64,000 bases of DNA from Methanogenium sp. S4BF (lineage in GTDB: Archaea; Halobacteriota; Methanomicrobia; Methanomicrobiales; Methanomicrobiaceae). Positions 1 through 64,000 of the stretch are shown here, one piece after another. Where the stretch lies: positions 2,105,940-2,169,939 of the forward strand of contig NZ_CP091277.1 in NCBI RefSeq assembly GCF_029633965.1, given 5' to 3'. Made by a program: the position numbers and the translations under genes. Each line of letters opens with the position of its first letter. Position 1 is the first letter of the stretch. Below the pieces are notes generated by a model. It was not told the origin of the DNA, did no database searches, and saw only the letters and a list, made by a program, of their open reading frames with translations.

Positions 1-1
1 C

Positions 2-1786
2 TCCTGCGTACGGATAACGACCCTCATGACGAAGGATCTGGTCTGTGTCTCCCCGGAGACCGTGGCCGCCACGGCGGCGGCCAGTATGGCAGAACGCCTG
101 TGCGGGAGCTGTCTTGTCATGGCCGATGGAGCACTCCGGGGAGTCATCACGGAACAGGACCTCACCCGCAAGGTCGTCGCAGCCGGAAAAGACCCGGGGA
201 CGACTCCGGTCTCTGCAATCATGTCGTCACCGGTCGTCACCCTTGGCAGTGAAGGAACGGTTGGTGAGGCCGCTGACCTGATGATCCGGCATACTGTCCG
301 GCGCATTGTGGTGGAAGAGGAGGGCATTCCGGTGGGCATTGTGACCGCACGTGATGTGCTCGGCTTCGCAAGTGATATGAACGCCATTTTGCAGGACCTG
401 TCGGGGATGTACGGGACCATGATGTTTCTTGATCCTGATATGCATGTTCTCTGGGTCAACAGGCAGCCGGAAGATGCCGAGGTCACATATGTTTCCGGCC
501 CGGTGCACTGCTATGAGTTCCTGCACGGCAATGCCACCCCTTGCCATGGCTGTCCTCTGACGCTCTCCGGGACTGCTCCCGAAAGAACAGTGCGAACATC
601 AGAGATCGTTGACAACGAACGCCGTATCTGGCAGGTGCAGTGTCATCCGGTCAGCTGGGGGGATGGAAAAGTCCTCGGTGTGATTGAGTCCGCAATTGAG
701 GTCACCCGTGAACGTGAACTGGAACAGGCACTCCGGGAGCACCGGAACCACCTGCATATGGCAGTGGAGGGTGCGGATATTGAGACCTGGTACTGTCGTT
801 CGGGACCGGGCGGAATGGTGATTGGATCCGATGGAGGGGTTTTATTTGCCCCGGATACCCGTTTTTCCGGCACGGAAGATATGTTCAGGTACCTGCAGAT
901 GAGGATGCATCCTGATGATCTGCCGGTCTTCCGTGGTATGGTTGAGTCTCTGTTGTCAGGGAGCGAACCCGTAGGAGAGGGGCGGTTTCGTATGAGTGTT
1001 CCCGGAGGCGGATGGCGATGGATACGGACGATGTGCGGGGTGGGTGATATTGCTCCTGACGGAACCGCTGAAGCGATTGGGGGGGTCAATATTGATATCA
1101 CCGATCTCACCAATTACCGGGCCGCCATTCAACGGGCAAGCAGGAAACTGAATCTGCTCGCTTCGGTTACCCGCCACGATGTCCTCAATCAGGTTAGTGC
1201 CATTATGCTTGCCGGTGAACTGCTGGAGCTGGATGGGTATCTGGACAAAGACTCCGGGCTTGCGGAGACTATCGGGCGGATGATATCGTCTGCGGAAACT
1301 ATTGGACGGCAGATTCTTTTCACGAAGGAATATCAGGGGCTCGGTGAGGCAGATCCGGAATGGCAGGCAGTCTGCCCTCTTGCCGGTTCGGCAGCTCGCG
1401 AGCTTGGATCCGGGGCCGGCACGCTGACGCTTTCCTGTGAATGTGAGGGGCTGAAGGTGTATGCAGATCCCATGTTCGGGCATGTTATCTTTAACCTCAT
1501 CGACAATGCGATCCGCCACGGGGATGGGACCACGACTGTTTCAATCGGCTTTATGGATAGTCGGGACGGCGGGATACTCACGCTCGAAGATGATGGCTGC
1601 GGTGTTCCCGCTGAGCTCAAGGAGGTGATATTTTCCCGTGGTTATGGAAAAAACACGGGTTTTGGCCTCTTTCTTTCACGCGAGATTCTGGAAATAACCG
1701 GCATCTCAATCCGTGAATGCGGAGAGCCTGGTGATGGGGCACGCTTTGAGATGCTGATTCCTCATTCCGGGTATCGGGTTGTCTGA
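2..1786 (+). CDS. CBS-domain, PAS-domain sensor histidine kinase (5' end probably outside window)
   Basis: Cytoplasmic sensor kinase; no membrane segment is visible. From the first in-window ATG at 26 (586 residues) the order is: two CBS repeats (about 1-115), a PAS-like domain with a Cys-containing HGNATPCHGCPL stretch (about 125-235), a PAS_3-type domain (about 250-370), a histidine phosphoacceptor helix with TRHDVLNQ, and a HATPase domain with the N box NLIDNAIRH and G boxes DDGCGVP and GFGLFLS. The frame stays open to the left edge, and the residues before the ATG (VRITTL before MTKD) look like the start of a CBS domain, so the true start is probably upstream. CBS domains suggest that adenylate ligands modulate it (family knowledge). 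No response regulator lies next to it. Confidence 0.85.
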   Translation, partial: SCVRITTLMTKDLVCVSPETVAATAAASMAERLCGSCLVMADGALRGVITEQDLTRKVVAAGKDPGTTPVSAIMSSPVVTLGSEGTVGEAADLMIRHTVRRIVVEEEGIPVGIVTARDVLGFASDMNAILQDLSGMYGTMMFLDPDMHVLWVNRQPEDAEVTYVSGPVHCYEFLHGNATPCHGCPLTLSGTAPERTVRTSEIVDNERRIWQVQCHPVSWGDGKVLGVIESAIEVTRERELEQALREHRNHLHMAVEGADIETWYCRSGPGGMVIGSDGGVLFAPDTRFSGTEDMFRYLQMRMHPDDLPVFRGMVESLLSGSEPVGEGRFRMSVPGGGWRWIRTMCGVGDIAPDGTAEAIGGVNIDITDLTNYRAAIQRASRKLNLLASVTRHDVLNQVSAIMLAGELLELDGYLDKDSGLAETIGRMISSAETIGRQILFTKEYQGLGEADPEWQAVCPLAGSAARELGSGAGTLTLSCECEGLKVYADPMFGHVIFNLIDNAIRHGDGTTTVSIGFMDSRDGGILTLEDDGCGVPAELKEVIFSRGYGKNTGFGLFLSREILEITGISIRECGEPGDGARFEMLIPHSGYRVV

Positions 1787-1869
1787 GGCGCAGAGGGGCG
1801 TTTTTTGGAGAAAGATATACCTGCTGTGAGGGCGATAGGAGGATATCAGAGATATGGGGTGGAGAAGAG

Positions 1870-2292
1870 ATGCCAGAGAATATACCGGTATGCCCCGAAT
1901 GTGGGCACCCTCTTCCCGAAGGAATGACCGGGCTATGCCCGTCCTGCAGGGAATGGAAGGATTCTGCCCCTCTTCCGCCGCAGAAGAATGTGCATGCAGC
2001 AGTTGTTCTCTCATTCTTCTTCCCCGGCTTCGGGCAGGTCTATAACGGTCAGTACAGGAAAGGGCTCCTTGTACTGGTGGCTACGATTTTTGGCCTCTTC
2101 TTCTTTCTGGTCCCCGGGATTGTCATCCTCGGGGCCGGTGTATATGATGCCTATCGGACTGCCCAGCGGCAGAACGCCGGCGCCGTCCCGTTTCGTGAGA
2201 TGCACCTGTACCACGTCCTCCTGTATATTATCATCTTCATCCTCGTCTGCTTTGGGGCGATGTCAGTCTCTTCGGTCTTTATGATGCCGTGA
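1870..2292 (+). CDS. Zinc-ribbon, TM2-like small membrane protein
   Basis: 140 residues. An N-terminal zinc ribbon has two CxxC pairs (CPEC and CPSC, residues about 8-27). Two hydrophobic hairpin segments follow (about 45-85), with the PGFGQVYNGQYRKG turn typical of TM2-type membrane proteins, then a further C-terminal membrane helix (about 115-138). An SD-like GGTGGAG precedes the ATG by about six bases. TM2 proteins are small membrane proteins of unclear function; the zinc ribbon suggests a protein or nucleic-acid contact on the cytoplasmic side (inference). It stands alone, downstream of the CBS-PAS kinase. Confidence 0.75.
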   Translation: MPENIPVCPECGHPLPEGMTGLCPSCREWKDSAPLPPQKNVHAAVVLSFFFPGFGQVYNGQYRKGLLVLVATIFGLFFFLVPGIVILGAGVYDAYRTAQRQNAGAVPFREMHLYHVLLYIIIFILVCFGAMSVSSVFMMP

Positions 2293-2495
2293 ACGGGGCC
2301 GTATGGCTCCTGGTTTGGTAAATGCAGGGATGGTTCAGGATCCATTTTCCACCGGGAGATACGCTGAACATGGTGGCCTTCCCTCTGTTCATATTGACGG
2401 AGTCGGCTATCTTTCGGAGTTTTGTTTGTCCCGGGGGCCATTGTTGTTTAGCCCAAACCCCTCTTTTAAGGTGCTGACCGGCAAATATCAGAGCA

Positions 2496-3341
2496 ATGGC
2501 GATGGAATGCACACTGCTGGCTGACAATACAGCCCTTACCGATCGCTATCTCCTCTCGGAATCCGGTTTCTCTGCATATATCCGGGACGGGGATGCACGG
2601 GTGCTCTTTGATACAGGATTCTCCGGGGTTTTTCTGGATAATGCACGCCGGATGGACATCGAACCGGCGGAGGCCACGCATGTGGTATTCTCCCACGGCC
2701 ACCTGGACCATACCTGGGGCCTGCAGGCGCTGCTGCCTGAACTCGGGAATGAGACGACCGAGGGCACTGGGCACCGGCCACCGGTTTTTCTTTCCCACCC
2801 GGGGGCCTATCTGCCCCGGAGGCGTCCCGGCAATTCAGAGATCGGCACGCTCTATAGTGCTGATATCCTGGCCCGGTTTGGAACTGTACAGCTTGCAAAA
2901 GAACCGGTCTGGATCACCGACCGTCTGGTCTTTCTGGGTGAGATTCCCCGTGTGCATGCATGGGAGGCTTTTGCCCCGAATGCAGAGGTGACACTCCGGG
3001 ATGGCACCACAGCACCGGATCACCTGACCGATGACTCGGCGCTTGCCTACCAAAGTGACGCTGGCCTCGTGATTATCAGCGGCTGTTCGCACTCCGGTAT
3101 CGCAAATATCATCGACCATGCCCGGGGGGTCTGCAGCGATGACCGCATCCGGTCGGTTATCGGCGGCCTGCACCTGATGCATGCCGATCAGGAACGGATT
3201 GAACAGACAGCCCGTTTCCTGGCGAAATTGAACCTGGAATCCCTGCATGCCTGCCACTGCACCGGGTTTGCAGCCCTGCACACGTTTTCCCGGACTCTTC
3301 CCCTGAAGGAGACCGGCACCGGGCTGAAGACGGTGTGGTAA
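2496..3341 (+). CDS. MBL-fold metallohydrolase (COG1237-like)
   Basis: 281 residues with the metallo-beta-lactamase signature SHGHLDH (66-72), an upstream FDTG strand, a GCSH motif near 200 and GGLHL near 222, the pattern of the COG1237 branch. Some members of that branch were annotated as dihydropteridine/ribofuranosylaminobenzene phosphate synthases linked to methanopterin synthesis, but I cannot confirm that reaction here. A TTTTAA box at about 2464-2469 lies about 28 bases before the ATG, so the message may be leaderless. A second ATG (2502) is possible. It is monocistronic. Confidence 0.8.
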   Translation: MAMECTLLADNTALTDRYLLSESGFSAYIRDGDARVLFDTGFSGVFLDNARRMDIEPAEATHVVFSHGHLDHTWGLQALLPELGNETTEGTGHRPPVFLSHPGAYLPRRRPGNSEIGTLYSADILARFGTVQLAKEPVWITDRLVFLGEIPRVHAWEAFAPNAEVTLRDGTTAPDHLTDDSALAYQSDAGLVIISGCSHSGIANIIDHARGVCSDDRIRSVIGGLHLMHADQERIEQTARFLAKLNLESLHACHCTGFAALHTFSRTLPLKETGTGLKTVW

Positions 3342-3576
3342 ATTCAAATGAATCGAATGTGACATTGGGCAGCCAAATGTCCCGGCACTTTTTTAGTGGT
3401 TATGGATCGGGTAATTACGAGCCGCTCTGTTTAGAATAATGAGATACTTCTCACCGTTATTGAGATCCATTTCATGGGAATATCCTCAGGTTTCGTCCAC
3501 AGCCTGATACACCTCGTTTTGCCTCAGGCCCTGCCGACAGAAAAGGTCATGCGGTAAAGGCCCATACTCCACTAGC

Positions 3577-3759
3577 ATGAAAAATGTTGAGATGACTCTT
3601 GAAGGCACGATTCTTACGATGAAAGTTGATATTTCAAAAGATTTTGGGCCTTCAAAATCAGGGAAGTCCATCACGATTGGATCAACCGAAGGCAATGTCT
3701 CCGTCCCCGGCGCTGAGCACGTTAAGGTTGGCCTGAATGTGTATAAAAGCAATAAATAG
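3577..3759 (+). CDS. Small conserved hypothetical protein (60 aa)
   Basis: 60 residues, no cysteines, no membrane segment, rich in Lys and Gly (DFGPSKSGKSITIGSTEGN). From memory, similar about 60-residue proteins with an FGPSxSGK core occur in various anaerobes, but no function is known to me. No strong SD is seen. It is followed by a small hairpin (3773-3788) before the converging response-regulator gene. The even distribution of charged and beta-prone residues supports a real folded protein, most likely a small beta-sheet domain. Confidence 0.6.
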   Translation: MKNVEMTLEGTILTMKVDISKDFGPSKSGKSITIGSTEGNVSVPGAEHVKVGLNVYKSNK

Positions 3760-3772
3760 AAACTATTGGGTT

Positions 3773-3788
3773 GCCTCTGACAAGAGGC
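3773..3788 (+). terminator. Possible hairpin terminator
   Basis: GCCTCT and AGAGGC pair around a GACA loop, 14 bases after the stop of the 60-residue ORF and before the converging response regulator gene. There is no long T-run, so termination is only suggested. Confidence 0.3.
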
Positions 3789-3868
3789 ATTCTTAATGCG
3801 TGATATGCCTGCCCTGCAGATTTATCATTGTGATCTGGCGGCACTATACGGGGGCTTAGACTGCCCGT

Positions 3869-4246
3869 TCATACAGGAATGCCCTGTGTCAGGGCAGTGA
3901 GGAGCAGCTTTTTGTTTATCGGCTTCGGGAGGAAGGCATATGGTCTGACTCCCTCGGCCCGCTCCTTTGTCCGTGAGTCGGTGTAGGCCGTAAGAAATAT
4001 GATCGGAATATCAGAGAACTCCCGGATGCGTGTTGCAGCTTCAATGCCGTCCATATCTTCTTTCAGGTTAATATCCATCAGCATGACCTGCGGGGACCTG
4101 TCCCTGACACAGTCGACTGCCTCCCTGCCGGTCTTAACGGTGCAGACCACCTCAAATCCCTCGCGCGTCAGCAGTTCACGCAGCAGCATTGCAATCATTC
4201 CCTCGTCTTCTACAATGCCGACGGATCGCCTCTCATTCTCTTCCAT
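3869..4246 (-). CDS. CheY-like response regulator receiver protein
   Basis: 125 residues, a stand-alone receiver domain without an output domain. Visible landmarks are the acidic pair E13/D14, the phosphoacceptor D58 in VMLMDIN, T86 in FLTAYT and the conserved K108 in FLPKP. It begins 33 bases downstream of the histidine kinase at 4280-6442 on the same strand, so the two very likely form one operon and a cognate pair. Receiver-only proteins usually signal through protein contacts; the target is not visible here. Confidence 0.9.
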   Translation of the reverse strand: MEENERRSVGIVEDEGMIAMLLRELLTREGFEVVCTVKTGREAVDCVRDRSPQVMLMDINLKEDMDGIEAATRIREFSDIPIIFLTAYTDSRTKERAEGVRPYAFLPKPINKKLLLTALTQGIPV

Positions 4247-4279
4247 TATCTGTCGCTTATCCTCTGCGTATCCATGAAT

Positions 4280-6442
4280 TCATTCGTTATCCGACGGGAA
4301 TCGTATTGTCCATGTTGTCCCGCCGGGACCGGTTGCAATCTCATAGCTGCCGTCAAGCTGGTACTCAACAAACGTTTTCACCATCCGAATCCCAAGAGTT
4401 GTTGCCTGTTCCGGGTCATATTTATCCGGAAAACCGACCCCGGAGTCGCTGACGGTGAGTGTCGTATTTGCGCGATCATATTTCATCTGTATGGTTATTA
4501 TATATTCTGGTGTTCCGACAAAGGCGTACTTCATTGCATTGGTGAGAAGTTCATTGAGGATGAGGCTCACCGGAATCGCCGTCTCCAGTGAGAGTCTGCA
4601 GTCGTCTGCCTTCACGTTCAGGGTGACCTTTGCCGCATCCGGGAAGGTGCTGATGATCTCATGTGCCAGACGTTCAAAGTGGGACTGGACGTCAATCGCT
4701 CCGAAAGAGTCTGAGCGGTAGAGTTCCTCATGGACTGCGGCCATCGAACGGATGCGTCCCTCTGCCTCGCGGATCTCGGTTGCTACATAGGGATCCCGCT
4801 CCTCTTCCTTGGCTGCCTGCATCTCAAGCATGGAGGAGATAACCGCGAGGTTGTTTTTCACCCGGTGGTGAACCTCCTGCAGAAGCACGGTCTTCTCCTG
4901 GAGGGAATCCCGTATCTTCTGCTCTGCCTCTTTCTGCTCTGTGATATCCATGCCGACAGACTGGTATTCGGCCACCGCTCCGTTTTCATCAAAGATGGCG
5001 TGGTCATCCCATCGCTGCCAGCGGACGGTGCCGTCGTCAAGAAGGATACGCTGTTCAATCGTCTGGTGTGCATTACCGGCACGCAGGGCGGCAAAGTGTG
5101 CCGCAACCCGCTCCCGGTCATCCTCATGAATACAGGGACGGAATTTCTTTCCTTCTATCGTCTCCGGGTCCAGACCGAAGTAGCGCGCATAGGCACGGTT
5201 GATGAAGATGATGGCGCCATCGGTCCGGAACCGGGTGATCATCTCGGTCTGTCCCTCCACGACGGAGCGGTACAGATGCTCACTCTTTGTAAGGAGTACC
5301 CGTGTATTTGTGAGTGCCACGTTCTGGAATATGAGAATTACCACAAGGATGCCGAGGATGAGTGCAACCGTTGAGACGCCAAACGCCACTGTCCGGTCGA
5401 CGGTGATTGAGTCAGATGGCTGGTTGATGATGGTCGCTCCTTCCGGCAGGTCCGACTCTGAAATCCCATATCGCTGCATCTCAGTATAGTCGAAGAGAGA
5501 TATGGTTTCCGGGGTGTGGATGACCGGGCCGGTGCCCGTGAGTGGTTTTTCATCCAGCACCCACAGGGCATGCGTTCCGGCGTGATATCCCAGATCATAG
5601 GGTGAAATCTGTACACCCCCGACCACCCCCCTGTTGTTGTACACACTCACTGCAGAATAGAGAGGGACGGGGCTTGCCGCAGAGAGTTCAGCAGAGATCT
5701 CATCGATATGGTAGGGGGTGAGGTCCTGGTCCGCGAGGTAATATGTGATAATCAAAACAGCCGCGGTATCCGGCAGGTCTGCCAGATCTGCACTGATGGC
5801 ATTGATGTCAGCACCCACTTCCGGGTAGAGATAGGTGATGGCGCCGGTACGCCCGGCGGTCTGTTCATTTATCTGGGTGCGGATGGCACGGCCGGTGTAG
5901 GAATTGTCAAGGATGACATAGATGGTGTCAGTCTCCGGGTTTATGTTCCGGATAACATCGATGGTCTCCTGTACGGGCAGAATCTCCAGTGTTCCGATAT
6001 AAAATGCCGTCTCATCGCCTGCATCCGGAAGGTTGGATGCGTTATTTATCCCCGTGAAGACGACCGGTACACCCGGAAAGAGCCGATCACCATAGTCATT
6101 CATAAAGAGGAGGGCAGCATCATCAGAGATGATTATCACATCCGGACTCGCCGTCCGGTATTTGTGGGCAAAGGTCTGATAGAGGTTTTCAAAATGGGTC
6201 GCGTCATTGATGGCTTTTGCATCCAGATATTCGATGGAGAGCTGAATGCGGGTGCGTTCGGAATCTGCGATGGCCGCCTCGATGCCTGCTTCCATCTCCT
6301 GATTCCAGATGTAACCCGGCCCGTATGAACTGATATAGATTATCTGGTCATGCCCGGCGGTTTCAGCTGCTGCTCCGGGGAGGAGAAGCAAAAGAATCAG
6401 CAGAGCTCCTGTTGCCAGGATCCGGGGGGGTGTCGGTCGCAT
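4280..6442 (-). CDS. Membrane sensor histidine kinase with ABC-type substrate-binding sensor domain
   Basis: 720 residues. A signal peptide (about 1-26, LILLLLLPGAAA) leads into an extracellular domain of about 300 residues resembling the ABC substrate-binding family PF04392 (YISSYGPGYIWNQEM; VIIISDDAALLFM). A single membrane helix (about 350-375) follows, then a PAS domain (about 385-505), a HisKA_2-type phosphoacceptor (LLQEVHHRVKNNLAVISSML) and a HATPase domain with NELLTNAMKYAF and DSGVGFP. It probably senses a small solute outside the cell (inference from the periplasmic-binding fold) and signals to the receiver protein encoded immediately downstream. The HisKA_2 type is common in methanogens. 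Confidence 0.9.
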   Translation of the reverse strand: MRPTPPRILATGALLILLLLLPGAAAETAGHDQIIYISSYGPGYIWNQEMEAGIEAAIADSERTRIQLSIEYLDAKAINDATHFENLYQTFAHKYRTASPDVIIISDDAALLFMNDYGDRLFPGVPVVFTGINNASNLPDAGDETAFYIGTLEILPVQETIDVIRNINPETDTIYVILDNSYTGRAIRTQINEQTAGRTGAITYLYPEVGADINAISADLADLPDTAAVLIITYYLADQDLTPYHIDEISAELSAASPVPLYSAVSVYNNRGVVGGVQISPYDLGYHAGTHALWVLDEKPLTGTGPVIHTPETISLFDYTEMQRYGISESDLPEGATIINQPSDSITVDRTVAFGVSTVALILGILVVILIFQNVALTNTRVLLTKSEHLYRSVVEGQTEMITRFRTDGAIIFINRAYARYFGLDPETIEGKKFRPCIHEDDRERVAAHFAALRAGNAHQTIEQRILLDDGTVRWQRWDDHAIFDENGAVAEYQSVGMDITEQKEAEQKIRDSLQEKTVLLQEVHHRVKNNLAVISSMLEMQAAKEEERDPYVATEIREAEGRIRSMAAVHEELYRSDSFGAIDVQSHFERLAHEIISTFPDAAKVTLNVKADDCRLSLETAIPVSLILNELLTNAMKYAFVGTPEYIITIQMKYDRANTTLTVSDSGVGFPDKYDPEQATTLGIRMVKTFVEYQLDGSYEIATGPGGTTWTIRFPSDNE

Positions 6443-6532
6443 CTATAGATGGATGAAGCGGTTAATAGGTATAAATGGATTTCTTTTTACATGGGTTGCT
6501 AAAAAACAGTCTTTATGGGCAGGATCTGCCGT

Positions 6533-6919
6533 TCAGACCTTCAGGATACGCACCGCAAGATGGGCGGCATTGGCTCCGTTCCCGATGCCGACACAGGCCA
6601 CCGGAACGCCGCGTGGCATCTGTGCGATTGCAAGGAGTGCGTCCAGGCCTCCAAGGGTGCCTGCCGCAACCGGCACGCCAATGACCGGCTTTTCGGTCAG
6701 GGATGCAACCACGCCGGGGAGTGCGGCGGACAGCCCGGCGATGGTGATGAAGACCCGTGCCTCCGAACCCTTCACATATGCAGCCAGCTCCTCCGGGTTC
6801 CGGTGCGCGGAGAGCACCTGAAAGTCATAGGATACGCCCTCCTCTTCGAGTACACTTGTTGCCTTGCTCACAATATCTTCGTCTGATGCCGAACCGGCAA
6901 TTACAGCCACATCTGCCAT
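6533..6919 (-). CDS. purE: 5-(carboxyamino)imidazole ribonucleotide mutase PurE
   Basis: 128 residues from the internal ATG at 6919 ([15 protein letters not shown]); an upstream in-frame ATG at 6946 would add nine residues that do not look like family sequence. Motifs are GSASD, the phosphate/ribose-binding VLSAHR and [13 protein letters not shown]. PurE interconverts N5-CAIR and CAIR in de novo purine synthesis; archaea may use it with or without PurK. A CTTTATG element lies about 27 bases before 6919, fitting a leaderless message. No other pur genes are adjacent, so it is a stand-alone unit. Confidence 0.9.
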
Positions 6920-7471
6920 TGCGAGAGTATATCGAGGTCTCTGCATAAAGAGATTGACTTTAGGATCGGAGAAGACGGAGCAAGGGAGAAGAAAGAGCGC
7001 CGGGAGACGTCAGGGCACCGTTTCCGGGATATACCGGTCCTGCAGTATATCCAGGGGTTGAGTTGTGTGTTGTGAGGTGCCCTGAGACGTGTATTCCATC
7101 CCGTCTGCCTGACAGCCCGGAGGTGCGGTATATAGTGTTGCACACCCGTGCCGCCGAGGAGGGTTATGTTGTCCATCGGATCATTAAATAGATGTGATGA
7201 ATGCAGTAGTACTCGTTTGCATCGCGTCTCCCTGGGATTTTTGTTGGGGACTTGCCGGCTGCTGCTATGGGTATGACAGGTCTGAGAGCATGTATACCCA
7301 TTCCTTTCAGATGGCTGAACTCTCTGCATAACGATGTGGTTATGGGGGTTGAAATATGGAGTGATGCCTCGATTCTCCCCGGCCCTGTGGTGCCCGGTTT
7401 CAGCCTGCGGATGGGACGCCCTGCATAACCTCCATATGGCATAACCGCTAAAAATTATCACACTGATCAAT
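6920..7471. other. Intergenic region between divergent purE and aminotransferase genes
   Basis: About 550 bases with short overlapping frames on both strands but none with coherent domain character. An AT-rich stretch just before 7472 (around 7450-7459) probably holds the promoter of the aminotransferase. I see no tRNA or strong hairpin. Confidence 0.5.
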
Positions 7472-9057
<1,586 letters not shown>

Positions 9058-9060
9058 TAC

Positions 9061-9066
9061 TTTTTT
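9061..9066 (+). terminator. T-run terminator after ribC
   Basis: Six consecutive T residues three bases after the ribC stop, typical of archaeal oligo-T termination. Confidence 0.4.
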
Positions 9067-9300
9067 GTGTTCCGGGCTCGCACCACTGGTCAGTATATCC
9101 GGCTTCGGGTCACCGCATTATCAGATGTCCGGAGGCGGTGCCATGAAATTGGGCGGAAGCCCTACGTCTGCTTTGATTCAGGGGGTATTCGCTTTCCCGT
9201 CTGTAGTCCCGCCTGGCCCCACTTCCGGGAAGCATCACTTTTATGGGATAACTGCCAATCTCTATCTACCTGAAATATTCGATACGGAGCTGATGAGAAA

Positions 9301-9708
9301 ATGGTAATTAAACTCGGATTTGTTGTCGCAGAATTCAATCGCGACCTGACCTATATGATGGAGATTGAAGGCGAGGAGCATGCAAAGTTCCTCGGTGCAG
9401 AAGTGACCGAGAAGTTCTATGTCCCCGGTGCCTATGACATGCCGCTTGCCATCAAGAAGCTGCTTGAAGACGGAAATGTCGATGCGGTTGTCACCATCGG
9501 CTGTGTGATTGAGGGAGCCACGCAGCACGACGAAATAGTCGTCCAGCACGCTGCCCGTAAGATCATTGATCTCTCCCTCGAGTACAACAAGCCGGTCACC
9601 CTCGGCATCTCCGGGCCAGGCATGACCCGCCTTGAGGCACACCAGAGAATCGATTACGCCCGCCGTGCGGTTGAATCGGCCATCAAGCTCGTCCAGCGGT
9701 TAGCATGA
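9301..9708 (+). CDS. ribH: 6,7-dimethyl-8-ribityllumazine synthase RibH
   Basis: 135 residues. The family signatures are [12 protein letters not shown], the [11 protein letters not shown] substrate loop, [14 protein letters not shown] with the catalytic histidine, and [13 protein letters not shown]. It condenses 5-amino-6-ribitylamino-uracil with dihydroxybutanone phosphate to make the substrate of RibC. The length matches the compact archaeal form. It overlaps the aminotransferase aspC by four bases (ATGA). In methanogens the same pathway intermediate also feeds F420 synthesis. Confidence 0.95.
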
Positions 9709-10841
9709 AAACACTCTCCCGGAAAGTGGCAGACATCGCACCGTCTGCAACGATAGAGATCTCTGACCGGGCAGCACAGATGCGGGCGGCAGGCATCGAT
9801 GTCATCGGCCTCTCCATCGGGGAGCCTGACTTCCCTACCCCCGCCCATATCACCCGGGCATGCATCGACGCCCTCGAACGCGGGGAGACCCACTATGCCC
9901 CGTCCCCCGGCATTCCGGCACTTCGGGAGGCCATCGCAGACAAACTGCAGAGGGAAAACAACATTCCCTGCACTGCGGGCCAGGTTGTCGTCGCCTGCGG
10001 GGCGAAGGACTCCATATATGAAACGATGGAGGCTGTTCTCAACCCCGGTGATGAGGTTCTCATAATTGACCCCTCCTGGGTCAGTTATGAGCCCTGCGTG
10101 CAGCTTGCGGGCGGGACAGCGGTCCACTGCAGCGTTCGCGAGACCGATTTCCAGGTGGACGACCGTCTCCTTGAGGCCCTCAGCCCGAATACGAAGATGA
10201 TCGTCTGCAACAGCCCGTCCAATCCGTCCGGTGCCGTGATGAACGATGCCTCGCTCCGGCTGATTGCCGACGCGGCCATGGACAATGACTGCTATGTCCT
10301 GTCAGATGAGATATACGAGAAACTCATCTATGGAAAGACGCATGTCTCTATCGGGTCGTTTGACGGCATGGCAGACCGGACAATAACGGTGAACGGCTTC
10401 TCCAAGGCCTATGCGATGACCGGCTGGCGCATCGGGTATGCGGCAGCGCCCGAACCGGTGGCAAAACAGATGATCAAAGTGCAGCAGCACACGATCAGCC
10501 ATCCGGCCACGTTTGCGATGCACGGGGCGGTGGCCGCCCTCACCGGTGACCAGCAGTGCGTGGAGGATATGCGGCGTGAGTTTGACATCCGCCGGCGGTA
10601 TCTCATCGGCGCCCTGCAGGCGATGGGCTATGAGACTGCACCCGCAGAGGGCGCTTTCTATGCCTACGTGAAGACAGGCGGGGACGATATGGCGGTATCC
10701 GGGGAGTGGCTTTCCAATGCCCATGTGGCAGTAACGCCGGGCACTGCATTCGGCACACCGGGATGGGTTCGCCTCTCCTACGCCGCATCGATGGACCGGC
10801 TGAGAGAGGCGATGCAGCGCATCGCTGCTCTCACAGAATAA
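9705..10841 (+). CDS. Class I/II aminotransferase, aspartate-aminotransferase type
   Basis: 378 residues. Landmarks are [34 protein letters not shown], the PLP aspartate near 201 ([12 protein letters not shown]), K234 in [16 protein letters not shown], and the C-terminal arginine motif WVRLSYA. It is translationally coupled to ribH through ATGA. Aspartate is the most likely amino donor. A cysteate/sulfopyruvate transamination step needed for coenzyme M could be done by such an enzyme, because aspartate aminotransferases accept cysteate; that link to the comDE genes in this window is inference. Confidence 0.85.
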
Positions 10842-10863
10842 TACTCTCTTTTTGGTGTCTGTA

Positions 10864-11310
10864 ATGTCTCCTGACCTGCACCGTGTCCTCTTTGTCTGCA
10901 CGTATAACTCGGTCCGCTCCCCGATGGCGGCTGCAATCCTGAATGCAGCGGCAGGCAATCTGTACCGGGCAGAGAGCGCAGGTCTCTTCCCGTCCGCGGT
11001 GGACCCGGATGTGGTGGCCGTAATGCGTGAGAGGGGCATTGACCTCTCCTCGCATCACCCCCGGTCCCTCGGTGCCTGCTCGGACACCATATATGGGACC
11101 ATTATCTTTCTCTCCCCTTCAGTCAGGGAGAGTGCGTACCATATCCCCTCTGCAGGGGAGTACATCACTCTGAATATCCCCGTTCCCGGCGCAGCAGGTG
11201 CAGACGGACGGGACGGATACCGCATGCTCTGTCAGACACTGAAGGGTGCCATTGCCGAATGTTTCCCGGATGCCGGGATTGCGGGTCTGCATAATTCGGG
11301 GCATTTTTAA
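10864..11310 (+). CDS. Low-molecular-weight phosphatase / arsenate reductase-like protein
   Basis: 148 residues from ATG 10864; a TTG at 10852 extends the frame but is less likely. The N-terminus carries the CX5R phosphate loop CTYNSVRS followed by PMAAAILNAAAG, and ESAGLFPSAVDPDVVAVMRERGIDLSSH is typical of LMW protein tyrosine phosphatases and ArsC-type reductases. The usual C-terminal DP(E/D) acid motif is not clear (LNIPVPGAAGADG instead), so activity may be altered. It sits 22 bases after aspC and may be cotranscribed. A second, longer member of this fold is encoded at 15687. Confidence 0.75.
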   Translation: MSPDLHRVLFVCTYNSVRSPMAAAILNAAAGNLYRAESAGLFPSAVDPDVVAVMRERGIDLSSHHPRSLGACSDTIYGTIIFLSPSVRESAYHIPSAGEYITLNIPVPGAAGADGRDGYRMLCQTLKGAIAECFPDAGIAGLHNSGHF

Positions 11311-11374
11311 GCCCATGCATCCATTTTTGTGGAGGTGGCCGCGTGTATCGACGGACCCCGGCACGGATGAATAT

Positions 11375-13726
11375 ATGAAAGACGACCGCCGCAGTCCGGA
11401 ACCGGGGGGATATTTTTCCCTGTTCTCAGATATTGCCGCCCGATTTATGGACATTTCGTCTGCTGAATCACCAGGCCCGGTGATCACAGAAAGCCTTTCT
11501 CTCCTCTGTCCCGGATGCTATCCGCTGTATTCCCGCACTGATTCCGCTCAGAAGTACCTCATCCTCGAAGATGTGGGGAATGCCGATGAAAAAACGGCTG
11601 CACTCATGAGAATGTTGCACATTGGTCTTCCGTTTCAGATGCCTCTTGATGCAGATTGCCTCGCCCGTCTTCGTTCAGCTGAAGTTCTTCATCTTCCGGG
11701 TGACATCACGAAAATCCTGGCCTGTACCGGCAAGGCCGTTTTCCGCACCTGCATCTCAGAAGGGATGAGTATTGCAGAGATTGCGATTGTGCCGTACCTG
11801 TGGGGTGATGTCTGTTACGGTGCAAGTCCGGTGCTCTGCCCCGAAGGTGCTGTCCTGCCCCCGGATGAGGTGCTCATTGCATTTGGCCGCCTTTCGGCAG
11901 GGACACTCCGGAGGCATACCGCAGAAGAGGCGCTTACGGAGAATGAAGCCAAATATCGGGCTCTCTTTACCGCCTCGGGTGATGCTGTCCTCTTCATTAA
12001 TGACGGGCAGATCGTTGATGCCAACCCGAGAGCGGTTAAATTATTTGGCGCCGGTTCTGTCGAAAAACTCATGGGTCTGCGGCCCGGCCACCTCAGCCCC
12101 CTTCATCAGCCGGATAAAACCGGCGGAATCGATTCCCATCTCCTTGCAGGAAAGCTCTTACGTGAGGCGGAGGAGGGGAATATCTTCCCGTTTGAATGGG
12201 CCTTCCGGGGACTGGACGGCCGGTTTTTTGATGCAGAGGTCTCGCTCTCCCGCGTAGAGATCGCAGGTGTGGTGCATCTCTATGCCGTTGTCCGTGACAT
12301 ATCCGAGAAAAAACGCTCGGATGCTGCAATCCTTGCATCAGAAGAGCGCTTTCGTCAGGTGGCGGAGTCAAGTTTCAATGCGATCATCACCTGTGACACG
12401 CGGGGTGTCATCACCTATGCCTCCCCGTCTGTTGGTCGGGTGCTGGGGTTATTGCCGACAGAGATAACCGGTACGGTATTTTCGTCTCTCTATGCAGACC
12501 CGGATCACGGGGAACAGGCGATGTCCCTGCTCACGTCTGTTCTGGAGGGTGAGGTGATAAACGGGCGTCAGTTTGTCTTCACGGGGCTGCATGGTGAGCC
12601 TCTTCATCTCAGTATCAATGCCAATCGCCTGTATGGAAACGGGGGGATTATCGGGGCGATGGCAATCGTTCAGGATATCTCAGACTCCTATCGGGCCCGT
12701 GAGGCTGAAAATGAGGTGCAATTCAGGAATTATCTCTTTTCGGCAGGTTTTGAAAATAATCCTCTTGGGATGGCTCTTCTGTATCTCTCCGCCGGAGGGA
12801 CGCGGATTGTGGAGTGGAATGCGGCACTGGAACGGGTCTCCGGATTGAAAAAAAAGGATGTAATTGGCGCTGTGCTGGAGGTTGTCTCACCGGATGATGT
12901 ACCGATGGAAGCAGTTGCCGAACTGATCGCACGGACACAGTCCTCCGGTGCACCGCAGACCATTCGCACGGAGTTCCGGCTTTTCGGTGGAGAATCCAGA
13001 ATTCTGAAGCTGAACTCCGCACCGATTGCAGACCCCCGTGGTGAAGGGGCCTATGTCATGCTTATTGTGCGGGATGAGACACAGCGGGTACGCTATGAAG
13101 CAGAAATCACTGAGTCTGAGGAGCGCTACCGGAACATGACGGATGCCATCGGTGAACCTATGCTCACTCTGGATCCTGATCTCACAGTGCTTCTTGCAAA
13201 CCGGGCCTTCCGGATGGTCTATGAAGGGCTTGGGTTCCCGGCCTATGTCACCGGACAAAATCTCCGTGCTCTCTATCCGCCCCTGAGTGACCGGGACACT
13301 GCTGCTATTCAGCGTGTGTTTGAAAAAGGGAAACTGATAAAGAGTACCGAACTGCTGATGCTCGGGAGCGTACTGATACGTGCAGAGGTCACGCTGGTCC
13401 CGGTCTTTTGCCGGGGGGTTGTGATGCAGGTGGTGATCCTGCTGCGGGACATCACCGCCGAATATGATGTTGAAATCCTGAAAAAAGAGGCTTTTGAGCA
13501 GATCGAGAAGAATATGGAGCAACTCGCCATTCTCAATGATCATATCCGAAACCCCCTGCAGGGTATTCTTGGTATCTGTGAACTGGAGGGGATGAACCAT
13601 CTGCCCCTCATCCGCAGTCAGGTGGAAGAGATAGACAAACTGATCAAACGCCTGGATATCGGGTATATCGAGTCTGAGAAGGTCAGGGGATTTTTACGAA
13701 AGCATTATGGGATCATGGATGCGTAA
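11375..13726 (+). CDS. Multi-PAS sensor protein with phosphoacceptor-like helix but no ATPase domain
   Basis: About 783 residues from ATG 11375; ATG 11315 is an alternative, and 11246 would overlap the previous gene by 65 bases. An N-terminal region of about 185 residues resembles a methanogen sensory domain. Four PAS domains follow, opening with ENEAKYRALFTASGDAV, SEERFRQVAESSFNAI, a segment with FENNPLGMALL, and SEERYRNMTDAIGEPM. The C-terminus has a helix LAILNDHIRNPLQGILGI like a kinase H-box, then ends after about 70 residues (VRGFLRKHYG) without any HATPase motifs. The protein is cytoplasmic by sequence. It may be a signalling partner rather than a self-sufficient kinase. Confidence 0.8.
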   Translation: MKDDRRSPEPGGYFSLFSDIAARFMDISSAESPGPVITESLSLLCPGCYPLYSRTDSAQKYLILEDVGNADEKTAALMRMLHIGLPFQMPLDADCLARLRSAEVLHLPGDITKILACTGKAVFRTCISEGMSIAEIAIVPYLWGDVCYGASPVLCPEGAVLPPDEVLIAFGRLSAGTLRRHTAEEALTENEAKYRALFTASGDAVLFINDGQIVDANPRAVKLFGAGSVEKLMGLRPGHLSPLHQPDKTGGIDSHLLAGKLLREAEEGNIFPFEWAFRGLDGRFFDAEVSLSRVEIAGVVHLYAVVRDISEKKRSDAAILASEERFRQVAESSFNAIITCDTRGVITYASPSVGRVLGLLPTEITGTVFSSLYADPDHGEQAMSLLTSVLEGEVINGRQFVFTGLHGEPLHLSINANRLYGNGGIIGAMAIVQDISDSYRAREAENEVQFRNYLFSAGFENNPLGMALLYLSAGGTRIVEWNAALERVSGLKKKDVIGAVLEVVSPDDVPMEAVAELIARTQSSGAPQTIRTEFRLFGGESRILKLNSAPIADPRGEGAYVMLIVRDETQRVRYEAEITESEERYRNMTDAIGEPMLTLDPDLTVLLANRAFRMVYEGLGFPAYVTGQNLRALYPPLSDRDTAAIQRVFEKGKLIKSTELLMLGSVLIRAEVTLVPVFCRGVVMQVVILLRDITAEYDVEILKKEAFEQIEKNMEQLAILNDHIRNPLQGILGICELEGMNHLPLIRSQVEEIDKLIKRLDIGYIESEKVRGFLRKHYGIMDA

Positions 13727-13742
13727 GGTTTCCTGATTCTCA

Positions 13743-14657
13743 GTGGACTACCGGAACGTACGAAAAACACTCGTCATCACTCTTATCCTGAATATCGTGG
13801 TTTCCGGTGCAAAGGGGGTGGTGGGTGCATGGGCCGGTTCGGTGAGTATGGTCGCAGATGCGGTCCATTCATTCTTTGATTCGGTCTCCAACATCGTCGG
13901 CCTGATTGCCGTGGGCTACTCAGGTATGGCTCCTGATCGGGAGCATCCCTATGGCCACGGAAAGTATGAGACGATGGGGGCGCTGTTTGTCGGGGGGCTT
14001 CTCTTTCTCACAGCAGGCATCGTTGCCTGGGAGGCATACGAACGGTTCCTGTCGGGAGCAGTGCCGGAGATCACCCGCCTGACGGTCGCTGTGATGCTTG
14101 CCACCATCGGGATTAATCTCGGTGTTACCTGGTATGAACGCCGGGTCGGGAAAAAAGAGGGGAGCGCCTTTCTTCTCGCTGACGCGAAGCATACCTTCAG
14201 CGATGTGGCCGTATCGGCCTCGGTTCTGGCTGGTTTTCTCTGTATCCGGCTGGGGTATCCGGCAGCGGACACTGTGGTCGGTCTCCTGATTGCAGTCCTG
14301 ATCGGGAGGATGGGCCTCGAAGTGGTGAGGGATGCGGCAGGAGTTCTCATCGACACCCCGCCGGATATCGATGATAATGCGTTCTCTGCGATTGTCCTGA
14401 GCACTCCCGGCGTTGTCGGCTATCATGACCTCCGGTGCCGCGGGAAGCCGGGAGAAGTATACTGTGATCTTCACGTTATGGTTGACTCCGGCATCACCGT
14501 GCGGGAAGGGCATGATATTGTCGACCGGGTACGTGACCGTCTGATGGATGAGTATGCTGGCATCACCGATGTGCTCATCCATACTGATCCGGCGGACGGT
14601 TCATGTGTACCGGCAGACCTTCCGCCGCACCGGCGTTCCGGGGGCAAAAATGGGTGA
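13743..14657 (+). CDS. Cation diffusion facilitator family transporter (copy 1)
   Basis: 304 residues with a GTG start 16 bases after the PAS gene. Membrane helices occupy about residues 10-210. The helix-II zinc site appears as DAVHSFFDSVSN and the helix-V site as DAKHTFSDVAVS, with HPYGHGKYE after helix II. The cytoplasmic C-terminal domain (about 215-295) has the ferredoxin-like CDF fold with YHDLRCRGKPGEVYCDLHV. It exports divalent metals (Zn, Fe, Mn, Co or Cd) by proton antiport; which one cannot be told. It is a tandem duplicate of the gene at 14755. Confidence 0.9.
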   Translation: MDYRNVRKTLVITLILNIVVSGAKGVVGAWAGSVSMVADAVHSFFDSVSNIVGLIAVGYSGMAPDREHPYGHGKYETMGALFVGGLLFLTAGIVAWEAYERFLSGAVPEITRLTVAVMLATIGINLGVTWYERRVGKKEGSAFLLADAKHTFSDVAVSASVLAGFLCIRLGYPAADTVVGLLIAVLIGRMGLEVVRDAAGVLIDTPPDIDDNAFSAIVLSTPGVVGYHDLRCRGKPGEVYCDLHVMVDSGITVREGHDIVDRVRDRLMDEYAGITDVLIHTDPADGSCVPADLPPHRRSGGKNG

Positions 14658-14754
14658 AACCGGTAAATACCTCCTTCCCGGCTGTAACGTTCTCTGTGAA
14701 ATGCACCGTAAGAAAGTCTTATCTGATGCTGATTCAGATTTATTCTGATTATCT

Positions 14755-15690
14755 GTGAATTACCGGCGTGTACGTAAGACTCTTATTCTGACCTTTTTCC
14801 TGAACCTCTGTGTGTCTCTTGCAAAGGGGATAGTCGGAGCTCTTGCCGGTTCTGTCAGTATGGTCGCTGATGCGGCCCATTCCCTCTTTGATTCGGTCTC
14901 AAACATCGTGGGCCTCATCAGCATCTACATCGCCGATACTCCCCCGGATCCCCGGCACCAGTATGGCCATGGCAAGTTTGAGACGATAGGGACGATGGTG
15001 GTAGGGACTCTCCTGCTCATCACCGCAACTTTCGTCGGATATGAGGGTTTCGGACGGTTCTTCTCCGGGACGGTACCGGAGATAACGCTGCTCACGGTTG
15101 CAGTGATGGCTGGAACGATCTGCGTGAATATTTCGGTATCCCTCTATGAGCGTCACGTGGGCAAAGAAGAAGGGAGTTCGTTTCTGCTGGCAGATTCACA
15201 GCATACCGCAAGTGACATCCTGGTTTCCCTCTCTGTCCTTGGCGGTTTTGTCTTCATCTGGCTGGGGTACCCGATTGCAGACGCCATCATCGCACTCCTG
15301 ATTGCCGCTCTCATTGCACGGATGGGAGTGAAAATTCTCTATAGTGCGCTGGAAGTCCTCGCGGACGCCTCTGCTCCTATGGATTACGACAGAGTCGATG
15401 CGATTATGAAGACAACGGAAGGCGTTCACAGCTACCATGATTTTCGCTGCCGGGGAAAACCGGGTGAGATATTCTGTGATCTGCATGTGGTGGTCGACCC
15501 GGATATAACCGTGCGTGAGGGCCATCTCATCGGCAACCGTGTCCGCGATCGGATGAAAACGGAGGTGGAGGGTGTGGTGGATGTGCTGGTGCATATCGAC
15601 CCGTTCTTTGGCATTGCCGGACCAACGGATGCAGAAACAGATTCAGAAACTGACAGCAAACGTTCACCGGAGCGAGTGACACAGCTATGA
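14755..15690 (+). CDS. Cation diffusion facilitator family transporter (copy 2)
   Basis: 311 residues, GTG start. It closely resembles the previous gene throughout (NYRRVRKTLILTFFLNLCVS versus the equivalent N-terminus), with metal sites DAAHSLFDSVSN and DSQHTASDILVS. The hydrophilic tail of about 25 residues rich in Asp, Glu, Thr and Ser is unlike copy 1. An inverted repeat (ATCTGA / TCAGAT with a seven-base spacer, 14721-14739) lies just upstream and may be a regulatory site. The stop overlaps the start of the ArsC-DUF2703 fusion by four bases, so metal export and that protein are coupled. Confidence 0.9.
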   Translation: MNYRRVRKTLILTFFLNLCVSLAKGIVGALAGSVSMVADAAHSLFDSVSNIVGLISIYIADTPPDPRHQYGHGKFETIGTMVVGTLLLITATFVGYEGFGRFFSGTVPEITLLTVAVMAGTICVNISVSLYERHVGKEEGSSFLLADSQHTASDILVSLSVLGGFVFIWLGYPIADAIIALLIAALIARMGVKILYSALEVLADASAPMDYDRVDAIMKTTEGVHSYHDFRCRGKPGEIFCDLHVVVDPDITVREGHLIGNRVRDRMKTEVEGVVDVLVHIDPFFGIAGPTDAETDSETDSKRSPERVTQL

Positions 15691-16439
15691 CACAGGACAT
15701 TCTTTTTATCTGCAATCACAATGCAGGCAGGTCACAGATGGCGGAGGCATACCTGAATGCCCGCTATGGTGACCGTTATACGGCAGTATCGGCAGGCAAC
15801 TATCCCAGCTCATCCATGAATACGTACACGGTCAGGGTGATGGAGGAGGCGGGGATCGATATGACGGGGCATGCCCCGAAGTCACTGGGGGCGTTCATGG
15901 ACCGTGAGTTCGATACCATCGCCCGCCTCTGCGATTGTTCGGACACCTGCCCGCTTCTACCGCCTGCCCGGCGGGTGATTGACCATGTCTTCCCCGACCC
16001 TTCTGTGTTCACCGGGAGCGACGGCGATATCGTGGAGGGGTTTCGCAGGGTGCGTGACCTTGTCTTTGCATGGGTGGACGAGACTTTTGGTCCGGCAGCA
16101 GGCGTTTCCATCGTCTGGTGGCGCCCCGGGGGGCCCGTGCCGCCGGTGGTGCTCTGTTCCGACACCGGGCGGCCGATCGTTGACGTCATCCATGACATCT
16201 GCCGCCAGCTTGAATTACGGGGAATCCCCTGCACCTTCGCCGAGAAGGACGGCCCTATGCAGCTCTCCTTCAACGAGAGGCCCTTTGAGAAGATCGTCCC
16301 CATCTATGTGCCGAAGACCTGCTCGATGTGCAGCTCCTGCGAAGGTTCGGAAGGTGAGTGCACCGGAGAACGGCGCTATGAGGGGATTCCGGAATCGGTA
16401 ATCCGGCTTGCGGCGCTGCGGGCGGCGGGCCTGAAATAG
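15687..16439 (+). CDS. Arsenate reductase/LMW phosphatase domain fused to DUF2703-like Cys-rich domain
   Basis: 250 residues. Residues 1-140 are an ArsC-type LMW phosphatase fold: phosphate loop CNHNAGRSQMAEAYLNA, VSAGNYPSSSMN, and an additional thiol pair in RLCDCSDTCPLL. Residues about 150-250 resemble DUF2703, a thioredoxin-like domain: HDICRQLELRGIPCTF, LSFNERPFEKIVP and the cysteine cluster CSMCSSCEGSEGEC. It is translationally coupled to a CDF transporter. A thiol-based arsenate or metal(loid) handling role is the simplest reading; substrate is inference. The domain fusion is unusual and worth checking. Confidence 0.8.
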   Translation: MTQDILFICNHNAGRSQMAEAYLNARYGDRYTAVSAGNYPSSSMNTYTVRVMEEAGIDMTGHAPKSLGAFMDREFDTIARLCDCSDTCPLLPPARRVIDHVFPDPSVFTGSDGDIVEGFRRVRDLVFAWVDETFGPAAGVSIVWWRPGGPVPPVVLCSDTGRPIVDVIHDICRQLELRGIPCTFAEKDGPMQLSFNERPFEKIVPIYVPKTCSMCSSCEGSEGECTGERRYEGIPESVIRLAALRAAGLK

Positions 16440-16819
16440 GGATTGGGCGGCCCCCCTTCTGACAATTCATTTCTCTGCAATGTTTTCCTTCATCCCATGG
16501 AGGATAAGTCCATAGGATGGGTGGTGTATGGAAGCACCAGACATATTCTGGAAGTCACGCCAGGGCACGCCCCCTTATTTCCTGGAGTATCTTTTCCTGC
16601 GTCTGTTCGTACAGGGCATATCCCATGCGGGGGACCGTCGGGGGGGTGAAACCCCCTGACTGTTGAAATTATGGAATGTAGATGTGGCTATGGGAATTCG
16701 TTACTCCTTCGCCCGTACAACCTTCTTACGCTCTCCTTCTCTCCTCCGGAATAATATATATGTGAGAAATAGCAAACACTATGTTAGAAAAAAATAACAA
16801 AATGTGAGGAATGTACCAT
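16440..16819. other. Intergenic region upstream of the DUF2178/XRE pair
   Basis: 380 bases without a credible gene. A G7/C5 inverted repeat (16640-16656) could form a short GC hairpin. An AT-rich block with AATAATATATATG at about 16752-16764 is a good TATA region for the downstream membrane protein, leaving a leader of roughly 40 bases. Confidence 0.4.
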
Positions 16820-17401
16820 ATGAACAAGAAAGACATGCAGAAAAAAATGGTGTGGGGCATCGCTTTCGGACTGCTCTTTATCGCAGTCGCGGCCGCCGCA
16901 TGGGTGTTCTCTGGTGGGAGCGCCTCACCGGTGGGCCTTTTCGTCCTCTTCCTCATCGGTATCCTGATGATTGCACTGACGGTGGTAAAGATACAGGATG
17001 ACCCCCGGTATTATCTGGTAATAGCCGTGCTTGGCGTCGGAATGACGGTGATCGGTGCTGGTATGGTTGTGGCGGGCACCCTTGGATATGCCGGCGCTGT
17101 CACGGAAAACGGTGAATCCCTCATCACATGCGGCCTGATAATGGCCTTCTGCGGTGCCATCTGGCTTCTTCGTTCGAAAGAAAAGAAGATTGTTGACGAG
17201 CGCTCGCAGAAGATCGGCACCTATGGCACCGCCTTCTCGTGGTATCTCACCTTCATGGCTGTTGTGATCCTGTACTGGCTTGATATGCTTGGTGTTTTTG
17301 CACTGCAGACATCCGGCATCCTCGGCGGGCTGATGTTTCTCATGATCGCGTCCGCCCTCTTCTTCCAGTGGTATTACAACCGGAAGGGGGACGTCTATTG
17401 A
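16820..17401 (+). CDS. DUF2178-type integral membrane protein
   Basis: 193 residues from ATG 16820; the GAGGA SD at about 16804-16809 fits this start better than ATG 16811. At least five membrane helices are visible, in an arrangement of two hairpins, a charged cytoplasmic loop ([19 protein letters not shown]) and two final helices. The DERSxKIG loop is the hallmark of DUF2178/DUF3796-type membrane proteins, which are usually encoded next to a small XRE-type regulator, as here. Function unknown; such pairs are thought to act in stress or envelope sensing. Confidence 0.75.
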
Positions 17402-17423
17402 CGAGCCAGTGGAGGATATGTGT

Positions 17424-17627
17424 ATGCAGACACGCATGAAGGAGTTTCGTGCACGCAGGGACATGACCCAGGCGGCGCTTGCGGAGGCGGTCGGTGTCCG
17501 GCGTGAGACCATCGTATTTCTCGAGAAGGGGAAATACAATCCCTCCCTCCGGCTTGCCTGGCAGGTGGCCCGCACCCTTGAAACATCCATCGATGAACTC
17601 TTTATATTCGGGGAGGAGGATGAATGA
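17424..17627 (+). CDS. Small XRE-family HTH regulator
   Basis: 67 residues from ATG 17424, eight bases after a GGAGG SD; ATG 17418 and GTG 17409 are less well placed. It is a minimal Cro/C1-type helix-turn-helix: [40 protein letters not shown], ending with a short acidic tail [12 protein letters not shown]. It lies 22 bases after the DUF2178 gene and almost certainly in the same operon, so it probably regulates that operon. It is nearly identical in design to the widespread YozG/DUF2178-partner regulators. Confidence 0.9.
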
Positions 17628-17640
17628 GCATTGCAGGCGT

Positions 17641-17853
17641 TCAGTCATCGTACACAAAAAGGATCTCGTCTTCTGTGATATCCTGCTCCTCTTCATCATA
17701 CTGCGCGGGTGCTGCCAAAAGCATCGCATATACGAGGGCAGCACCAGCGAGGCAGCCTGCGGTGAGCACCAGAAAAATCGGGGCAAAGAGGGCGAGAATA
17801 ACGAATATGCATATCCCAATGCCTGCGATCCCTGCTATTTGTGTTCTTTTCAT
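17641..17853 (-). CDS. Small membrane protein with acidic C-terminal tail
   Basis: 70 residues from ATG 17853 (ATG 17859 also possible); a GGGTGGGG SD precedes by about nine bases. It has two closely spaced hydrophobic segments (about 8-28 and 30-48), then a very acidic tail (QYDEEEQDITEDEILFVYDD). It is convergent with the XRE gene with only 13 bases between stops and divergent from the Yip1 gene. I do not recognise a family. Codon and charge pattern are more convincing than the overlapping plus-strand frames. Confidence 0.6.
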   Translation of the reverse strand: MKRTQIAGIAGIGICIFVILALFAPIFLVLTAGCLAGAALVYAMLLAAPAQYDEEEQDITEDEILFVYDD

Positions 17854-17898
17854 GCCCATGCCCCACCCTGCGGATATATTAGTCAGAGGGGAGTATTA

Positions 17899-18546
17899 AT
17901 GGGTATTATGATGAATATTGCCGATCTTTTACTCCGGCCGGCGGCCTTCTTTTCCGGCCACCTTGAGGGGGATAAACCGGACATGAAGATGCCTCTTGCA
18001 ATTGTTCTGCTTTCAGGAATTGTGGGTGCCATATCTGCCGCCTATGTATCTTCGGTGACGATGGCAATGATGCCTTCAGAGGTATCGGAGATGGGGACGA
18101 TGCTCCTTGGCATCGGTGCTGTCGCGGCATTTATCGGGGCTCTTATTTTCTGGGTCATTATTGCCGCAGTCTTCCACGGCATCTCGGCTCTCCGGGGCGG
18201 AAAAGGAGATTTCCAGCGCACCCTTGCGGTAGCCGGCTATGGCAGTCTGCCGATGGTATTCGGGAGCATCATCTCCTCGATTATCATCTACTTCTCTCTC
18301 TCCGGCGCAACCATCCGGCCGGTATCTGATCCGATGCAGATCAGTGCTGCGGTGACTGACCTCATGTCAGGACCATCCATGATGATGGCAGGGGTTATAT
18401 CGCTTGTCTTTGTCCTCTGGAGTGCAAATATCTGGGTATTCGGGATGCAGCAGGCGAGGGGTCTTTCCGGAAAAGACGCCCTGATTACAGTCGGCATTCC
18501 GGTTATTATCTATTGTCTGATTACGTTCCTTCCCTATATCGGGTGA
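17899..18546 (+). CDS. Yip1-family membrane protein
   Basis: 215 residues from ATG 17899, preceded by an AGGGGAG SD and a GATATATTAG box about 25 bases upstream. Five membrane helices are seen, with the Yip1-like N-terminus (ADLLLRPAAFF) and the mid-region RTLAVAGYGSLPMVFGS. Two further Yip1 paralogues are encoded at 58935 and 61793. Yip1 proteins of prokaryotes have no assigned role. Its stop overlaps the SD of the following exported protein, so the two genes and the ABC exporter after them form one operon. Confidence 0.85.
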   Translation: MGIMMNIADLLLRPAAFFSGHLEGDKPDMKMPLAIVLLSGIVGAISAAYVSSVTMAMMPSEVSEMGTMLLGIGAVAAFIGALIFWVIIAAVFHGISALRGGKGDFQRTLAVAGYGSLPMVFGSIISSIIIYFSLSGATIRPVSDPMQISAAVTDLMSGPSMMMAGVISLVFVLWSANIWVFGMQQARGLSGKDALITVGIPVIIYCLITFLPYIG

Positions 18547-18551
18547 TCCAC

Positions 18552-19712
18552 ATGAAATATCAAAATCTGATAACCGTCTTTTGTATTCTGCTGGGAATCT
18601 GTATCATCCCGGCAATGGCAGCTGATTCTTCAACAGCCATTGAGGGTCAGCTTGGTGTGACCAATGTGGCTATTGACCCCGGTGTGTTTATGTATGGCGA
18701 CAGCGGGACCGTCAAGGTCACGGTGACAAACACCGGCACAACGCCGGTCGCAATAGCACGGGCCAAACTCTACTCCAATGAACTTGATGTCATGGGTGAT
18801 GAGAACTATGGATCTGTCGGATCCATCGGGCCGGGCAATAGCCTGGAGTTCACCTTTACCATAACGGCAGACGCAGCAGATGGGATCTATTATCCGCTCT
18901 TCTATCTTGACCTGCGGGATGCTTCCAGTCTGCGTTACCGGGTACCGGTCAAAGTGGAGAACACGGGGCTCTCTGTCTCGGTGACCGACCGGCCGGATGC
19001 CTTCACCTCCGGAAAAAAGGAGGATGTCACCATTATGGTCGGAAACCCACGGGAGAACACGGTGAACGGAGTCGTTATCACCCCGGTGACAAACGGCTAT
19101 GAAACAACCGAGACCTCGCACTTTATCGGAACCCTGACTCCTGATCAGGCGGCTGATGCGACCTTTTCCGTCACGCCATACATGGAAACCCCCATGGAGT
19201 TTACGGTCCACTATCGCAACGGGATGAATGACCATGAGGTGACCACATCAGTGCCGGTCACCTTCGGTATCGACCGGAAACAGGCGGAGACGGTTCTCAA
19301 CAATATCGTGATCACATCGGAAGGAGACCACTATATCATCACCGGTGACGTCACCAATGCCGGTCTGGAAGACGCGAAGTCAGTGGTAGTCACCACCGGT
19401 TCTCCGGCGACTCCGGTAGATCCGTACCGCTCCTATGTGGTCGGTGCCCTTGAACCGGATGACTTTGCAAGCTATGAGGTGACCTTCTCGGCTGAACCGG
19501 GCACCACGGAAATAATGCTTATAACGAGCTACAAGGATAAGGACGGCAACCTCTACTCAGACCAGATCAGTGTCCCGCTCTCCTCTGCTGCAGTCCCCGA
19601 TAAGGGCAGCCCGGGGGCAGGAGGGGATCTGCCTGTTGTCTGGATTGTGGTCTTTGTCATCTGTGCCGCGGTTGTTGCCGGCGTCATCTACTACTCATGG
19701 AAGAAGAAGTGA
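18552..19712 (+). CDS. Exported CARDB/S-layer-type beta-domain protein, membrane anchored
   Basis: 386 residues from ATG 18552, with an ideal SD (GGTGATC) formed at the end of the Yip1 gene. Signal peptide about 1-24 (ITVFCILLGICIIPAMAA), then three Ig-like CARDB/COG1361-type domains (TVKVTVTNTGTTPVAIARA; VTIMVGNPRENTVNGVV; TGDVTNAGLEDAKSVVV), and a C-terminal membrane helix followed by WKKK. It is therefore an outward-facing protein anchored at its C-terminus. It precedes a MacB/LolD-type ATPase and permease; such surface proteins are often the substrate or partner of these exporters in archaea. Confidence 0.85.
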   Translation: MKYQNLITVFCILLGICIIPAMAADSSTAIEGQLGVTNVAIDPGVFMYGDSGTVKVTVTNTGTTPVAIARAKLYSNELDVMGDENYGSVGSIGPGNSLEFTFTITADAADGIYYPLFYLDLRDASSLRYRVPVKVENTGLSVSVTDRPDAFTSGKKEDVTIMVGNPRENTVNGVVITPVTNGYETTETSHFIGTLTPDQAADATFSVTPYMETPMEFTVHYRNGMNDHEVTTSVPVTFGIDRKQAETVLNNIVITSEGDHYIITGDVTNAGLEDAKSVVVTTGSPATPVDPYRSYVVGALEPDDFASYEVTFSAEPGTTEIMLITSYKDKDGNLYSDQISVPLSSAAVPDKGSPGAGGDLPVVWIVVFVICAAVVAGVIYYSWKKK

Positions 19713-20413
19713 AGAGACCGGTCTGTGCTGAGGAGCTTTCACCGGACGCAGTCATCCGGCTGGAGGAGGCGACAAAGATCTACTCTCTCCCCTTCGGTGA
19801 TGTTGTGGCACTGGACAGGGTCTGCATTGCGGTGATGCCCGGGGAGTTTATCGCTATCATGGGCCCCTCCGGTTCCGGGAAATCCACCCTTCTCAACCTT
19901 ATCGGCAGCCTGGATGTTCCGACATCAGGAGATATCTATATTGACGGCCGCAACACCCGTACGCTTTCGGATGATGAACTCACGGAGCTGCGGCGGGACC
20001 GTATCGGGTTCATCTTCCAGCAGTTCAACCTGATTCCGCTTTTGACCGTGCTTGAGAACGTGGAGTATCCCCTGATTCTCAAGAGCCGGCAGGCAGTGAA
20101 GGGCAACTCCCGTGCGAGAGACCTCCTGCTGAAGGTCGGCCTCACTGAGCAGATGCTCGCCCACAAGCCCAAAGAGCTCTCCGGCGGGCAGCAGCAGCGG
20201 GTGGCCATCGCCCGTGCCCTGATCAACGACCCGGCAATTCTGCTATGCGACGAACCAACGGGCAATCTGGATCAGGCGACCGGAAAGCTGATCATGGACA
20301 TGCTCTCTGAAGTGAACCGCCGGGGGAAGACGATCATCATGGTCACGCATGATGCCGACGTCGCGGCCTATGCGAGCAGGACCATCACCATCGTGGACGG
20401 GAAGGTTGCATGA
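19697..20413 (+). CDS. ABC transporter ATP-binding protein, MacB/LolD type
   Basis: 238 residues. Walker [13 protein letters not shown]-loop [11 protein letters not shown], signature [15 protein letters not shown], Walker [13 protein letters not shown] and switch histidine MVTHD are all intact. The FNLIP and EPTGNLD features belong to the MacB/LolD/FtsE-like branch, which pairs with FtsX-type permeases. It overlaps the end of the surface protein by 16 bases and the following permease by four, so the three are translationally coupled. It powers movement of a lipoprotein, peptide or surface factor rather than import. Confidence 0.95.
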
Positions 20414-21564
20414 TATTCTTTGAACTCTCCAAACGCAACATACGCCTCAACTGGCTGCGTTCGTTTTTAGCGGCTGCAGGCATTGTGATCGGCGTGGTTG
20501 CGATCTCCTCCATGGGCATTCTCGGCAGTTCCCTGACCCTCTCGGTTACCGACTCCCTCTCGACAGTGGGTGATTCGGTCATTATTATTCCTGTTGTGGG
20601 GCAGCCCGGTCAGAATATGGTGACGACGGAGGCTCTCATTACTGACCGGCAACTCCAGCAGATCGTCCGGGTGGTCGCCCCGAATGAGGCGGTTCCCATC
20701 TACGCCGGTGCGGACCGAATTGAGATCGGCCCGGATAAGGCAGTGGCTGCCCTGTATGGCATCAGGCCGGACCAAATTCCTTTGATGGTCGATATTGCTG
20801 AGGGTATTGTCCCGCGCAGCACCAGCGGCGCCCTTGCCGGCGCTACACTTGCAGAGGAGTATGATCTGAAGACCGGCAGCCGGGTAAAGGTCGGCAACGA
20901 GACCGTACGCATCACCGGCATTCTGGAAGAACAGGGTATGGGCTTCGACATCAACCCGGACAATGCGCTCATCGTATCCGACCGGTGGTATTCCACGACT
21001 TATGATCAGGATGACTATGACCAGGTGATCGTCAAGGTGCGTGATATCAATGACATCGACGCGGTCAAACTTGCGATAGAGCGGACACTCAACCGTCGGG
21101 ACGATGAGGTCACCGTCTACGATACCCGGATGATCCTCGAGATGATCGTGGAGACCTTCAACCAGATCTCTGTCTTTACCACAGCAATCGGTGGGATCTC
21201 TCTCGTGGTCGCCGGTGTCTCCATCTTTAATGTCCAGATGATGTCGGTCACTGAACGGATCAAGGAGATTGGCATCATCCGGAGTATTGGAACCAAACGG
21301 TTTGAGGTGCTGCGGATGTTTCTGTATGAGGCGTTCATCCTCGGCCTGATCGGATCGGGGATCGGCGGCGTCCTCTCCTTTGCAGGCGGCTACATTGCGG
21401 TCTCCATTATGCTGCAGGACGCGTCCTATCTCTTCTATCCGCAGACGCTCTTCTATATCCCCTACGGGATGGGTATAGGCCTCCTTGTCACCCTCGTTTC
21501 GGGTCTCTACCCGGCATGGAAGGCGGCAAATCTCAATCCGATTGAGGCGCTCAGGTTTGAGTAA
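20410..21564 (+). CDS. FtsX/MacB-type ABC transporter permease
   Basis: 384 residues. One N-terminal membrane helix (about 16-38), a MacB-type extracytoplasmic domain (about 45-255), then three C-terminal helices with the FtsX pattern (MMSVTERIKEIGIIRSIGT; VLRMFLYEAFILGLIGSGIG; YPAWKAANLNPIEALRFE). The final PIEALRFE is typical of this family. With the ATPase before it and the anchored CARDB-type protein, it forms an export or surface-stress system. A T-run (21583-21588) follows. Confidence 0.95.
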   Translation: MIFFELSKRNIRLNWLRSFLAAAGIVIGVVAISSMGILGSSLTLSVTDSLSTVGDSVIIIPVVGQPGQNMVTTEALITDRQLQQIVRVVAPNEAVPIYAGADRIEIGPDKAVAALYGIRPDQIPLMVDIAEGIVPRSTSGALAGATLAEEYDLKTGSRVKVGNETVRITGILEEQGMGFDINPDNALIVSDRWYSTTYDQDDYDQVIVKVRDINDIDAVKLAIERTLNRRDDEVTVYDTRMILEMIVETFNQISVFTTAIGGISLVVAGVSIFNVQMMSVTERIKEIGIIRSIGTKRFEVLRMFLYEAFILGLIGSGIGGVLSFAGGYIAVSIMLQDASYLFYPQTLFYIPYGMGIGLLVTLVSGLYPAWKAANLNPIEALRFE

Positions 21565-21582
21565 AATAAGAGAAATAATACC

Positions 21583-21588
21583 TTTTTT
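21583..21588 (+). terminator. T-run terminator after ABC permease
   Basis: Six T residues 18 bases after the permease stop, before the converging operon. Confidence 0.4.
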
Positions 21589-21592
21589 GTAA

Positions 21593-21847
21593 TCAAGACG
21601 TTGTGTCCGGGAAAACAGGTTTTATCGCCCGCAGCCCCGGATATTCATCCGTAAGGCCTTCCCACCACGCATATGACCCGGTAAACGATACGATGGAAAG
21701 AGAGGTGCCGCTGTGTATCAGGACACCCAGCGGTTCTTTCTCTCCCGCGGCTCCTCCCGGAAACGTTGTTTTCCGGCTCCGGTACAAGGGAATGATGGTT
21801 ACGCCGTCACAGCTATATGGACTCTCAGCCCCGATATCCTTCTTCAT
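21593..21847 (-). CDS. Small GerW-like hypothetical protein, third gene of GerW-DUF2953 operon
   Basis: 84 residues from ATG 21847. Support for the gene: a GGTGA SD seven bases upstream and a four-base ATGA overlap with the DUF2953 stop. No membrane segment. The core (GVTIIPLYRS, then EPLGVLIHSGTSLSIVSFTG) parallels the GerW protein encoded first in this operon (DKVIIPIASFGFGFG, then SPVALIILH and VQVISLKK), so it may be a diverged, shortened GerW-like domain. That relation is my reading by eye. Function unknown. Confidence 0.6.
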   Translation of the reverse strand: MKKDIGAESPYSCDGVTIIPLYRSRKTTFPGGAAGEKEPLGVLIHSGTSLSIVSFTGSYAWWEGLTDEYPGLRAIKPVFPDTTS

Positions 21848-22506
21848 CTGCTTTTCACCATCTTCCATACCGCCGGGTGGCGTATGATTCTGACTACCGG
21901 CGGGACCAGAGAGAGGGGGTGGGCAATCCGGATGGCGCCCTCCGCCTCACCTTCCACTACGTGGTCATGGAATTCTGCAGCGGCGGCAAGGGAGACACGT
22001 CCCCCTGTTGCCATCAGCATGCCCCGGAGGGCCATCAGGATGCCGAATACCTGCCCGGTCAGTGCCGCGTCACCCAGCCCTATTCTGACAGAGGCACACA
22101 GGTGGTCGATTGCGATCCGGTGCAGGAGGGGGCCAGCCTGCGGCAATATCGCATCTGCGATACCGATAATATCGGGTGCCGGTGTTCCTTTCTCCGCCTT
22201 TGCCTCTTCTTTCTGCGGCGGCTCCGGCTCTTCTTTGGGGAGAGGTTCCGTTTGGCCTGTCTCCGGCAAAACTCTCCGGAATGTCCGCCCGAAGAGAGAT
22301 ACCTCGATGGCGGTTCCATCCGGGATATCTGCATGCAGGGCGACAATCCCCCATTCTGCACAGAATGCAATGAGCATTGTGGGTGCGTCCCTGCAGAGTT
22401 CAGCCCGGCCGGTAAAGGTCACCGGCACCGCCCAGAGAATGATAAGCAGGGCTGCAACGAAGACGATGAGAAGCGCCACTGCGATGAGAAGAATCCCGTA
22501 TAGCAT
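21844..22506 (-). CDS. DUF2953 membrane-anchored protein
   Basis: 220 residues. One N-terminal membrane helix (about 4-30), then a soluble part with a charged Pro/Glu/Lys linker (about 85-115) and the DUF2953-type C-terminal region (RIGLGDAALTGQVFGILMAL; VEGEAEGAIRIAHPL). In Firmicutes DUF2953 is neighbour to the spore protein GerW (YtfJ), and the same neighbourhood is kept here in a methanogen that does not sporulate. It is cotranscribed with the GerW gene 25 bases upstream. Confidence 0.8.
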   Translation of the reverse strand: MLYGILLIAVALLIVFVAALLIILWAVPVTFTGRAELCRDAPTMLIAFCAEWGIVALHADIPDGTAIEVSLFGRTFRRVLPETGQTEPLPKEEPEPPQKEEAKAEKGTPAPDIIGIADAILPQAGPLLHRIAIDHLCASVRIGLGDAALTGQVFGILMALRGMLMATGGRVSLAAAAEFHDHVVEGEAEGAIRIAHPLSLVPPVVRIIRHPAVWKMVKSR

Positions 22507-22531
22507 AAAAAGAGGTTGAGGGATATCCCTG

Positions 22532-22987
22532 TTATGCGGTGTCTGTCTCTTCCGGAACTTCAGCGGCCGGTTCGGATGGCATGGGCTGTTCCGGCTCTTT
22601 CTTTTTAGTCATCGCTTTCAGGGTCTCTGTCACCTGCGGCAGGACGTTCTCGCCGATAGTGGCAATAGCCTCAGATATGGCGGTGTGTTTCTTGAGGGAG
22701 ATCACCTGCACACTCTCAATTCCCGTCAGTTTCTTGTGCAGGATGATGAGTGCCACAGGTGATACGCCGCCACCGGCCCCGGCTCCGGCCCCTTCGCCGT
22801 TCCCTTCACCTTTTGCCGGATCTTTTCCCGCACCCTTCAGCATCCCGCCGCCAAACCCGAATCCGAATGATGCGATGGGAATGATTACCTTGTCTCCTGC
22901 ATCAATTGCATCGCCCATTATGGTATTCGCATTGATGAGGCTGTCGAGTTCATCGGTTGCCAGTTTAAAGAAGTCTTCTCCTGACAT
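22532..22987 (-). CDS. GerW (YtfJ) family protein
   Basis: 151 residues from ATG 22987, with a TGGTGA SD eight bases before; the upstream ATG at 23068 adds a region without family character. The core reads NTIMGDAIDAGDKVIIPIAS, then a glycine-rich GFGFGGG loop, an extended Gly/Ala linker, and VSPVALIILHKK, as in bacterial GerW/YtfJ. The C-terminal tail (about 120-151) is low-complexity Glu/Pro. GerW is needed for spore germination in Bacillus, but archaeal homologues have no known role. It is the first gene of a three-gene operon. Confidence 0.85.
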   Translation of the reverse strand: MSGEDFFKLATDELDSLINANTIMGDAIDAGDKVIIPIASFGFGFGGGMLKGAGKDPAKGEGNGEGAGAGAGGGVSPVALIILHKKLTGIESVQVISLKKHTAISEAIATIGENVLPQVTETLKAMTKKKEPEQPMPSEPAAEVPEETDTA

Positions 22988-23156
22988 GTCTGTCACCAGC
23001 CTTAGATACATTCCGATATGGTTTAAGGTTACCGTATCCCTGCCGGATCGTCCGTACGGGCAGATCACGACAGATATATGGTCTGCTGCCAGACTGCTTT
23101 TACCGGAGTGATGGACTATCGCAGCTGACCTCTATATCACATTCTTTTTTGCCCTG

Positions 23157-23810
23157 ATGGCAATGTTAAATCCTCTGAACAAGATTCCGGTCTTCCTTGC
23201 GGAGACAAAGCAGTTTTCTCCCAGCCTGCGCCGCGGACTGGCGGTCACCCTCTCTTTCGCGGTCTTTGTGATGCTTGTCATCTCATTTTTTGCCGGGCGC
23301 CTCATCCTGCAGGTCTTCTCAATCTCACTGCCGGCTTTCCAGATTGCAGGGGGTCTCGTGATCATCGTCTATGGCCTGCGCATGACACTTGAGAAGACGG
23401 TCATCCCGGAGATGCAGAATGAGGAGGAGGATGGGTTTGCATACGATCTGGACGGAGCAGAGCGTAATCTCGGTGAGATCATCGTTCCCCTGGGCATCCC
23501 TCTCATCGTCGGCCCGGGGACCATCACGACGGTCATCCTCTATTCGGATATTGTGACCGGTTTGGGGGACCTGCTGCTCTTCCATCTGCTTATGCTGGCG
23601 GGAACGGTGATCACCGGCACCGTTCTCCTCTTCTCCGATCCCATCCGCCGGCGCCTGGGGAAGAATGGCCTTGAGATTATGACGCGAATCATGGGGCTTC
23701 TGCTGCTTGCGATTGCCATCCAGTTTATCCTGGACGGGACCGGCAGTGCGGCGGGCACCTGGCTTTCCACGAGCCTTCCTGCTGTCCTGAATGGAACCGT
23801 ACCTGCCTGA
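23157..23810 (+). CDS. MarC family integral membrane protein
   Basis: 217 residues from ATG 23157, six membrane helices, family motifs NPLNKIPVF near the N-terminus and GIPLIVGPGTITTVILYSD mid-protein. The conserved first-helix residues (LYITFFFAL) are encoded in the same frame upstream of this ATG, back to a stop at 23109-23111, but with no usual start codon. Either translation begins at 23157 with a shortened helix, or an extra G near 23114 has broken the start (ATG ACT ATC would read well). A CTCTATATC box 23 bases before 23157 would fit a leaderless start. Function of MarC is unclear. Confidence 0.8.
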   Translation: MAMLNPLNKIPVFLAETKQFSPSLRRGLAVTLSFAVFVMLVISFFAGRLILQVFSISLPAFQIAGGLVIIVYGLRMTLEKTVIPEMQNEEEDGFAYDLDGAERNLGEIIVPLGIPLIVGPGTITTVILYSDIVTGLGDLLLFHLLMLAGTVITGTVLLFSDPIRRRLGKNGLEIMTRIMGLLLLAIAIQFILDGTGSAAGTWLSTSLPAVLNGTVPA

Positions 23811-23875
23811 ACAGCTGAGATGGCCCGGACTGACGGCCTCTCCCCGGCCGCCGTTTTGATGCTCATCTTTTTTGT

Positions 23876-24478
23876 TCAGAGGTTTTCCGGATCCTGAAGA
23901 GCCGGGCAGAAGTTGCATATGGAGTGCCATATCTCTTCTTCCTTGTCCCGGATGGCACAATAACAGACACCCTTTTTTGTGTGCACCGTAAATCCGCCTG
24001 GGAACGGGGTTCCCACCGGGTGGCCGGGCTCGTCACGGACAAAGATCGCAAACGCACAGAGCAGGTAATAAAAAAGCTGGTAAAACGGGACCATTTCGCT
24101 GTTATCCCCGGGATACGGTGCATCCGGTTCGTTCCGGAGGCAGGCCTCAGGGATCATGCGGCAGAACTCTTCAAATGTTTCCCGGTCGGTAATCGGGTCC
24201 TTCATCTGTGCCCATGCCCCATCCCGGTCAGATTTCAGGAGCTCATGGTACCGGCCAAAGAACCATTTCTCCGCGTACGGGCGAAACTTCTCACGATAGG
24301 GCATCGGCAGAAGGTCAACCTCCTGCCTGACCCGTGCACTGATCACGGTCAGGTCGTACCGGCCGAACCGTTTCACCTCATGGGCAAGAATGGCTCCAAG
24401 GTCACCTTTTGTCCGAACCGCCGCCAGATCTGCTGCAATTCGGCGAATCTCCGTATCCGCGCAGGCGACGGTGCGCAT
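23876..24478 (-). CDS. DUF2115 (UPF0305) methanogen protein
   Basis: 200 residues, no membrane segment, mostly helical. C-terminal cysteines in GVCYCAIRDKEEE and ICNFCPALQ, and the conserved segment PYREKFRPYAEKWFFGRYHELL, mark the DUF2115/UPF0305 family, which I know almost only from methanogens. It may bind a metal or Fe-S cluster through those cysteines (inference). The start codon shares one base with the stop of the upstream ACT-MBL gene, so translation is coupled. Confidence 0.75.
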   Translation of the reverse strand: MRTVACADTEIRRIAADLAAVRTKGDLGAILAHEVKRFGRYDLTVISARVRQEVDLLPMPYREKFRPYAEKWFFGRYHELLKSDRDGAWAQMKDPITDRETFEEFCRMIPEACLRNEPDAPYPGDNSEMVPFYQLFYYLLCAFAIFVRDEPGHPVGTPFPGGFTVHTKKGVCYCAIRDKEEEIWHSICNFCPALQDPENL

Positions 24479-26010
24479 CAGGGATTCTCCTCCGGGAGTT
24501 CCCTGCCTCCTGCATGGGTGTAATGCTCGACGGTGCCAATGACCGTGAGTGCGCCGTCCCGGTACTCGGAGACTGCGCCATGTCCTCCAAAGATGGTGCA
24601 GGCCCGCCCGGTCTCCTCAGTGAACTCCTGTGCAAGCCCCATGAGTGCACGCCGTTCGGTTCGTGCAAGGTCTGAATCCACGTTTACTGAGGTAACGAGG
24701 TAGTCGGCATAGGAGTTGTAGCGCCGCCGCTCCTCGGTGAGGCTCGTAAAGTTCATGAGGCTGTCTGCGGTGAAGAGGTATCCTTCCTCCGGGCAGTAGA
24801 GAACGAGTTCGCCCACTTGGTGGCCCCCGGGTGTCTCCAGTATTTCAAAGGCGAGGTCGCCGATGGTGAGGTGGCATACCACGGGAAAGATGGAGCGTTT
24901 CTCTTCGGTCTCCGGTCTGATGAGGCGGATATTTTCCTCTGCCGGGGGATTCCACCGGGAGTAGAGGGCGATCATGGTGGTATAGATCTCTTCGAGCACC
25001 ATCCCCTCACTCCGGGATCCCCATGCCCGGTTGCCCGTCCGGATGATCTCCCGGGTTGCCGGGTGCATCAGGGCAGGCACGTCAAAGAACCCGCCTGCTC
25101 CGCAGTGATCCGCATCCCCGTGCGAGGTGATGATGCGGGTCAGCTCTTCTGTAACCGGCAGGCCGTATGCGGCAAAGAGCTGCATCACATCCTGATGATA
25201 GACACCGTATCCGGTATCCAGCATCTGTATTCCGTCCAGTGTCCGGAAGAGGTAGATGTTTCCGCCGCCGGGGAGCTGGATGGCATAGAGTGTCACTTCT
25301 TCGGAGAGGCTCAGTATCTGCACGTCTGCATAAAATCCGTCTCCGCAGGTGGCTGCGATATACTCGCCTGCCCCCAGCACATTCCGGAAGACGGTCTTGG
25401 GATCCTCCCCACGGGCAGTCAGGTCCTGTGCCGTGTGGTTTATGTCACCCAAAAACCGCAGCAGAAAATCGTCGTCCCGGGTGTCGATGAGCGTGCGCAT
25501 CTTCTGGGCAAACCGCAGGTAGAATACCGTGTCATCGAGGGTTTGTCCGGTGCTGTCGAACTCCAGCACCTCAATCGGGTAGCGTGACTTGAGCGCATCA
25601 AGGAGCTCTTCGGCGGGACTGCTTTCACGGACGCTCATCGCAATCGTGACCCGGTCCGGGTGAATGCCTGCGTCATCAAAGGTGATGGAGGTGATCTCTG
25701 CCCCTGCACCTGTGGTCATCGTCAGGAAGTCATTGAGCGCTCCGGACTCATGCGGCAGGTGGATGTGGATCTTCAGCGATGCAAAGGTCTCAAGGGTGGT
25801 CTGCAGATAGCCGATATCCGCAAGCCCCCGGCGGATACTCTCATACTGTTCAGCAGTGGCGGTCACTTCAAAGAAGACCGTGTGGGGGTCGATGCCGCGA
25901 TCGAAATGAATCCGGTTGATATTCCCGTTATGCGCCGTGATGATGGCGACACCGCGCTGAAGGGCCCCGGTCCGTATGGGGATGGTGGTGACAAATGCGT
26001 ATCGATTCAT
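24478..26010 (-). CDS. Tandem ACT-domain MBL-fold hydrolase
   Basis: 510 residues from ATG 26010; an upstream TTG/ATG at 26076 would overlap the previous gene. Residues about 1-70 and 78-155 look like two ACT domains (IPIRTGALQRGVAIITAHNG; LPHESGALNDFLTMTTGAGA). The second half is a metallo-beta-lactamase domain with SHGDADHCGAGG, a downstream TPGGHQVGELVLYCPE and GGHGAVSEY. The combination suggests an allosterically controlled hydrolase with an amino acid or similar ligand. It is the middle gene of a methyltransferase/ACT-MBL/DUF2115 operon. The substrate is unknown. Confidence 0.8.
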   Translation of the reverse strand: MNRYAFVTTIPIRTGALQRGVAIITAHNGNINRIHFDRGIDPHTVFFEVTATAEQYESIRRGLADIGYLQTTLETFASLKIHIHLPHESGALNDFLTMTTGAGAEITSITFDDAGIHPDRVTIAMSVRESSPAEELLDALKSRYPIEVLEFDSTGQTLDDTVFYLRFAQKMRTLIDTRDDDFLLRFLGDINHTAQDLTARGEDPKTVFRNVLGAGEYIAATCGDGFYADVQILSLSEEVTLYAIQLPGGGNIYLFRTLDGIQMLDTGYGVYHQDVMQLFAAYGLPVTEELTRIITSHGDADHCGAGGFFDVPALMHPATREIIRTGNRAWGSRSEGMVLEEIYTTMIALYSRWNPPAEENIRLIRPETEEKRSIFPVVCHLTIGDLAFEILETPGGHQVGELVLYCPEEGYLFTADSLMNFTSLTEERRRYNSYADYLVTSVNVDSDLARTERRALMGLAQEFTEETGRACTIFGGHGAVSEYRDGALTVIGTVEHYTHAGGRELPEENP

Positions 26011-26045
26011 GGTTTTATTCCGATGTAGTCGTATATTCCCGATAT

Positions 26046-26777
26046 TCAGACAGGACTGAAGAGAATCATCGTCCATCCGATGGTCTCACGCCCAAAGAGG
26101 ATGTATTCATCCTGAATTGCCTCAAGATAGGCGGCAAGCTCCTCTGCCTCCGGGGTGCCGGAGTGTTCCCGCAGCCATGCAGCTGTGTGCGTCCAGATGC
26201 CGGACTCATAGCGGTCCCAGTCTGCCGGTGTGGCATGCCAGACCCATACCGGCACATACCCCTCCTGCCGTCCGGCGGAGATCAGTTCATAGAGGGTTCT
26301 GATCTCCGGCCACTCACGGGCAAATTCGGGAGGCGCGCGTGATCCCTCCCATACACGGTCCCCGAAGAGGATGGAGCCGTTTTCCCCGGCACGTTCTGCA
26401 CAGGCTCGGATGGCCTCATCAGGCCCCCCCCAGCAGTCAGCAGAGCCGAGTGAGATGACGAGATCCGCACCCCCCGGGAGCAGTGCTGTTGTCGCATCGT
26501 CGCAGACAAACTCCAGCTGTTTTGAAAGGCCGGCGTTGGCTGCTGCATCCGATGCCGCCCGGCACGCGTCTTCGCGGATGTCAATGCCATACCCGCCGCA
26601 TCCGTATGCGTCTGCAAGCAGGATGAGTGCTGTTCCGTTGCCCGCTCCGACATCGATCACAAGACTCCCTTCTCCGATGCCTGCGGTCCGTCCTGCCTCC
26701 AGGACTGCTTCGTCTGTCACCGGGTTCATGTGCCGGAGACTGCCCTGGGTGATATGAATGAGTGTATGTTCGTTCAT
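26046..26777 (-). CDS. Class I SAM-dependent methyltransferase
   Basis: 243 residues. Motif I is VIDVGAGNGTALILLADAYG, followed by an acidic GIDIRED and LEFVCDDAT, then LVISLGSADCWGG. The C-terminal half is Trp-rich and resembles small-molecule methyltransferases; no substrate can be assigned. It is the promoter-proximal gene of the operon running to 23876, with 35 bases to the ACT-MBL gene. Confidence 0.8.
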   Translation of the reverse strand: MNEHTLIHITQGSLRHMNPVTDEAVLEAGRTAGIGEGSLVIDVGAGNGTALILLADAYGCGGYGIDIREDACRAASDAAANAGLSKQLEFVCDDATTALLPGGADLVISLGSADCWGGPDEAIRACAERAGENGSILFGDRVWEGSRAPPEFAREWPEIRTLYELISAGRQEGYVPVWVWHATPADWDRYESGIWTHTAAWLREHSGTPEAEELAAYLEAIQDEYILFGRETIGWTMILFSPV

Positions 26778-26852
26778 GGGTATCGGTGGCCGGTCCCGGC
26801 CGTTATGAAAGATATGTGCGGTATCTGAAAAAAGGGTTGGCAGAGTATCACG

Positions 26853-27428
26853 TTATTTTAAGAGATACTCACGGTATGCATCAGGGATGTCGGTTGCATG
26901 GCTTACAATGTCATGGTTCAGTTCCCGGATGGTCTCGGATGCCTGTGCTGCGTGGGATGCCTGTACCAGAATCTGTGCGCGGATCTCCTCATCGGCGATT
27001 TCACCTGCTATTTCCTCGAGATTTTTGCTGATGTCATTCATTGGGCCCTTCAGTCGCATGGCGGTCTCGGTAATATATCCGACCAGAGCATAGTGCTCCT
27101 TCTCCGCCATCCCGGAGATGACCCATATGACAACCGCCACCACAAAGTACATCAGCCCACGCATGACAATGGCCGCCTCAAAGGTGCCTGTGAGCAGATA
27201 CCCGTCGATGATGTGCAGAAGCCCCAGAGCAGCACCCATATAGACGACTCCTTTCCTGTACCAGAGGCCGCCGATGGCGATTACGAGGTAGGAAAATGAG
27301 GTGTAGACAATGGAGATGCCCAGGATCAGGTGACAGTAAAACTCCATCAGTACGGCGATGACAACAAGGGCGACCCATATGACAGGTTTTGCTGTTTCAT
27401 ACCGTTTCCATTCAAAGGCAGGCACCAC
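26853..27428 (-). CDS. Membrane protein with C-terminal phosphoacceptor-like helical domain
   Basis: 191 residues, GTG start with an upstream GGAAGTGATC SD. Four or five membrane helices (about 15-125), then a helical cytoplasmic tail: MRLKGPMNDISKNLEEIAGE, ASETIRELNHDI, ending DAYREYLLK. The tail resembles the dimerisation/phosphoacceptor region of archaeal kinases but lacks a clear histidine box and any ATPase domain. The same ending style occurs in the multi-PAS protein at 11375. Role unknown; likely signalling at the membrane. Confidence 0.7.
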   Translation of the reverse strand: MVPAFEWKRYETAKPVIWVALVVIAVLMEFYCHLILGISIVYTSFSYLVIAIGGLWYRKGVVYMGAALGLLHIIDGYLLTGTFEAAIVMRGLMYFVVAVVIWVISGMAEKEHYALVGYITETAMRLKGPMNDISKNLEEIAGEIADEEIRAQILVQASHAAQASETIRELNHDIVSHATDIPDAYREYLLK

Positions 27429-27676
27429 CAGATCACTTCCTGAATGTGCATATGTCCGCGCGAAGAAAAATGCCTTTGGGTTTACGCTCCTTCTTCGCGA
27501 CAGAAGTACAAAATGATCGTTTTATCCAATATTCCTGTGTTTATCATGATTTCCGGTAAATAAAACAGGTATTAGGAATTATAATTGAGTGAATTCGTGT
27601 AATTATTCTTATTTACAGAAAAAATCGTTATTTCTCAAAAATACGTCGAATTGTCCGTTATTTGAAAAAGATATGT

Positions 27677-27686
27677 AATTTATATC
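27677..27686 (+). promoter_or_regulatory. TATA box of SLC13 transporter
   Basis: AATTTATATC lies about 27 bases before ATG 27709 in an AT-rich 280-base intergenic region, fitting a leaderless or very short-leader message. Confidence 0.5.
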
Positions 27687-27708
27687 ATACGACCGTACCA
27701 GTTCACGT

Positions 27709-29229
27709 ATGAAGAAGACAATCGGAAAAATCGTCGGGGTTCTGGTATTTTTTGTCATCCTCCTATGGCCGATGGACCCCGCCTTTTTCCCGGTGCAGGC
27801 GACCGCAGCGTCTACTGCCCTGATGGTGATCTGGTGGATCACCGAGGCAATCCCGATTCAGGCGACTGCTCTTTTGCCAATCGTGCTCTTTCCCGCCCTG
27901 GGAGTGCTGAAAGCCACTGAGGCGACTGCCCCGTATGCTGATAAGGTCATCTTCCTTTTTATGGGTGGTTTTATCATTGCGATGTCCATGCAGCGCTGGG
28001 GTCTGCATGAACGGATTGCACTTGCGATTCTCAATAAGGCAGGTTCAAGTTCACGAATGCTTATTTTCGGGTTCATGGTCGCAACAGCGTTTCTCTCGAT
28101 GTGGATATCCAATACGGCGACTGCAATGATGATGGTCCCCATTGCGATTGCAATCATCGCAACCATTCTGCCGAGAAATGATCTGAAACTGGAAGAGATG
28201 GACAAATCACAACGTGATTTTGCTGAGTGCATTGTCATTTCCATTGCCTATGCTGCCAGTATCGGCGGTCTTGCGACGATCATCGGCACCCCGCCAAACG
28301 GGATCTTTCTTGCACAGATGGAGACAATCTTCCCCACGGCGCCCACCATCGATTTCTTCACCTGGATGAAGTTCGGGCTGCCGCTGGTCATTGTCTTCCT
28401 CCCGATTGCCTGGCTGTGGCTGACCTATGGGCCCTACCGGCATATGCCGAAGAAGATCTCCCACGGGCATAATATTATTCAGCAGAGAATCAAGGAACTG
28501 GGCCCGATGAGCAAGGGCGAACGCTGGACCCTGATTGTATTCGTGATGACCGCTGTTGCCTGGATTATGCGTTCAGAAAAGGATATTGGCGGATTCATCG
28601 TTCCCGGCATCAATACCTATATGCCGTGGGTGGATGACTCCACCATTGCAATTGCGGGTGCTCTCCTGCTCTTCCTGCTGCCGGTTGACCGGAAGCAGGG
28701 CCTCTATACGATGAACTGGGAATGGGCAAAGAAAATTCCCTGGGGAATTCTCATCCTCTTCGGCGGCGGCATTGCCCTCTCGAAGGCGTTCATCGCATCC
28801 GGCCTTGCGCAGGTGATCATTGAGAGCTTCACCATATTCCATGGTCTCCCGATTGTGGTGGCCGTTGTTGCGGTGGCAATCATCGTCTCCTTTTTGACCG
28901 AGGTGACGTCAAATACGGCGATGGCATCGGTGATGATTCCCATCATGGCGGTAACATCCCTTTCGATGGGCATCCATCCGTGGTATCTGATGCTCGCTGC
29001 GACCTTTGCCGCTTCGATGGCATTCATGCTGCCTGTCGCGACCCCTCCAAATGCGGTCGCGTATGGCTCCGGCTACATATCCATGCAGGATATGATGCGC
29101 ACCGGGTGGGTGCTCAACTTCATTGGTATCGGTATTCTGACATTCATGATGTTTACCGTCATCACCTGGGCCCTTGGGATGACTCCTGAAATTCCGGCCT
29201 GGGCACTGGAACCGGTCCTGGGCCCCTGA
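27709..29229 (+). CDS. SLC13/DASS-family sodium-coupled anion transporter
   Basis: 506 residues with about 11-12 membrane helices. Family signatures are the WWITEAIPIQATALLP start, SMWISNTATAMMMVPIA (the first SNT sodium/substrate site) and the mirrored EVTSNTAMASVMIPI second site, plus GTPPNGIFLAQ. Substrates in this family are dicarboxylates, sulfate or phosphate with sodium; the member here cannot be resolved. The gene stands alone between divergent and convergent neighbours, with its own TATA box and a T-rich terminator. Confidence 0.9.
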   Translation: MKKTIGKIVGVLVFFVILLWPMDPAFFPVQATAASTALMVIWWITEAIPIQATALLPIVLFPALGVLKATEATAPYADKVIFLFMGGFIIAMSMQRWGLHERIALAILNKAGSSSRMLIFGFMVATAFLSMWISNTATAMMMVPIAIAIIATILPRNDLKLEEMDKSQRDFAECIVISIAYAASIGGLATIIGTPPNGIFLAQMETIFPTAPTIDFFTWMKFGLPLVIVFLPIAWLWLTYGPYRHMPKKISHGHNIIQQRIKELGPMSKGERWTLIVFVMTAVAWIMRSEKDIGGFIVPGINTYMPWVDDSTIAIAGALLLFLLPVDRKQGLYTMNWEWAKKIPWGILILFGGGIALSKAFIASGLAQVIIESFTIFHGLPIVVAVVAVAIIVSFLTEVTSNTAMASVMIPIMAVTSLSMGIHPWYLMLAATFAASMAFMLPVATPPNAVAYGSGYISMQDMMRTGWVLNFIGIGILTFMMFTVITWALGMTPEIPAWALEPVLGP

Positions 29230-29240
29230 ATCTGACAGTA

Positions 29241-29256
29241 TTCTCTTTTCTTTTTT
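29241..29256 (+). terminator. T-rich terminator after SLC13 gene
   Basis: Thirteen of sixteen bases are T, in three runs, starting 12 bases after the transporter stop. Confidence 0.4.
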
Positions 29257-29385
29257 GCCTGTGTGGTTTTTCCGGTATACGGATCTTTCCTAACTATGGA
29301 TTATCTGTCACCACAGACGTTTTCCGGGTATCATTCACATGCCGAAGGTAGTAAGATTATTTACTCCCGGGTCAACGTGTTCATT

Positions 29386-29613
29386 ATGGCACGGGAACGG
29401 TTCATAAAATCCGATCTTGATGAGGGCCTGGGTGTTGAGGGGAAGCGCTCCCGCGATGCAAAGGCTGATATTGATGAAAAGGCCGGCAGCCCTTCTGCAC
29501 CAAAGAGTCGTCCTGCCGCTGATGAACGGGATCAGGATACAAAGGTGAAAAAAGGAAAATCATTCGATCGCCTCTCGATAAAAGAAGAGGATGATACTGA
29601 TATCTTCCGGTAA
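29386..29613 (+). CDS. Small highly charged hypothetical protein
   Basis: 75 residues from ATG 29386. A GATTATTTAC box 22-31 bases upstream suggests a leaderless message; upstream in-frame starts have no protein character. The protein is almost wholly charged and polar (MARERFIKSDLDEGLGVEG; KSFDRLSIKEEDDTDIFR), probably disordered, without cysteines or hydrophobic segments. I do not recognise a family. It converges on the OB-fold gene with 11 bases between. Confidence 0.5.
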   Translation: MARERFIKSDLDEGLGVEGKRSRDAKADIDEKAGSPSAPKSRPAADERDQDTKVKKGKSFDRLSIKEEDDTDIFR

Positions 29614-29624
29614 AAGCGCTGGAA

Positions 29625-30017
29625 TCACTGCGGTTGGATGACAATATCATCCGGGCGCTCAGCTACAATCTCTTTTTTCCCCCGATATGTCTGAACAATG
29701 CCGATTACGCTGACAACCTCTCCCTTGACTGTGTCGGGATCCTCCAGAGCACCATCCGGGACAAAGACGGAGGTATTGTCTACGCTGAGCATGAGGTGGC
29801 CGCCGGTCCGGGTATTTGCTGCTGCTGTTACGGTGCCGGTGAGGACAGCAAGGGTGCCATCCTCCAGTGTGTCTGAAAAGGGTGCTGCAAAAGGTTCTTT
29901 CCCCGTTGATTCAATCACAAAGGACATTCCTGCAAGTACGATGAGAATCCCCGTGAGGATGAGGATGGCTGTCCGTTCCTGCGGATGGAGCATATGAGTA
30001 CTGTTTGTGTCATGCAT
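29625..30017 (-). CDS. Membrane-anchored OB-fold protein
   Basis: About 130 residues from ATG 30017 (ATG 29993 equally possible; 30086 too close to the promoter). One membrane helix (AILILTGILIVLAGMSFVI), then an OB-fold-like beta domain facing outward: LAVLTGTVTAAANTRTGGHL, SVFVPDGALEDPDTVKGEVVSVIGIVQTY. Such tRNA-anti-like domains bind nucleic acid or oligosaccharide in other settings; here extracellular location makes this uncertain. It is divergent from the large PEGA protein. Confidence 0.65.
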   Translation of the reverse strand: MHDTNSTHMLHPQERTAILILTGILIVLAGMSFVIESTGKEPFAAPFSDTLEDGTLAVLTGTVTAAANTRTGGHLMLSVDNTSVFVPDGALEDPDTVKGEVVSVIGIVQTYRGKKEIVAERPDDIVIQPQ

Positions 30018-30149
30018 GGTAAATGTGGCGGCAGGCATCGCCAGCGTGGGGTGGGTAGAAAAATGTACATCATGTTTAGTTAACATTCAATAAAAATAAC
30101 ATAACTAATTTAGGCTGAAGACACGAACATTTCCGAATCCGGTGGTATT

Positions 30150-33100
30150 GTGGTGTCACGAATATGTCGTTTCGGCCTTCTGTTTGTGCTGCTCCCTGGG
30201 CTGTTCATACTTCCCGTCATGGCCACTGATATGGTTACGGTGGCACGATACGCGTCCGGGGAGAGCGTGCCGGAATTTGAAGAATCATACACCATTGCAG
30301 ATATGGAGACAAAATTCCCCATAATGGGAGATGGTGGTATCCATTATTATCTCCAGGGCCCGGTCTTTGATGAATCTGTGGACCCGTGGAATCCTGATGA
30401 GGACATCAACTGTTATCCGAATAAGGACATGGGTGCTGTTCGGGGAACGGACGTGATGGCCCTTTGCGAAAGCATAGGTGGTGCACACAGCGGCGATGTG
30501 ATTCTCATCCGTGCTGAAGACGGATTCCGAAAGGCATTCGCGTATGAAAATGTCTACACTCCTCCCTCCTGCCAGGGCAGAATGGTGCTTGCCTGGGAGA
30601 AGGACGGGCAGAAAGCGGGTGCCGGATACTATGACGGGATGCGGCTCCAGTTTTTTGCCGATACATCGGTGAATCCCTGGGGCGAGCACATCTTCGGCAA
30701 CAGTGATATGCGTTCTGCTCTCCCGGAGGAATACTGGCACTTCTTCCAGCCGGATTTGCCTTCAAGCACCGGACTTTCCGTGCAGTCTGTTTCACGCATC
30801 GAAATTTATACATCAGCCGGCGGACAGCCACCGGTGGTCCCGGCCGGCGGGAGTGAGGGGGACGCAAATGTCTGGACGCCCGCAACCGGCACGCTGACGG
30901 TGCTCTCTGCCCCGGCAGATGCAGCAGTGGTCATCGACGGTGCGGTGAGTGAATTCGTGACCAATGTCTCCATCCCGGATATGCCGGAGGGATATTACGG
31001 CGTCACCGTACAGCGGGAGGGATACGAAACCCCGGGAGAGGAATGGGTCTGGGTGGCGGATGGCTCCAATGTCACGGCCTCCTTTTCCCTGACGGGCATC
31101 ACCTCCCCCTGCACCGTGGTTTCTCACCCGTCTGGTGCCACAATTGCGGTGGACGGTGTGGATACCGCAACCACAGCGGATGGTGAACCCCTGACACTCA
31201 TCACGGGGAATCATACACTGACCCTCACGATGGATGGATATGTACCACTTGAAATACCGGTCCGTATTATACGGGATGGTGAAAATCGTGTGGAAGGTGT
31301 GCTCGTTCCTCTCTGCAGGGACAGTGAGCAATCGTCTCTTTCTGCAGGGCCACGGGGTATTTGTTCCGGTTCTCTGTCGGTGGAAGCGGCACCGGGATAT
31401 CCCGGTTTTATTGCCGGAGGGGAGTCTGTTCCGGTGAGCCTGCCTGGCCGGGACAAAGAGGAGATCACGTCATACCTGCTCTTTTCCCACGGATTTGACA
31501 CAGCATCCGGCCTTCCGGCAGAGCCGCAAACCACGCTATCGTCCGATGGCGTACTCCTGATTCCCCGGCGCCTTGCAAATGCGCGCACCTCTGCAGGCAC
31601 TGTCGATCAGACCTGCGCTCTCTTCCCATCCGTATCTCCGGGCATCACACTTACCGGTGCCGGAGGGACGGAGGATGTCTTCTCCCTCTGTGCCGTCGTA
31701 TCCCTGTGCGAAAGACCCGGTGCGGACCGTTTTTCCTATGCGGTGTATGAAGGGTGTGTCCCGGCAGACGGAGAAATCTGCAGGATTCCCGCAGATACCC
31801 TGCCGGAAAACGGGACTAATTCCCTGATACTGATCTGCAGCAGCGCGGGGACGGATGCTCCGTCAATTGCTGTGAACGGGATGCAGCTGAAGACAAAAAC
31901 GTCTGTTTTGGTACCCGGTCTGATGCAGGTTATGGTAGTCCTGCCTCCCGGTACCGGTGAATATATGGTCACGGCAGCGGATGCCTCCCCCGGATGCATG
32001 GTCAGGGTTGCAGTGGCAACTGCGGAGGGTCTCTCGCCCGTTTCGGATGCGGCAGAAACACCGGGTACAGCAGATGTTTTTGCTGATAGCGATAGCGGCA
32101 TTATTGAGGGAATATTCCGGTTCTTTTTGTCCTTCTTCCCTTCCCGTGGCCCGGAATTCACCCCCCCGGGTGGCAGCGCTTCGGTCCCCGCGGCGGGCAG
32201 TTTGCCTGCTGATGCCGCTCCGGCAGACGACACTCCGTCACCGGAGATGATGTCAGCACCTCCAACACCAATACTGCCCGCAGGAGAGAGCAGTCCGTCT
32301 GCACTCACCGGCGGAATCTTTGTGGAGTCTGTGCCGTCGGGGGCATGGATCAGTCTGGACGGAAAATTGACGGGGAAAAAAACCCCCTCCCTCTTTGGCG
32401 GCCTTAAGGAGGGTACTCACCGGATCGGCGTCTCATCCACTCTCACCGGGGACTCACAGTCTGACACCGCCTGGGTCTATCCGGGAGCCCTTGTTTCGGT
32501 CTTCTTTGACTTCTCCGGCACCCTGCCGGAGGCGTCTGTACAGGTGGAAAGCGGAACGGATGACCCGGTGGTCTTTATGGTGAACGGAAAGCTGCCGGAG
32601 CAGACGACGCCTGCACAGGTGACTATCACGGACACCGACTCATTCGTTGCCGTCACGTCAGGCGGGGGATATCAGAGCTATCCCCTCACTTACCAGCGGG
32701 GTGACGGGACGCTCACGCTGGTTCCCTCATCGTGCGGAACCTGTGTGGTTGCTGTCACATCCGACCCGTCCGGCGCTGAAGTCTTTATCGATGGCGTACG
32801 AACCGGAAAGACAACTCCTTCTGAGATCTCCTGCCTCTCCACCGGGTTCCACCGGATTGCCTGTTCCCTGCCGGGATATCAACCGGATGCCCGGATAATT
32901 GCGGTGACTGACATATCCGGAAAACCGGATGCAAAGGTGGTCTTTTCCCTTACGCCTTACTCCAATGGCGCCCTGTGTGTGACCTCGGTCCCTGCGGGTG
33001 CAAAAATATACCTCCATGACCGTTACACCGGCCTTGTCACGCCGGCAACGATTTCAGGTCTTCCTATCGGTACGTATGAAATAGGGCTCTCCTCAGACGA

Positions 33101-33176
33101 TGAGACCATTGTGCGGGAGGCAACCGTCCTGCCCGAAACCGTTGTGACCTACGAATTCCGGTTCAAAGAGGAATGA
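30150..33176 (+). CDS. Large secreted surface protein with molybdopterin-oxidoreductase-like N-domain and PEGA repeats
   Basis: 1008 residues, GTG start (a second GTG follows at once). Signal peptide about 1-25 (LLFVLLPGLFILPVMAT). Residues about 30-215 match the domain in the next gene (GTDVMALCESIGG; ILIRAEDGF; MRLQFFADTSVNPWG) and resemble the sulfite-oxidase-type molybdopterin-binding fold. PEGA repeats follow (about 250-385), then a Cys-containing beta region of unknown type (about 390-650), a Pro/Ser-rich linker, and more PEGA repeats (about 715-780 and 860-1005; VAVTSDPSGAEVFIDGVRTG). There is no C-terminal membrane helix. Likely a cell-wall or sheath-associated protein. Confidence 0.8.
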   Translation: MVSRICRFGLLFVLLPGLFILPVMATDMVTVARYASGESVPEFEESYTIADMETKFPIMGDGGIHYYLQGPVFDESVDPWNPDEDINCYPNKDMGAVRGTDVMALCESIGGAHSGDVILIRAEDGFRKAFAYENVYTPPSCQGRMVLAWEKDGQKAGAGYYDGMRLQFFADTSVNPWGEHIFGNSDMRSALPEEYWHFFQPDLPSSTGLSVQSVSRIEIYTSAGGQPPVVPAGGSEGDANVWTPATGTLTVLSAPADAAVVIDGAVSEFVTNVSIPDMPEGYYGVTVQREGYETPGEEWVWVADGSNVTASFSLTGITSPCTVVSHPSGATIAVDGVDTATTADGEPLTLITGNHTLTLTMDGYVPLEIPVRIIRDGENRVEGVLVPLCRDSEQSSLSAGPRGICSGSLSVEAAPGYPGFIAGGESVPVSLPGRDKEEITSYLLFSHGFDTASGLPAEPQTTLSSDGVLLIPRRLANARTSAGTVDQTCALFPSVSPGITLTGAGGTEDVFSLCAVVSLCERPGADRFSYAVYEGCVPADGEICRIPADTLPENGTNSLILICSSAGTDAPSIAVNGMQLKTKTSVLVPGLMQVMVVLPPGTGEYMVTAADASPGCMVRVAVATAEGLSPVSDAAETPGTADVFADSDSGIIEGIFRFFLSFFPSRGPEFTPPGGSASVPAAGSLPADAAPADDTPSPEMMSAPPTPILPAGESSPSALTGGIFVESVPSGAWISLDGKLTGKKTPSLFGGLKEGTHRIGVSSTLTGDSQSDTAWVYPGALVSVFFDFSGTLPEASVQVESGTDDPVVFMVNGKLPEQTTPAQVTITDTDSFVAVTSGGGYQSYPLTYQRGDGTLTLVPSSCGTCVVAVTSDPSGAEVFIDGVRTGKTTPSEISCLSTGFHRIACSLPGYQPDARIIAVTDISGKPDAKVVFSLTPYSNGALCVTSVPAGAKIYLHDRYTGLVTPATISGLPIGTYEIGLSSDDETIVREATVLPETVVTYEFRFKEE

Positions 33177-33180
33177 CAGG

Positions 33181-34089
33181 ATGAAAATCATGAACGTGAG
33201 TATGATTTCAATGAATTCAGCATATGTCCGCCCCTCCGGGCGCATGTTTCTCTGCCGCATTGCTGTGGCAGTACTGGTGGCAGCACTCCTTCTCTGTGCA
33301 GGAGCTGCCGCAGGACCGACGACGAACCTCACGGTGACCAAAATATCCGCCACCGGAGATGTCATTTCTGAGAATACCGTGGATTATCTCTGGATGCAGG
33401 CGAACCTGCCGGTGCAGGGTGACGGGGTTACCCATTACTACCATCAGGGGCCGGTATTCTCTGATGATAAAGAGGTGGCCTGGGACCGCAATGAGACGAA
33501 GAACTTTAAGGATCATGGTGCGGTGATGGGGACCGATATTGCAGATCTCTGCAGCCTTGTTGGCGGTGCCGCTCCGGGGGACGAGATCATGGTGAGGGCC
33601 TCAGACGGATACCACGTGGAGTTCCCGTATGAAAACGTCTTTACGCCGGACCCCCGCCAGGGTCCGATGGTGGTCTGCTGGTACAATGGTGAAGAGGCAG
33701 AGACCGGCGTCCGCGCCGGGGTCGGATACCCGCCGGAGGATTACTACAGCGGGATGCGCCTCGTCTTCTTTGCAGACGCCTCCACCAATGCGGAGGGAAA
33801 ACATGTCTATGGAAACTGGGATATGCATGAGACGATGCCCGGGTCTGCGCAGCACTTCTTTGATCTGATGCCGTCGACCAACGGGTTCACCGCAAAGTGG
33901 GTGGATGAAGTCCGTATCTATGAAGGCGGGTTTACCGGTGACACATCTGCACCGGTCAAATCCCTGCAGTCTGAAGCCGCAGAAACCGGGGGCGCCGGAG
34001 TGCCGGACGCCACTCCGACCCCTGCTCCGCTGGTGCTGATTGCCGCGGGACTCGCCCTTGCCCTTGTGCCGTTTGGCAGGAGGCGCTGA
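33181..34089 (+). CDS. Surface protein with molybdopterin-oxidoreductase-like domain and C-terminal anchor
   Basis: 302 residues. A signal sequence around 22-45 (AVAVLVAALLLCAGAAA) precedes a domain homologous to the start of the preceding gene: WMQANLPVQGDGVTHYYHQG, GTDIADLCSLVGGA, IMVRASDGY, MRLVFFADASTNAEGKHVYG. The tail has a Thr/Pro-rich stretch and one helix ending GRRR, the layout of archaeosortase-type or similar C-terminal sorting signals. Five bases separate it from the PEGA protein and it overlaps the next start by one base, so it belongs to the same operon. No catalytic Mo-ligand cysteine is evident. Confidence 0.75.
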   Translation: MKIMNVSMISMNSAYVRPSGRMFLCRIAVAVLVAALLLCAGAAAGPTTNLTVTKISATGDVISENTVDYLWMQANLPVQGDGVTHYYHQGPVFSDDKEVAWDRNETKNFKDHGAVMGTDIADLCSLVGGAAPGDEIMVRASDGYHVEFPYENVFTPDPRQGPMVVCWYNGEEAETGVRAGVGYPPEDYYSGMRLVFFADASTNAEGKHVYGNWDMHETMPGSAQHFFDLMPSTNGFTAKWVDEVRIYEGGFTGDTSAPVKSLQSEAAETGGAGVPDATPTPAPLVLIAAGLALALVPFGRRR

Positions 34090-34652
34090 TGAAACGGCTG
34101 ATGCCGGCTCTTTGCATCTGCCTCCTGGCAGTCGCGTGCATCTGCGGATGCACCGGGGCCGGTGAGACGGCTGTGGCTGCTCCTGAACCACTGCCGGGGA
34201 ATCTCACAATCCTACATGGCGGAACTGAGGTCGTTTTGGACTGGGATGACATCACGGCGATGCCTGCATTTGAAGGGTATGGGTACTCTGTCTCCACCGT
34301 GGGCATCAAATCGGGCCCCTTCGCCGTAAAGGGTGTGCCTCTCACCGATCTCATTGCACTTGCCGGAGATTTTGGCCCGGAGAACCGGGTCTGGGTCTCG
34401 GCAACAGACGGATATCTCTGGGTCTTTGATGCTGATCAGGTTGATGGGGAGGGCTTCATTACCTTTGATGACAACCTGAAAGAAGTGCCGGCGCCTCCCC
34501 TGACGATCATCATCATGTACGAACAGGACGGCCTGCCTGTTACCTATGAGTATGGGGGTCCCTTCCGGATGGTGGTGGCAACTGCCACTCCTGATATTAT
34601 TACGGAAGGCAGCTCCTGGGTGAAATGGGTTGATACCATTGAAGTCAGGTAA
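34089..34652 (+). CDS. Lipoprotein with sulfite-oxidase-type molybdopterin-binding-like domain
   Basis: 187 residues. The signal peptide ends in a lipobox-like CICGC (residues about 17-21), so the protein is probably lipid-anchored. The mature part resembles the PF00174 oxidoreductase molybdopterin-binding fold: SGPFAVKGVPLTDLIALAG, WVSATDGYLWVFDAD and YEYGGPFRMVV are the family-like strands. The Mo-ligating cysteine of true sulfite oxidases is absent. It sits between a related surface protein and the WtpA-like binding lipoprotein. Confidence 0.75.
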   Translation: MKRLMPALCICLLAVACICGCTGAGETAVAAPEPLPGNLTILHGGTEVVLDWDDITAMPAFEGYGYSVSTVGIKSGPFAVKGVPLTDLIALAGDFGPENRVWVSATDGYLWVFDADQVDGEGFITFDDNLKEVPAPPLTIIIMYEQDGLPVTYEYGGPFRMVVATATPDIITEGSSWVKWVDTIEVR

Positions 34653-35673
34653 CTCCGGCCCCTCTCCATTTTTGTCTCTGCTGCTCTGCATCGGAGTGGC
34701 AGCCCTCATCCTCGCTGCAGGGTGCAGTGACGCCCCGGAGAAGACGATCGTCAATGTGGTCCCCGCAGGCAGTCTCCTGGGTCCGATGGAGACGATGGAG
34801 GCAGAGTACGAAGCCCTGCACCCGGAGATTGACATCCGGAGTGAGGGGCACGGCAGTATCCAGTGCATCCGGCAGGTGACCGACCTCCATCGTGACTTTG
34901 ATGTGGTCATTGTCGCAGACGAGTCTCTCATCCCGGATATGATGTATATTCCCCGTGCGGACGGAAATGGCGCCTATGCCACGACATACACGCCTCTGGC
35001 CCGCAACGAGATGGTCATTGCCTATACGAATCTGAGCCGGTACGCAGACGAATTTTCCGCAGATAACTGGATCGAGATTCTTTGCCGTCCGGATGTGCGG
35101 ACCGGCCTATCCAATCCGATGCTGGACGCAGCCGGCTACCGCGGCCTGATGGTGCTCCTTTTAGCAGAGAACTACTATGGAACCGATGATCTTTTTGACA
35201 CGCTCATCTCCCAAAATCTTGCACAGCAGCCGGTGGTGATGCGCAATGGCACAGCAGCAGAGGTAATACTCCCGGAGACGATGAAGACATCAGGGCCCGG
35301 TCTTGTGATCCGGGACGGGAGTGTGTATCTGCTCTCCCTTTTGGAGGCGGGCGGTATCGATTACGCCTTTGAGTACCGGAGTGTGGCAGAGGAGCACGGG
35401 CTGCGATATCTCCCTCTCCCGGCAGAGATTGACCTCAGTTCACCAACATATGCCGACCGGTACGATGATGTCAGCGTAACCCTCGGCTACCAGCGTTTCA
35501 GTTCAATCGGGAGTGAGCGGACCGGGCGGCCGATAGTATACGGCATTACGGTGCCGACGACTGCCACCCATCCGGAAGAGGGCGAGCAGTTCGCGCTGTT
35601 TGTGATTGCTTCAATGGATACAGGATATGACGAATGGCCGCGGCCATATTATGAGACAAACCTCATATCCTGA
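34639..35673 (+). CDS. WtpA-like tungstate/molybdate-binding lipoprotein
   Basis: About 344 residues; TTG 34639 is the likely start (a GGGTTGAT SD-like site five bases before), with TTG 34630 possible. The signal peptide ends in LILAAGC, a lipobox. The mature protein is a type-2 periplasmic-binding fold of the ModA/WtpA branch: VVPAGSLLGPMETM, DFDVVIVADESLIPDMMY, ARNEMVIAYT, and the hallmark RPDVRTGLSNPMLDAAGYR. WtpA delivers tungstate or molybdate to WtpBC, but no permease or ATPase gene follows here. It overlaps the molybdopterin-like lipoprotein gene by 14 bases. Confidence 0.85.
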   Translation: MKSGNSGPSPFLSLLLCIGVAALILAAGCSDAPEKTIVNVVPAGSLLGPMETMEAEYEALHPEIDIRSEGHGSIQCIRQVTDLHRDFDVVIVADESLIPDMMYIPRADGNGAYATTYTPLARNEMVIAYTNLSRYADEFSADNWIEILCRPDVRTGLSNPMLDAAGYRGLMVLLLAENYYGTDDLFDTLISQNLAQQPVVMRNGTAAEVILPETMKTSGPGLVIRDGSVYLLSLLEAGGIDYAFEYRSVAEEHGLRYLPLPAEIDLSSPTYADRYDDVSVTLGYQRFSSIGSERTGRPIVYGITVPTTATHPEEGEQFALFVIASMDTGYDEWPRPYYETNLIS

Positions 35674-35993
35674 TCTGGTCTCTTTTTTTCGGGAGGCCAG
35701 TGGGCCGTCCGGTAAGGTCTCTCTCTCAGTTCAATTCCCCTGTCCGGAGCATCCATTGGGAGTGGATACGAGCTGTTTTTCTCTGTCTGCCGGGGCTATA
35801 CAGGCATTTGCGGCATGAGGGGGCTGAAATCATCATATGGTTTACGGATGGAGCTGCATCTGGGCGCCCCACAATCCTGTGCCCGTCTCCTCGTCTTTGA
35901 CGGTGCTGTCTCTCTTCTGTATGGCACCGTTCCCGGGATGCCGGAAAATGATTTTGCAGGCTTCGGTGCAGTGCAGAGGGAAAAAGAGGAGAT
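35674..35993. other. Gap after wtpA-like gene with two weak ORFs
   Basis: 320 bases where WtpB/WtpC genes might be expected. Two plus-strand frames (35606-35818 and 35815-36057) touch through an ATGA overlap, the second with a moderately protein-like stretch (LLVFDGAVSLLYGTVPG), but it runs into the end of the opposing archaellin-like gene. I do not call either as a gene. Confidence 0.35.
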
Positions 35994-36623
35994 TCAAAGG
36001 GCGTTTAGGTCCATCACCGGTTTTATGCTCCCCGGGACCTTCCGGGTGATGGTATAGGGCTCACCCTTCCCGGTCTGCACCTGAATGGAGAATGCCGTAT
36101 CCGGGGGGAGACCTTCAGAGGGGTAGACGAGAATCGTGAAGATCTCGCCCGGCTCGATGATGAGGTCATTGTCCGCCTGATCTCCTGCAGTGACATGGGT
36201 CCGGGATGCAACCGTCCAGTTCGGGCGCTGAAGCGGCATATTGGCAGAATACCGGAGCCCTTCGATGTGCTCTTCTGCAGATATCCGGACGTCAGCATTC
36301 TCCATGTCGACCCCTCCCGTCTCCCCTTCCATCAGGCGCAGGGAGAGGGAGACTGCCCCCATTGTCTCCGGACTGGTGGGCCCGTCTGCGACGGTGATGC
36401 CTTCGTACGGGCCGCCGTTGTCGGCAAATCCGTATACGTCACCGTCTGATATGAGTGCGTCAGCGGACGCTTGAATGGCATCGGGAATGATGCCCTCGTC
36501 GTGATTTGCGGTCATGGGTGAGCCAAGCAGGTAGTGGACGACGATTAAAAGACCGATGACAGCAATGATGCCAACGACAATGTCAGCACCAGTGACGGCA
36601 TCTGAACGGGAAGGGTTCATCAT
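35994..36623 (-). CDS. Archaellin/type IV pilin-like protein
   Basis: 209 residues from ATG 36623. A short N-terminus (MMNPSRSDAVTGADI) leads directly into one long hydrophobic helix (VVGIIAVIGLLIVVHYLL), the archaellin layout, followed by an all-beta outer domain with VSLSLRLMEGETGGVDMENA and IIEPGEIFTILVYP, as in archaeal flagellins. No fla/arl genes are near, so it may be a solitary archaellin-like or pilin-like surface subunit. The class III signal site is only suggestive. Confidence 0.7.
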   Translation of the reverse strand: MMNPSRSDAVTGADIVVGIIAVIGLLIVVHYLLGSPMTANHDEGIIPDAIQASADALISDGDVYGFADNGGPYEGITVADGPTSPETMGAVSLSLRLMEGETGGVDMENADVRISAEEHIEGLRYSANMPLQRPNWTVASRTHVTAGDQADNDLIIEPGEIFTILVYPSEGLPPDTAFSIQVQTGKGEPYTITRKVPGSIKPVMDLNAL

Positions 36624-36659
36624 ATCTCTTCTGTTCTCTTCTGGTGTTAAAACCATGTT

Positions 36660-38345
36660 TTACCATCGCCGGCGCCGGATAAAGTAGCCGATAAAGAGCA
36701 GCATGACCACGCCTGCGGCAATCTCCTGCCTGAGGAATGTATCATCGGTCGGCGCTGACAGATTGTCCTGCAGTGGCCCAGCATCCTCCCAGTCTGCATT
36801 GAATACTGCGCTGAAATAGGCTCCTGCGTCCGGGTTTTCAATGATGATCCCTGCCTCCCGGTTGAATGAGGGGGAGTTTTCGTTCCAGTTGACCGATGAG
36901 ATGAGCACTGCATTGCCGTCCACGATGACCCCCTTGTTGTGCACCTTCTCCGGGTATCCGGGGCCGAGGCGGGCGAGGCGTGCCTCCATCGGCAGCCCCT
37001 CTGCTGCAGCAGCGGCATTGATGCGTGCGGCCATCTCGTCATTGTCGTTCTCCCCTTCGGTGTTGAACCAGTAGCTGTCGAGAATGATACGTACATGCAC
37101 CCCCCTTCGGGCGCCCTCTACCGCCGCTTCGAGATACGGGTTGGGGGCCCCGCCTGTCCAGTTGCTGATGTATGCCTGCTGGATGTCAACACTCTTTTTT
37201 GCCCCTTCGATGAGTGCCGGGATGAGATAAGCGGTATCCGGGGCGAGGACAGGCGTCACCGTGGCGCCGTCGAATGACTGTGTGCCGAATACGGCCTTGT
37301 ATCCCTCTCCTCCCTCATCATCCGGAAGGGTGCCGGTGCTGGTATATGCTGCAATGTCACTTCCCGCCGTGTCAGCTGTGAAGATATCTGCGAAGTAGCC
37401 TGCCACCCGCGGGTCGGTAATCAGGATCCCCCATCCACGGTTGCCTGTTGTGCCTCTCTCCGGAAATCCGGTCTCCCCGAAGTTCTCTGATGTCACGAGG
37501 ACTGTTTTTCGGTCGGCGATGAGATACTTGGCGTGGTTGTAGCGGTAGCGGGCGTGGGCGGTATCTGTCGTCTCCATCGTGTATACTGCGGCACCTCTGT
37601 CACGGAGGTATCCGGCTACTCCTTTCTCTTCAGCGCTGATGCCTCCGACCGGCCCGCCCTCCAAAAGGATGGTGACACTGGCGCCGTCATTCAGTGCGGC
37701 GGCAACGTCAGCGGCGATGCCTGGTGATGTGAATTCATAGACATTGATGAGCAGTTCGGTCTCGGCGAGGGCTATGGCGCTATCGAGTATCTCCCGCGAT
37801 GTGTCCGGTGATGCAAACACCGTCCCGGAAACGCCGGTAAAAGAGACCGGGACAAACCGGGACTGCCCGATCATCAGCGGGCGGGGGTCCCAGACGCCGT
37901 CTTCAAGGAAGTGCACCTGCCCCTCCCGGCAGACGACATCTCCCGGCCAGGTGACCCGGCAGGTCTCCCGCCCGTTCTCCCGGAGGATGACCTCATCACC
38001 CCCATTCCCCAGTTTCAGGGTACCGGTGCGGATCAGGTCCGGCACGCCGGGTGCGGAGTCATACCATTCATAATCCGGGTATGCCCCGTGCACCATGCGG
38101 TAGGCTTCTGCCTGCTGTGCCAGGATCACATCGCCTGATGCCCGGTCCCCGTCCGGAAACCGGGCGCTCCCCTCCCCGTCTGAGACCGAGACGCCGGTAA
38201 GACTGCCGCTCCCTGTGATGACGATGTATTCATCGGCCTCTCCTTTGAACCAGGTGTCCGGGCAGACCTCCGTTATCGTGAATGCGGCGGTCACGGCGCC
38301 GCAGCAGAGGAGGCCGAGCGCCAGAAAGAGGGGGAGGATGCGCAT
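36660..38345 (-). CDS. Secreted, anchored phospholipase D-fold protein with lamin-tail-like N-domain
   Basis: 561 residues. Signal peptide about 1-20; residues about 20-150 look like a lamin-tail (LTD) beta domain (EVCPDTWFKGEADEYIVI; LKLGNGGDEVILRENGRE). Two HKD motifs follow, HAKYLIADRKTVLVTSENF (about 270) and VHNKGVIVDGNAVLISSVNW (about 475), so both halves of the PLD active site are present. A C-terminal helix ends RRRRW. It is therefore an extracytoplasmic PLD-superfamily hydrolase or transferase on the outer cell face; substrate (lipid or nucleic acid) unknown. The archaellin-like gene starts 36 bases after its stop. Confidence 0.85.
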   Translation of the reverse strand: MRILPLFLALGLLCCGAVTAAFTITEVCPDTWFKGEADEYIVITGSGSLTGVSVSDGEGSARFPDGDRASGDVILAQQAEAYRMVHGAYPDYEWYDSAPGVPDLIRTGTLKLGNGGDEVILRENGRETCRVTWPGDVVCREGQVHFLEDGVWDPRPLMIGQSRFVPVSFTGVSGTVFASPDTSREILDSAIALAETELLINVYEFTSPGIAADVAAALNDGASVTILLEGGPVGGISAEEKGVAGYLRDRGAAVYTMETTDTAHARYRYNHAKYLIADRKTVLVTSENFGETGFPERGTTGNRGWGILITDPRVAGYFADIFTADTAGSDIAAYTSTGTLPDDEGGEGYKAVFGTQSFDGATVTPVLAPDTAYLIPALIEGAKKSVDIQQAYISNWTGGAPNPYLEAAVEGARRGVHVRIILDSYWFNTEGENDNDEMAARINAAAAAEGLPMEARLARLGPGYPEKVHNKGVIVDGNAVLISSVNWNENSPSFNREAGIIIENPDAGAYFSAVFNADWEDAGPLQDNLSAPTDDTFLRQEIAAGVVMLLFIGYFIRRRRW

Positions 38346-38454
38346 ATCTGAGAGATGCGCGGGGCGGCAGATACGTGTTGCGAATTGAATCAGCCGGCGC
38401 TTCGATTGGCGAACTGCTTATGCCTCAGAATGGTGATGGTTTATCTGAGTACTG

Positions 38455-39084
38455 ATGGAACCGGCAGCAGATAAGAGGCCAGATTGTCTGGTCGTCAAGG
38501 CAGGCGGCAGCCTGACAGGAGAGATTCCGGCATTGTATGCGCTTCTTGCATCATCCGGCCGTGACATCCTGATCGTTCCGGGGGGTGGGCTCTTCGCCGA
38601 TACCGTCCGGCAGAGCGGTGCTGAAGGGACGCCGGCGCACTGGATGGCGGTCTGTGCCATGGAACAGACCGCATGGCTGTGGGTGGCTGCAGGCGCCTGC
38701 CCGGTGGACGGGGTGCAGGACCCGGTGCAGGGTGTGGCAGTGCTGCTGCCGTACCGTGTGATGCGGGAGGCCGATCCCCTGCCCCATTCATGGGACGTGA
38801 CGTCTGATTCCATCGCTGCGTGGGTGGCGTCGAAACGGGATGCGCCACTGCTGCTCCTGAAATCAGTGGACGGCATCTTTTCTGCAGGTGTGCTCTGTGA
38901 AACGGTTCCGGAGGGCGTGGAGGCAGGCATCACACCGACAGATGTGGTGGACCCGGCATTTTTCTCCGTTGCCCGTGGATCCGGCATCAGATGGGGCATC
39001 GTCAACGGACGCAGGCCGGATCGTATCCGTTCGTTCCTCGGGGGCGGCAGGCCCTCCGGCACCTATTCCAATCCACATCTTTAA
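38455..39084 (+). CDS. mfnE: [5-(aminomethyl)furan-3-yl]methyl phosphate kinase MfnE
   Basis: 209 residues, amino-acid-kinase fold (COG2054). Visible motifs are LVVKAGGSL at the N-terminus, LIVPGGGLFADTVR, WDVTSDSIAAWVA and LLLKSVDGIF. MfnE phosphorylates aminomethylfuran phosphate to the diphosphate in methanofuran synthesis, an essential C1 carrier pathway in methanogens. The length matches the archaeal family. It lies alone upstream of the zinc-ribbon/EF-1beta pair and divergent from the PLD gene. Confidence 0.85.
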   Translation: MEPAADKRPDCLVVKAGGSLTGEIPALYALLASSGRDILIVPGGGLFADTVRQSGAEGTPAHWMAVCAMEQTAWLWVAAGACPVDGVQDPVQGVAVLLPYRVMREADPLPHSWDVTSDSIAAWVASKRDAPLLLLKSVDGIFSAGVLCETVPEGVEAGITPTDVVDPAFFSVARGSGIRWGIVNGRRPDRIRSFLGGGRPSGTYSNPHL

Positions 39085-39114
39085 TAGTTTTGATGTCGAA
39101 TTAATGAGTTAATT

Positions 39115-39276
39115 ATGGCAACAGAGAAGTGTACCTCCTGTAATGTCCCGCTCGCATCTGAGGGCTGGACAAAGTTCTCCTGCCCCAAATGCGGGCAGAT
39201 CATATACCGGTGTCATGACTGCCGGCACCAGAGTATTCCATACGAATGCAAGAAATGCGGATTTATGGGGCCCTGA
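39115..39276 (+). CDS. Small zinc-ribbon protein (HVO_2753 type)
   Basis: 53 residues, too short for ordinary gene calling. It has four paired zinc knuckles: CTSC, CPKC, CHDC and CKKC, giving two zinc ribbons (MATEKCTSCNVPLASEG ... YECKKCGFMGP). A TCTTTAATAG box at 39078-39087 lies about 30 bases before the ATG. It is directly followed, three bases after its stop, by the EF-1beta gene; this zinc-ribbon/EF-1beta pairing is a conserved archaeal arrangement as far as I recall. A translation-linked role is likely; in Haloferax a homologue affects motility and biofilms. Confidence 0.9.
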   Translation: MATEKCTSCNVPLASEGWTKFSCPKCGQIIYRCHDCRHQSIPYECKKCGFMGP

Positions 39277-39279
39277 AGC

Positions 39280-39537
39280 ATGGGAGACGTAGCAGTAATC
39301 ATTAAGATTATGCCCGAGTCACCTGAAGTCGACCTCGTTGCACTGCAGGCATTAATCAAAGAAAAGCTTCCCGGAACACAGGACATGGTTGTCGAGCCTA
39401 TCGGCTTTGGCCTCTCCAGCCTGAAAGTTGCCATCGTCGTCCCGGACGGCGAAGGGACCACCGAAGAGGCTGAGCAGACACTCCGCGGCCTTGAGGGTGT
39501 TGAGTCTGCAGAGATTGTCTCTGTTACCCTGACCTGA
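39280..39537 (+). CDS. ef1b: Elongation factor 1-beta
   Basis: 85 residues, the compact archaeal aEF-1beta. Typical segments are VAVIIKIMPESPEVDL, VEPIGFGLSSLKVAIVVPDGEG and LEGVESAEIVSVT. It catalyses GDP/GTP exchange on EF-1alpha during translation. It is cotranscribed with the zinc-ribbon gene (three-base spacing) and followed by a seven-T run. Confidence 0.95.
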   Translation: MGDVAVIIKIMPESPEVDLVALQALIKEKLPGTQDMVVEPIGFGLSSLKVAIVVPDGEGTTEEAEQTLRGLEGVESAEIVSVTLT

Positions 39538-39562
39538 GAACAGCAGTTATTGTTCTTATCAA

Positions 39563-39569
39563 TTTTTTT
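39563..39569 (+). terminator. T-run terminator after EF-1beta
   Basis: Seven T residues 26 bases after the EF-1beta stop, as expected for archaeal oligo-T termination. Confidence 0.5.
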
Positions 39570-39708
39570 CCCCGTGCTGTATTCGCCTGTTTGGAAGAAC
39601 GGTATTACGAGGGAATTGTGGGATATTGAAAATTATCCGCTCATACAATAGTCTCTCCATAGGGCGACATATCGGTGCATTGCATCATTCAGTCCGTAGT
39701 TGAAATTG

Positions 39709-40329
39709 TCATTGCTTATGCCTATTTTCCCATGCCGGCATTCCCGCGAGATATGCCCGCACCTTCTCCTCTGCAGCATCCCTCTCCAGATGGTATGATG
39801 TCATCATGAACTGCACCATGCCCTCAAAAATGTCATCGTAGCTCTTCAGGCTGCCGTCTTCGTGGGTGCAGTGAGCGCAACAGGGATTCGCCGGATTCCC
39901 GCCGCCGAAATCATCCGGTTTACTCATCGGCATCCCACAGCTCATGCATTGCCTGGCTGTCGCCTGTGTGAACGTAAGCTGGTATCCGTCGGGGTCTGTG
40001 ACGGTAAAATCCCTGACGCCATATGGCTCGTCTTTTATATCTTCTGCGACCCGGACGCCGTTTTCTTTCAGTTCCCAATAATATTCGTCGATATCCCCGT
40101 CAATGTGCAGATACAGCATTACGCCGATGCCGAATGTTTCTTCGGCACGGATGCCGTGATCTTTCGCCGGGATGACCATCAGAACCATTCCGTCTTTTGA
40201 CAGGTCGGCATATTCGGGATTTTCTGCATTAGGGAAGACCATTCCGCAGTGGAATCCGAGTGAGCGAGTATAGAATTCAATTGTTTTCTTCATGTCACGT
40301 ACAGCAAGCAGGGGAGAGAGATCACCCAT
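39709..40329 (-). CDS. VOC-family protein fused to zinc-ribbon domain
   Basis: 206 residues with a GGAGG SD nine bases upstream. Residues 1-125 form a glyoxalase/bleomycin-resistance (VOC) domain (LLAVRDMKKTIEFYTRSLGF; VTDPDGYQLTFTQ). Residues about 128-200 are a putative zinc ribbon of the PF12674 type: CMSCGMPM, CCAHCTHEDGSLKSYDDIFEG, ending in a helical region. The zinc-ribbon half usually occurs alone. Ligand or enzymatic role unknown; VOC proteins bind metals and small electrophiles or antibiotics. Confidence 0.8.
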   Translation of the reverse strand: MGDLSPLLAVRDMKKTIEFYTRSLGFHCGMVFPNAENPEYADLSKDGMVLMVIPAKDHGIRAEETFGIGVMLYLHIDGDIDEYYWELKENGVRVAEDIKDEPYGVRDFTVTDPDGYQLTFTQATARQCMSCGMPMSKPDDFGGGNPANPCCAHCTHEDGSLKSYDDIFEGMVQFMMTSYHLERDAAEEKVRAYLAGMPAWENRHKQ

Positions 40330-40576
40330 TTTTTATTTCCTCCTTTCGGGTATGGCAGAGAATAAGATGCCTGGTATTTATACGGTTTTGCCTGCTGCTT
40401 CTGTCCGGCAGAAATGCGGGAAGCCCGTGCAGGATGATTGTCCGGTGCTGGCATGAGGGGGCAGGAAGGAGGTGTTTGTCGCCTGTACCGGTATCATTGT
40501 ACGGATCATTGCACGGGTTTTGACTTGTTTTGAACCGTATTCCCGGCATCTGACCGCGAATGATTATTTGGGATCA

Positions 40577-40586
40577 CTTTATATTC
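40577..40586 (+). promoter_or_regulatory. TATA box for gene at 40607
   Basis: CTTTATATTC centred about 25 bases before ATG 40607, which decides that start over the earlier in-frame codons. Confidence 0.45.
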
Positions 40587-40606
40587 TGTTTATGCCACCC
40601 TATGTC

Positions 40607-41008
40607 ATGGAAGGGGCAGGCGGGAAAGAGGAAGTCCTGTTGGTTGTCTACGATGCAGACAGCGGATTTTTGAGAGAGTTAAAGAATTATGTCCATAAAG
40701 CTGTTTCACCGTCAACCCATCGGTGCGTGCTGTGCGGACTAACCTATGGAAGCACGGGCATAAGTCCGGACTGGAAGAAATTTCTGAAGGGCCTGGATAT
40801 CAGCGTTGAACTTCTGCACCGTGACGAGATGGCTAAAAAATATCCTGCTGCAGGGATCCGGCTTCCGGCTGTGTTCATAAAATCCGGTCCATCCCTGAAC
40901 CTGGTAATGGGTGCAGGAGAGATCGTATTATGTAAGAATCTGGAGGAGCTGATGGATCTGCTGACGTATAAGCTGAAGCACCGGAATGAAATGAAGACTG
41001 TGCAATAA
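40607..41008 (+). CDS. Conserved hypothetical protein, possible thiol/redox-type fold
   Basis: 133 residues from ATG 40607, set by a TATA box 25 bases upstream. It has VLLVVYDADSGFLRELKNY, HKAVSPSTHRCVLCGLTYG, WKKFLKGL and a C-terminal region with LPAVFIK and IVLCKNLEELMDLL. I recall a family of similar small proteins with YNADSG, SPSTYxCxLC and WKxF motifs in bacteria, without known function. The CxxC pair and the alternating strand/helix pattern suggest a thioredoxin-like fold, but this is inference. Confidence 0.65.
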   Translation: MEGAGGKEEVLLVVYDADSGFLRELKNYVHKAVSPSTHRCVLCGLTYGSTGISPDWKKFLKGLDISVELLHRDEMAKKYPAAGIRLPAVFIKSGPSLNLVMGAGEIVLCKNLEELMDLLTYKLKHRNEMKTVQ

Positions 41009-41177
41009 TCGTTTGAGTGCACGGTGTCCCTTACTCCTGTAAATCTGACCGTTTAAACACGGATGAAGGTTTTTGTGGATGAACCGGATGCTGCTGCATC
41101 CTCCGGGAGGGTTTTTTCAGTTTCATCCGGATTTCAGAATCGAACCTTGTGCCGAAGAATTGTGATATGTGTCTCTG

Positions 41178-41960
41178 TCACAGAATCGAACTGATAATCT
41201 CAGGCAGCTCCCGCACCGAACCGATTGTCCTGTAGGGTACAATGCCGCTTTGTTCAACCCGGTGACGATCGTATTTCCCGGTTTGGACAAGGATTCCTTT
41301 TATACCCGTTCTCTGTGCCCCTCCGATATCGGTTTGAATGTCATCTCCGACCATCAATGCCTCAGAAGGGGTAATCTTCATCGATTCAAGTGCCTTTTCA
41401 AAAAATGCCGGCGAAGGTTTTCCGATAAGGCGGGCCGATACTCCGCCTGCATATTCAAGTCCGTATACAAACGGCCCTGCAGAGAGGGACAGTCCGTCGG
41501 TATCCATCCAGTAGCGATCCTTTTCGAGAGCAAAAAACGATGCGCCGTTTACAAGTAGCCTGAATGCGGTATTGAGGGAGGCATAGTCAAAATAATTCCC
41601 TGCATCACCCACCACAACGGCATCGGCACCGGAAATCGTATGTGTGATTCCATCAACCAGTAAATCCCTTTTTACATCGCTCTCTGTCAGGAAGAAGCAT
41701 TGCTGCATCTTCTTTTCCTTTAATATGGAAACAAGGGCCGCTGCCGGGGTGAATATGAACTCTTCGGGTATGTCGAGTCCGTACCGGTTCAGTTTGTCAG
41801 AGATGGATGCACGGGATTTCCGTGTGGTATTTGAGATGCACCGGAACGGGATCTCATTCTCGTTCAGAAACCTTAGTGTATCCCCGGCCCCGGGAATCGG
41901 AGAATCGCCGGTATACAGGACGCCGTCAATATCAAGAAGCACTCCTTTTATGCTCGTCAT
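41178..41960 (-). CDS. HAD-IIA family phosphatase (NagD/LHPP-like)
   Basis: 260 residues, SD GGAGGGAT upstream. HAD motif I is LLDIDGVLYTGD, motif II SNTTRKS, motif III includes the Lys of LIGKPSPAFF, and motif IV is MVGDDIQTDIGGAQ. The cap is the type-IIA insertion between motifs II and III. LHPP-like and NagD-like enzymes dephosphorylate small phosphoesters or phosphoramides; substrate not resolvable. The gene is monocistronic and convergent with 40607. Confidence 0.9.
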   Translation of the reverse strand: MTSIKGVLLDIDGVLYTGDSPIPGAGDTLRFLNENEIPFRCISNTTRKSRASISDKLNRYGLDIPEEFIFTPAAALVSILKEKKMQQCFFLTESDVKRDLLVDGITHTISGADAVVVGDAGNYFDYASLNTAFRLLVNGASFFALEKDRYWMDTDGLSLSAGPFVYGLEYAGGVSARLIGKPSPAFFEKALESMKITPSEALMVGDDIQTDIGGAQRTGIKGILVQTGKYDRHRVEQSGIVPYRTIGSVRELPEIISSIL

Positions 41961-42158
41961 TTATATCCCTCCCTTCCTGAAACCTGACTCCGGAAGAATC
42001 CGTATGCGATGTATGGACTTTGCCTCTATACTACTTCAATGACGGTGGGACAGCCATCCCTTTTTCGCTGTGACAGAAAGCCGTATGTCTCCAGTGGAAT
42101 TCATCCCTCAGACTCCTTCTGAAGCCGAAATGCCTTCCTGTCTCCCCACAGACGGATC

Positions 42159-43325
42159 TCAAACCCCATCCACCGAACCCATGAACCGCTCCTTAATCTC
42201 AGCCGGTGAGAGGGGGATGTTCTTTACGTCGGCATTGCCGGGCTTCAGGAGGACATGAATGAAGCATGGGCCCCTTCCTCTGGTTTGGAATGCACGTGTC
42301 AGTTCATCTGCGGTGTGCACCTTGCAGGTGGTGGTAAGCCCTGCTGCAATGGCATACAGTTCCATATCAACGCCGCTCCAGGCATGGGTCATCTGGTTGC
42401 CGGTGCTCCCGAATGCCCCGTTGTCAAGGCATATGATGGTCAGGTTTGCGGGTTTTTCTGCAGCTATTACCGGAAGAATCGCTGTCCCGAGGAGGCTTCC
42501 GTCTCCGTCAAGAACAACAACATCGCGTTCGGTGCCAAGGCTGATGCCGAACCCGAGCGGTGATGCCTGCGTGTAGCTTCCGAGCATGTAGAAGTTTTTT
42601 GGCCTGTCCGATGCGGCGTAGAGCTCCTTTCCCGGCACACCGATGTTTGATACGACCAGTTCATCATCCAGGAGGCCCGCAACGGCCCTGATGGCGTCCG
42701 CCCGTGCCATCACCGGCTCCGGTATCGTGCGGGTGTACCGGAATGCCACATCCCGCGTGCGGGCAGGAAACTCTGATTTGTTCAGTGAACAGCGGTCGCA
42801 TTCCCAGACCCGGGGTGAGAGCAATGCCACATGCGGGCGGGACCGGGTATATGCATCCCGGATCACATCCCTGATTCGGTCGAGTTCAGATGGGTGGGAG
42901 ATGATAGTGTATGGAATGCCCAGCACGTCGAGCAGACCCGGGATGTGGCTGTTAAAGGGCACCTGTGCTGCGATCTGCTCCTGGTAAACCCCCCGCCAGC
43001 TGGCGAGGATGGGCAGCGGAAGGCGGTAGAACATGGTCAGGGACATCATGGCATTGAGCATATTCCCCAGACCTGAACTCTGGATGTGCACCACCGGCTT
43101 TTTCCCGGTGAGGCAGAGGCCTGCACACAGCCCGACCGCGTCCTCCTCCCGGAGAATTGTAATCGTCTTTGCAGACTGCTCCAGGAGGGAGCAGAGCTCC
43201 TTTGTCCGGTCACACGGGAGGACGACTGTCATGTCAATTCCCTCATCCGAGAGGATTTCAAGCACCCGCTCTTCAGGCAGAGGGTTACCATGCCTGTTTT
43301 TTTTATCCCGTGGTATTTCAGGCAT
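42159..43325 (-). CDS. comDE: Sulfopyruvate decarboxylase, fused alpha and beta subunits (ComDE)
   Basis: 388 residues. The N-terminal half (about 1-180) is the ComD-type TPP pyrimidine-binding domain (REEDAVGLCAGLCLTGKKP; HIQSSGLGNMLNAMMSL). The C-terminal half (about 205-388) is the ComE-type PP domain with the TPP motif VLDGDGSLLGTAILP and ICLDNGAFGSTGNQ. It decarboxylates 3-sulfopyruvate to sulfoacetaldehyde in coenzyme M synthesis. In Methanocaldococcus the two halves are separate genes; here they are one polypeptide. Its start lies eight bases inside the end of cysteate synthase, so the two pathway enzymes are made together. Confidence 0.9.
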   Translation of the reverse strand: MPEIPRDKKNRHGNPLPEERVLEILSDEGIDMTVVLPCDRTKELCSLLEQSAKTITILREEDAVGLCAGLCLTGKKPVVHIQSSGLGNMLNAMMSLTMFYRLPLPILASWRGVYQEQIAAQVPFNSHIPGLLDVLGIPYTIISHPSELDRIRDVIRDAYTRSRPHVALLSPRVWECDRCSLNKSEFPARTRDVAFRYTRTIPEPVMARADAIRAVAGLLDDELVVSNIGVPGKELYAASDRPKNFYMLGSYTQASPLGFGISLGTERDVVVLDGDGSLLGTAILPVIAAEKPANLTIICLDNGAFGSTGNQMTHAWSGVDMELYAIAAGLTTTCKVHTADELTRAFQTRGRGPCFIHVLLKPGNADVKNIPLSPAEIKERFMGSVDGV

Positions 43326-44607
43326 GGATTCTCCGCAGATGGGTGTTCACCCAGGCTTCAAGGTCGCCTCTGATCGCGTCCATTGTCTCTCCCGTCTTCA
43401 CCCGGAACAGGGGTTCCACCGGGAACTGCTGTTTATCTTCACGCACGCGGCGGTACCCGCCGCCGGTGATGTTGAGCAGAACACAGTCGTCCTTTCCGAC
43501 AGTGCCTGCCTCTACGGCCCGGATGAGGGAGGCCACGCAGACAGACGCCGCCGGGTCGAGGTCAATCTCCTCTGTGTCAACGAATATCTTCTCCGCCTCT
43601 CTGGCTGCGGCATTGGTAATCGCGTCCATTGTCCCGTTCGTTGCAAAGAGGGCATCATAGACGCCGCCTTTGACGGAGTACGGCGGCTCCCGGTTGGTCA
43701 GGACATCGGCATAGACCTGACTGACAGCATGGCGGGCATCCGGCATATCTCTTTCAGGGATGATGTCCCGTCTCCCGTCCTGCCATGCGTGGGTCATCGG
43801 TACAAATGGTTCGTTCTGAGACAGCTGCAGGCGCGGCAGGGTCGTTCCAAACCGTCCGTCGCCAATCAGGCGCATCGCCGCTTCCCATGCGGCAATGCCG
43901 CCTGTTCCACTCCCGACCGCCTGGAAATAGACATCCGGCAGCCGCCCTGCCGTCACAGCGCCGTCAAGCATCACGGTCCCCATGCCATCCCGGCGGGCGA
44001 CATTCCGTGCACCGCCCTCTGCGACAACCCCGGGAAGGTGGCAGACTGCATTGCCGAAATTGATTGAATCGGTATAGTCACCTTCCACCGTAATCAGGCA
44101 GACATGTTCGGTGGGTGCGGTTGTCCAGAGCCTTTCTGCCGATGACTCCGGCACTACGACAACCACCGGGGCGCCGCTGAGCGCTGATACCTGACAGAAC
44201 GCCCGTCCGGTGTTTCCTGCCGAGGAGATCTGGAGGATCCCGTGTCCCTTCTCTCTCATCCGGACGGTGGTGGGCAGTGCCTCCAGCTCCTTGAACGAAC
44301 AGGACTCGATGTGTGCACCCCGCTCCGGCCAGTAGCCGGAAAAACCGATATACAGATTGGAGAGCCCCAGTTCACGCGCCAGTGCTTCGCTTTTGTATGT
44401 GACGGGGCCCGCATCAGACGGCAGATGACTCTCTACCGGAAGCCACTCGGAGTATCTGAATATCCCCAGATAACTCTGGATCTGCAGGTGCCTTTTCTGG
44501 TAGTATGCCCTGATAAGCCCGGTGCACCCGGCAGGGCAGTTATTCGTATACCGGTCAGGGATGATTCTTCCGCAGTCCGGGCATTTAAGGACATATTTTT
44601 CCGTCAT
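43318..44607 (-). CDS. Cysteate synthase
   Basis: 429 residues. An N-terminal zinc ribbon (CPDCGR ... CPAGC) precedes a PLP fold-type II (threonine-synthase-like) core with ESCSFKELEAL containing the likely PLP lysine, SSAGNTGRAF and GSGTGGIAAWE, and a C-terminal NITGGGYRRV. It makes cysteate from O-phosphoserine and sulfite, the first committed step of the Methanosarcinales/Methanomicrobiales route to coenzyme M. The overlapping comDE gene supports this over threonine synthase. A 137-base gap separates it from the Fe-S gene upstream. Confidence 0.9.
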   Translation of the reverse strand: MTEKYVLKCPDCGRIIPDRYTNNCPAGCTGLIRAYYQKRHLQIQSYLGIFRYSEWLPVESHLPSDAGPVTYKSEALARELGLSNLYIGFSGYWPERGAHIESCSFKELEALPTTVRMREKGHGILQISSAGNTGRAFCQVSALSGAPVVVVVPESSAERLWTTAPTEHVCLITVEGDYTDSINFGNAVCHLPGVVAEGGARNVARRDGMGTVMLDGAVTAGRLPDVYFQAVGSGTGGIAAWEAAMRLIGDGRFGTTLPRLQLSQNEPFVPMTHAWQDGRRDIIPERDMPDARHAVSQVYADVLTNREPPYSVKGGVYDALFATNGTMDAITNAAAREAEKIFVDTEEIDLDPAASVCVASLIRAVEAGTVGKDDCVLLNITGGGYRRVREDKQQFPVEPLFRVKTGETMDAIRGDLEAWVNTHLRRIHA

Positions 44608-44744
44608 ATTACTCGCCTCTTAATATTTCCGTTTCACATTCTGGCTTTTGTTCAGAGCATTCGTCATCCGCTCGCCTCATTTCTGCCTGCATCGTTCAAA
44701 AACTCCCGGATTCCTTTGCTTTGTCCTGGCTCCTGCTGCCGCTC

Positions 44745-45362
44745 TCACAGGCGTATGTCCTCCACCCTGATGTGCATCCCCGATGCCTTGTTCAGGATCA
44801 TATTTACGACACCTGTGTGCCCCAGATACATCATACAGAACCCCGGCAGAAATTTATGTCTTTTGCCGAACACCGGTTCGTGGTTTACCGTTTTTGCAAT
44901 CCCCTCAAAACCGGCGATGTGGTATGCCTCGAGATCCCGGTATTCCCGCCCACGCGAGAACTGCGGGCCAACCACATGGGTGGTGATGACACCGCTGACG
45001 GGGGACGCGTCAATCACTCTTAATACATGCTGCACCGGACACCCGGCCCCCATCGGTCTGCCAACCACGATGTCCCCTTCTGCTATTTCCCATCTTTCGA
45101 CAAGATCCGGCCGAAACGGGACAATTATTTTCCGTGCGGATATCTCACCCGGCAGGGGTTCAAGGATGAAATCATACGGTTCACCATGAATATCAGAACC
45201 GTTGTACACCGTTTCATGGGGGTGGCTCTTTCCAGCGAAACTCTGCCTGAAAAACGGGCAGTCCTCATTGAATTTTGTTCCCTCTTCGACCTGTTTCAGA
45301 AAGTCCGCACAGGTCTTCGCACCGCATGCGGCGCAGTCTTTTCCCGGGGGGGTCCAGTCCAT
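44745..45362 (-). CDS. Fe-S binding protein with CxxCGxxxC N-terminal motif
   Basis: 205 residues, SD GGGGGAT six bases upstream. The N-terminal CAACGAKTCADFL plus a fourth cysteine (EDCPFF) matches the PF04060-type [4Fe-4S] domain also seen in corrinoid Fe-S protein subunits. The rest is a beta-rich domain with IVVGRPMGAGCPVQHVLRV and GFCMMYLGHTGVVNMIL. It is the last gene of a three-gene operon (ABC-type ATPase, G3E-like GTPase, Fe-S protein) with three bases to the GTPase. Such an NTPase/Fe-S team suggests metal-cofactor insertion or low-potential electron activation; the target is not known to me. Confidence 0.75.
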   Translation of the reverse strand: MDWTPPGKDCAACGAKTCADFLKQVEEGTKFNEDCPFFRQSFAGKSHPHETVYNGSDIHGEPYDFILEPLPGEISARKIIVPFRPDLVERWEIAEGDIVVGRPMGAGCPVQHVLRVIDASPVSGVITTHVVGPQFSRGREYRDLEAYHIAGFEGIAKTVNHEPVFGKRHKFLPGFCMMYLGHTGVVNMILNKASGMHIRVEDIRL

Positions 45363-45365
45363 ATG

Positions 45366-46073
45366 CTAATCCCCCCGGTAGAGGTAATCCGCCCCGTCCA
45401 GTTTTCTGACCACACCGAAATGCTTCTGCCACCCGATATCGGTCTTGCCGATACAGATTGTGCACACACCCAGCGGCGGTGCCCCCCTGAGGGTGATTGC
45501 TTCAGGGCTGGTGATATCGGGGCACTCTTCAATTGCACGGAGCAGATACCGCATCCCGGTCCCCTGCACGGCATTTGTTTCGATGATGTCAATGTCCCTG
45601 TTCACCTCCCGTATCCGTTCACGGAACACCTCTTTTTCTGCCTGTGATACGAGATCTGTCCGGGTTACGACCGCCATGTCGGCAAGGGCTATCATGGGCG
45701 CCATCTTGAGCGGGGTGTTGATGCCGTTGACCGCACTGGTCACGACGATGCCCAGTGACTGGGTGGTATAGGGTGAACACCTCAGGCAGAGTCCGGCACT
45801 CTCGACAATAAGGATGTCTGCTGCTTCCTCCTCTGCCCATTCAATAGCGTCGTTCATGACCATGACACCTGCATGATCCGGACAGAGGTCTCCTGAGTAG
45901 ACCTTCTTTGTCGGGATGCCAAACTCCCGGTTCAGCTCCTCATCCTCAAATGCCCGTGTGACATCAATCTTCAGATACGCGATGGTGTGCAGATTGCCGG
46001 TATTTCTGATGATCTGTTTTACAACGGCAGTCTTGCCGCAGGATGGCGGCCCGGCAATGATGATCAGTTTCAT
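45366..46073 (-). CDS. HypB/CobW-like (G3E) GTPase
   Basis: 235 residues. P-loop GPPSCGKTAVVKQI, a conserved Asp (YLKIDVTRAFEDEEL), a Walker-B-like ILIVESAGLCLRC and the G4-like TRTDLVSQAEKEV, which place it in the SIMIBI/G3E group with HypB and CobW. C-terminal cysteines (GVCTIC) may bind metal. It overlaps the ATPase gene by four bases and precedes the Fe-S protein gene by three, so all three are translated together. A role in delivering nickel, cobalt or an Fe-S cluster is plausible by family but not shown. Confidence 0.8.
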   Translation of the reverse strand: MKLIIIAGPPSCGKTAVVKQIIRNTGNLHTIAYLKIDVTRAFEDEELNREFGIPTKKVYSGDLCPDHAGVMVMNDAIEWAEEEAADILIVESAGLCLRCSPYTTQSLGIVVTSAVNGINTPLKMAPMIALADMAVVTRTDLVSQAEKEVFRERIREVNRDIDIIETNAVQGTGMRYLLRAIEECPDITSPEAITLRGAPPLGVCTICIGKTDIGWQKHFGVVRKLDGADYLYRGD

Positions 46074-46857
46074 GTGAATCCCTGGTCAGAGATCATTTCT
46101 CCTGCACGAATCTGTTCACGCATCCGGTACAGGACCCTGTCAAGTTCGATCACCTGTTGAAGTGCCATATTTTCTCTTCCGTTCGGTTCAAGAACGTTCG
46201 TGACCGCACCGTTTTTCATGACGATACGCCGATCGGACATAAGGGATACCATCGGGTCATGGGTGACAAAAATGAGTGCTTTGTGATATGCTTTGAGTGT
46301 CTCAATGACCCGGTCTTTGAATATCCCTGCATTTTCGACCTCATCCAGAAGGATTATCGGGGTATTACTGATTATTATCGCATCTGCCACCATGAGGGAT
46401 CTGGTCTGCCCTCCTGAGAGTGCAGTCATCTTCACGTCAGGATGGATTTTTTCGCCGGTGAACTCATTGGCAAGGTCAATGGTCTTCCCGATACGTTCGG
46501 TTTCAGCAATTCCCCGTGACCTGATGTGCATTTCCAGAAATTCATGCACCTTCAGGTCTGCAAGGCATTTTGTATTCTGGGTTATCAGTGCCACCGGTTT
46601 TTTTGCAGGATCGCGTATGTAGTCTTCCGGCGGATGTGTTCCGTTTACCAGTACGGTTCTCCCGGTAACCGTATCGTTTCCGGAAAAATTTCAATGTCCG
46701 TTATGAACGCACTCTTTCCCGAGCCGGTCGGTCCGACAATTGACAGGGTATCACCCGGGCGAATGATTATTTCATCAAAGTTTTCCGGTTCTCCGGACCT
46801 GTTCTTCCCGGGCAGGATGGTGATCTCCTCAATAGCCTCAGAGTTCATATCATTCAT
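46070..46857 (-). pseudogene. ABC-type ATPase gene broken by a single-base frameshift
   Basis: Two adjacent frames make one ABC ATPase of about 262 residues. The first (46645-46857, from ATG 46857 with a TTATAATA box upstream) has the Walker A GPTGSGKSAFI. The second (46070-46594 onward) has the Q-loop ITQNT, signature LSGGQTRSLMVADA, Walker B IILLDEVENAG and the switch THDP. They join if one A is added near 46676-46679 (GGAAAC read as GGAAAAC). No transmembrane partner is nearby, and the neighbours are a GTPase and an Fe-S protein. The shift could be a real mutation, programmed, or a sequencing error; everything else in the gene is intact. Confidence 0.8.
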
Positions 46858-47138
46858 TACGTGCAGCGCAGGTATTATAATTATCCAATATTGTGCAGAA
46901 ATGTTGCCAAAAACGTCAAAACAGGTGTGGGAAATTTCCACATGTGGAGAAATTATGTCGATTGTGCCGGGTAATCTCCCGTATCTCTAATTGCCATTGA
47001 TACCGCCAAACTGTGATATATATGTTATTTGAGCTGCCTGTATCCGGTTTTCATGCGTCAGATGGCCCGGGCCAGAGAAGAGCTGCACGTTCCTGTGGGA
47101 ATCGTATCAAAATAAAATAAAATTAAATGAAACAGCCT

Positions 47139-48092
47139 TCAGCAGTTCCCTTCCAGCCGTTCAAGGACGTCCTGGGTGATGGCACGGATTTTATCCACCG
47201 ATTTCCGGAATCCCTCCACCTCTGAATCACTGATGGTAATGGCAAGGGTTTTTGCGCCGTTTCTGTCCAGCCGGACAGGGGTGCCGATGCAGACATCGCC
47301 GATATTGTGGATCTCGCTGCTGATGAAGGTGGAAACCGTGAGGATTCTCTTTTCATCTCCGAGAATGGTGCCTACGATGGTTGCGATTGCGTCTCCCGGC
47401 CCGTAGACTGTTGCACCAATACGGCGGATGATGGCCGAACCGGCGTTCATCACGTTGTACATGATACGCTCTTCGGGGAGGTCTTTAAATTCAGGGAGAT
47501 TCTGGATGGAGATGCCACCGATGGTGGTCGCCGACCATAACGGTACCATCGAGTCGCCATGTTCACCGATGATACGGGTATGAACTTCACTTACATGCAC
47601 ATCGAAGTATTTGGCAATATTCCATTTGAGGCGCATTGAGTCCAGATGCGTCCCGAGGCCGATGACCTGGTTTGGCTTCATTCCTGAGTATTTCAGTGCC
47701 ACAGCGGTCATTACGTCAACCGGGTTTGAGATGATGAATAAAATCGCCTTTGGTGCGTACCACCCGACCATGGCCGCAATTTCAGAGATCATCCGTGCAT
47801 TCTCGTGGGCAAGGTCAATTCTGTCCTGGCCTTCCTTTCGCGGAACACCGGATGTCACGATGATGATATCAGACCCCTCAAGGTCTTTTGGGATACAGGA
47901 AAATTTTACGTCTGCCTGGCTGCCGCGTGCGGCAAACGAGTCATGCAGATCACAGGCGAGGCCGTGCAGCACTTCTTCCTTGCCCGGCCGTCCAAAAAGC
48001 AGCAGATCACTGACATAGGGAATATTCGAGACTGCATGTGCAGTATAACGGCCGACATTGCCGCTTGCTCCGATGATTGCGACTTTTGCCAT
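47139..48092 (-). CDS. mdh: Malate/lactate dehydrogenase
   Basis: 317 residues from ATG 48092 (MAKVAIIGASGNVG); the open frame continues upstream but there it is SRP RNA, not protein. NAD(P) loop GASGNVGRYTA, substrate-loop VTSGVPRKEGQDR, ISNPVDVMT and the catalytic histidine in IGEHGDSMVPLWSA. It interconverts malate and oxaloacetate; the GASGNVG-type loop and substrate-loop resemble the methanogen NADP-tolerant malate dehydrogenases. It starts just downstream of the SRP RNA gene. Confidence 0.9.
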   Translation of the reverse strand: MAKVAIIGASGNVGRYTAHAVSNIPYVSDLLLFGRPGKEEVLHGLACDLHDSFAARGSQADVKFSCIPKDLEGSDIIIVTSGVPRKEGQDRIDLAHENARMISEIAAMVGWYAPKAILFIISNPVDVMTAVALKYSGMKPNQVIGLGTHLDSMRLKWNIAKYFDVHVSEVHTRIIGEHGDSMVPLWSATTIGGISIQNLPEFKDLPEERIMYNVMNAGSAIIRRIGATVYGPGDAIATIVGTILGDEKRILTVSTFISSEIHNIGDVCIGTPVRLDRNGAKTLAITISDSEVEGFRKSVDKIRAITQDVLERLEGNC

Positions 48093-48107
48093 AAAATATA
48101 CCAGAAT

Positions 48108-48417
48108 AGGGACATATCCAGGGTAGACAATACGTGCCTGCCGTATTCTGACATCCCATCCTCCACCCCGCACCCCCATGGGCGCCAAATGTTCACGGTA
48201 AGCCTGCTCCCTTCCGGGCCTCGGCCGGTCTCCGCGACAAGGGGCAGAATATTCCCTCCGGAATACCCCAATCCCCGCCATTGACCTCATAGGACAAGGC
48301 TTCGCAGTCAGGAATGGCAGCTTCAGACAGATCGCCAAAGCCGTCCCCGGACTATCACCCCCCGCATATCGGCGGTTTCAGGTAACAGGTGACGCCTAAC
48401 CACCCGGGCTAGTCCCC
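48108..48417 (-). ncRNA. ffs: Signal recognition particle (SRP, 7S) RNA
   Basis: The transcript strand contains the SRP54-binding helix-8 core GGCCCGGAAGGGAGCAGG at 48220-48203: a GGAA tetraloop with the asymmetric AGCAGG/CGAGG sides that is nearly invariant from 4.5S to 7S RNA. The first GGGGAC (48417-48412) can pair with GUCCC at 48113-48109, and the adjoining CCGGGU with ACCCUGG, which closes helix 5 and gives a length of about 310 bases, the size of archaeal SRP RNA. Ends are set from this pairing and are approximate by a few bases. A TTTTTATTCC element lies upstream. It targets membrane and secreted proteins with SRP54 and SRP19. Confidence 0.9.
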
Positions 48418-48431
48418 GTATAGTGTTGATC

Positions 48432-49466
48432 TTATGGAATAAAAACCTCGCCGCCGATTTCGTTCTTCCACTGGCGGACGACATCTGCCATACGGGCCCG
48501 GTTTTCCTTGCCAAAGAGGTCGATTACCGTGAGGTCGACTTTCTCCGGGAGGACTGCAAAGAGGCGGTGCAGGTCTCCCCACCAGACTTCATAGTGCGTG
48601 CCGTCTCCGAAGGCATCGGCCACTTTCAGGGGCTCTGTTCTGACGGGCGCCTCCTGCAGGTCTTTGTAGGCGATATGCATATCCACTCTCTCCAGACCGA
48701 GTGCCTCCTGGTTGATGTCCAGGTTGACGGCCGCCCAGTATGCCGCATATCCCCATGCATCGTTCATGATGACCCGGGGAATGCCGTACTGACCTGCGGT
48801 GATGCTGAGTGTGCCCACGCCGCAGGCCGCATCAACGAAGACCCCAGGTTCATGGCGTATTACTTCTGTCGCCGTTGCAACCAGTTTTGGGTCAAACCCC
48901 CGGGGATATTCAATGTGGGCACAGGACTGCTGCATAAAGACGGTGACCGGCGTCTCCCCGGTCTCAAAGATATTGGCCCTGACGTCGCACCCGGCACGCA
49001 GGGTGTTGGTGTGGTATTCCGGGATGGTGCCGTCCATTTCAGCGATCCCGGGGACTGCTCCGCTGTCGTGCACCACTCCTTTGACTTCCGGGATCTCTGC
49101 TGCAATACGGTCTGCTGCCTCCTGCATAACCGAACGGGAGAGAAATACCATGGAGGAGAGGCCGAGATGGGGCGGTTCGGTGAGTGCCACTCCCGGGTGG
49201 ATGAGCGGGATGCCTGCTGCCATAACGGGAGCAGTGGCAGGGAGATCGCCTTGTTCTGCCATGATGGTCCAGCAGTCTGCCACCACCTCGTCCAGCGGCC
49301 TTCTCCCGCATGCCGTACATGGCGCTCTTCTGCGAAATGACGGGGGTGAGCGTTTATCGAGAATGGTGTCCCTGCATGAAGGACAGGGGAGAAAGCTTCC
49401 TTCGCGCTGGCGGATAATTTCTGCTGCTTTTTCAAGGCAGGGGCCGCCACAAACCGGGCATTTCAT
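48432..49466 (-). CDS. Zinc-ribbon SAM-dependent methyltransferase-like protein, methanogen type
   Basis: 344 residues. The N-terminus has zinc knuckles (CPVCGGPC, CPSCRD, CTACGR). The C-terminal half carries a class I SAM motif VDAACGVGTLSITAGQYG and an acidic VIMNDAWGYAAYWAAVN with downstream LTVIDLFGKEN. The middle (SCAHIEYPRGFDP) resembles no domain I can name. I recall similar proteins in many methanogens without a fixed function. The SRP RNA promoter and gene lie immediately downstream of its stop. Confidence 0.7.
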   Translation of the reverse strand: MKCPVCGGPCLEKAAEIIRQREGSFLPCPSCRDTILDKRSPPSFRRRAPCTACGRRPLDEVVADCWTIMAEQGDLPATAPVMAAGIPLIHPGVALTEPPHLGLSSMVFLSRSVMQEAADRIAAEIPEVKGVVHDSGAVPGIAEMDGTIPEYHTNTLRAGCDVRANIFETGETPVTVFMQQSCAHIEYPRGFDPKLVATATEVIRHEPGVFVDAACGVGTLSITAGQYGIPRVIMNDAWGYAAYWAAVNLDINQEALGLERVDMHIAYKDLQEAPVRTEPLKVADAFGDGTHYEVWWGDLHRLFAVLPEKVDLTVIDLFGKENRARMADVVRQWKNEIGGEVFIP

Positions 49467-49571
49467 TATTCAGGTATTTGTCTGCCGTTCCTGATAATGG
49501 TTGGCGGAACGGGATTCGTGGTACAAAACCGAATTCTTTATATCTGGCTCTCAAACAAGGGTACAGATTTC

Positions 49572-50501
49572 ATGAAAGACCGGCTCAAAACGTATACACC
49601 GCATCTGTACGCCACGGTGTTTGGCCTCGTCCTCCTGACTGGTATGGGGGGCTACATGGTATATGAAGGACAATCGGCCGAAATTACGGTCATTGAGATG
49701 GAGGGCGCACCCAATGATATCGTCTTTATCGCCGATCCCCATCTGAAGAGCGGAAATCTGGCATTTATGCATTCGGTGGCGGAGGAGATCAATGCCCTGA
49801 ATGCCTCACTGGTCCTCATCGGGGGGGATTTTGTCACCAGTGACGAGGATGATCTCACATACCAGAACGTATGGGCCGAAATTGATGCGCCGGTCTATGC
49901 AGTGCTTGGCAATCATGATTACAAGGCAGGCGTCCACGGGCTGAACGGGCCTGCAAAGATGCTTGCGATGCAGGAGGCAGACCTGTCGGTGGACGGGTAT
50001 GATGTCTCCATGCTGCAGGATGACCCGCTTATTGACCTGGCATATGGAGCGGATGTCGCCGCAGCCCTCGAAGACGCCGGTGTTCATGTGATGCAGAATG
50101 AGTATGAACTGCTGAGCCTCGGGGGAACAGAGCTGATGCTTGTCGGTGTGGATGATGCCTGGGCAGGCAGGGCCGACCCGCCCGCAGTCCCGGAGACGGA
50201 TGTCTTCACAATATATATGATTCATGAGCCCGGAGCACGGGCGGACTGGGACGCGGACCTCATCCTCTCCGGTCACCTGCACGGCGGACAGTTCAGTGCA
50301 CCAGGACTGGAGCTCATTAAGGACGCAGGAATATTTGATATTCAGGGATTCTGTACACAGGGTGAAACACCTGCGTTCATCACCCGTGGCATCGGGTCGT
50401 CCAGCATGATTGAACAGGACCTCCGGTTCGGCACGCCGCCGGAGATTGTGGTGATCAATCCGTCTGTCCCGATTGACGGGGCGGATGTAATGCGAGCTTA
50501 A
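49572..50501 (+). CDS. Membrane-anchored metallophosphoesterase
   Basis: 309 residues from ATG 49572; a CTTTATATC box at about 49535 supports this over the upstream in-frame ATG 49497. One N-terminal membrane helix (about 11-32) anchors an outside calcineurin-like domain with all metal motifs: IADPHLKSG, GGDFVT, LGNHDY and LSGHLHGGQ. This YaeI/LpxH-like group hydrolyses phosphodiesters or lipid-linked phosphates. It is monocistronic and divergent from the methyltransferase gene. Confidence 0.85.
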   Translation: MKDRLKTYTPHLYATVFGLVLLTGMGGYMVYEGQSAEITVIEMEGAPNDIVFIADPHLKSGNLAFMHSVAEEINALNASLVLIGGDFVTSDEDDLTYQNVWAEIDAPVYAVLGNHDYKAGVHGLNGPAKMLAMQEADLSVDGYDVSMLQDDPLIDLAYGADVAAALEDAGVHVMQNEYELLSLGGTELMLVGVDDAWAGRADPPAVPETDVFTIYMIHEPGARADWDADLILSGHLHGGQFSAPGLELIKDAGIFDIQGFCTQGETPAFITRGIGSSSMIEQDLRFGTPPEIVVINPSVPIDGADVMRA

Positions 50502-50802
50502 AGGTCACCGAATATGCGGGTTGCTCTTTCTCCGGCAGCTGCGGTATGTCATATCATTCTCTTTCTTTTTTGGCAGAGTTCCGGGTTCTGCAGCAAAGCA
50601 TTTTTTATTGATTCCAAAATCTCTCTAAAAAAAGCATTTACAGCTCTGCGGGACGGAGATCTGCCGGCAGCAACAGTACTTCTCCTTTGATCGTATCATG
50701 TATCATGCATGGCCGGCCGGGTGAGATGTCTGGCTGAAACCCGACGATTTGGATGACTATGCAGATGAAAACAGGCATACGGGAGATGGGTGCGATGTGT
50801 CA

Positions 50803-51126
50803 AGTTCCACTCTTCCACCTCGTTTCCACCTAAATTGGGCAAAAAGTGGAAACAAAACAATGAGCATATTGGGGTTTATTCTTGTAAAGAGGGTTTTGTA
50901 TAGATATATGTACAGATGTTACAGGAGTTTTCCACCCAAATCAGATATCATTCAGCGATTTGGTTTCCTGTGCGGATGGTAGTGGGGGTATGTGTGATCC
51001 TGTGGAAAGTGGAAATGAAATTGAGAAATCGCCTCTCCGCCATAAGATGTCTGTTTCATTAGCATATATGGCTCTAAATGAGTGGAAAACAAAGTGGGAA
51101 TGAGTGGAAAAGTGGAAACAAAGAAG
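50803..51126. repeat. Cluster of TGGAAA repeats resembling archaeal origin recognition boxes
   Basis: Within an 800-base intergenic region (50502-51246) at least nine copies of a short element sharing the TGGAAA core occur in both orientations. Plus-strand copies: AGTGGAAACAAAA (50845-50857), TGTGGAAA (51001-51008), AGTGGAAATGAAA (51008-51020), AGTGGAAAACAAAG (51081-51094), GAGTGGAAAAG (51102-51112), AGTGGAAACAAAG (51111-51123). Minus-strand copies: GGTGGAAACGAGG (50818-50830), GGTGGAAGAGTGGAAC (about 50803-50818), GGGTGGAAAAC (50927-50937). The GTGGAAAC(A/G)AA pattern resembles the archaeal Orc1/Cdc6 mini-ORB. An AT-rich stretch (about 50860-50930) lies between inverted copies. No cdc6 gene is in the window. 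Confidence 0.55.
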
Positions 51127-51246
51127 GCAGGAAACCCCCCTCCTCCCTGCATTCCCGACCTCCCGGGACTGTGAGCGTTCATCCGTCTCTCTGGGGCACT
51201 GCATATGATAGATCTACCAGTCGTATTCTTTGCCCGTTTGTATGTA

Positions 51247-51817
51247 TCAGGATTTAAGCATCACCAGATCATCGGAAAATCCGTTCTGCATGAGGTCAAG
51301 TCGCTCATGATGGCGGGTGACCGTGGTCCCGGATATATAGGGGATATCGAAGGGAAAGAGCGCAGGGTCGTTTTGCAGTAATACGGCCCCGGAGTTTGAG
51401 CTCCTTGAGTATCAGTCCGGCTTCGATGGTCTTTCCCAGCCCGACCTCATCGGCGAGCAGGTAACGGATACTCTCATTTTCCAGAGCACGGGTCAGGGCG
51501 GTGATCTGGTGGGGGAGGGGGATGACCCGGGATGCGAGCGGGGCGAGGAGCATACCGTCCGGTGCTGCGGGTTCTGCGAGGAGGTCTGCGATGCGGGCGG
51601 CGGTTGCGAGGTAGCGGATGTGATAAGATGTGACTTCGTCTGCTCTGGTGGCTTCAATGGGTATGATGGTCTCTTTGGGCACGGTGACGACGGTATCGTT
51701 TGTCTGGAGCCAGATCCGGCAGGTGACGCTCCCCCATAGCTCCTGCTCTTCAAGGAGTCTGCAGGGGGACTGGTGAGTGGTGCTGTAGAGCCATTCGTCG
51801 GTATTCTCAGAATTCAT
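51247..51817 (-). pseudogene. Truncated SNF2/DEAD-type helicase remnant
   Basis: 170 residues open from ATG 51817. Residues about 1-130 read like the start of a large SNF2-type helicase (CRLLEEQELWGSVTCRIWLQ; VIPLPHQITALTRAL; LLADEVGLGKTIEAGLILKE), reaching motif I (GLGKT) and then losing family character at about 51370. In another frame the last 120 bases encode a protein-like end (FDIPYISGTTVTRHHERLDL ... LMLKS), so an internal deletion seems to have joined two parts of one or two genes. Such helicases are common in defence islands. It is very unlikely to be functional. Confidence 0.7.
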
Positions 51818-52018
51818 GGGAGGTATCCGCGACTGGTATGGTATTCGGTGGTATGGTTTCGGTGTGGGTGTTCATGCACAAAAAACGTATGCGTATCAGG
51901 CGAAATCAGGGTTTTTCCCGGTATGGCGCATGGATGACTGTTTGCATCCGTTGATGACTGCTCTTTCGAAAATCACTTCCTGTGAAGGCTGCCGCGATCG
52001 TTTTGGTCTTTCTCGTCG

Positions 52019-52324
52019 TCATTCGTCACCACAGGAAAATAGCGCATGTAACCGTGATTTGAGCTCCCTGCCACCCTTTGTCAGGTTCTCATCATCTTCT
52101 CTCAGATACTCGTCACGGAGAAAGAGGACGCCATGTTCGATTTCCCGCATCGCATCATACAGAGTCTCTGCCGTCCCGAGGAGATGGTATTTTTCATTTG
52201 AGAGGATGAATTCGTTTTCCTCTGCATCCCAGAGGGCATCGATTACGAGTGGTTCTGCGAGGTCAATCGGGTCTTCATCTGTGTCGGAGGGAATTCTGGC
52301 GAGAGGAATGGACTGCTGTATCAT
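52019..52324 (-). CDS. Small acidic hypothetical protein, partner of the ATPase upstream
   Basis: 101 residues, no cysteine-rich or membrane segment, rich in Asp, Glu and Leu (PIDLAEPLVIDALWDAEENE; ETLYDAMREIEHGVLFLRDE). Its ATG overlaps the stop of the ATPase gene by four bases, so it is translated with it. I do not recognise a family. An acidic small partner could be an antitoxin or adaptor for the ATPase, but this is only suggested by the gene order. Confidence 0.65.
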   Translation of the reverse strand: MIQQSIPLARIPSDTDEDPIDLAEPLVIDALWDAEENEFILSNEKYHLLGTAETLYDAMREIEHGVLFLRDEYLREDDENLTKGGRELKSRLHALFSCGDE

Positions 52325-53772
52325 TGGTTTCCATCACTCTCTTCGATCAGTTCAAAAATATCATAAAAAATGTGCCCTTTTTCCGAAAGAACTGCCCTGT
52401 CAGTGGCACTCATATCCTTCGCCACAATTCCGGTAATCACGTCGCGGGTTTTCTCGTCACCGGAAATGGTCGTTTCAGGGCAGGCTGTATCAAAGAAACC
52501 CGGAATAAGGCTGAGCTTATTCTCAAGTTTCCTGAGAACCAAAAGGGCATCTTCTGCACTCAGAGTCCTGCTTTTAACCTCAATTGCAACGGGAATCTTT
52601 GATGTGCCAGTTGCGATAAAATCAATCTCATCTCCTCTTCTGTTCCACCACCCTCCGGTCATCTCATATCCCCTGGAAAAACGGTTTAGAAGCAGAATTC
52701 TCGACAGGTCCTCAAATACACGGCCGGAATAGGACTGCCACTCTTTATGTACAAGATGTTCAATGGTGCTGTTATCCCTGCCGCTTATGAAACTGCTCAT
52801 ATTCGGATAGATGAAATATGCATAAAATCCGAAAAAATTGTCTTTCAGCACATATCTGCCTTTCTTGGAGTGTCCATGTTTCTCAGTTGCAGGAATCCGG
52901 TACTCAACGATTCCTAAGAGATGAATAAGATTGTTGAGATAGACTGTGAGAGATCCCGGTGCGATATGGGTCATATCTGCGATCTCTTTCTGGGTTGATC
53001 TGCCCCGTGCAAGTGCGGATATTATCTCGTAGTATGTCGGGTGGAGGCGGCCGAATTCCTCAACAAGTACATCTTTTACTTCATCTTTGAGGGGCCCGAA
53101 TTCATCAAAAACGAGACTTTTCAGGGCTGAATCAAAACTATTGCACCCATATTTTTCAGCAAGCCGGTAATAATAGATCATCCCCCCAAAAAGAAGATAC
53201 AGCTTTAGCTTCTCTTCCCTGTCATGTATACCAATATTCTCAAGATATGTCCAGATCCCGGCCGGTGAAAACGGTTTCAGGGTCAAAATGGTGTCGGCCC
53301 GCTTAAAGAGTGGTGCGCCCCCCTCAAGGAATATTTTGTTCATCATTCCCACCGAAGATCCGGAGGTGATAATAAACAGTCTGGAGGACTCTCCCATCAT
53401 ATCCCATTTGTTCTGTAATTGCGTAATAAAGGCAGGATAGATGTCATTGAATCTCTGGAATTCATCGAAGACAATTATGAGGTCCTCACGACAGGAGAAC
53501 AGAAAATCAAGAAGGTCTTCGGGCGTGGTTATTTTTACGTAGCCGGGAAGGTCAAGGGTATCAGTGATTTGATGATAAAAGTCCTGAATCAGGATATCAA
53601 TCGTCTTATTGTTGTCAACAAAGAAGTACAGCGACTTCTTATCTTTGATAAATTCCCGGATAAGCGACGTCTTGCCAACCCGCCGTCTTCCAGTGATCAC
53701 AACCATGCCGGGCAGTTTCTTATATAATTTCTGCAGGAGTTGGATTTCCTTTTCCCTGCCATAGAAGACCAT
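52321..53772 (-). CDS. Archaeal ATPase (AAA, PF01637-type) with C-terminal PD-(D/E)xK-like domain
   Basis: 483 residues from ATG 53772 (MVFYGREKEIQLLQKLYK); the ORF continues upstream without need. Walker A ITGRRRVGKTSLI, Walker B LIIVFDEFQRF and the sensor TSGSSVGMM mark the archaeal ATPase family. A winged-helix stretch (RSTQKEIADMTHIAPGSLTV) follows and the end (about 370-470) has RRGDEIDFIATG and VAIEVKSR, the DUF234/PD-(D/E)xK nuclease-like pattern. A perfect 26-base palindrome covers its start. This family is often associated with mobile or defence loci. Confidence 0.85.
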   Translation of the reverse strand: MVFYGREKEIQLLQKLYKKLPGMVVITGRRRVGKTSLIREFIKDKKSLYFFVDNNKTIDILIQDFYHQITDTLDLPGYVKITTPEDLLDFLFSCREDLIIVFDEFQRFNDIYPAFITQLQNKWDMMGESSRLFIITSGSSVGMMNKIFLEGGAPLFKRADTILTLKPFSPAGIWTYLENIGIHDREEKLKLYLLFGGMIYYYRLAEKYGCNSFDSALKSLVFDEFGPLKDEVKDVLVEEFGRLHPTYYEIISALARGRSTQKEIADMTHIAPGSLTVYLNNLIHLLGIVEYRIPATEKHGHSKKGRYVLKDNFFGFYAYFIYPNMSSFISGRDNSTIEHLVHKEWQSYSGRVFEDLSRILLLNRFSRGYEMTGGWWNRRGDEIDFIATGTSKIPVAIEVKSRTLSAEDALLVLRKLENKLSLIPGFFDTACPETTISGDEKTRDVITGIVAKDMSATDRAVLSEKGHIFYDIFELIEESDGNQ

Positions 53773-53796
53773 AATGATTATAGTTATAATCATTAT
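53771..53796. promoter_or_regulatory. Perfect palindrome over the promoter/start of the ATPase gene
   Basis: Arms ATAATGATTATA (53771-53782) and TATAATCATTAT (53785-53796) separated by GT. The left end touches the ATPase start codon at 53770-53772. A TATA-like core lies inside the palindrome, so binding here would block transcription or leaderless start. The ATPase has a winged-helix part that could bind it. Confidence 0.6.
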
Positions 53797-53866
53797 GAAT
53801 ATAATTATTTTCTACCGAGGGGTATTCGTTGTGCGGGTGCCGGTGTACGAAACCACAGGAATCCCA

Positions 53867-54796
53867 TCACTTCACCAACCCTATAAAATCCAAAAATCCC
53901 TCAACCCCCACATCCCCGCGTGCATACGCATCATGCCACCGTTCCGGGACCGGATAATCCCGATACAGCTCCTCCCGTCGTGCCTCAAGGAGAAGCGGCT
54001 CTTTTCCCATGAACTCAGCGGCAGAAACCACATTCCCCCCTGCCTCTTCTGAGAGCTTCTCTGCCCACCGGCATCCGGCGTGCGATCGCAAAACGTGATG
54101 GTCGAGGATGAGGGTGCCACACCCTTCGGCAGCATTGAGGGCATTTGTCCAGGCCTCGGTGCGTTCCTTTTCCGTCAGACGCAGGAGGTAGAGCGGCGGG
54201 CCGGATGCGATCACCACGTCCGGTTTCCATGCACGGATGATAGTCACTGCCTCCCGGTTGAGCATCTGGATGTCAGAGGCATGGACAAACGTCCGCCCTT
54301 CGTCCCGGATGCAGGTCATCATCACCTTTCTCAGGTGGGATCGTGGTGAACCATGGGGCACGGGGACAGAGAATGAAAGGATGCCTTCACTGGTGCCGTC
54401 TGCATCCGGAAGCGGGTGGCCGAGGTGGTTTTCGATTGCCTCCCTGCGGTGGAGGGAATGGAATGAGAGGGATGCCGTCCCACGGCACCAGAAACGGGTG
54501 CCTTCAAGGGAGGGAATGTGGTTCAGGGAAATCTGGTAGGGGTTGGCGTCTGCGAGCGGCACGTGATCGCCGTGATAGTGGCTGAAAATAATGTCGGTCG
54601 CCTCAGGCATGGCGGCGAGGATCTTCTTCCGCACAACGGCGCCCACCGCCACCTGGCAGGGGTGGGGCAGATGGCCGTGGCGGAGATAGCCGAGTGCTAC
54701 CCCCGGGTCGATAAGAATTCGCCGGTCGCCTGCTGTCACCATGCAGGAGAGGCCCCGTACCCCGAGGGATTCGGTGCCGATGACCGTAATCTCCAT
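53867..54796 (-). CDS. UPF0282-type MBL-fold hydrolase
   Basis: 309 residues. N-terminal MEITVIGTESLGVRGLSCMV, metal motif SHYHGDHVPLADANPY, ASDIQMLNREA and LDHHVLRSHAGCRWAEKL match the archaeal UPF0282 family of MBL proteins. It is cytoplasmic and has a full set of MBL ligands (SHYHGDH, a downstream Asp and HH pair). Substrate unknown. It is monocistronic between the ATPase and CODH genes on the same strand. Confidence 0.85.
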   Translation of the reverse strand: MEITVIGTESLGVRGLSCMVTAGDRRILIDPGVALGYLRHGHLPHPCQVAVGAVVRKKILAAMPEATDIIFSHYHGDHVPLADANPYQISLNHIPSLEGTRFWCRGTASLSFHSLHRREAIENHLGHPLPDADGTSEGILSFSVPVPHGSPRSHLRKVMMTCIRDEGRTFVHASDIQMLNREAVTIIRAWKPDVVIASGPPLYLLRLTEKERTEAWTNALNAAEGCGTLILDHHVLRSHAGCRWAEKLSEEAGGNVVSAAEFMGKEPLLLEARREELYRDYPVPERWHDAYARGDVGVEGFLDFIGLVK

Positions 54797-54892
54797 TGGT
54801 TTTTCCTGTGGGGCCGGGATGCATAATGCTTCTGATGGGGGACCAACAGAAAAAAAGTGCGGATTTTGAGTATGTGAGTGAATATGTTCGGG

Positions 54893-56794
54893 TTATATGC
54901 CCAGTTTTGTCCGGTTCGCTTCGATATGTGCAAGAATGCCGTCAGCTGCCTTCTCTGCGTCCGGTTCGACACTGAGGAGGCCTCCTGTGACATCTTTCAG
55001 ATCCTCTGTCAGGAGTTTCACGAGGTTCGGCCCGCCGGTGACCGTGGGAATCGGGTTGACGTAGGTATACAGGCCGAATGCCAGTGCAAAGATGGCATCG
55101 ATGGTGGCCTTCTGCTCCATATACTCAGGGGCCGCCGCAGCGACGGGCAGGTCGGCCACCGGCACCCCGCCGAGAGCGTCAGATACCGTTGCAATCAGGT
55201 CAGCACACCTGCCCGTGTCCGTGCAGGTCCCGTATGAGAGGACCGGCGGGATGCCCAGCGACTCGCAGACACCCCGGAGCCCGCCGCCTGCCTTTGCCGC
55301 AGCCTCAGGAGAGCAGAGTCCCGCAACCTGCATCGCAGCGTTGCCGCAGCCCATCGAGAGGACGAGCAGGTTCCGTTTGATAAGCGCCTCCGCGACTGCG
55401 ACCGAGTGGACATCCTGACCGGAGTCACGCAGGGTGGTGCAGGAGACCAGCCCCACAATCCCCCGGATGGTGCCGTCTTTGATGAGACTGAGGAGCGGGT
55501 CAAGCGACCCCCCGAGGGCTGCTGTGATACTCTCCGGGGAGAATCCGACCACCGCCTCGCGGGTGGGAAGGCCGGTGACCGGTGTCACCTCCCGCCGCCG
55601 GACGGGATAGTTTTCAATCCCCATGGCGAGAATCTTCTCCGCCTGTTCCCGTGCCTCTGCGGGCACATAGTTCAGGCGTTCGTCAATTCCCTCAAAGGCC
55701 ACCAGATCAGAGACCGGCAGCAGGCGGAACCGGTATTTTTCGGCATACACCGGGTCCAGGGGCAGGGAACAGTTCATATCCGCGACAAAGACATCCACCG
55801 TGCCTGTTGCAAGGACTGCCTCCTGCATGATCCAGTTGCCGGTATAGCCCCAGAAGACCTCATCGGTCTTCCAGCGCTGGATCATCTCCTGCCCGGTCTC
55901 GATGTTGGCGATGATGCGGATCCCTTTTGCCCCCGCATCCTGTGCCTTCTTCTGCCATGCCGGATTGCGTGCCGCCTCGATGAGAGCGAACCCGAGGAAG
56001 GGTTCATGGCCGTTCGGGAGAATGTTCACGTAATCCGGGTCAAGCACCCCCAGATCAACCTTCACGGTGTGAGGTTCGGGAATCCCGAAGAGCACATCCT
56101 GCAGGTATTCGCAGACGATCTGGCTCTGATATGCCATTGCAACGGAGAGGCGCATCGCCTTGAGGGCGAGGCTCACATAGGAACTGTCCACATTCGTGAG
56201 GCATGAACCGGTGGCATTCATGATCTCCGGATGGACGCCGCCCGGAAAGATCCCGAGCTTTGCCCAAGTCTCCTGCCGTTCCGGCGGGGCCAGGAGGCGG
56301 ACAATTTCGCTGGGTTCGGTGACCGGGCGGGAGAAGTCTTTCTCCACCATGTCACAGATCCGGAGTGCCACCTCTTCTTCGGTCCCGTCCGGCGACAGCC
56401 CGAGGCGTCCCGCGAAATTCCTGAGTTTTTCCGGGGATGCAATGGTAAATGAGGTATTTCCTTTGGCAGTTTCCCTGAGTGTTTTCACCGTTTTATCGGT
56501 GTGGTAATGATACGTGGCGGTCCCCATCACATTGCGCAAAAGCATCATGCGCATCGCCATTGCATCTGCACTGATACCGCAGACCCCCCGTTTGTCCTTC
56601 GTTGCATCCGCCCGGCAGGGCCCGTTTGAGCAGAGGTCACAGCGTGCGCCAGCCGTGCAGAAGGCGCATCGGGTGTCAGGACTCCCGAATCCCTGTGCTT
56701 CATAGCGGTCCCAGACATTGCTCATCCCGTCTTCCTGCAGGCGTTTGTACATCTGCACGACGGACTCGTGATATGATATCCTGTTCTTCTCCAT
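54893..56794 (-). CDS. cooS: Ni-carbon monoxide dehydrogenase catalytic subunit, CooS type
   Basis: 633 residues from ATG 56794 with a GGAGTGG SD a few bases upstream. N-terminal Fe-S cysteine block CAFCTAGARCDLCSNGPCRA and GVCGISADAMAMRMM for the B and D clusters, and downstream the C-cluster region with SMGCGNAAMQVAGLC and YGTCTDTGRCADL. The enzyme oxidises CO to CO2 or runs in reverse, using the [Ni-4Fe-5S] centre. No CooF, CooC or acetyl-CoA synthase genes are nearby, so it is an orphan monofunctional CODH. A palindrome at 56849 may control it. Confidence 0.9.
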   Translation of the reverse strand: MEKNRISYHESVVQMYKRLQEDGMSNVWDRYEAQGFGSPDTRCAFCTAGARCDLCSNGPCRADATKDKRGVCGISADAMAMRMMLLRNVMGTATYHYHTDKTVKTLRETAKGNTSFTIASPEKLRNFAGRLGLSPDGTEEEVALRICDMVEKDFSRPVTEPSEIVRLLAPPERQETWAKLGIFPGGVHPEIMNATGSCLTNVDSSYVSLALKAMRLSVAMAYQSQIVCEYLQDVLFGIPEPHTVKVDLGVLDPDYVNILPNGHEPFLGFALIEAARNPAWQKKAQDAGAKGIRIIANIETGQEMIQRWKTDEVFWGYTGNWIMQEAVLATGTVDVFVADMNCSLPLDPVYAEKYRFRLLPVSDLVAFEGIDERLNYVPAEAREQAEKILAMGIENYPVRRREVTPVTGLPTREAVVGFSPESITAALGGSLDPLLSLIKDGTIRGIVGLVSCTTLRDSGQDVHSVAVAEALIKRNLLVLSMGCGNAAMQVAGLCSPEAAAKAGGGLRGVCESLGIPPVLSYGTCTDTGRCADLIATVSDALGGVPVADLPVAAAAPEYMEQKATIDAIFALAFGLYTYVNPIPTVTGGPNLVKLLTEDLKDVTGGLLSVEPDAEKAADGILAHIEANRTKLGI

Positions 56795-56848
56795 ATGGTC
56801 CACTCCCCCAAGAGTGGTATGAGGCCTAATCATCCTGGTATGGTAAAT

Positions 56849-56864
56849 AGATAGTGCACTATCT
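56849..56864. promoter_or_regulatory. Perfect 16-base palindrome upstream of cooS
   Basis: AGATAGTGCACTATCT, centred about 62 bases before the cooS start codon, with a TATA-like CTATTTACC beside it on the cooS strand. The position suggests an operator or activator site for CODH transcription. Confidence 0.5.
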
Positions 56865-56956
56865 GGTGGCACCCGGAGGAAGATTGAAAGGATGCCGGGG
56901 GAACAGAGTAGTATCCAAAAGTACTTTCCTACACGTGAATCAGGAGCAGGGCTGGA

Positions 56957-57773
56957 ATGACAAAGCACCAGTATGTCCATGGATATGGCAAAGAGGACTC
57001 TGAACGACTCGTGAAGCAGTCAGAGGCACTGGAAGAGATACTTCATGCTGATGAGGATTTCCCGGCAGGCACACAGATTCTTGAGGCGGGATGTGGTGTC
57101 GGTGCGCAGACAGTGTTCCTCGCCCACCGGTTTTTCGGAGGCAGAGATTCTCTCGGTGGATATTTCAGAGACCTATCTTGCGCAGGCCGAGGAGCGCGTG
57201 CGGGCCTGCGGCTACACGAATGTCACCTTCCGCCACGCCGATCTTGCAGCAACCGACCTGCCGCCGGAGAGTGCGGACCATATCTTTGTCTGTTTTGTGC
57301 TCGAGCATATCCCCGAACCGTAGGCGGCGCTGAAAAACCTTTATCGTGCCCTGCGGCCGGGCGGGTCGGTGACGGTCATCGAGGGGGATCACGGGTCTGT
57401 TATCTTCCATCCCGAAAGCCCGGCCGCCCGGCATGTGGTGGACTGCCTGATCGAACTCCAGCACCAGAGCGGAGGTGACGGAAATATCGGGCGGCGCCTC
57501 TACCCCATGCTCACGGATGCCGGGTTTTCCCGCGTCACCGTGACACCCGCACCCGTATCCGTGGATGCGGGCCACCCCGAACTGGTGGAAGGGTTCACGG
57601 AAAAAATATTCATCGCAATGGTGGAGGCCTCCCGTGAGGCGGCGTTCCGGGCCGGCCTTTCAGATCCTGTTCGCTGGAAAGCGGGGATCGCCGCACTCCG
57701 GCGTACAAAGGAGCCGGACGGCACGTTGTATTATTCCTTCTTTAAGGCGAATGCGATAAAAAAACGACGCTAA
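56957..57773 (+). pseudogene. Disrupted SAM-dependent methyltransferase gene (frameshift and amber stop)
   Basis: Begins in one frame (MTKHQYVHGYGKEDSERLV; ILEAGCGVGAQTVFLAHRF, the SAM motif I) and continues in another (SEAEILSVDISETYLAQAEE, YTNVTFRHADLAATDLPPES, VIEGDHGSVIF, EALRPGG-type region, and a normal C-terminus EPDGTLYYSFFKAN). One extra T in a five-T run near 57130-57134 causes the shift. A TAG stop at 57321-57323 then breaks the second frame where homologues would read EPEAALKN. The combined protein of about 272 residues resembles UbiE/trans-aconitate-type methyltransferases. Two lesions argue for decay rather than one sequencing error. Confidence 0.8.
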
Positions 57774-57828
57774 AATAATGGGGACCGATCCTCCTCTGTG
57801 CGTTTCGCTCCTGTCAAAGAGAATGCGT

Positions 57829-58446
57829 TCAGGTATTTTCTGCTTCGGTGCTTTCTTCGGCATCCGCAATGCCGAGAATGCGAAGGACTGCTTCTGTCCA
57901 GATCTCCCGGATCTCCGGTTCTTCGATACCGGTTGTGGCAAGATTCTGCACGCCCATGCAGACTGCCTGAATCATCCGTGTGCACCTGACCGGATCACGT
58001 GACGGGTCGATGATTCCCCGCTTCTGCTGGTCGCGAATAAATGCTTCAATGGCATTGCCAAGTTCTGTCCGCATGGCGGTTACCATATCTGCGATCTCCG
58101 GGTTTTGGCTGGCAAGTGAGAAGAATTCAATCATTACATTTCTTCTTCCGATGATGACGATCTTTACGGTTCTCTCGTATATGTTGCTGATTGAGGTCTG
58201 GAGATCTTCATCCGGTGCATGGGCGGTGGCCTCACTGAACTGCCGGATGATGCACTGCAGAACTTCATGGGTGATTTCATGCTTGTTTTTGAAGTACAGG
58301 TATAGTGTCCCCTTCGAGATGCCCAGACGGGCGGCGATGTCCTCCATTCTGACAGACAGATATCCGTTCTCCGTTGCCTCGTGATAGGCAGCCCGGAGAA
58401 TCTTCTGGCGCACTTCATCTTTGTATTCCGGCATCACTTTCGGCAT
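57829..58446 (-). CDS. TetR-family transcriptional regulator
   Basis: 205 residues. The N-terminal helix-turn-helix (RQKILRAAYHEATENGYLSV; IAARLGISKGTLYLYFKNKH) is the canonical TetR start; the rest is a helical ligand domain (VMIEFFSLASQNPEIADMV). An inverted repeat at 58492-58506 just upstream is a likely self-operator, shared with the small gene at 58546. The TetR target may include that gene or the Yip1 gene nearby; inducer unknown. Confidence 0.9.
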   Translation of the reverse strand: MPKVMPEYKDEVRQKILRAAYHEATENGYLSVRMEDIAARLGISKGTLYLYFKNKHEITHEVLQCIIRQFSEATAHAPDEDLQTSISNIYERTVKIVIIGRRNVMIEFFSLASQNPEIADMVTAMRTELGNAIEAFIRDQQKRGIIDPSRDPVRCTRMIQAVCMGVQNLATTGIEEPEIREIWTEAVLRILGIADAEESTEAENT

Positions 58447-58491
58447 CTGGACTTCCTGAAGTAAGTATTGTCCCTTAGAATGGAAATAATG

Positions 58492-58506
58492 AACTGAGGT
58501 TCAGTT
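58492..58506. promoter_or_regulatory. Inverted repeat between TetR gene and small ORF (probable operator)
   Basis: AACTGA and TCAGTT flank GGT, overlapping a shifted TGAAC/GTTCA repeat with a TGAG spacer. It is placed between the divergent TetR gene (start 58446) and the 86-residue gene (start 58546), next to a TTATATTTATC TATA element. Confidence 0.5.
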
Positions 58507-58545
58507 ATATTTATCAGGTAGGATAATGAATGGGTATTCATAAAA

Positions 58546-58806
58546 ATGAACGACAATTCATTATGTGCCGGACAACCCTCATATCAGAATGGATGTCCCG
58601 GATATCTGAGCGATGAAATCCGAAAAATGGTGGCCGGATGCATTGATGAGTATTGTGGCGAGGGGGCATCTCTTATGATATTCCAGTCTCCGGAGACGTT
58701 TGGCACGGCCCCCCTCTGGGAGGACGCCGGGATTTCTCCCCCTCAGGAGATTGCCCTGCTGATTGAACTGCTCCACCGCGCCTCCCTGCGGGCGGGAGAC
58801 GGGTAA
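58546..58806 (+). CDS. Small hypothetical protein with an N-terminal Cys
   Basis: 86 residues, no membrane segment. It has LSDEIRKMVAGCIDEYCGEG, IFQSPETFGTAPLWEDAG and a helical end PPQEIALLIELLHRASL. Several cysteines (NSLCAGQPSYQNGCPGYL) could bind metal. I do not recognise a family. It is divergent from the TetR regulator with a shared operator-like repeat, so it may be a regulated target. Confidence 0.55.
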   Translation: MNDNSLCAGQPSYQNGCPGYLSDEIRKMVAGCIDEYCGEGASLMIFQSPETFGTAPLWEDAGISPPQEIALLIELLHRASLRAGDG

Positions 58807-58934
58807 GAGTTCAGCAACGGTGGGTGGAGAGGGATAATTCAGGATTGTGTATGCCTCAGATGAGAGGGAAATCAGGTTAACGTTCCATCTGGCGGGAAAA
58901 CCGGGCTGAGGTTTTTCCTCAGCTTATTTCTGTT

Positions 58935-59540
58935 TTAATAATATGCGGTGACCGGAGTGACAGCCACGAGTGCCGCAAGGAAGAAGAAGGCAAGAACCGC
59001 AATGAGGATTGCCGGCAGAAATACTGCGACAAAAGCCCGTGTAGTGGAGATTTCGTGCAGTTCTTTTATTGCGAGAATTTCGAGTGCAAGTGACCAGAAC
59101 CCGGCGAGGATGCCGATGAAGGGAATCCAGCCAAAAAGCAGGTTCGGGGTGACAGAGTAGATGACGGCCCGTACGGTGGTGGTGAGCCCCTTCCTCCCGC
59201 CGGCAATCCAGACGAAGATATGGAGAAGGATGCCTCCGATGAAGAGCGCGATGACGCCGAAGATGATGATGAATACGATGGATGCAATGACCATCCAGAG
59301 GGTGCCCAATGCAGCGAGTCCGCTTATCCCAATGGGCCCCATTCCGGCTTCGGCACCTGCCAGTCCTCCGACCATGCCCATGAAAAGTCCAAGCATAAGT
59401 CCGGTCAGTACCCCGTAGATGACGAGGAAGATGATGAAATATTGCAGTGCGTCCCCAAGGCTCTCATCCCGGTGGGCAATCAGTGTCTGTGTAGGGTCGA
59501 GAAGAAATCCTTTTACGTTATCAATAAATCCGGTTGACAT
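58935..59540 (-). CDS. Yip1-family membrane protein (second copy)
   Basis: 201 residues from ATG 59540, eight bases after a GGTGA SD; GTG 59552 would use that SD as start. Five membrane helices with the Yip1-like MSTGFIDNVKGFLLDPTQTL start and GLTTTVRAVIYSVTPNLLFG. It resembles the protein at 61793, which lies on the other side of RecQ, more than the one at 17899. Function unknown; the family may shape membrane or respond to envelope state. Confidence 0.85.
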   Translation of the reverse strand: MSTGFIDNVKGFLLDPTQTLIAHRDESLGDALQYFIIFLVIYGVLTGLMLGLFMGMVGGLAGAEAGMGPIGISGLAALGTLWMVIASIVFIIIFGVIALFIGGILLHIFVWIAGGRKGLTTTVRAVIYSVTPNLLFGWIPFIGILAGFWSLALEILAIKELHEISTTRAFVAVFLPAILIAVLAFFFLAALVAVTPVTAYY

Positions 59541-59880
59541 GGAATTTTTCACCTGCTGTTCTGTTTTGGTTTGAGGGGCAAAAAGCTATTTCTCCCACCG
59601 GCTTCCGGCCGCACCAGACCGGATCGCGGGGTGCTTCGGGTTCCTGTATGACCGTCCGGATGAAAAGAATGTTTTGGGCAGACAGCCCTTTCACAAAAGA
59701 GTCGGTTTACTGGATTGGGTATTCAGCATTTTATCCCTGTGTTCTGAAGGGGACTTTCCCCCCGGTGAGCACCAAAATGGCGTATTCGGGGAGTATTTTT
59801 CAGGATTCGGTCGTGATTAAAATTAGATCGGATCCGATCTGATATAATTCCCGGCACTAAAACACTATTCAGGTACTGCG
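59541..59880. other. Intergenic region with RecQ promoter
   Basis: A 102-residue plus-strand frame here lacks protein character and I do not call it. The right end contains a palindrome (59825-59840) and a GATATAATTC box directly before recQ. Confidence 0.45.
59825..59840. promoter_or_regulatory. Perfect 16-base palindrome upstream of recQ
   Basis: AGATCGGATCCGATCT directly precedes a TATA-like GATATAATTC (59841-59850), about 35 bases before the recQ start. Position over the BRE/TATA suggests a repressor site. Confidence 0.45.
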
Positions 59881-61716
59881 ATGTCATTGTATGATACCCT
59901 CAGGGATTACTGGGGATACACCTCGTTTCTTCCCCAGCAGGCTGAGGCGATATCAGCTATTCATCTGAATCAGGATGTCCTTTTATTGAAGGCGACGGGG
60001 GGAGGGAAGTCCCTCTGCTACCAGATCCTCCCGGTTCACGAAAAAAAACTGGGAGTTGTGGTCTCTCCCTTAATCTCCCTGATGAAGGATCAGGTCGATG
60101 ATCTCAGGCAGAAAGGCATCCGTGCAGCAACATTAAACAGTGAATCCACACCCGATGAGAATAGGGCGACCGAACAGGCCCTCCGGGACGGGAGGGTCAA
60201 TTTGCTCTATGTCTCCCCCGAACGGTTTGTCAGCGATCGCTTTATCAGACTTCTCAAAGACCTTCCGCTCTCCCTCGTTGCGGTGGATGAAGCCCACTGC
60301 ATCTCCCGTTGGGGGCATGATTTCCGGCCGGAATACCGGAAACTCCGGATGATAAAAGATACCTGGCCGGATGTGCCGGTCATCGCAGTGACGGCCACCG
60401 CCACCCGTGAGGTAAAAGACGATATCGTCCGGCAGCTGCACCTGAAGAACCCGTGTGTGCTTGTCGGCTCATTTAACCGGACAAATCTCTCTTATGAGAT
60501 TCGTGAATCCGGGAATCCGAAACGGGCTATTACAAAATATCTGGATGCCCACCGTGATGAGTCAGGCATCATCTACTGCTTTTCCCGGAAGAGCACGGAG
60601 GAGCTCGCCCTTCATCTGCAGGGAGAAGGATACTCATCTCTTCCGTACCATGCAGGCCTGCCGGAAGATATCCGGAGGAAAACCCAGGAATCGTTTGTAA
60701 GGGATGAGACACGGGTAATCTGTGCGACGGTTGCCTTTGGGATGGGTATCGATAAACCCGATATCCGGTTTGTTCTGCATTATGAACTGCCCAAAGACAT
60801 TGAATCATACTATCAGGAGACCGGACGGGCGGGGAGGGATGGCATGCCCGGTGAGTGTATTCTGTTCTATGACCGGGACGATCTGGCAAAACAACTCTGG
60901 CTCATCAACAAATCTGATGCCGGTGAAGAGTATAAAGAAGTTCAGAAGCAGAAAATCTATACTCTGACCCGTTTTTGTGAATCCCCGGTATGCAGGAGGC
61001 ATACTCTCCTGAACTATTTTGGTGAGAAATTCACCGAAACAAACTGCGGAATGTGCGACAACTGCCGAAAGGATACCGGGAAAGTTGATGCAGGGGCATA
61101 TGCACGAAAAATATTCCTCTGTGTCAGGGAATTCAACGGACAAATAGGGCAGAGACGGATTGTGAATATTCTCTGTGGTAAGAAGAGCAGAGAGTTTGAA
61201 GGTCCGCATTCGCAAAAACCAGGATCATTTGGTTCTCTTATGGAAGTCTCAGAGAATCAGGCGAATGAGTGGGTTGAGGACCTCATTTTTCAGGGGTATA
61301 TCAAACGATCCGGCCGGAAATATCCTGTTCTCTCCCTGACGGAAGATGGGTGGAAGTATCTTCGTGCGCAGAAGGATTCCCCGGTTTTCCTCAGTAAACC
61401 AAAATTGAGCGGGAAAATATTGCATGGTGCACAGAAACGGGACCTCTCGGGCGTCAGGTTCAATCAGTCCCTCTTTTCCCTCCTCAGGATACAAAGGGAT
61501 GACGTTGCACGGCGTGCCGGAATTCCGAAATATATGATCTTCACCGACCCGTCGCTAATTGAGATGGCAGTCCACTATCCCCGGACAAAGGAGGAGTTCC
61601 TGAAGATAAAAGGCGTTGGTCTCGCTAAATGGGATGCATATGGCGATCTCTTCACGATGGTCATCTCCAAATTCTGTGCTGCTAATGACATTTCCGGTGT
61701 GGATGATGCCCGGTAG
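59881..61716 (+). CDS. recQ: ATP-dependent DNA helicase RecQ
   Basis: 611 residues. Motif 0 and I FLPQQAEAISAI and KATGGGKSLCYQ, the DEAH box VAVDEAHCISRWGHDFRPEY, ATATREVKDDIV, and motif VI TGRAGRDGMPGECILF. A zinc-binding subdomain with MCDNC and an RQC-like winged helix follow, then a C-terminal HRDC-like domain (about 525-600; VARRAGIPKYMIFTDPSLIE). It unwinds forks and recombination intermediates 3' to 5'. The length matches bacterial RecQ; such enzymes are patchy in archaea. It sits between two Yip1 genes, with an operator-like palindrome upstream. Confidence 0.95.
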   Translation: MSLYDTLRDYWGYTSFLPQQAEAISAIHLNQDVLLLKATGGGKSLCYQILPVHEKKLGVVVSPLISLMKDQVDDLRQKGIRAATLNSESTPDENRATEQALRDGRVNLLYVSPERFVSDRFIRLLKDLPLSLVAVDEAHCISRWGHDFRPEYRKLRMIKDTWPDVPVIAVTATATREVKDDIVRQLHLKNPCVLVGSFNRTNLSYEIRESGNPKRAITKYLDAHRDESGIIYCFSRKSTEELALHLQGEGYSSLPYHAGLPEDIRRKTQESFVRDETRVICATVAFGMGIDKPDIRFVLHYELPKDIESYYQETGRAGRDGMPGECILFYDRDDLAKQLWLINKSDAGEEYKEVQKQKIYTLTRFCESPVCRRHTLLNYFGEKFTETNCGMCDNCRKDTGKVDAGAYARKIFLCVREFNGQIGQRRIVNILCGKKSREFEGPHSQKPGSFGSLMEVSENQANEWVEDLIFQGYIKRSGRKYPVLSLTEDGWKYLRAQKDSPVFLSKPKLSGKILHGAQKRDLSGVRFNQSLFSLLRIQRDDVARRAGIPKYMIFTDPSLIEMAVHYPRTKEEFLKIKGVGLAKWDAYGDLFTMVISKFCAANDISGVDDAR

Positions 61717-61792
61717 GGGGGGAGGAATGGTGGGGGGCCCTGCTCATGGGTTATCAGAATCTATCGGTCTGCAGTGGTTTTGGGGAAAAAGG

Positions 61793-62362
61793 TTATCCCG
61801 GGATGAATACCATTGAGCTGAACACCATAGCAATGATGAACATATAATAGAGTACGACAAAGACCACAACCGGGATGAATACGGCGAGAACTGCCTCCAG
61901 CTTTGATATGCCATGGAATTCATGGAGGGCAAAGACCTGAATCGCCATGCCCCAGTACGGGGTGACAAACGCCCCGATAATGGTCCAGCCGATGAGAAGT
62001 GTCGGAACCATGGAGTAGCATGACGCCCGGACGGTTTCCAGGTATCCGCCGCTTCCTTTGAAGAAGAGGACGAAGATATGGGTGATTGCGGCACCGATAA
62101 ACAGAGAGATGACTCCGCCCGCCAGAGAGAACAAAAACACTCCCGGAATAATGAAGATGAGGGCGGCATTGGGTATATCCAGCTCCGGGCCGAACGCCGC
62201 AAGACCGGCGGCAATCACGACGGTAAGAAGCAGGGAGAAGGCACAGAGAAGCGTCAGGTAGAAGCCAAAGGCGTCCCTGAAGGACTCGTCCCTGTACTCG
62301 CCAAATCCCTGATCAAAGGAGAAGAGGCAGGTACGGATATGATCGCTGAACGATGAAGTCAT
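61793..62362 (-). CDS. Yip1-family membrane protein (third copy)
   Basis: 189 residues, five membrane helices. The N-terminus (FSDHIRTCLFSFDQGFGEY, ESFRDAFGFYLTLLCAFSLL) and YLETVRASCYSMVPTLLIG match the Yip1 gene at 58935. It converges on recQ with a 76-base gap and diverges from the flavodoxin-type gene. Function unknown. Confidence 0.85.
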   Translation of the reverse strand: MTSSFSDHIRTCLFSFDQGFGEYRDESFRDAFGFYLTLLCAFSLLLTVVIAAGLAAFGPELDIPNAALIFIIPGVFLFSLAGGVISLFIGAAITHIFVLFFKGSGGYLETVRASCYSMVPTLLIGWTIIGAFVTPYWGMAIQVFALHEFHGISKLEAVLAVFIPVVVFVVLYYMFIIAMVFSSMVFIPG

Positions 62363-62480
62363 ACCTGTATCTGCATTGAATGCGGCAATAATTCTTGTGA
62401 TGAAATGGCGTTTTTGCGTGCGAAACCTTCATCATCCTGTGTTTCGTTAAGGGGACATACCGAACATGGAGGTGTTGTGA

Positions 62481-63122
62481 ATGAATGTTCTCATAATTTA
62501 TGCCCATCCGTATCCTGCATCGTTTAATGCGGCCATGAAGGACCAGGCAGTTTCGGTCCTGCAGGATATGGGTCACATGGTGAAGGTATCAGATCTGTAT
62601 GCGATGAAGTTCAAGGCGGCCCTTGATCAGGATGACTTTCTCCACCCCTGCAACAGGGATTTCTTCTCGGTTCCGGGGGAACAGGTGGCAGGGGTCAGAA
62701 ACGGCACACTGGCTCCCGACATTCAGGCGGAGATGAAAAAGGTTGAGTGGGCGGATCTGCTGATCTTTCAGTTTCCTATCTGGTGGAGTTCGACGCCCGC
62801 CATCCTGAAGGGGTGGATTGACCGGGTCTTTGCACAGGGATTTGCGGTGAATCTTGCAGAGGGTAAACTCTACCGTGAAGGTCTGCTTGCCGGTAAAAAG
62901 GCGCTGATATCAACAACGGCCGGGTCTCCGCCGGAATTCTACACTGAGGACGGGCCGCATGGCGATATTAATCATCATCTGATGAGCCTCTGGCACAATA
63001 CGTTTGAGTTTTGCGGCATGGAGGTTGTGCCAACCTTCTATGTGTTTAATGCGGGTGTGATGGATAATCTGCAGGTTAGTGCCGAACTGGAACGGTGGGA
63101 GGAGTATCTGCGCCTGCTGTGA
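62481..63122 (+). CDS. NAD(P)H dehydrogenase (quinone)-like flavodoxin-fold protein
   Basis: 213 residues with a GGAGGTG SD six bases upstream. The flavodoxin-like fold motifs are VLIIYAHPYPASFNAAM, DLLIFQFPIWWSSTPAILKGW and VFAQGFAVN, with ALISTTAGSPPEFYTEDG in the active-site loop. It belongs to the NQO1/MdaB/KefF family, which carries out two-electron FMN- or FAD-linked reduction of quinones or other electrophiles. A detoxification role is likely in a methanogen. It is monocistronic. Confidence 0.9.
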   Translation: MNVLIIYAHPYPASFNAAMKDQAVSVLQDMGHMVKVSDLYAMKFKAALDQDDFLHPCNRDFFSVPGEQVAGVRNGTLAPDIQAEMKKVEWADLLIFQFPIWWSSTPAILKGWIDRVFAQGFAVNLAEGKLYREGLLAGKKALISTTAGSPPEFYTEDGPHGDINHHLMSLWHNTFEFCGMEVVPTFYVFNAGVMDNLQVSAELERWEEYLRLL

Positions 63123-63344
63123 TGGATGTCAGTGTATTGGCCAAATGATGAATCCTGCTATTTTTCATTTTTATTCTGATTGAGCGAACGTTTCGGTGAT
63201 GAGAGTCCCGTGCTCATGCCTCAGCATGCATGGTCTGATGGAGACAGTGCAGAGGGCGGGTAACTCACGGAGAAGTTCAGAGAAATGGTTGTCGGCCCCG
63301 TCATCACCTACATCTGAATGTGAGCTTTCTGCAGCCCTGCATTC

Positions 63345-64000
63345 TCAGACCTTTTTGTCATGTTCTGGCGGAGGAGTTTTCCGGGGTAAAAAGAGGCTCG
63401 CAATAAGTGCAATGCCGAAGAAGAGCGTGATGGCATCAAAGCAGTGGAGCATCCCTGCACCGATGGCGGTGTCAGCGATATCAGCCAGCTGTGCAAGAAC
63501 TGTGTCCGGGACAGCGATTTCAGGACTGCCGGTCTGCATTTTATCTACCCATCCCTGGAGCCCCGTTGCCAGCTGCCCGGCGGGGATGCCGGCCACCGCA
63601 GCCTGCTGTTCGACCTCGTCAACAATCCCCGCGTAGATGAAGATGATCAGAATCACTCCGATAATGGCGGTGCCAAGTGAGGTGCCCAGCTGGCGAAGCG
63701 TATTCAGTACGCCTGCGGCATCGGTGGCGTGTTCGTCCGGTACCGATGAAAGGGTGAGGTTTGTGACCTGCGAGAGTACAATTCCGAGGCCTACTCCCAG
63801 GACAACGGAGCCGGGTATGAAATCGGTGGTGCCGGTCCCGAGCCCGAAGATGCCCCTGAGCATGAACGAGCCTGCCATGCCCAATAGGAGGCCTGCAATG
63901 AGGAGATGTTTCGGGCTGATGAATGCGGAAAGGCGGGCTCCGCCAATCGAGAAGATGAAGACCGCAATCGACATCGGGAGGAGGAGGAGGCCCGTTTCAA
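63345..64000 (-). CDS. MFS drug transporter, C-terminal part (partial at window edge)
   Basis: At least 218 residues in frame to the right edge, so the gene is cut and its N-terminal half lies outside the window. The visible region has about five membrane helices: FIFSIGGARLSAFISPKHLL, FIPGSVVLGVGLGIVLSQVT, GVLNTLRQLGTSLGTAIIGV (typical of the EmrB/QacA 14-helix family) and a last helix before a short charged tail. It likely exports drugs or lipophilic compounds using protons. Confidence 0.8.
   Translation of the reverse strand, partial: ETGLLLLPMSIAVFIFSIGGARLSAFISPKHLLIAGLLLGMAGSFMLRGIFGLGTGTTDFIPGSVVLGVGLGIVLSQVTNLTLSSVPDEHATDAAGVLNTLRQLGTSLGTAIIGVILIIFIYAGIVDEVEQQAAVAGIPAGQLATGLQGWVDKMQTGSPEIAVPDTVLAQLADIADTAIGAGMLHCFDAITLFFGIALIASLFLPRKTPPPEHDKKV

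Follow-up and report, generated by a model that had tools for sequence, protein, structure and literature searches.

A repeat array in a decayed rep gene of Methanogenium sp. S4BF: probable relic of a replication origin carried within rep by an integrated plasmid-like element

Introduction

Small integrated elements with a primase-polymerase of arCOG07809 are described in the main text of PMC4158269, with Mpal_2033 of Methanosphaerula palustris as an example, and the Rep of plasmid pRN1 is assigned there to a different arCOG. The word “iteron” does not occur in that main text, and its passages on repeats do not deal with an array in the arCOG07809 gene. Within the open literature searched, no other paper names arCOG07809; papers beyond it may exist. 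Regarding origins that lie within an initiator gene, the RepA_N plasmid pSK41 possesses an origin of repeated Rep boxes located inside rep (PMC5703833).

Here, a cluster of short repeats in Methanogenium sp. S4BF was analyzed together with its homologues in other elements. The window, meaning the whole stretch of 64,000 nucleotides under study, corresponds to positions 2105940-2169939 of a host contig of 2,513,916 bp. In the initial annotation, the cluster was proposed as a possible chromosomal replication origin carrying ORB-like sites for Orc1/Cdc6. The results presented below indicate that it most likely is the relic of an iteron array, derived from the 3' end of a rep gene that belonged to an integrated element and has decayed.

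Results

It can be observed from the motif count that GTGGAA occurs 10 times within 313 bp (50805-51117), eight of the ten units reading GTGGAAA exactly. The initial annotation had reported at least nine copies of an element with a TGGAAA core, which is correct for GTGGAA but not for exact TGGAAA, present in 8 copies within 50823-51118. The two orientations and the AT-rich stretch that it described are both borne out (Table 1). The remaining 63.7 kb of the window contain 25 copies of GTGGAA, equivalent to 0.126 expected per 320 bp, and the Poisson probability of ten copies in 320 bp, for a place fixed in advance, is approximately 2e-16. With ten units found against about 0.13 expected, chance clustering is indeed very unlikely, as had been judged from the letters. 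Furthermore, the left and right ends of the cluster form a 14-bp inverted repeat. The consensus consists of GTGGAAA followed by variable bases, with GTGGAAACAAA in two copies only. The likeness to the archaeal mini-ORB, suggested earlier, is partial.

Table 1. Features of the repeat cluster and of the rep remnants, in window coordinates
Feature	Coordinates	Strand	Basis
rep 3'-part remnant (end of winged-HTH region and start of linker), in-frame TGA	50641..50853	+	tblastn, profile match, translation
Iteron array, 10 GTGGAA units in two orientations	50790..51130	+ (sense of former rep gene)	motif count; homologous arrays elsewhere
Three left iterons TTCCAC (50805, 50813, 50824)	50805..50829	-	motif positions
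Iteron GTGGAA	50846..50851	+	motif position
AT-rich stretch, 33% GC, flanked by iterons; possible unwinding region (putative function)	50853..50925	.	base composition
Frameshifted remnant: linker and start of C-terminal Cys-cluster domain	50903..51204	+	tblastn residues 931-1034 (L011 Rep); translation
Iteron TTCCAC, context resembling other copies (GGAGTTTTCCACC)	50930..50935	-	motif position
Two adjacent iterons (51002, 51009)	51002..51014	+	motif positions
Right iterons (51082, 51104, 51112) with degenerate unit GTGGGAA among them	51082..51117	+	motif positions

The array lies in the remains of a rep gene. In a tblastn search with the 1072-aa Rep of locus L011, the upstream remnant aligned to residues 844-913 with 61% identity, and a profile match with one TGA was obtained at 2156580-2156717 in contig coordinates. 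The translation of the downstream remnant ends in RDCERSSVSLGHCI followed by a stop. Altogether, about 190 codons are left, interrupted by stops and a frameshift. The region counts as intergenic because the rep gene there has decayed; the “long intergenic region” of the initial annotation is accurate for this reason alone. A short ORF at 51305-51817 of the window has a weak SNF2-related match, below the Pfam cut-off, and is possibly a truncated gene.

A DNA search with the array identified further copies in the same genome at 0.805, 0.834 and 1.745 Mb. Of the six other genomes searched within the genus, five contained copies, and none of the 53 genomes from outside the genus did. The copy at 1.745 Mb (1.7447 Mb) is situated within an open rep ORF of 1072 codons (L011 8461-11679), and the arrays at 0.805 Mb, at 0.834 Mb and in the window lack a rep body. 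At E <= 0.001, the genome contains three near-complete reps, together with only the small fragment in the window. Close to the copy with rep at 1.744 Mb, a second and truncated GTGGAA cluster is located at L011 7882-7935. In the orthologues of the window locus, L046 and L050, the array is present and in part degraded, and rep has decayed. Between the window and L046, identity amounts to 91% in the iterons and approximately 81% in the spacers, the spacer count having been derived by hand from the identity of the array match (Fisher p 0.034, for one pair out of three). Selection on the solo array of the window was rejected as an interpretation, this difference being too weak.

The Rep family displays a common domain order, namely an AEP primase, an MCM-like AAA+ domain, a winged HTH, a disordered linker and a C-terminal Cys cluster, the Cys positions of which are conserved across the family. 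It was detected in 64 of 97 good genomes sampled evenly across Methanomicrobiales. Of 246 stretches confirmed in public genomes, 80 were retained as rep loci, and named records with rep loci belong to Methanomicrobiales genera or to unplaced Euryarchaeota bins. The N-terminal domain is ordered in the AlphaFold model of the L088 Rep (mean pLDDT 74), which also has an AAA+ region and, at the C-terminus, a small domain. Its HTH is composed of helices 651-663, 670-677 and 681-689 with two short strands, and its linker, residues 754-899, is unstructured. In Foldseek searches, the whole chain was best matched by MCM helicases, at low query TM-scores of 0.2-0.26, and the N-terminal 340 residues had a single match at E <= 0.001, the primase RepB'. 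A sequence search of the PDB with Rep profiles returned nothing convincing, a Pfam search of two Reps gave nothing above threshold and no RepA_N match, and in viral contigs the match to Rep was limited to the primase half.

An integrase-family gene accompanies rep in at least 18 of 87 loci and a cdc6-like gene in at least about 19 of 87, both counts being lower bounds because the fetched flanks differ in length. When terminal overlaps were sought as a sign of circular copies, none of the short contigs closed. Two further neighbours recur. One is a protein of approximately 167 aa (MADF...) without a Pfam or PHROG match, present in 18 loci around rep or cdc6 genes of these elements (e.g., L110 13081-13584); the other, 120 aa long and of unknown family, is encoded close to rep in 20 of 87 loci and immediately upstream of it at L014 1369-1731.

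In most intact reps, approximately 7-12 short repeats are present in the linker-coding DNA, facing both ways and falling into several reading frames. Most linker regions are dominated by one word of 6 or 7 bases, nearly uniform within an element and different among elements; GTGGAA, GTGAAA, GTGCAA, TGCAAA, GCTGAA, GCTGTA, GCTGCC, GCTGTC, TGCGGA, ACTTCA and TGCAGG were all found in this role. A cross-count of 11 arrays against 11 words was almost diagonal, the arrays having been picked as clear examples and the words GTGCAA and TGCAAA overlapping. The linker regions exceeded all ten of their shuffles in 76 of 87 cases, a lenient test with ten shuffles per region and a set in which several loci are duplicate copies. 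Exact units fell into at least two reading frames in 49 of 57 open reps, and 50 of these reps had units of both orientations. Since the units are spread over frames and orientations, the constraint acts on the DNA, and the repeat signal in the rep linkers is a DNA-level one. About 11 of the 87 linker regions, e.g. those of L014 and L066, show no clear array. At L014 4030-4490, an intact open rep at 0.436 Mb with an adjoining cdc6 has no evident iteron array, and at L060 7160-8190 and L067 10313-11280 the Rep linker is enlarged by acidic GATGAT repeats with no clear iteron array.

The part of Rep that varies most closely with the repeat is the winged HTH. Across 24 elements, repeat similarity followed HTH identity after the other domains had been removed (partial r 0.418, permutation p 0.002); for the AAA region the relationship was weak (partial r 0.148, p 0.03), and with the primase and the Cys-cluster domain no correlation was observed. 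Columns 681, 685, 693 and 694, located in the third helix of the modelled HTH or just past it, were among those that tracked the repeat best; several higher-ranked columns are trivial because the array itself encodes that part of the linker. By listing the helices beside the motifs, a rule was noted that connects a helix residue with the base following TG, in the pairs K-G, Q-A and H/Y-C. It agreed in 32 of 37 cases overall, in 19 of 22 held-out loci fetched after the rule had been noted (permutation p 0.001) and in 14 of 15 at a stricter threshold (p 0.028), when scored with [GC]TGN[AC]A, a pattern picked once the motifs had been seen, and with permutations that ignore relatedness. The two QK helices that were scored pair with T, and K-G represents one lineage. 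Relatedness was controlled with a tree of the Rep part preceding the HTH and a sign test: in eight independent pairs differing in helix class, the base followed the helix in five, opposed it in none and stayed the same in three (p 0.0625). These comparisons are suggestive of one recognition-helix residue setting one iteron base with relatedness controlled, and Rep itself probably reads the repeats.

Discussion

We consider, with a probability of roughly 0.8, that the cluster in the window is a relic of a replication origin that lay within the rep gene of an integrated, plasmid-like element. Rep is encoded by a single gene in the intact relatives, and its linker-coding DNA doubles as an array of approximately 7-12 repeats. 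The winged HTH would bind these repeats, and its recognition helix would set the one base that follows TG (Lys for G, Gln for A, His or Tyr for C). The bound Rep may then form a helicase at the AT-rich stretch, and its primase would start synthesis. At the window locus, most of rep has been lost, and the decayed codons with their ten GTGGAA units remain. Sequence comparison lends fair indirect support both to intact arrays being origins and to their binding by the HTH. Each element possesses its own version of the repeat and the helix, by which sibling replicons may be kept apart. It is possible, and we offer it tentatively, that this family of archaeal Reps diversified through paired changes of one helix residue and one iteron base, giving rise to many mutually orthogonal origins within rep, and that solo arrays such as the one in the window are retained as decoys titrating the Rep of incoming siblings.

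Iteron arrays of plasmids can also serve autoregulation, copy control or partition. The repeats might accordingly be Rep-binding operators or partition sites and not the origin itself, a reading open to the tracking of the repeat by the HTH, which shows only that Rep probably reads it. We regard this as rather unlikely. The repeats are located near the 3' end of rep, distant from its promoter, and the commonest neighbours of rep included no recognisable partition gene.

The origin of the chromosome, main or secondary, bound by Orc1/Cdc6, as first proposed for this cluster, is a very improbable alternative. The cluster does surround an AT-rich stretch, its repeats partly resemble the mini-ORB, and a cdc6 paralogue stands near rep in some related elements. 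However, in a genome-wide search the best Orc1/Cdc6 match was at 1958723-1959832, and strong matches were found only at 0.080, 0.439, 1.283 and 1.959 Mb, the last being the best and the other three weaker paralogues; all are outside the window, where the initial annotation had already noted the absence of a cdc6/orc1 gene. Canonical ORBs (TTCCASTGGAAAYRAAGGGG) lie approximately 198 kb from the cluster, on either side of the main orc1 at 1.957-1.962 Mb. At <=3 mismatches, their pattern gave 6 matches in the genome versus 0 for the reversed control, five of them flanking orc1 (1957017-1961916) and one at 2001622 (2.0016 Mb), with none in the window. GC skew, sampled in separate stretches (about 410 kb in loci, plus the window) rather than as a full cumulative curve, was mostly negative between approximately 0.8 and 1.9 Mb; from 1.951 Mb through zero to approximately 0.5 Mb it was mostly positive, and single stretches deviate from this pattern. 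From the change of sign at approximately 1.95 Mb the turn is placed at orc1 (1.958 Mb), and the sampled skew displays no turn at 2.157 Mb. Moreover, a genome-wide scan revealed clusters of the GTGGAA motif at four other places, and the array of the window sits inside a decayed rep gene. Homologous arrays consist of unrelated motifs, and the likeness to the mini-ORB is therefore probably a coincidence. What is retained from the first proposal is its general type: a repeat cluster of initiator sites, most likely part of a replication origin.

Still harder to credit is a non-autonomous transposable element that moved the array on its own by means of terminal inverted repeats. The inverted repeat at the cluster ends and the solo arrays at several places of the genome would suit it, but adjoining rep sequence has been kept at the solo arrays, and wherever the element is intact its array lies within rep. 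Finally, repeated words as a product of protein-level repeats or low-complexity coding bias can be dismissed, since the units occupy several frames and both strands of open ORFs and persist in the window despite the broken frame, even if some linkers, such as those with GATGAT in L060/L067, do contain acidic protein repeats.

With the relic of an in-rep origin as the preferred reading, a suspected chromosomal origin becomes evidence for a widespread and little-studied replicon family in methanogens. It also provides a testable residue-to-base rule for the specificity between initiator and origin, and it may be of use in choosing replication modules for genetic tools in Methanomicrobiales. For origin finders, it serves as a warning that relics of Rep iterons can mimic ORB clusters.

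Comparison with Known Systems

Archaeal oriC regions with ORBs share with the cluster in the window the inverted and direct repeats around AT-rich DNA; the window cluster differs in its repeat, in having no GGGG string and in having no adjacent orc1/cdc6. Small circular plasmids of Methanothermobacter, namely pMTBMA4 and its relatives, and pMTB1 match the Rep from approximately 450-470 to 829 with 25-26% identity, whereas the primase half of Rep is unmatched; no comparable array was seen near the 3' end of their reps. As in the family described here, pRN1 of Sulfolobus combines primase, helicase and wHTH in one Rep and has its origin near the 3' end of rep (PMC4234260). However, a stem-loop located downstream of the gene serves as the origin there, and the authors found no iterons (PMC4234260).

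Compared by description, the Rep family matches the published arCOG07809 elements, and the window itself keeps a remnant only. According to the main text of PMC4158269, those elements occur in the same order, Methanomicrobiales, have the same sequence of primase, helicase, HTH and Zn finger, and in some cases carry integrase genes. A difference concerns the helicase, which is placed in superfamily I in that text (PMC4158269), whereas the structure matches of Rep here are to MCM/AAA+.

In terms of mechanism, the closest analogy is offered by the RepA_N plasmid pSK41, in which the origin boxes lie within rep, the part of rep overlapping the origin encodes a linker, and a winged HTH is the binder (PMC5703833). 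The bacterial protein is unrelated, has its HTH at the N-terminus and recognizes four boxes (PMC5703833), whereas the Rep described here is an archaeal primase-helicase with approximately 7-12 boxes near the 3' end of its gene.
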